Assembly: GCA_964058805.1 (NCBI GenBank)
Contig: CAXKVV010001751.1
Location: forward strand, 1 to 24,868
Length of the DNA stretch: 24,868 nucleotides
Direction: 5' to 3'
Origin: Schoenoplectus triqueter
Taxonomy: Eukaryota > Streptophyta > Magnoliopsida > Poales > Cyperaceae
This document shows positions 1 through 24,868 of this stretch, piece after piece. The notes under the pieces were generated by a model. That model had not been told where the DNA came from. It was given only the letters and a program-made list of their open reading frames with translations, and searched no databases. Both the position numbers and the translations under genes were made by a program. How positions within the stretch are numbered: position 1 is the stretch's first letter; each line of letters opens with the position of its first letter.

Positions 1-755
1 GAACCGCATCAAAGGTGAAATGAGTCAGGTAACTATTTATTACATGCAAATCTGCAACGTCTTTAGAGCTATTTTTTTTTTAACATGAGTGTAGTTATAA
101 TTTAAAATTGTAGGTTCGCAATGTGATGATTGAGAACATTGACAAAGTCTTGGATAGAGGAGAGAGGTTGGAGTTGCTGGCAGACAGAACAGCAAATATG
201 CAAGGAACCACGATGAGGTTTAAAAGACAAGCTCGACGGTTCAGAAACACTGTTTGGTGGAGAAATGTTAAGCTTACGTAAGTTTCCTCTTTCTTGAGCT
301 ATACAAATATGAACAAGACTTTTTGTTGTTGTCTGGTTTTGACTGCAGACATATTCTAAGAAGAAAATAAAACCCTATCAGTTCTGTTAAGATTTTTGTC
401 CTGTGGAAATTCTATTATTTAGAAAATAATCTGAGTACAACTGGTCATTTATATTGAGTCACATGTTTGAGGTATAGACAAAAAAGTTTGGCCTGAGCCT
501 TATTGAATCCAATTATAAGTGGTTGTACCTTTAATTTGAATAACCTGAAGTGTTCTCGAGTCATCTTGGTGATTGCCCCTTTAACAATTTCATAATTGAA
601 GTAATATTTCACATTTTTATGGCGGTGGATTATGAACTAACATGGAAAACTGCTCTCTTGACAGGGTTGCACTGATATTCCTTCTCTTGGTAATAATTTA
701 TATCGTACTTGTATTTGTGTGCCATGGATTTGCACTACCATCTTGCATTAGGTAA
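1..755 (+). CDS. VAMP71-family vesicle R-SNARE, C-terminal exons (partial)
   Basis: Three exons are visible: 1-28 (enters from outside the window), 114-277 and 665-755, with the stop TAA at 753-755. The introns at 29-113 and 278-664 have GT..AG ends and the phases agree (phase 0, then AC|G). The 93 visible residues are the second half of an R-SNARE coiled coil followed by a tail anchor. The segment VMIENIDKVLDRGERLELL carries the zero-layer arginine (AGA 156-158). The anchor VALIFLLLVIIYIVLVFV is followed by a short luminal CHGFALPSC tail. The RFRNTVWWRNVKLT stretch and the CHG..LPSC ending are typical of the plant VAMP711-713 group rather than VAMP72. That group acts in fusion at the vacuole and late endosome as the R-SNARE partner of Qa/Qb/Qc SNAREs. 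The longin domain lies upstream of the window. The exact paralogue cannot be assigned. Confidence 0.9.
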
Positions 756-1747
756 ATGATTGGCGGCATTCCTCATGCTTGTTGCAATTCCAGAGTTGTA
801 TTGTACACCATTTGATTGTTTATGGTTCAGCGCTACCGACTGATCTGTATATTTATTTTATTTGTTTATGTTTCAAGAAGACAGTTTTTGTAATTACGGA
901 GCTGGTTTGTTAAGGCTTTAATATTTGTGATGAGTTGTTGCTTCTTTAAGAGAGTTCGTTTTGCTAGCATATTGAATGGAAGTGCTGGATTCCAGTTAGG
1001 CTAATTGCAAATTGCCTCGGGCTGAACTTTTGCGTGGCATTGTACAATAATAGTTACCTCCATATGCCAGATTTTGTGTGATTTAGTAAATAATTTATAT
1101 TCAATTGAAAGCCTTTTTGATTTACTGTTTTTTATCCTTAATAAATAATAGCGGAGTTTGTATATATTTTCTTCTTTTTTTTTAAGCGGGGTACTGTTAT
1201 TTTAAGTAAAACTTAGGCAGAAATCCCTCTAAACTTTCTCATTTAAAAAGTCAGAGATGCTAAACAAAATATTTTATCTGAAGATGCAAATTAAACATCT
1301 CGCGGTGGCAAGTAGACAGAAATTGAGCTCATGTAATTTTAACTTCACAATGCTGAGAAGAACAAGCAGTGCATTAGTTAGATTAATTTTGAATCTGCAA
1401 TCTCTTATATAGATATTAATGTCGTAACTAGTAGCTGCGAAATCATATATAGTTCTCGTTCATCCATTTAAGTTAGGCGGGCAATACGGAGTTTGAAATA
1501 TAACAATGGTAGAAGTTATCATTATTATGTGTATTTATAAAATATTTAGTTATCGGATATTCTTTATAATTTTATTTTAAATATACGGATCATTAAAAAA
1601 TTTAAATGTAGATATATTTTAGCTCAATTATAGGTCTATCGTATTCGTTTTTCAATTTGATTTTCAACGATTTATTTTCTCTTTTTTAATTGATGATGAA
1701 TAACAATTTGTTTCCTTCTTTGATTATTCTCTATCACTAACTCATAA
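756..1747. other. 3' UTR of the VAMP gene and intergenic DNA
   Basis: The proximal part is presumably the VAMP 3' UTR. An AATAAA at 1140-1145 is a possible polyadenylation signal. I see no gene, clear repeat or RNA gene in the rest. Confidence 0.4.
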
Positions 1748-2005
1748 TTGATTCTTTCTGATCTCTCGACACATGCAAATTCAAATCTGATTCCACCCCT
1801 GAACTCTCCAACAGTCCAACCTTTCTTTACGGAGAATTTGAGTGTATATGTGGCGGCTTTTGATCGGTCAGTTTTGGATCTCAGTCAAGAGCAGGCGCAC
1901 CAAATCAGTTTAGAATTTACAAGGCTGTATCTAAAATTACTATGCGGGCAAACACAATATGAATCTTCTCCTGTCGAGCAATATTGGCAGGTCGTCGTCT
2001 CATAA
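1748..2005 (+). other. Open frame without ATG, possible exon or gene relic
   Basis: The frame is open for 85 codons in AT-rich DNA, where stops are frequent, but it contains no in-frame ATG (it opens at TTG). The translation has ordinary mixed composition, for example FDRSVLDLSQEQAHQISLEF, and not the Ile/Lys/Tyr bias of chance AT-rich frames. It could be a terminal exon, a decayed gene fragment, or chance. I do not recognise the family, and no convincing splice acceptor with a pyrimidine tract lies directly before it. Confidence 0.2.
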
Positions 2006-2070
2006 ACAGCTTAGGAAAACCCCCATTTCAGACTGACCAAAGTAGTATCAAATTTCTTAGTCTCAGCAAA

Positions 2071-2500
2071 TATATATAGATGTGCTAATGTATTTTATAA
2101 AACACAAAATATTTCATACTTCATGTTTATATTTTATATTTTAAAATTCAAATGGATGATTCAAACCGTTAAATATGATCTTCATATCAAAATCTCCTTG
2201 GTGATCAAATTTTATATTTTTTGAAATTTTTTTACTATTTTTTTGAAGGATTACAAAATTCATTGAACTGATATCATCTGAACCATTCAATATCAACGAT
2301 TTTCTATCCATTTAAATAAATAACAAAAAATTCTAAAAAATATAAAATTTAATCACCAAGTAGATTTTGATATGAAGATCATATTTAACGGTTTGTATCG
2401 TCCTTTTGAATTTTAAAAATAAGATATAAACATGAAGTACGAAGTATTTTGTACTTTATAAAGCACATTAGCACACATCTCTCTCTATATATATATATAT
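2071..2500. mobile_element. Foldback/MITE-like element 1, flanked by TA repeats
   Basis: Long imperfect inverted arms of about 150 bp begin GATGTGCTAATGT on the left and end ACATTAGCACACATC on the right. Inside the arms, matching segments include ACCGTTAAATATGATCTTC and its complement near 2376-2396. No protein-coding content. Both ends abut TA repeats (2071-2078 and 2486-2502). The element is related to the foldback at 13541-13967: both carry TTCATATCAAAATCT and a terminal GTGCTTTA(T/C)AAAGTAC-type motif. Confidence 0.75.
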
Positions 2501-2504
2501 ATGA

Positions 2505-2910
2505 GTTAGGCTATGGTGCTTTACGTAGTTAATGATCAAATTTGCTACAGACTAAAAAATATAGTTAAATTATCTTCAAATCTTGATTTATGGGTCTCAA
2601 TAAATTTTTTGTATCAAAATATGATGGGATATAAAATAATTATTTTTCAAATTTTCTAAGTAGTACTTTTAAATTTTTAAATGACCAAAAAAATATATAT
2701 TATTTTATTTATTTATTATTATAGATTCATCTTAAAAAAATCTAAAATTAATACTTAAAAAAATAAAAATAGAATTTTTTTATATCACATCATATTTTGA
2801 TATAATTTTTTTTATTGAGATTCATAAATCAAGATTTGGAGATGATTTACCTATATTTTTTAGTTCGTAGCAAATTTGATCATTAACTATACGTAGCACC
2901 ATAGTCTAAC
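2505..2910. mobile_element. Foldback/MITE-like element 2, directly adjoining element 1
   Basis: The left end GTTAGGCTATGGTGCT pairs with the right end AGCACCATAGTCTAAC, and the arms continue inward for about 150 bp. For example, AATGATCAAATTTGCTAC near 2531 matches the complement of GTAGCAAATTTGATCATT near 2866-2883. The core is AT-rich with no coding capacity. Flanks are again TA tracts (2486-2502 and 2911-2920). It shares terminal style with element 1 but not its internal arm sequence, so it is probably a sister family. Confidence 0.75.
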
Positions 2911-3534
2911 TATATATATAGAATTTTTTTTTGGGGGGACAAATATGCAAAATAACAAGTCCATACCAAACATCATTTCATAAATTGATATTCTTACCAT
3001 CACCAACTTCTCTTTGAATATCAGTATTTATCAGAGAAAGTATAGGAAGGATTTCCGTCCAAAATGATGAAATATTACCCCTCTTATCCCTAAAATATTT
3101 GATTGATAAAATATCCTCCCAAATCCCTTGACAATCCTATTAAACAAATTTTCACCATTATTTTTCAATTAGTGCAAATTCATTTGTGATAAATTTAAAA
3201 TTTCCCACCTCAAATTCTTTTTTTAGACACAGAGCATGTCATTTAATCAACTAATATTTTCGTTTAACCTTGTTATCTAAGCCCACAAAAATCTTTTCCT
3301 AATTTGTTCCAACTTGCTGCACAGATAATATGATATTGTAATTGAAGTTATTATGCTAGTCTGATTGGCATTCCATGTACGTAGTAGTTGAACAACATTC
3401 TAACTTGCGAAGTTGCAAGGATCGGGAGCTACTTTATTGAGGACTATTTGTAAAATATAGTAAAAAGTACAAACTCTCGTTACCCATAGCAAAAGCGAGA
3501 GGACTGTTTTATAAAAATTGGCACTGCCTATTAT
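2911..3534. other. Intergenic DNA
   Basis: No gene seen. It contains a T/G run at 2923-2938 and a small hairpin with arms CTCTCG (3474-3479) and CGAGAG (3496-3501). Confidence 0.4.
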
Positions 3535-3576
3535 AGGAGTGCACTCAATGGAATAGCAAAAAAATGGAATAGAATA

Positions 3577-3696
3577 GCTATTCCGACGAATGAATTTGCC
3601 AAACGAATTTTAGACTAAGTAGAAGAGTGCGAAATAGTGCTAATCCGGTATACCAACTTATAGGTGGAATACCGGATTAGCTCTCGTCGGAATAGC
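3577..3696. repeat. Nested inverted repeat (two hairpins, one inside the other)
   Basis: Outer arms GCTATTCCGACGA (3577-3589) and TCGTCGGAATAGC (3684-3696) are perfect complements. Inside them, GCTAATCCGGTAT (3639-3651) pairs with ATACCGGATTAGC (3669-3681). It lies immediately left of the AT-rich array. Confidence 0.75.
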
Positions 3697-4555
3697 GATT
3701 ATTATTTGATTATGATGTATTATATTATTATATTATGATTATGATTATGATTTAGTATTATTATATTATTATATTATATTTATGATTATAATTTATTATT
3801 ATATTAATATTATGATTATTATTTATTATTATCATTATATTATTATATTATTTATTATTATTATAAATATAATTTTAATATTATATTATTATATTATGAA
3901 TATAAATATTATTATTTTATTATTTTATTATTATGATCAAAATTATTTATTATTATATTATTATATTATGATTATGATTATTATTACTTATTATTATTTT
4001 ATTATGTTGTATTATATTATTATATGTTGATTATAGTCATGATTAATTTATTATTATATTATTATAATTATAATTATTTTTAATTATTTTTATGATTATG
4101 ATTATATTATTAAAATTATGATTACTTATTATTATTATATTATTATAATTATGATTGTAATTATAATTTATTATTATTATATTACTATATTATGATTATG
4201 TTTATATTTTTATTATATTATTATTTATTATGATTATTTTTTATTACTTTATTATTATTTTATTATGTTGTATTATATTATTATATTATGATTATATTAT
4301 TAAAATTATGATTACTTATTATTATTATATTATTATAATTATGATTGTAATTATAATTTTTATTATTATATTACTAAATTATGATTATGTTTATATTTTT
4401 ATTATATTACTATTATAATATTATTATTTATTATGATTATTTTTATTACTTTATTATTATTATTATATTACTATTATGATTATTATTTTACTATTATTAT
4501 TATTATTATTATTATTATTATCATCATTATTAGTATCATAATTATTCATATTTTA
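3697..4555. repeat. AT-rich TTA/TGATTA degenerate tandem array
   Basis: About 860 bp of ATT/TTA triplets interspersed with TGATTA units, almost without C on the + strand. Longer segments are duplicated: about 70 bp from 4101 recur from 4291 (offset 190), and ATTATGTTGT with its flank at 4001 recurs at 4262. The Ile/Tyr-only open frames in it are artefacts of the triplet repeat. Confidence 0.9.
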
Positions 4556-4589
4556 ACTATTCTGAGTAACAAGTGCCAAACGATATTTT

Positions 4590-4680
4590 CACTCTTCCGA
4601 ATAGTCAAGAATATCACTCTTCCAAAAAAAATACTATTCTATCACTCTTCCAAAATTACCACTCTTCCAAAGCTATTCCT
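4590..4680. repeat. CACTCTTCC short direct repeats
   Basis: Four copies of CACTCTTCC followed by (A/G)AA occur between about 4590 and 4670. A reversed partial copy (GAAGAGTG) lies at 3622-3629 on the other side of the AT array. Confidence 0.6.
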
Positions 4681-4704
4681 TGATTTGCCAAACGGACCCT
4701 AGTT

Positions 4705-5526
4705 ATATACGCGCGCTTTGCAGCAGACTCTTTTATTTAAATATTAAAATATTATAAAACAAAAAAATACATTTATTTACTATTAAATTATAAATTCACC
4801 AAATTATAGAGAAACTTATAATAAAAACTATATTTAATTTTAGATGAGATTTTTGCACAATATGAGTTAATGATTCATGATTTTTATGACAAGAAAAATA
4901 AATTATTCTAACATATATTATCACCATTAATTTATTATCAAATATGCACAAAGTTGCTAAATAAAAAATAATATTATGGAAATAATAGTATAGATGGGAA
5001 AGAAATGGAGAGAAAGAGGAGATCAATGGACGCGATCACAAACGTTCGATCAACAAAAAATAAATATTATCCGTCTAATTGAGGGATAAAATAGGTATAA
5101 TAAAAAAATTACCATGTCAGAAAATGGACCCTCCAATTCTTAGATGCTTTATATAATAGTATAAATATGATTATTTATTCGTAAATAATTTATTTTTTAT
5201 CTATAACTTCATGTTTTATGAATAATTCATCAATTTAATATACAATATATTTTTTATTAAAAAATATTTTATTCACGAATTATTTGATAAAAAATACATT
5301 ATATATTATTTTATATAAAATTATATAATTTTAATATTTTATTATTATAATATATATTTTATTTATATTATATAAAATAAATTATTTTCGAATTATATTT
5401 CGATTACATTCCAACTCAAATTTTTGACCTCACGAATACTTTTTCAAATCACGGACTTACCATCACGAGGGATTCTCGGCTGTTCGCGAAGCAATAAGAC
5501 CGACTGTGGCCCTGTGAGGCGTGAAT
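4705..5526. other. AT-rich intergenic DNA upstream of the PPR gene
   Basis: Nothing coding seen. 5160-5400 is extremely AT-rich with short partial palindromes. From about 5424 the composition becomes balanced, so the PPR promoter and 5' UTR probably lie at about 5400-5595. No TATA box can be placed with confidence. Confidence 0.4.
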
Positions 5527-5586
5527 ATGGGATGGCTGGAGTTATCATCCCTTTTGCTTTTATTTCTAGGGGTCGAGCACAGCTGA
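5527..5586 (+). promoter_or_regulatory. Possible upstream ORF ahead of the PPR start
   Basis: ATG at 5527 opens 19 codons ending in TGA 5584-5586, nine bases before the PPR start codon. A second upstream ATG at 5532, in another frame, overlaps the PPR start and runs to 5696. If the transcript includes them, they would lower initiation at 5596. Transcript start is not known from the sequence. Confidence 0.3.
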
Positions 5587-5595
5587 TGCCTTTCC

Positions 5596-7691
5596 ATGGC
5601 CGCCTCCTTATCCGGATTTTGCCCCCATCGCCTCCGTCTACGATATCCTTCCCTCAGCTACTCCGCACCAACCTCTCTCCTTTGCTTTTCCACTAAACCC
5701 TATTCCAGTTTCAATGCAACCTTATCCAATGTCACAAACCACTCATCTAAGCCCTCCTCTTCCTCCTCGTCCCCGCCCCCACCAACCCCAAAATCCAACC
5801 CCGAATCCGCCCCTGACCCGACCCTCTTGGAAAACCGCCTCCGCAGCTCCTTACGAGCCCGCAAATATGACGAGTCTCTTTTCCTGGTCGAATCCATGGC
5901 AAGCCATGGCCACAAGCTGAACATCATCTTGTGTTCTGATCTTATAGAATGCTTCTCCGGCTTTGGCAGAGTCGATCTTGCCAACCGTGTCATGGAGTTA
6001 ATTGAATTTCATTCTGAACCCAACAACTTCGTGTACAATGTGTTCATAACGGGTCTGTGCAACAACAACCGGGTCATAATGGCATTGGAAACTCTTGGAC
6101 GGATGCGGGTACATCGGTGTCGACCCAATATTTTGCTGGGAAATATAATTGTGGGCGGTATGTGCCGTAGTGGCATGCTCGATCTGGCTTTTCAGACCGT
6201 GGACTATTTGGAGCAGCATTATAATTGCAAACCTAATTTAATAACTTATAATATGCTTGTGGAGGGTGCTGTTATTGAAAAAGGCACCAAGGAGGGGCTG
6301 AAACTGTTGGATGAAATGGCTGCTAAGGGAATAATTCCTGATTATGGCACCTACAATGCAGTTGCACAGGGTATGTGTAAGGCTGGTCGGGTAGATGAGG
6401 CCTGGCGATTTTTGGCTCGTCTACCTGATAGAGGCTTTAAACCACGTGTCGTATCCTATCGTGCATTGTTGCAAGCCCTGCTTGAAAGTGAGAGGTGGAC
6501 TGACATAGACAAACTTCTTGAGGAACTATTTGAGAGAGTTCGCGAGCCTAGATATGTCCACCTTGCAGAAATGGTCAACATGCTCTGCCAGAAGGAAATG
6601 ACAGACAAGGCATGGTTGTTGATTGATCGAACAGAGAAGAAATGGAAGTTGAAGCCTGATACAAAATGCCGGAACATGGTATTAATGATCTGACAAATAT
6701 ATGGTTACCTTTATCTTTGAAAAGCCAGCCCTAACGATTAGTAGTAGTTTGGTTGAGTATGTGGCCATCATTGCTACTGGTTCTTGACTTTTTGGTACTA
6801 AGCCCTACTTATCGTTCTGCTACTAATCATTATCAGGATTATGCTGGTAGTTAATAGATTTTGAACATGTTAACCCGTTGCTTGATAGCACAACTCTAGT
6901 ACTGGTTGGTAAATTTTCACATGGAAAGTTCCATTTATGATCATGGACTGGTAGATGTCTGGTATTTTTTAACTATGTTGTATTGTTGTTCATTTTTGAT
7001 ATTTCACAGTGAGATTAAATTAGCTCTTTTGTAGGTAATATATTCTTACATCAAAATGGGCCGGGTGGACCTGGTATCTGACTTTATTGAGCACATGACC
7101 TCCATCGGTTGTGCCCCTGACATGTCAACATACAATGATATCCTTTCTGGCCTGTGCAAACAAGGCTTTGTGGAGCAAGCAGTGCAGATCATGGATCAGA
7201 TGGAGACTGTAGGTTTCCGTCCTAACACAGCTTCGTACTACCAAGTTGCAAAGGGTTTATGGACTCTTGGAGACCTTGCCAAGGCTGCAGATTTGCTATC
7301 ACAAATGATAAAGAAGGGTTTGAAGCCAGATGAGGACATTTACTATGGTCTCATTGCAGGATTTTGTAAAGAAGGGCTTGTAGAGGAGGCAATTGAGGCA
7401 AAGAGACTGATGGAAGAAACTGGCATTCCTCCCTCAACATCTGTTTATAACTCACTTTTGCAAGGGCTTGCCAAGGTGCGAAGAATCATCGAGGCAATTG
7501 ATCTGTTTGAAGAGATGTTTAAGAAGGGTCTGAAGCCTAATGAGAGGACTTATAGCATCATCTTGGTAGGTTTGGCACATATGGGATACGTATTGGAGGC
7601 TGCGGAGATACTTCTGGAGCTTGGTGACATGAATGTGCTCTCAAGAGATGCACTCAAACGGTTCCGAAGGAAAATATCTAGGATTGCATGA
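5596..7691 (+). CDS. P-class pentatricopeptide-repeat protein, organelle-targeted (two exons)
   Basis: Exon 1 is 5596-6678 and exon 2 is 7035-7691 (TGA 7689-7691). The GT..AG intron 6679-7034 is phase 0, and the join falls inside a PPR motif that reads on without a gap. The product is 579 residues. Residues 1 to about 45 are rich in Ser, Arg and Ala without acidic residues, as in a plastid or mitochondrial transit peptide. A Ser/Pro linker follows (about 50-75). About 12-14 PPR motifs of 34-36 residues then run to the C-terminus, for example LITYNMLVEGAVIEKG and MSTYNDILSGLCKQG. No E, DYW or SMR domain is seen, so this is P class. Such proteins bind single-stranded organellar RNA and affect its stability, splicing or translation. 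The start ATG has a strong context (TTTCCATGG). Without splicing, the frame ends four codons into the intron at 6693. Orthology to a named PPR gene is not claimed. Confidence 0.9.
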
Positions 7692-8007
7692 ATTAACATG
7701 AAAAGGAAAATGTAGAAAGAAAATAATAACCTCGTTGAAGCTTTGAAATCTTTGAAAATTGATTCGTTTTTCACTTCCTATGGTTTGGCAATTTTTAAGA
7801 GGATATAGGATGGTATGTCGACAGAAATTTCTAGTTTATCAATTACCAGTGCCTAACTATAATCTGATGAAAAGAAAAAGAAAACTAATATTTACACCAC
7901 TACATAGCACCGGTTCCCCTCAAATCTCCCCGGATGTCAATAGAATGGGTTGGATTCTTTTAATGCTAAAAATTAAGATTTTCAGTGCCCCCCTCCCAAA
8001 TAAAAAA
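7692..8007. other. PPR 3' UTR and intergenic DNA
   Basis: Probably includes the PPR 3' UTR (AATAAT-type signals near 7721). The remaining open frame here has no family features. Confidence 0.4.
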
Positions 8008-9308
8008 GGAAAAAATAGTTTTGTATCACTCTAAAATTTTAATATAACTTTAAAATTAGTAAAATACCACTCCAAACTTTCATCTTTTTTTAATGCCATT
8101 TTAAAATCAATTTATTTAATTTTTTACCATAAATATTGTACACAAGTATAATTGCTAAATTAAAATTCATAAATTATGTATGTTGACGAAATACCCTTTT
8201 AATTTTTGCCCTTTCCACTTTGTCCTCCCTCGTCTCCTTCTCCTCTCTTTATCGCCCAACTATACTAGTGTAATTTTTGCCACCTCTTCCCCTTTGTTGT
8301 AAACCTTATTTTTCTCTTCAAAACAACCTTCGATTCTCAAACCTGATGTCAGTTTTGGCTTGTTACTAGCTCTTTGCCAATTCAGTTCCCATGCCCATCC
8401 ATTAGCACAATCTATTTGGTTAAATACTTCCGTCTTCTTGAGTAGTTGTTGACCTGATAAACTAACCACCCCAAATAATTATACATTCAGAAACCATTAG
8501 TTCCAATAACCTGTAGGAGCGTCTAATTAATCTTTTGATCAACACATGCTCTATCTCAAAGCTAAGAGGAAATAACACACAAAGAAAAATAATTGACATG
8601 AATGTGAAATGCGAGATTAATTCAACAAAAAAATATAAATAAATAAATAAATAAATAGAGAGATAAGAAAAAAAAATACAGGCCAAACGTGCCGGTAGGA
8701 ATTGCCATTGGTCTGAAACAATAAGCTGAGCAAATTGGACACATAATTGGATTCTCCAATGTCTGTGTAATTGCTTGAAGCACCTCTCAGCACGATCAAT
8801 GTAATGTGACAAGGATTAAAACTCTGCACCGATTCCCAATAATAGGAGGAATTGGAATGCGCGGATGTGAGAAGGAAACAGATTACAAAAAAGGTGAATC
8901 TCTTTCGGATACAAGAATACGATGGAAACTTTGACTAAAAGAAAAAAAAGGAATTTGGAAATTCCCATTTAAAATCGTTGTACACCGAGAGACTATCAGT
9001 TCCGATGATACGTAGCGGAGATCGATCAAGATATGCGATGACTAAGATGGAGGGTGAATATAATGGAAAGAAACTAAAGTGGTTTTGAAGTGTTCGAATA
9101 TGTGAAGGAGGGGTAGTTTTGGAATTATAGAAATATACCTCAAAATACAACTAATTTTTTTGTTTAATTAGAAGTGTACAAGAATTTTATAAAAATGGGA
9201 AAAAAATTAAATAAATTTGTTTTAGAGTGTCATTAAAGAAAGATGAAAGTTTGAGGTCGTGTTTTATTAATTTTGAAGTTTTAGAGTCAGCACAAGATTA
9301 ATTTTCCC
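8008..9308. mobile_element. Long-TIR non-autonomous element, Mutator-like, possible gene capture
   Basis: The left end (from GGAAAAAATAG, 8008) and the complement of the right end (GGGAAAATTAATC, to 9308) align over about 200 bp. Shared blocks include CAAACTTTCATCTTT near 8074 and its complement near 9240-9254, AATTTATTTAATTTTTT, and TTGTACAC. Terminal GGGAAAATT-like ends and long TIRs suggest a MULE. A-rich flanks make a target duplication ambiguous. No transposase is visible. On the minus strand the interior has less AT-biased stretches open for 60-80 codons, such as 8260-8469 (containing QIDCANGWAWELNW) and about 8680-8880 (containing SFNPCHITLIVLRGASSNY). These could be captured host-gene pieces. 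I do not recognise the source. Confidence 0.6.
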
Positions 9309-9951
9309 AAAAAAGGTTCCGCCCAGATGATTCCCTCTGGGGGTTCAACTCTTTTCTTTTGTGATACACTACGGAGCAAATTCCCCACAAATCTCACTCT
9401 TTTGTTTTTCTTTCCTTTTTTTTTTAAACGACACAAACATTCTTTACGCACGGAGCTGTATTTTAATTAAAAAGGGTAGTTAAAGAATGATGACTAAAAA
9501 GATCTGTCTTTTCCTTTTAAGCATTTCCTAAATTTCCTCCGGCCTTCTCATTTCTCCTCCCCCCTTTTGATTATCTGAAGCTACCTGAATCTTAGAGGAA
9601 GAACCAACAAGGTCGCCATAATTCTCGCATGCTTCATGCCTGGTAAAGAAACATTCATGAATTTTGAGCCTTCTTCTTTTTAGTCCCACAGAAACATTCA
9701 TGAATTCATTCATCACAGAAGCCTCAACCCTTTCGGAGAAAATTTCAAAAGTTCTCAAATGTATCATCTTTCGGAAAAACTGTCCAACCTTAGTTTATTT
9801 TATTATTGGTTTAAACATATTGTTGATCAATGTTCTGTTCAACAAAGCCATAAGTTTGTGTAGAAGGTGGAGCCGTGTCCGTAGACAGCAAGACTGAACT
9901 GCCAAGTTGCATTTCTTTGACACGATGCATTTTAAGGGGACCAAAACCAGC
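9309..9951. other. Intergenic DNA and 3' UTR of the minus-strand gene
   Basis: The part next to 9951 is the likely 3' UTR of the minus-strand gene. GAAACATTCATGAATT is repeated directly near 9648 and 9691. No independent gene supported. Confidence 0.4.
9794..9799 (-). terminator. Candidate polyadenylation signal of the minus-strand gene
   Basis: TTTATT on the + strand is AATAAA on the minus strand, about 150 bases downstream of the stop codon at 9952-9954. This is a sensible 3' UTR length. Confidence 0.4.
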
Positions 9952-11037
9952 TTAAATCTTTCTCAGTAAAGACTGAAGCATGGTTTCCGAGGTTAGGTTA
10001 TATGTAAACTTCATTATCTGATGCTGAAGAGCATTGATCAAATGTCTCCATGATGCCTGTGGAATTGAGGTATATGCTTCTGGTCAAAGAGTGGATACTA
10101 AATATGCAGCTTAATCAAACCCAGAGGGATAATACGAGCAAATTTCAAGTTCAGAGCAAATTACTGTCTTTTACTTTGCAAAAAGATTGTGTACAAAATA
10201 ATTAGTTAATCATATAACCTGGGTTGCTTCAAGTGTTACAGATAAGGAGCCAAATGGATTGTCAATGCGTATGCAATTGCATGAATCAGAGACCGTGCTC
10301 TTGATTCTAGAATTGATGCGTTTAATTGATGAACAGATAGACACCGCACTCCTAAATTGCAAATTGCCTGCAAGGCTATAATCTAAGGGAAATGAAAAAT
10401 AGAATGCCATGAATAAATGACCACAATCTGGTCAAATTAGAGAAAAGAAGACTATAATTATGCTCCAATTTAGCAACTTAAGCTTCATCCGGGTAGCTAA
10501 AATCAAATGCACAAGAGAATCCAGTGCTGATTGAGCTACCTCTTCTACAAGAGTTCAATCATTATAAACTAACTAGGCAGAAAATTCAACAATGCCAGAG
10601 CATGTGTACGAAATGGAGAGGAGTGTTGTACCAGAGAGAGATTGGCAACAAGTGAAGGATGATACAAATTGAAGCCAAGGCACTTCAGATCCAGCACAGC
10701 ACTGCTAAATTAAAAGAACTTTTAAGTAAATAAAATCTTCAAAAAAAGTGGGAGTAACATAATTAAAAGCTTATGAAATTTAGAATGATATTTTTCAAAA
10801 CTCAAATTTTAGAGTGACATTTTTCAAAATCTCATACTTTGCGATTTGAGATGACATTTAATCAATTTTCCCTGAAATTAATGTAATGATAATTAATGGT
10901 TAAATTAATGTAATCGCAATTATGCTTCTCCTACTCACGGATAAGGATACTGGATTTTTCCAGCCATCTAAGAAATGTTTTTTTTCAGTGAAGAACGATT
11001 CCCGCTCAAACTTTCCGTTTCGAAATTTGATTTTCAT
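9952..11037 (-). CDS. Four-exon gene of unknown function, about 141 codons (start may be further 5')
   Basis: On the minus strand: exon 1 11037-10939 (33 codons from ATG), exon 2 10704-10632, exon 3 10367-10219, exon 4 10056-9952 with TAA. All three introns are GT..AG: 10938-10705 (GTGAGT donor), 10631-10368 (GTACAA donor, TTGCAG acceptor), 10218-10057 (CCACAG acceptor). Phases 0, 1 and 0 agree, so one open frame runs through all four exons. Pieces read MKIKFRNGKFERESFF, SEVPWLQFVSSFTCC, INSRIKSTVSDSCNCIRI and ASWRHLINALQHQIM, with mixed composition, a Cys-rich middle and a C-terminal likely helix. No signal peptide or membrane span is seen. I do not recognise the family. It could be the C-terminal part of a longer gene whose upstream exons lie beyond the repeats. 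An in-frame stop lies eight codons before the ATG. Confidence 0.55.
10735..10872. repeat. Mutator-like terminus fragment inside intron 1 of the minus-strand gene
   Basis: The right edge, ATCAATTTTCCC at 10861-10872, reads GGGAAAATTGAT on the minus strand, close to the GGGAAAATTAAT terminus at 9308. TTTTAGAGTGACAT resembles TTTTAGAGTGTCAT of that TIR (near 9222-9235). Only one end is recognisable. Confidence 0.4.
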
Positions 11038-11511
11038 CTCTACTATATTTCTGTCATGTTAATGGCTCGCAATTGATGTTTAGATTTTGAGAAATTAGGA
11101 AAGATATATTGTTTGAGTTGAATCCGATCCGATCTGAAATGAATCAAGAATAAATGAGCTGACTAAATGTCAAGAATTTTGATCCAACCCGTTTAATTGA
11201 TTTTTTCATATAAGTTATTTTAGAAGAAATCATTTTTCTGAATGAATCAGAATTTTAAGATCAAATTATTTTTTCCTCATCCAAACAAATAGCAAAAAAA
11301 TAAACGCTTATAGCATTCATACCACTCTCCTGCCAAATTAAATCTAAATCAGATGGAAACAAAAGAATCACAACCAATTAGGAAAAAAAAATCAAAATAA
11401 GATGCTCCAAAAATTTACAAATGAAACTTCTTTATAAAATTCAAAGAATATTTATCAATATCTGAAATATTATCTAATCTTCCAATTATGCATACATGCG
11501 TAGTAATATCA
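11038..11511. other. Intergenic DNA upstream of the minus-strand gene
   Basis: AT-rich with short CCGATCCGATC-type words near 11125 reminiscent of decayed repeats. No promoter element or exon can be supported. Confidence 0.3.
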
Positions 11512-12239
11512 AGGCAAAATTGAGTATATACTTCTCAATACATCTTAATTTGGATATTTACCCTTTCAAATTTAAAAATTAGCTATTTATCCCTGAAGAT
11601 GTCAAAACTTTGGATATTTACCTATAACTAGTATTAACGTCATAATCAATACTTAATTAAAATTATAATAAGATAAAAATCCCCCTTCTGATGATTCAAG
11701 ATATTTTTTATTTATACATTAATCTTCTTGTTAATTTAATTACTTTAGCGATGCATAAAATTATCACAAAATCATAATTATGGAACTATTTTTATCGCTA
11801 TCAATACCAATCTCATTGGGTATGCACTAATTATTGACAGTTCTAATTTATATCAGTTTTGGATTGTGTCAATTCTAGTTCGTAGAAATTTATTATTTTA
11901 TTTGAGGTTGCATTTGCACATAGTTGGGGCTCAAGGAAAGAGAGCAAAGGTAAGTAGCAATATAACATCAATACAATGTGCATAGCAAAATAAAATAATT
12001 CAATGCACAATCGTTAATTTTGTTGCGATGCAAGTTGTATGGATGATGAAAGAATATATAGGGGTATTTTTCTATTATAATTTTAATTTATTATTAATTT
12101 GATTTTTATGAAAATAATACTAGTTATGGGTAAATATCCAAACTTTTGACATTTTCACGGATAAATACCCAATTTTCAAATTTGAAAAGATAAATATCCA
12201 AATTGGGACGTGTTGAGGGGTATATATCCAATTTTGCCT
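11512..12239. mobile_element. Long-TIR non-autonomous element (728 bp), Mutator-like
   Basis: The left arm starts AGGCAAAATTG and contains AATTTGGATATTTACC and ATAACTAGTATT. The right arm is its inverted copy, ending ATATCCAATTTTGCCT. The arms align over about 125 bp with about 85-90% match by eye. The core is AT-rich and non-coding. A clean target duplication was not found by eye. Confidence 0.75.
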
Positions 12240-12484
12240 AATTTAAACTATCTTAAATTTGATTGAAAACCTTGAAAGTTGTATTATGGAATTTAGTAAA
12301 GTTCTTAAAACGAATGTACGAAACAAATAGAAAAAAAATCGAATGATCAGAACAAACACAAAGTATATAACAATGATTTAATCGACCCACTCTTTTAGCA
12401 TGAAGAACGAAATATACAAGTAATTAATCGTAATTTTTTACCTGCATCTCAATTCAATAATTGACTAATGTAAAGCACATTCTG

Positions 12485-12812
12485 GAAGAAAAAAATAAAA
12501 AAATAAAAGTTGAATATACATATCGAGGTGATGTATTATGTTGTCATTATTAAATTAAAAATGACAATGACTTTTTTATGATTGTCACAGTAAATTTCTA
12601 TTGATGGTGGCATATTTTTACAAAGTTGCTTGTAAAAAAACAAATATGTGGCTACTTTTGAATTCATCATTGCAAAAATGAGAATATATGACAATATTTA
12701 AGAGTTCGCCACTGTTTAAAAGAATCGATGGTGACATCTAATTTATGCCACTATTTAATGACATTTGAAGGTGATATTAATTTTGCCATCAATTGTTGAT
12801 TTTTTGGTAGTG
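12485..12812 (-). mobile_element. CACTA-like transposon end (truncated)
   Basis: The right edge TTTTTTGGTAGTG is CACTACCAAAAAA on the minus strand, the terminus style of CACTA (CMC) elements. Inward of it are repeated subterminal words such as GATGGTG(G/A)CAT, TGCCAC and TGACAAT in both orientations, as expected of CACTA subterminal regions. No opposite terminus was found in the window. The inner boundary is approximate. Confidence 0.45.
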
Positions 12813-12852
12813 ATTAAACTGGAAAAATATTAATCAGGTAGATAAAATTATT

Positions 12853-13076
12853 GATATTTTCATTAATAGTCTTTATTGATGAAATTGAATGAATTATTAT
12901 TTGTACTAAAAAGTAATATATGATTTATTTTGTATAATATCTTTATTATTTAATTCAAATGTTGCTGATCCAAATGATATTTTTTAAGAACAAATACTAT
13001 ACAAAATAAATTACATAATATAAATAATAACTTATTTAATCTGAATAATAAAATCAGTACTATTAATAACAATATC
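12853..13076. repeat. AT-rich foldback (MITE-like)
   Basis: The left arm (GATATTTTCATTAATAGT, then ATTATTTGTA, then ATTTATTTTGTATAATAT) is matched by the complement of the right arm (ATATTGTTATTAATAGTACT, then TATTATTTATA, then AATTTATTTTGTATAGTAT). The arms are about 95 bp with a short AT-rich loop. No coding capacity. Confidence 0.55.
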
Positions 13077-13537
13077 TATATATCACCTCTCTCGTAAACA
13101 TTTATGTTCGATGAAAAACTTATTGAATTACGCATATTGTTGCTCAAATTTTTGAAAATGGGGATAGATAAAAAAAGGAAAAAAAAAATCATATTCCCAC
13201 CACTTATGCCGACATTGACCCCTCCATTAACTCGAACATGGTCGTGCATCCAAAGATATCAAATTGTAGCCGCTATAGAGGGATAAGATGCAATGACTAT
13301 TGTTCCGTTCGGAATAGGAGATTCGACCAGTGATCAGTTTCACATGGACTCCGCTCGACCGTCAAAAATATCATTCAGATGCTGCGCTGGTCACACGGTC
13401 TCAGTAAAGAATGTTATACTGCCTTGATACGTGGGGCTGTTAATTAAAGTTATTTGGTAATTTATTTAATTCATATTATATTCGATAATATAAATATCAT
13501 ATGGATAAGAAAAAAATCATTAATTTATCAAATAAAT
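13077..13537. other. Intergenic DNA with a balanced-composition island
   Basis: 13200-13430 is clearly less AT-rich than its surroundings, with words such as CCGTTCGG, CTCGACCGTC and TGCGCTGG. It could be an exon or repeat relic. I find no long frame or RNA gene in it. Confidence 0.3.
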
Positions 13538-13540
13538 TCT

Positions 13541-13967
13541 ATATATATATAGAGTCTGACTATGGTATTTTGCAAAGTACAGAGACATTTTGTTATTTGC
13601 GCTCTATTTTTAATTTCAAGTCAGAAATAATCGATTAAAACAGTTCAATTTAATATTCATATCAAAATCTATTAGTAAATCAAATTATATATTTTTTTAA
13701 ATTTTTTTGCTATTTTTTCTGATAAAGAAAATGACTTGATCTGAGATTTCTGTTTCATCCAAAAATGATAATTTTCCTCCTATAAAAAAATAGCAAATGA
13801 ATTCTAAAAAAATATAAAATTTAGTTTACTAATAGATTTTGATATGGAGATTAGATTGAGCAGTTTGAATCAATCATTTCTGACTTAAAATTAATAATAG
13901 AGCGCAAAACACACAACACTTTTGTGCTTTACAAAGTACAATAACCTAATTCTATATATATATAGAG
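13541..13967. mobile_element. Foldback/MITE-like element 3, flanked by TA repeats
   Basis: The left end, TA tract then GAGTCTGACTATGGT and TTTTGCAAAGTAC, pairs with the right end GTGCTTTACAAAGTAC..CCTAATTC then a TA tract. Arms of about 150 bp carry TTCATATCAAAATCTATTAG and its complement CTAATAGATTTTGATATGGA. The shared internal words show that it belongs with element 1 at 2071-2500. No coding content. Confidence 0.75.
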
Positions 13968-14520
13968 ATAGTAAAGATATCGTGAGCTTAAACTCATGGA
14001 GGCCTTCCGTAAGCTTAACTCAAAAAGTATATATCATATCATTTTCAAATTTTAATTATCATTCTCATTAAATTATTTATATGAAAATCTTATGAGATGC
14101 AAAATTTTGAATTGTTTTGAGGTTTTTAAGTCATCGTTTTTAATTTTTTGAAATAATGTTTAAGTATTGAATATATTATTATTATTATTAGAGTTGATTT
14201 TTAATATTTTTTAAAAATATAATAATGTGATATATTAAAAAAATAAAAAGTTAACCTCTTTAGTCTGTACTATTAATAATTCGTGACGCCTAATAGAGCC
14301 AAACACAATGTTTAAGATAGATGACTAGATGAGTCGATCTACGAGGGAAGCGCCAAAAAAAAAAGATTCTTTGTGATTGATTGTAGTTGTTCGTGCTTCC
14401 CGATAGATGCTTGTTCCCTCCTAGATGCCAAACACACTATTAGATGTTGCTCGTGGTTGGCTTGCCGATAGGTTAATATATTAGCCGATAAGTTGTGGAC
14501 CTTGTGGTAAATGCTTGTGC
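13968..14520. other. Intergenic, repeat-derived DNA
   Basis: It contains an imperfect direct repeat CGTGAGCTTAAACTC / CCGTAAGCTTAACTC near 13990-14022 and an (ATT)n tract near 14177. Nothing coding seen. Confidence 0.3.
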
Positions 14521-14529
14521 TTAGTGAAT

Positions 14530-15240
14530 TAAAATCGGACGGGTCACATAATTTGCACGGATTAATCGGATTAGATAGAGACGGATTAGGACGGATTAAT
14601 GGGTTAGAAGGAACGGATTAGAATGGGTTGAATTTGAGAGGGCGGCCATGATCCGTTTTAAGAGTGAAGGTCGGATGGGTCGATGGGGCGGGTCGAGACG
14701 GGTCAAAATTCCAGAGCGGATCGGATCGGGTATTTGAACCGCCGGATTTATTTTTATCTAAAATTCAAATAAATTCTCAAAAAAATTGAAAAAAATTATT
14801 GAAAATATTCAAAATATATAATCATTTTCTTGACAAATTTTTATTTTTTCAATTTTTTATGACTCAAAAAATTAAGTAAAAATTCAAATAAAATGTTAAA
14901 AAATTCAAATAAAATGATATAACTTAAAATAAAATGATAAATTAATTATATAATTCAAATAAAATATTAAAAATTCAAATCAAATAAATTGACAAAAAAT
15001 TTTAAAAAATGCTAAAAATTAACGGGTTTCTCGAGTAAATTGGGCCGGGTTTCCCGTGTTTTATTTCCGGGTTGGGGTGTTTGCTCGGGTTTTGGATAAC
15101 GGGTTTGGGTGGTTTTTTTGAATTTTAATTGGTTGGGGCGGGTCAGTCAAATGGGTTGGGCAGATTAGTCAAACGGGTTAGGACAGGTTAGACGGGTCGG
15201 ATCGAGTACGGATTTTTCTGGGACAAATTTTAGACAGGTT
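14530..15240. repeat. Strand-biased composite repeat: G-rich blocks around an AT-rich core
   Basis: 14530-14740 and 15020-15240 are rich in GGGT, CGGG and CGGATTA words on the + strand only. CGGATTA occurs at 14558, 14567, 14582, 14592 and 14614. The middle (14755-15010) repeats AAATTCAAATAAAATG-like units at least five times. No frame of family character. Probably the non-coding body of a decayed transposable element. Confidence 0.5.
14677..14702 (+). other. G-quadruplex-type motif
   Basis: Four G-runs (14677-14679, 14685-14688, 14690-14692, 14700-14702) are separated by loops of 5, 1 and 7 bases, satisfying the G3+N1-7 rule. Confidence 0.55.
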
Positions 15241-16040
15241 TTTTTTTAGAAATTTTTGTATACAACCCATTATAGATCCATGGGTTACTTCGGACACGAA
15301 TTTAGCCTCAGATCAGTTGAGTCAGAGTGTGAACACAGATTTAACGGGTCAGATTTGATCTATGGTTTTGATGCAAGAAGCTCAAGTTGGTCCGAACGAA
15401 TTGAATTGAATTTATTTGTTTCACTTGGCTCCTATGACTTCAAATCGTTCGAAAGACGTAAAGAACTGCATATGATTTTGACCGATTTTTTTGTATCAAC
15501 ATATAAGGAAAATAATGCATTTATGACATCTAATAAAAAAAATCGAAATTTGAATACTTTTTTAGTGAAATTTGAACTCGAGGCCTTTTTTTTAATGGGG
15601 CTTGAATTTATGATATGTTTATATCATCATAGTTGGTTACTATTTAAGTCACTAGATTATATACAGATTTTTAATATTCTTCGAGTTACCTTATTTTTTT
15701 AATTAATGAACTCTATACCTAAGAAAGTAAATGGCACAAGAAAATAAAAAAAATCTAAGAGGAAAGTTATAAAAATTAATTTGAGGTTTAATGTTCAAGT
15801 TTAATTGCATCAAAACATAATTTTAATTTAATTCTCATAAGAATATAATAATTGAAGAAAAAAGAGAAAAAAAATCAAATAAGAACACAAAATGTAACAG
15901 AGTCTGGCAAACAACACCTACATCTCCGGAATCCTCTACCACCATAATGATTGGGGTTGAGCTGAAATACTAAAACAAGTATCTTCTTATAATTGTAGAA
16001 CTTGATCTCTTACACAAAAAATGATTGTCAAGTTTATCAG
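15241..16040. other. AT-rich intergenic DNA, no supported gene
   Basis: It contains a long open frame (in-frame ATG at 15280, stop near 15702) whose 5' half continues the degenerate CGGGTC-type repeat language and whose 3' half is Phe/Leu-rich AT sequence. No family features, so not called as a gene. Confidence 0.3.
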
Positions 16041-16048
16041 TAATAAAG

Positions 16049-16146
16049 AGTGACAACACACTAAAAAAAATGAAATGACAATACACTCAAAATAAATAAG
16101 AAGTGACAACACACTTAAAAATGAAGAAAAGTGATAACACACTCAA
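16049..16146. repeat. Short tandem array of TGACAACACACT units
   Basis: Copies begin at 16051, 16076, 16104 and 16132 (spacing 25, 28, 28), each TGA(C/T)AA(C/T)ACACT followed by A-rich spacer. It lies about 100 bp upstream of the retrotransposon insertion. Confidence 0.6.
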
Positions 16147-16246
16147 TTGAAAAAATGGAGAGAATCTAGATTGAGTTTGAAATAAAAAAATGATTTATTG
16201 AGAATTATCAACCTATTGGGTTTATCCCTCTCACTTTAAAATATAG

Positions 16247-16251
16247 CTATT
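16247..16251. repeat. Target-site duplication, left copy (CTATT)
   Basis: Five bases directly before the 5' LTR, identical to the five bases directly after the 3' LTR. Confidence 0.9.
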
Positions 16252-16526
16252 TGTTATAATATTAATGATAGATGTTTCACCTCCTCCACCTCCTCTCATT
16301 CCTCCACCTCCTCTCATAATAATAGAAGTTTTTCATTCTCTTCACCTTCTCCTTAACTCTAGATTTAATTTTGTATTAATTTTCTCTTTTATTACATGAT
16401 GTTTCTCTAGCCTATAAATAGAGGCTTGTATGTTGTTGATGGTAATATAAAATCTTTAGATGAGATAATATAGAAATAAGATTTTAGCCTCTCACAACTT
16501 TTGTCTTCTATCTTTATTTTATAACA
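16252..16526 (+). repeat. 5' LTR (275 bp)
   Basis: It begins TGTTATAA and ends TTATAACA, a perfect 8-bp terminal inverted repeat with TG..CA ends. It holds a TATA box at 16413-16420 and an 18-bp CT-rich tandem duplication at 16283-16318. No difference from the 3' LTR found by eye. Confidence 0.97.
16413..16420 (+). promoter_or_regulatory. LTR promoter TATA box
   Basis: TATAAATA followed by GAGGC, the standard plant TATA consensus, 107 bp before the LTR end. The same site in the 3' LTR is 22117-22124. Confidence 0.7.
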
Positions 16527-16527
16527 C

Positions 16528-16540
16528 GTTATCAGCACGA
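16528..16540 (+). promoter_or_regulatory. Candidate primer-binding site
   Basis: GTTATCAGCACGA begins one base after the 5' LTR. Plant copia elements often have this sequence type here, thought to pair with an internal part of initiator-Met tRNA (recalled family knowledge). It is not the standard 3'-end TGGTATCAGAGC site. Confidence 0.6.
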
Positions 16541-16783
16541 CTTCGCTCTAATCGAGTTGTGACGGAAGTTTATTTTATAGTAGAAGCACAAGATCGACAT
16601 AATCAGATTATCGTAAGATTGTCTCTAAAAAGAGGTACACTTTATATTAAATTTTATTATTTTACCATTAATTATAATATTTATTTTCTTGATGAAATTG
16701 TTCTTATATTGGATGAGACTAATATTTTCATTCCCCGAAGAGAATGATAAAATAAGTAAATACCAGAATTTTTATTTATTTAT

Positions 16784-17004
16784 TCAATAACCAGAAGTTA
16801 TTGATACTTTTAATGGCCAGAAGTCATTGTATTTGATAATTAAAAGTTTTATCAAAATGAGTTACAATTGATAACCCGAAGTTATCGATATACTTAATAA
16901 CCGGAAGTTATTCAACTAAAATGGTAACCAAAAGTTATCAATTAGATAGATAAATAAATAAATATAATGTCTCTAATTTTTTTTTAATGACCTGAAGTTA
17001 TTAA
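16784..17004 (+). repeat. Leader hairpin array: seven stem-loops with a constant CCNRAAGT loop core
   Basis: Copies (arm/arm): TCAATAAC/GTTATTGA 16784-16804; AATGGC/GTCATT 16812-16828; TTTGATAA/TTATCAAA 16832-16856; GATAAC/GTTATC 16870-16886; AATAAC/GTTATT 16896-16912; TGGTAAC/GTTATCA 16922-16940; TTAATGAC/GTTATTAA 16984-17004. Six of the seven have a 5-base loop CNRAA, or CCNRAAGT if the closing C-G pair and its neighbours are included. Stem changes are compensated or G-U. A weaker copy may lie at 16758-16775. Confidence 0.8.
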
Positions 17005-17088
17005 TATTCTTTTTCTTTAGTAATTTTCATAAATGGATGTTCGATTAAATTTATTAAATATTAGTAGTATTTTTATTTTGTAGTCCTT

Positions 17089-18105
17089 ATGGCAAATCTT
17101 ACTAAACTTGAATTCGTTGCCCTTGATATATCGGGCAAGAACTATCTCCCATGGACTCTCGATGCTGAGATTCATCTTACCGCAAATAATCTTGGAGATA
17201 CAATAAAAGATGAAAATAAGGCCTCCCCGCAGGAGAAAGCCAAAGCAATGATATTCCTCCGTCATCATCTCCATGAGGATTTAAAAACTGAATATTTAAC
17301 GGTGAAAGATCCGTTAGAATTATGGAAAAATTTAAAAGAAAGATATGACCATCAAAAACAAGTGCTCCTCCCAAAAGCTCGTTATGAATGGATTCATTTA
17401 AGGTTGCAAGATTTTAAATCTGTGGGTGAATATAATTCCGCAATGTTTCGCATAACTTCTGAGTTAAAATTATGCGGAGAAAAGATTACTGATGAAGACA
17501 TGTTAGAAAAAACATTTTCCACATTTCATGCTTCGAATTTGCTCCTGCAGCAGCAATATCGGGAGCGTGGTTTTAAAAAATATTCAGAATTGATATCATG
17601 TCTTCTTGTTGCGGAACAAAATTATGAGCTTCTCATGAAAAATCATCAATCACGGCCCACTGGCTCTAGTCCATTTCCTGAAGCAAATGCGACATCATTC
17701 CCTGAAGCGAATGCAACATCATTTAAAGGAAATCGTGGTCGAGGACGTGGTCGCGGCCCCAAAAGAGGTCGTGGACGTGGTCGCAATAATGTTTGGCGAC
17801 GTGAAGGTCATAATTTCAAATCAAATGACAACAATGCGGGGAGATATGAAAAGGAAAAGAATTCAACATCTTCTAAAAAGTTTGAAAGTAGTTGTTATAG
17901 ATGTGGTATGACAAACCATTGGTCACGCACATGTCGTACTCCTAAACATTTAGTTGAACTTTATCAAGCATCCATCAAGAAAAAGGGAAAAGAAGTAGAA
18001 ACAAATTTTATTGAAAATGAGTCAAGTGATTTACTCATGGATACACACCTAGATGTTTCTGATTTCTTTGAGAATGTTGATAAAGAAATAAATATTATGA
18101 GCTAA
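17089..18105 (+). CDS. Copia Gag (capsid-nucleocapsid) protein
   Basis: 338 residues. Residues 1 to about 190 form a UBN2-type copia Gag/capsid domain: it starts MANLTKLEFVALDISGKNYLPW and continues through DPLELWKNLKERYDH and SVGEYNSAMFRITSELKLCG. An 8-residue duplication FPEANATS lies at 196-203 and 204-211. An RG-rich basic stretch (215-232) follows, then a CCHC zinc knuckle C269-X2-C272-X4-H277-X4-C282, for RNA binding and packaging. The C-terminus is acidic. It forms cytoplasmic virus-like particles that package the element RNA. The leader before it holds many ATG codons, so simple scanning from the LTR would be inefficient. It ends at its own TAA, separate from pol, unlike the single gag-pol frame of many copia elements. 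Confidence 0.95.
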   Translation: MANLTKLEFVALDISGKNYLPWTLDAEIHLTANNLGDTIKDENKASPQEKAKAMIFLRHHLHEDLKTEYLTVKDPLELWKNLKERYDHQKQVLLPKARYEWIHLRLQDFKSVGEYNSAMFRITSELKLCGEKITDEDMLEKTFSTFHASNLLLQQQYRERGFKKYSELISCLLVAEQNYELLMKNHQSRPTGSSPFPEANATSFPEANATSFKGNRGRGRGRGPKRGRGRGRNNVWRREGHNFKSNDNNAGRYEKEKNSTSSKKFESSCYRCGMTNHWSRTCRTPKHLVELYQASIKKKGKEVETNFIENESSDLLMDTHLDVSDFFENVDKEINIMS

Positions 18106-18135
18106 GTTTTTTTTATTTTAATTCAGTTTTATGTT

Positions 18136-18208
18136 GTAAGTTTATGTTTCTCATGAATAAAATTAGTTTCTTTAATTTTGATCTTGTATATTTTTTTTTT
18201 GTTCAAAG
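18136..18208 (+). other. Intron-like spacer between gag and pol
   Basis: 73 bases beginning GTAAGT (18136-18141, a perfect plant donor) and ending with T10 then GTTCAAAG (AG at 18207-18208), just before the pol start region. It lies after the gag stop, so splicing would not fuse the frames. It could serve a spliced pol transcript. Chance T-rich spacer remains possible. Confidence 0.35.
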
Positions 18209-18218
18209 GAAAAAGAAT

Positions 18219-18350
18219 ATGATTGAAGGCTCCAGCAGAGCAATGACAAGTATTAGAGATGAATGTCTAGTAGACAGTGGAACAACAAACACAATATTAA
18301 AAAGCAAAAAAATATTTTTCTCAATTGTCTCCTGTAGAGACACATGTTAA
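18219..18350 (+). pseudogene. Copia pol, protease segment up to the frame break
   Basis: The frame opens at ATG 18219 and includes the aspartic-protease signature VDSGTTNTIL, with its catalytic Asp at 18273-18275. It then meets an A7 run (18306-18312), after which the homologous reading continues in the next frame (18325 onward). This frame itself ends at TAA 18348-18350. The break separates the protease active-site half from its C-terminal half and the rest of pol. Given matching LTRs it is either a recent mutation or a homopolymer sequencing error. Confidence 0.8.
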
Positions 18351-21300
18351 TACAATTTCTGGTATTAGTAACTTAATTGAAGGCTCTGGAAGAGCTTGTA
18401 TTTTGTTATCAAAAGGAACAAAATTAATTATAAATGACGCATTATACTCTAGTAAATCCAGAAGAAATTTACTAAGTTTTAAAGATATTCGGTGTAATGG
18501 TTATCATATCAAAACCATGACTGAAAATAACATTGAATATCTTCAAATTACAATGATTAAATATGGTCGGAAGATCATATTGGAAAAGATGAAAGCTTTA
18601 TCATCTGGACTATATTGTATGAACATAAGTTCAATAGAATCAAATATGGTCAGTAACCAGAAGTTGCATGACACAAAAATGTTTACTCTGTGGCATGACA
18701 GGTTAGGTCATCCAGGTAACATTATGATGAGGAGAATAATTGAAAGTGCAAATGGGCATCCTCTAAAGGACCTGAAGATCCTATTATCAAAAGATTTATC
18801 ATGTGCAGCATGCTCTCTTGGAAAATTGATAATTAGGCCATTTAAAAATAAAATTGAAAATGAATCTCCTTTATTTTTAGAGAGAATTCAAGGAGACATT
18901 TGTGGGCCTATTTCTCCTCCATGTGGACCATTTAGATATTTTATGGTTTTAATTGATGCATCAACTCGATGGTCACATGTTTGCCTATTAGCTACAAGAA
19001 ATGTTGCATTTGCTAGGCTATTAGCACAAATAATCCAATTAAGAGCAAATTTTCCGGATTACCAAATTAAGAGTATCCGGCTTGATAATGCAGGAGAATT
19101 TACATCTCAGTCTTTTAATGATTATTGTATGTCAATTGGGATTAAGGTAGAACATCCAGTTGCTCATGTACATACACAAAATGGTTTAGCTGAATCATTA
19201 ATTAAAAGATTACAACTGATTGCTAGACCGTTACTTATGAAATGTAATCTACCATCTTCTGCATGGGGACATACCATATTACATGCTGCTGCACTTATTA
19301 GATTAAGACCAACTGCATCTCATAAATTTTCTCCATTACAATTGGTCTCTGGAAGAGAACCAAACTTGTCCCATCTTAAAATTTTTGGTTGTGCTGTGTA
19401 TGTTCCAATTTCTCCTCCACAACGCACAAAAATGGGACCACAGAGGAGATTAGGAATTTATATTGGTTTTCACTCTCCATCAATTATTAAATATTTAGAA
19501 CCATTAACTGGAGATGTTTTTACAGCTCGTTTTGCTGATTGTCAATTTGATGAGATAATATTCCCAATCTTAGGGGGAGAAAAAGAAAAGCTGGAAAAAC
19601 AAGTAACTTGGAATGCATCATCAATATCTTATCTTGATTCCCGGAGTGGTCAATGTGAACTGGAAGTTCAAAAGATTATACATTTGCAAAGAATAGCAAA
19701 TGAGTTACCAGATGCATTTACAGATACAAAAAGAGTGACTAAATCACATATACCAGCTTTAAATGCACCTGCTCGAATTGAAATAACCCCAGCAGAGGTT
19801 ACTATACAAAGAAAACGTGGAAGACCAATCGGTTCCAAAGACAAAAATCCACGAAAAATGAAAGAGCAGAATAATGCAGTTGGTGTAACTTCAGCAAAAG
19901 TTACCGATAAAATCCCAGAAGAGATTGTCAATAAAATCCCAGAAGAGATTGGAAGTAGAACCCTAGAAGAGGTCGTTGATAAAGTTCCAGAAGAAACTCA
20001 GGCACCGAATGATTATGAGATCTCAATAAATTATGTACAGAATGGTATAATATGGAACCGAAATGAAACACGTATTGATGAAATTTTTGCATATGCTATA
20101 GCAATTGAAGTGATAAATGAGGAAGATTATGTGCCAAAAACTCCAGAAGAGTGTATGCACAGAAATGATTGGCCAAAATGGAAAGATGCCATGAAGGCTG
20201 AATTAGATTCGCTTGAAAAGCAAAATGTTTTTGGACCTATAATTCTAACCCCTAAAAATGTTAACCCTGTAGGTTACAAGTGGGTTTTTGCAATAAAAAG
20301 AAATGAGAAAAATGAGATTGTGAGATATAAAGCAAGGCTGGTGGCACAAGGTTTTACACAAATACCAGGAGTTGATTATGAAGAAACGTATTCACCTGTA
20401 GTGGATGCAATAACTCTTCGATTTTTAATCAGTCTCGCAATCACTGAGAACCTTCAAATGCGTCTCATGGATGTTGTCACAGCTTATTTGTATGGATCAC
20501 TCGATAATGATATCTATATGAAAGTCCCTGAAGGATTAAAAATGTCTGAAGCATTTACATCAAAATCTCGAGAAATGTATTCTATAAAGTTAAAACGATC
20601 ATTGTATGGACTAAAACAATCAGGTCGAATGTGGTATAATCGACTCAGTGAATATCTCATAAAAGAAGGATATAAATCTAATATAATTAGTCCATGTGTT
20701 TTTATTAAACGATCAATCTCGAGTTTTATAATTATTGCAGTATATGTTGATGACCTGAATATCATTGGGTCTCCTGAAGAGATCGAAAAGACTGCAAAAT
20801 TATTAAAGAATGAATTTGAAATGAAAGATCTTGGTGTAACAAAGTTGTGCCTCGGCCTACAGATCGAGCATTTGCATAATGGTATATTTGTCCATCAATC
20901 AAACTACATCCAGAAGATGTTGAAACGTTTTAATATGGACAAAGCTCATCCTCTAAGTACACCAATGGTTGTCCGATCACTTGATGTGAAAAAAGATCCT
21001 TATCGGCCCCGAGAAAATAATGAAAAAGCTCTTGGTCCTGAAGTACCATACTTAAGTGCAATTGGGGCTTTGATGTATCTTGCTAATAATACGAGACCTG
21101 ATATTGCTTTTTCTGTAAATGTATTAGCAAGATATAGTTCTGATCCAACACGCCGACATTGGAACGGAATCAAACATGTATTACGTTACCTTTGTGGGAC
21201 ACGTGATATGGGACTATTTTATCGAAAAAATACAAAGTCCAAACTAGTTGGATATGCAGATGCAGGATATTTATCAGATCCGCATAAAGCTCGGTCACAA

Positions 21301-21744
21301 TCCGGATATGTGTTTACATATGGCGGCACTGCAATTTCATGGCGATCAACAAAGCAAACATTGACAGCAACATCATCAAATCATGCTGAATTAATTGCTC
21401 TTTATGATGCTGGACGGGAATGTGTATGGTTAAGATCCATGATCCAACACATCCAAGAGGAATGTGGTCTCGAGACAGTCAGAGAAAACCCGACGGTGAT
21501 ATACGAAGATAATACTGCATGCATTGCTCAAATCAAAGAAGGATATATCAAAGGTGACAGAACCAAACACATCTCGCCGAAGTTCTTCTCAACACATGAC
21601 TTACAGAAGAATGGTTTGATAAATATTTGTCAAATCAGATCAAGCGATAATTTGGCGGACTTATTCACAAAATCATTGCCAAGAAATATTTTTGAGCAGC
21701 TTTCACATAAAATTGGCATTCGTCACTTAAAAGATGTACGTTAA
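18325..21744 (+). CDS. Copia Pol: protease end, integrase, reverse transcriptase, RNase H
   Basis: The frame is open for 1,139 codons; its first codon is TTG, because the true start lies upstream of the break. A protease remainder and pre-integrase region come first. The integrase zinc site is H124-X4-H129-X30-C160-X2-C163. The catalytic triad is D191, D254 and E290, with the D-X35-E spacing. A basic RKRGRPIGSKDK stretch (496-507) and four 8-residue repeats (529-560) form the linker. Reverse transcriptase has D716 (MDVVTAYLYG) and the YVDD box at 807-810. RNase H has D979, E1022 and D1062. Stop TAA 21742-21744. All key catalytic residues are present, so apart from the upstream frame break the enzyme looks functional. 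It copies element RNA into cDNA in particles and inserts it into the genome. Confidence 0.96.
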   Translation: MSPVETHVNTISGISNLIEGSGRACILLSKGTKLIINDALYSSKSRRNLLSFKDIRCNGYHIKTMTENNIEYLQITMIKYGRKIILEKMKALSSGLYCMNISSIESNMVSNQKLHDTKMFTLWHDRLGHPGNIMMRRIIESANGHPLKDLKILLSKDLSCAACSLGKLIIRPFKNKIENESPLFLERIQGDICGPISPPCGPFRYFMVLIDASTRWSHVCLLATRNVAFARLLAQIIQLRANFPDYQIKSIRLDNAGEFTSQSFNDYCMSIGIKVEHPVAHVHTQNGLAESLIKRLQLIARPLLMKCNLPSSAWGHTILHAAALIRLRPTASHKFSPLQLVSGREPNLSHLKIFGCAVYVPISPPQRTKMGPQRRLGIYIGFHSPSIIKYLEPLTGDVFTARFADCQFDEIIFPILGGEKEKLEKQVTWNASSISYLDSRSGQCELEVQKIIHLQRIANELPDAFTDTKRVTKSHIPALNAPARIEITPAEVTIQRKRGRPIGSKDKNPRKMKEQNNAVGVTSAKVTDKIPEEIVNKIPEEIGSRTLEEVVDKVPEETQAPNDYEISINYVQNGIIWNRNETRIDEIFAYAIAIEVINEEDYVPKTPEECMHRNDWPKWKDAMKAELDSLEKQNVFGPIILTPKNVNPVGYKWVFAIKRNEKNEIVRYKARLVAQGFTQIPGVDYEETYSPVVDAITLRFLISLAITENLQMRLMDVVTAYLYGSLDNDIYMKVPEGLKMSEAFTSKSREMYSIKLKRSLYGLKQSGRMWYNRLSEYLIKEGYKSNIISPCVFIKRSISSFIIIAVYVDDLNIIGSPEEIEKTAKLLKNEFEMKDLGVTKLCLGLQIEHLHNGIFVHQSNYIQKMLKRFNMDKAHPLSTPMVVRSLDVKKDPYRPRENNEKALGPEVPYLSAIGALMYLANNTRPDIAFSVNVLARYSSDPTRRHWNGIKHVLRYLCGTRDMGLFYRKNTKSKLVGYADAGYLSDPHKARSQSGYVFTYGGTAISWRSTKQTLTATSSNHAELIALYDAGRECVWLRSMIQHIQEECGLETVRENPTVIYEDNTACIAQIKEGYIKGDRTKHISPKFFSTHDLQKNGLINICQIRSSDNLADLFTKSLPRNIFEQLSHKIGIRHLKDVR

Positions 21745-21955
21745 AATGAGGGGGAGTATTATACACGTTGCACTCTTTTTCCCTTCACTAAGTTTTGTCC
21801 CATTGGGTTTTCTTAGTAAGGTTTTTAATGAGGCAACATAACTGATCCAGAAGTATCAGTTAAATCAAGTTGGTCCTGGAGTACCAAAATTTAATATTTG
21901 TCCAGTAGTACAATATTAATAGTGTATAATATAAGGCGAAACATCTAAGGGGGAG
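21745..21955 (+). other. Retrotransposon trailer with two polypurine tracts and a nested hairpin
   Basis: The true polypurine tract AAGGGGGAG (21947-21955) abuts the 3' LTR. A near copy, GAGGGGGAG (21748-21756), lies four bases after the pol stop. Between them, ACTAAG (21787-21792) pairs with CTTAGT (21812-21817) around CCCATTGGG (21799-21807). This CACTAAGTTTTGTCCCA-type segment recurs near the 3' end of many plant copia elements (recalled). Confidence 0.7.
21840..21917 (+). repeat. Trailer hairpins: three stem-loops with the leader-type loop
   Basis: AACTGAT/ATCAGTT around CCAGAAGT (21840-21861); TTGGT/ACCAA around CCTGGAGT (21870-21887); AATATTTGT/ACAATATT, one bulge, around CCAGTAGT (21893-21917). 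The stems are unrelated to each other but self-complementary. The loops are nearly the same as in the leader array. Confidence 0.75.
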
Positions 21956-22230
21956 TGTTATAATATTAATGATAGATGTTTCACCTCCTCCACCTCCTCT
22001 CATTCCTCCACCTCCTCTCATAATAATAGAAGTTTTTCATTCTCTTCACCTTCTCCTTAACTCTAGATTTAATTTTGTATTAATTTTCTCTTTTATTACA
22101 TGATGTTTCTCTAGCCTATAAATAGAGGCTTGTATGTTGTTGATGGTAATATAAAATCTTTAGATGAGATAATATAGAAATAAGATTTTAGCCTCTCACA
22201 ACTTTTGTCTTCTATCTTTATTTTATAACA
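21956..22230 (+). repeat. 3' LTR (275 bp)
   Basis: Same length and, as read by eye, same sequence as 16252-16526. It follows the polypurine tract directly. Terminal repeats TGTTATAA/TTATAACA are intact. Confidence 0.97.
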
Positions 22231-22235
22231 CTATT
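22231..22235. repeat. Target-site duplication, right copy (CTATT)
   Basis: Matches 16247-16251 and fixes the outer boundary of the insertion. Confidence 0.9.
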
Positions 22236-22345
22236 GAGCTTTTGAATTTGAGATTTTGCTATTGGGAACTTATTAGTTGGAATGAGAGAGTTAACCCTTT
22301 TATATAGACTTTCAGAAACTGATCAAAAAATTATTTTCGACAAAA

Positions 22346-22625
22346 ACTATTATAATGGTTTGTGAACTATTATAACAGTTTAGAAATGATGCCCTAACGA
22401 CTCAAAAAAGATAGCCATTGGATTTTATTTCTTGATTCTTTGAGATCTTAATAGTACCGTTATAACGATTTGATGAGCCGTTATAATGGTTGTTTGAGTT
22501 GTTATAACGGTTTTGTACAGTTACACAATGATACATTTAGCCTCTTTTAAAAGCGTTTGTTACTTAGTCAAATTTTCATATGATATCCTAGTCGTTATAA
22601 TAGCTCTTGAGCCACTATAATGGCT
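22346..22625. repeat. Array of seven TTATAA-centred palindromes
   Basis: TTATAA cores start at 22350, 22370, 22460, 22481, 22502 and 22595, with a CTATAA variant at 22615. Flanks are palindromic, consensus (A/G)CCGTTATAACGGTT with decay. Spacing is 20-21 bp within groups of 2, 3 and 2, with 90 and 93 bp between groups. Confidence 0.65.
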
Positions 22626-22639
22626 TATTGGGGAAAAGT

Positions 22640-24868
22640 AATATTCCTTGTTATTTAAACTCAATTTATTTTAACTAATTCAATTCAGTTTGATACTAAC
22701 TAAATTTAAATTTAATACAGTCTTAATTTAGCTTTTACATTCCATTATTAATTTTGGTTATATTTTACATTTTAATCTCTGTATATTGCTTAAACAAACA
22801 AATTATAAAATTTAACATTATTTTATAAATCGATAAATAAAAAAATATTTATCATAACAGTTTTTTGTGTGTGCGTGTGTGTACAACAAACGGCAACCGT
22901 TTTACATTAACTCAAGGGACGGAGCCAAAAGATTTTATCAGCAACATCAAATAAGATTTTGAAAAGAGTTGTTCTGTTATAGATTAAAAATTTCGAAAAA
23001 AAATTGTATCAAAACTAATTACGATCGTCTCTTTCCATCAATAATAGTGCAATTGAAATTGATTATGATCCATATAAAAACTGGTTTAAAAATTAGTGTA
23101 GTCAAAATTACATAATTTTAAGTGTACTCTGAAAATTCAGTGGGGTCAATTATCCACTCGTTTTTATTTTGGCCAATGACTTATCAACTCATGTCATCTT
23201 GGCGTTGCAATTTTATTGTGGTTCAAGGGTGCCAAGCTAGTTTCTAACGGAGACCATGTCCTCTCGGTTAAAAAAATATAAAAAATGAACAACTTATGTT
23301 ATGGTTATTTTTAAAAATTAAGATATATCCTGCTATTTAAGTTTCACCTCATCCTGTAATATTTTGTATCTCTACCTTGATGGTCCTTGTGTATTTTGCT
23401 AGATGTTGCCTTTTCGTTGTGCTGCATACATTCAATATAACAAAATCAGGATTTTTCATTAATTACAATCCAATATAAATAAATAAATAAATAAATAAAA
23501 CTGCTTAAGCTGTGAGATATTTAGAAACTTTAAGAATCATAGGGTTTTTTTTAAATTAATTTTTCAACCTTTAATTTTTTTTTATGTTACAATCAATGAA
23601 ACAACATAACAAAAATATTTTGATTATCGTATAGCTAGTTAATTTATGAAACGATTTACGATTGATACTGTCATATTAAAAGACGGTTTTATACAACTTG
23701 TCATTTTGATCATGTTCGTTATTAGTTTACTTGCAGTTCTTTTAATTTATCTTTCACAAATAATTTTCTAGAGAAAATCTTTCACAAATAATAAATTATA
23801 TATTTTACCTAATAATAGTTGGCTATAAATCCGTTTTGGCATTCAAAATTATTTATATTCTTATTTGATATAACCAATTGTTATTTTTGAAACTCAACCG
23901 TTGTAACTTTTTGTATATCAAATTGCAGTAATGAATCAATATACTCATTTGTCCCTGTTCGAAAAATATCATGGATTGGACTACTATTCGACCTCCCTCT
24001 CTTCAGTTTCGTCTCTCAATTTTCAACTAATCAGAAGTATAAAATAGTTCCAAGGTAACTTTTCCGTTGTATCTCCAGCCTAGGGACAAAGGGGATAGAA
24101 ATTCTCTCTTTTATGTCAACCAACACATCACTTAGTGGCGTCGTTTAGCCAATAAATTTCAGTTTCCTCACATGCGCTGATGCACGAACTGACTAGGATC
24201 CAGCACCCTCTGAATTTTTTGTTGTCTGTTCGTAAAAAAAAATTAAAAATAACAAATTTATCCTATTTGAAAATAAATAATAAAATTATCTTTGTTTTTT
24301 TTTTCGTTTATGTTTATAGATCAAAGTGGAAACAGAACAGACAGGTGTGTAAACGGAAACTAAAATATTTAGTTTTATCAGTGATCTGATAAAAAATAGT
24401 AAAAGTTATTCAATTTATATCAGTATTTAGAGATATCTATATTTATATTCGTATTTGAAAATTTTAATGAATAAGAATACGGTTTGATTATTACCTATCT
24501 GTACCCGATCATTAAGTTATTATTCATCAATATCCGATATTATCAGAAGGTATTCGATTTTATCCAAATACATATCCAAAATATTTTTATTATATACTTT
24601 TTAATTAAATTTTTAATGTACATTATAAATCTAATTATGTTATATTTAATTTGTGTTAATATATTATATTTTTTTATAATTTATTGATACATTTGAACTT
24701 TTAATATAGTAATAATTAATATTTATTTTTATAATTAATGATTCTATCAAAAATAGTATGCAATAATATTTTTATTTAATATTTAAAATACATCCATATT
24801 TATATTTCTATCCGTCTGATATCTAATCCGTATGTATATCTAGATTATTCATTTTTGAATCTCCAAAA
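22640..24868. other. AT-rich intergenic DNA
   Basis: No gene supported. It includes a GT microsatellite at 22867-22882, an (AAAT)n microsatellite at 23475-23500 and, from about 24430, degenerate TATCCGAAT-type words typical of decayed plant repeats. Confidence 0.5.
23475..23500. repeat. (AAAT)n microsatellite
   Basis: Six tandem AAAT units. A similar tract lies at 8635-8657 inside the long-TIR element. Confidence 0.9.

Follow-up and report, generated by a model that had tools for sequence, protein, structure and literature searches.

About 35 hairpins with a common loop and varied stems are found in the copia element at positions 16252-22230 of the window (i.e., the whole analysed stretch of 24,868 nucleotides from Schoenoplectus triqueter, which constitutes one contig of an 82-Mb assembly in 2086 contigs). 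The loop reads C-Y-N-G-N-A-G, mostly CCNGAAG, and sits either on a plain stem or on a stem with a single 3' bulge. A preliminary description had reported seven inverted repeats in the leader of this element and had interpreted the paired changes in their stems as RNA structure under selection. The observation is real and larger than reported: the hairpins are not confined to the leader, but are also situated in gag, pol, and the 3' UTR. Judged by several lines of sequence comparison, the indication of RNA structure under selection is strong, as a second element (L121) exhibits the same loop on replaced stems, the hairpins are enriched in gag, pol, and the 3' UTR, and codon choice, compensatory changes at orthologous sites, and held-out covariance models point the same way. 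Packaging would be the most likely function of these hairpins.

Element anatomy and leader hairpins

The domains, the LTRs, and the primer site agree with the earlier reading as a copia element with an array between primer site and gag (Table 1). In pol, the domains gag_pre-integrs (95-167), rve (186-277), and RVT_2 (640-882) follow the order of Ty1/copia elements, and the primer site exhibits a single difference to the host tRNA-Ile(AAU) gene (L277), namely a C opposite position 34 (inosine). According to the available text of PMC6317226, a half-tRNA-Ile primer with inosine 34 is the mark of the Bianca lineage among plant LTR elements. The domain order, the half-tRNA-Ile primer, and a 5-bp target duplication (general for plant elements) are all present, and by its primer site the element can be assigned to the Bianca lineage of Ty1/copia. 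Past the primer site, the window (16527-16551) and L121 (5161-5272) are both complementary to the D-arm of the same tRNA-Ile, by CGCTCTAA in the window and by TCTAACCAA, which is repeated, in L121; this suggests an extended primer interaction in both elements. A pairing of the hairpin loops with the sequence after the primer site was dropped by inspection, since that sequence is explained by its complementarity to the tRNA D-arm.

Concerning Gag, 2454 matches were obtained; among the best 120 of these, the closest is from Carex rostrata (88%), and the named relatives belong to diverse flowering plants. The RG-rich stretch and the zinc knuckle previously attributed to Gag both exist, the latter of CCHC type, and are conserved across 44 aligned sequences (the Gag of the window and 43 of the 120 relatives listed). 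Horizontal transfer of the element was considered and dropped; the PPR gene that adjoins it has its nearest match in Rhynchospora (69%), which by itself indicates a host that is probably within or near the sedges. Within the gag-pol gap (18103-18325), gag closes at a stop; a protease-like DSG motif begins at about 18219 in a different frame, and at 18325 the gag frame is taken up again by the pol ORF. Elsewhere in the window, inverted repeats with arms of 72-167 nt (79-87% complementary), possibly MITE-like, are situated at 2081-2911, 11512-12239, and 13538-13966, and a long, degenerate TTA-rich repeat tract is found at 3677-4553.

Table 1. Parts of the copia element and its hairpins, with positions in the window
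Feature	Position	Strand	Remarks
Target duplication CTATT, 5 bp	16247-16251 and 22231-22235		flanks both LTRs
5' LTR, TG...CA	16252-16526	+	identical to 3' LTR 21956-22230
Primer binding site CGTTATCAGCACGAC	16527-16541	+	complements anticodon region of host tRNA-Ile(AAU)
CGCTCTAA	16544-16551	+	complements D-arm side of tRNA-Ile(AAU), by inspection
H0, bulged, TCATTC-C[CCGAA]G-a-GAATGA	16728-16747	+	leader; P 0.07, outcompeted in full-leader fold
H1 leader hairpin	16784-16804	+	pentaloop
H2 leader hairpin	16811-16829	+	pentaloop
H3 leader hairpin, 9-nt loop	16832-16856	+	diverged copy L037 has CCATAAG, nearer the common loop
H4 leader hairpin	16867-16889	+	pentaloop
H5 leader hairpin	16896-16912	+	P 0.34 in leader, 0.53 in longer stretch
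H6 leader hairpin, loop CAAAA (CAGAA in most copies)	16922-16940	+	pentaloop
H7 leader hairpin	16984-17004	+	pentaloop
gag ORF	17089-18105	+	PF14223, RG-rich stretch, CCHC knuckle
gag hairpin, 3 bp (weak)	17223-17235	+	
gag hairpin, 3' bulge, loop CCTGCAG	17539-17556	+	
gag hairpin CATTT-CCTGAAG-c-AAATG	17672-17689	+	
gag hairpin CATTC-CCTGAAG-c-GAATG	17696-17713	+	
gag-pol gap hairpin, 3 bp (weak)	18229-18241	+	
gag-pol gap hairpin, 3 bp (weak)	18264-18276	+	motif retained in L121
pol ORF	18325-21744	+	integrase precedes RT
Hairpin opening pol ORF, loop CCTGTAG	18326-18342	+	
pol hairpin	18381-18397	+	compensatory change at orthologous L121 site
pol hairpin, 8 bp, 2-nt 3' bulge	18450-18474	+	inner pairs compensated at orthologous L121 site
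pol hairpin, loop TCGGAAG	18560-18581	+	
pol hairpin	18653-18667	+	
pol hairpin	18767-18782	+	G-C to A-U compensation in L121
pol hairpin, 3 bp (weak)	19346-19358	+	
pol hairpin	19656-19670	+	
pol hairpin, loop CCAGCAG	19784-19801	+	
Second array, four bulged hairpins, 24-nt spacing	19911-19998	+	between integrase and RT domains
Second-array motifs	19915, 19939, 19963 (3 bp), 19987	+	
pol hairpin, 3 bp (weak)	20140-20152	+	
pol hairpin, loop CCTGTAG	20262-20276	+	
pol hairpin, loop CCTGTAG, 7 bp	20388-20408	+	
pol hairpin	20523-20537	+	
pol hairpin, loop TCTGAAG	20540-20556	+	
pol hairpin	20768-20784	+	
pol hairpin	20906-20920	+	
pol hairpin	21033-21048	+	same in L121, identical
3' UTR hairpin, 8 bp, 3' bulge	21839-21862	+	
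3' UTR hairpin, variant loop CCTGGAG	21870-21887	+	
3' UTR hairpin, loop CCAGTAG	21898-21913	+	

Six of the seven leader repeats are pentaloop hairpins of the kind described before, whereas H3 possesses a different loop of 9 nt. The array starts earlier than was indicated, with the bulged H0. The loop is constant, as claimed, yet it had been given as CCNRAAGT, the last T of which is part of the stem. Among 2000 dinucleotide shuffles of the leader, none had more than 1 pentaloop hairpin with the described loop (mean 0.024), such that none reached six; when pentaloop hairpins with any one loop in common are counted, one mismatch being allowed, the leader contains 6 and the shuffles at most 4. 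The folding energy of the array is better than that of all 200 shuffles (z -3.44). Its antisense also folds well (z -2.15, with 3 of 200 shuffles as good), and the folding of the whole leader is unremarkable (z -1.35, 9 of 100 shuffles as good). In the leader context, H1, H2, H3, H4, H6, and H7 are predicted at P 0.51-0.96, and the prediction does not favour H0 and H5. Rfam 15 yielded no match at gathering score in the window, and none at E up to 5 in 16500-17100.

The stem pairs quoted in the preliminary description are right: across the six units, the third pair is A-U, G-C, or G-U and the sixth A-U or G-C, always paired. When the cognate arms were compared to all 720 re-assignments, 24, 16, and 46 of these were as good at 6, 7, and 8 bp, respectively, so that paired change among the six leader units, which had been set against simple duplication, is only modestly significant when they are taken alone.

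The same genome contains 47 matches to the leader DNA (40 of 42 candidates scored). In an alignment of 35 leaders (A1, including that of the window; the most diverged, L037, with 74.5% identity over its best stretch), the covariation check that had been proposed gave a weak signal, with little variation among the copies: 97.1% of cells stay paired vs. 96.9% in shuffles, 42 of 500 of which reach that value, and for covariation the score is 0.044 vs. 0.041 (reached by 22 of 500). Changes on both sides affect 4 pairs and 5 cells. If the structure is slid by -3 columns, these numbers are 5 and 7, and 56.5% of cells are paired as compared to 97.1% for the true structure. On internal branches of the copy tree (parsimony), stems exhibit 19 changes at 118 sites and linkers 42 at 131 (0.161 vs. 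0.321 per site), while on terminal branches no stem constraint is visible (73 vs. 74 changes; 0.619 vs. 0.565 per site). Loops do not evolve more slowly among copies than linkers (0.477 and 0.977 changes per site on the two kinds of branches). The constancy of the loop thus holds between units, not as slow evolution among copies.

The 33 leaders in which both ends were found contain between 1 and 8 exact-motif hairpins each (stem 4 bp), and none in antisense. Array length differs by subfamily. The block containing H0 is duplicated in L030, L032, and L034-L036, and L014 possesses a duplicated H5, from which the array appears to grow by local duplication. The genome contains 34 occurrences of the double motif AACCNGAAGTT...AACCNGAAGTT (reversed control: 0), always on contigs with leader matches. 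For TTATCAGCACGA, six of 33 matches lie on contigs without leader matches (C79, C320, C620, C647, C1881, and C1940 of G000); these may be chance, because the reversed control matches 12 times in the genome.

Hairpins in gag, pol, and the 3' UTR

In a wider form (C-Y-N-G-A/C/T-A-G or TYNGAAG), the motif occurs in the window element 6 times in the leader, 4 in gag, 2 in the gag-pol gap, 22 in pol, and 2 in the 3' UTR. With a cut that also admits a 2-nt bulge, and as plain counts rather than against a base rate, 35 of the 36 occurrences are found on a stem of at least 3 bp (29 on at least 4 bp), as are 26 of 38 in L121, in which 12 of the 32 occurrences outside the array are without a 3-bp stem.

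For a stricter count, both arrays were left out, and CYNGAAG was required on a stem of at least 4 bp with a bulge of 0 or 1 base on the 3' side, the expected number being the rate over all other positions of the element. The thresholds of this count were picked after the arrays had been seen; the arrays are excluded from it, and the held-out matches in L121 (see below) are the cleaner test. Such stems are present at 14 of 18 sites in the window element (0.70 expected, P 4e-17) and at 10 of 21 in L121 (0.99 expected, P 1e-8). With Watson-Crick pairs only, 4-bp stems are still found at 10 of 18 (0.20 expected) and 9 of 21 sites (0.27 expected). At 5 bp or more, the numbers are 5 of 18 (0.30 expected) and 3 of 21 (0.44 expected). 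At 6 bp or more, no significant excess exists outside the arrays (window 1/18, P 0.12; L121 1/21, P 0.16), and the dispersed stems are therefore short. Among 892 comparable patterns, CYNGAAG ranks first in the two elements pooled (24/39), and its one-letter relatives CYNGTAG, TYNGAAG, and CYNGCAG rank second, third, and fifth.

The motif is nearly restricted to the sense strand: outside the arrays, the antisense strand of the window element contains no CYNGAAG site, and that of L121 contains two, one of them on a stem. Few stems were found in control DNA. The regions that precede distant gag relatives in the same genome (20 stretches) have them at 1 of 17 sites in sense and 1 of 10 in antisense, and the rest of the window at 0 of 5 sense and 0 of 4 antisense sites. 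In 80 of 155 further loci from viral contigs, 40 of 1721 sites have a stem (76 expected), and three copia-like records filed as plasmids (two of them 99.4% identical) have none at 9 sites, even at 3 bp.

Concerning the rules for loop and stem, the 39 CYNGAAG sites of both elements outside the arrays comprise 11 with a plain stem and 13 with a single 3' base, both enriched. A 2-nt 3' bulge (3/39, P 0.054) and a 1x1 mismatch (4/39, P 0.01) are less enriched, and 5' bulges are absent from these 39 sites. Within the loop, G at position 4, A at position 6 (other bases form 0 hairpins in 14 occurrences), and G at position 7 (1 in 11) are near-strict, whereas the first two positions show a preference for C. 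At position 3, the base is A, G, or U; C forms 0 of 3 hairpins outside the arrays, yet is present within them. Position 5 is mostly A, with U, C, and G forming hairpins in 5 of 8, 3 of 8, and 2 of 4 occurrences, respectively.

Comparison with a second element, L121

A profile scan of prokaryote genome contigs with the 44-row Gag alignment yielded one relative, L121 (NZ_QPKJ02000023.1), which is filed under Solirubrobacter. It is a copia element with 79% identity in gag over residues 1-175, 59% over residues 248-327, and 71% in the RT part. Its Gag piece has matches of up to 88%, and since the best named plants among these are Vitis and Cornus (83%), L121 is probably plant contamination from a eudicot in a bacterial assembly. 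A plant-type Gag is also present in protein P0139, filed under Corynebacterium sp. MC-13. The L121 contig apparently closes on itself via one LTR copy; beyond pol, a primer site lies at 5162 and is followed by a 65-nt unit in 3.7 copies.

The leader array of L121 comprises four bulged hairpins of the type CTCTT-C[CAGAA]G-c-AAGAG and three plain ones of the type AATAAAA-C[TAGAA]G-TTTTATT, the third of which has a closing G to A change. Loop and 3' bulge are alike in the arrays of the window element and L121, whereas the stems are different. The array stretch of L121 surpasses 99 of 100 shuffles in folding energy (z -2.24), while the remaining 129 nt of the leader have a folding z of 0.30 and no hairpin of the array kind. 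When the plain units of L121 are added to those of the window (LB2, which equals LB1 in sequence, being dropped beforehand), the pairing of cognate arms is matched by 0.09-0.2% of 100,000 permutations.

The pairwise alignment of the two elements comprises 4500 aligned bases, 69% of which are identical. For the wider motif, 13 of the 28 coding-stretch occurrences of the window are kept at the position in L121, 13 are not, and 2 are without an aligned base, so that hairpin sites seem to turn over between the two elements. Where both possess the motif (12 sites with a stem of 3 bp), 21 stem pairs have changed: 8 are double changes with pairing kept, 4 are one-sided, and 9 are broken. Double compensatory changes are enriched, with 8 of 21 changed pairs at motif sites vs. 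67 of 816 at non-motif stems of the same stretch (Fisher P 2e-4), and 5 of 15 vs. 73 of 903 in the reverse direction (P 0.006). When stems must have 4 bp or more, the numbers are 7 of 19 vs. 30 of 397 and, weak in the reverse direction, 2 of 11 vs. 46 of 493. Stem mismatches lean to G-U over A-C (5 to 1 and 9 to 3, both small numbers).

Covariance models trained on window hairpins only (15 plain, 12 bulged) gave 14 and 17 matches in L121 at E up to 1, all in sense and at 24 distinct places, with best E-values of 7e-4 and 5e-4; 3 and 4 of them fall in the leader array. Applied to 65 kb of control DNA, which comprises the 20 stretches and three records, the same models gave 12 and 9 matches (E up to 10) on both strands, about as expected by chance, with best E-values of 1.2 and 1.6. 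In the window at E up to 1, model R1 has 19 matches, all sense and one of them outside the element (414), and R2 has 21, including three weak antisense ones outside the element; these are mostly training sites, and E-values are rough for such short models. The alignments A5 and A6 exhibit high pairing partly by construction, because they were selected for paired stems (A6 omits one of the 28 chosen hairpins, 19934 having the same letters as 19910).

Viral contigs contained no relatives when searched by gag, the gag alignment, pol, and the RT alignment. The double motif is present in at least 120 stretches and the primer-site pattern in 35, and L121 is the only one of these 156 loci (itself included) with a coding sequence for a gag or RT relative; the regular motif spacing in the other loci suggests coding repeats. 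With pol, three distant records were found among plasmids and none among phages. Two of the former, L278 (NZ_CP115454.1) and the near-identical L279 (NZ_CP115302.1), are bacterial 'plasmid' records with a copia-type RT and the look of a plant retrotransposon. In both, the RT ORF is followed (at 3828-4219 in L278) by a hairpin array with varied stems and a constant AAGAGTT-like loop, unlike CCNGAAG; other copia lineages may have constant loops of their own. The third, L280 (NC_015657.1, a Protofrankia 'plasmid'), is 5.4 kb long, has a pol of copia type (25% identity, 42% of the query covered), and is possibly plant DNA in a bacterial assembly.

Function of the hairpins

Retroviral packaging regions comprise several leader hairpins which are read by nucleocapsid zinc knuckles. 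The hairpins studied here share with them the leader position between primer site and gag and a Gag with a CCHC knuckle; they differ in that one loop recurs many times, coding RNA included. Multiple dispersed packaging signals are described for ssRNA viruses (MS2 and others) in the available text of PMC6281560, which only speculates on Gag-like proteins. As in that account, many stem-loops with a common loop and varied stems lie along the genomic RNA, and MS2 likewise combines a loop motif with one bulged base (PMC6281560, same text). In contrast to MS2, the host of the signal is an LTR retrotransposon, the bulge is situated on the 3' and not on the 5' side, and the loop is C-YNGNA-G.

Within plant copia elements, barley BARE is reported to possess conserved signals for dimerisation and packaging (PMC3735527), but the available text of that paper contains no occurrence of hairpin or stem-loop and no repeated constant-loop hairpins. 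Sireviruses likewise have repeated dyad-symmetric motifs in non-coding copia DNA, among them palindromic repeats of the LTRs; according to the portion of PMC2829016 at hand, these motifs are situated either upstream of the TATA box or close to env, have in most cases a CGG-CCG core, and are interpreted as elements of the DNA. No leader or dispersed hairpins in Bianca elements were found among the titles and abstract openings listed, mostly from outside subscription journals, and a term search of a 2025 review of the life cycle of plant LTR elements (PMC12786077) gave no occurrence of hairpin or stem-loop in its available text.

Since sense, loop-constant, and stem-variable hairpins spread over the packaged RNA resemble multivalent packaging signals, we consider it rather probable, on the basis of two elements, that the dispersed hairpins are packaging-type signals bound by Gag. 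The genomic RNA would display about 35 hairpins with an apical C-[YNGNA]-G loop, dense from the primer site to gag, with a second cluster at integrase/RT and the rest over gag, pol, and the 3' UTR. The RNA-binding tail of Gag (RG-rich stretch and CCHC knuckle) would read the loop, many weak sites would jointly select full-length RNA and promote particle assembly, and the leader array might serve as a dense starting point for assembly. Nucleocapsid and LIN28 proteins use their zinc knuckles to recognise hairpin loops that contain G and conform to NGNNG, a type which the NGNAG loop found here would presumably fit.

The main rival is a host RNA-binding protein as the ligand instead of Gag, acting in export, stability, translation control, or granule targeting. 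The structural evidence fits it equally, and special translation handling is plausible because the leader contains 10 upstream ATGs before gag; however, a spread over the whole RNA is superfluous for translation control, and motif hairpins are absent from other copia-like DNA (1/17 sense sites in the same-genome stretches, 0/9 in the plasmid-filed records), such that an element-specific ligand suits better, and we regard a host ligand as unlikely, if still worth serious consideration. The lack of need for a conserved loop bears on another reading, in which no specific protein ligand is involved and structure protects the RNA or aids its dimerisation or template switching: the many stems distributed over the RNA would serve this purpose, but neither protection nor kissing needs a conserved, single-stranded, non-self-complementary loop, and this reading is very improbable.

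Much the same low probability applies to a repeated cis-element at the DNA level, e.g., a transcriptional enhancer in the leader. Drosophila copia reportedly has such an enhancer in its leader. Copia elements are known to contain dyad-symmetric repeats close to the promoter (PMC2829016, as far as its available text goes), yet the motif is almost sense-only and also lies in pol and the 3' UTR, not as a strand-independent element near the promoter, and stems are replaced with pairing kept and with mismatches that favour, in small numbers, G-U over A-C. The hairpins might finally be a by-product of protein repeats (e.g., IPEEI, PFPEANA) and tandem duplication, without RNA function, and array length does vary among subfamilies by duplication. 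When synonymous codons were enumerated and weighted by the element's own usage, 3.9 of the 17 coding CYNGAAG sites were expected to be paired, as compared to about 0.7 (4%) from the position-based rate, so that amino acids explain part of the excess. Observed are 13, however (P 3e-7), and each of the three frames contains paired sites; in pol, frame 0 accounts for 13 of the 19 motif starts and each other frame for 3. Hairpins also exist outside coding DNA (leader, gag-pol gap, and 3' UTR), and both elements follow one rule for loop and bulge whether their DNA is coding or not, all of which makes a mere by-product hardly credible.

Returning to multivalent Gag signals, the chances are about even for the more inclusive proposal that Bianca elements of a sedge-like monocot and a probable eudicot carry a code of constant-loop hairpins from the leader to the 3' UTR, which acts through Gag and constrains the choice of codons and amino acids. 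Little is known, especially for plants, about how LTR retrotransposons select their own RNA. A seven-base loop in about 35 copies within one element constitutes a testable signal and a bait for Gag-binding assays, and it raises the question of whether assembly mediated by packaging signals, known in ssRNA viruses, operates in retroelements. Part of gag and pol would evolve under RNA constraint, and the loop may provide a sequence handle by which Bianca elements can be recognised.
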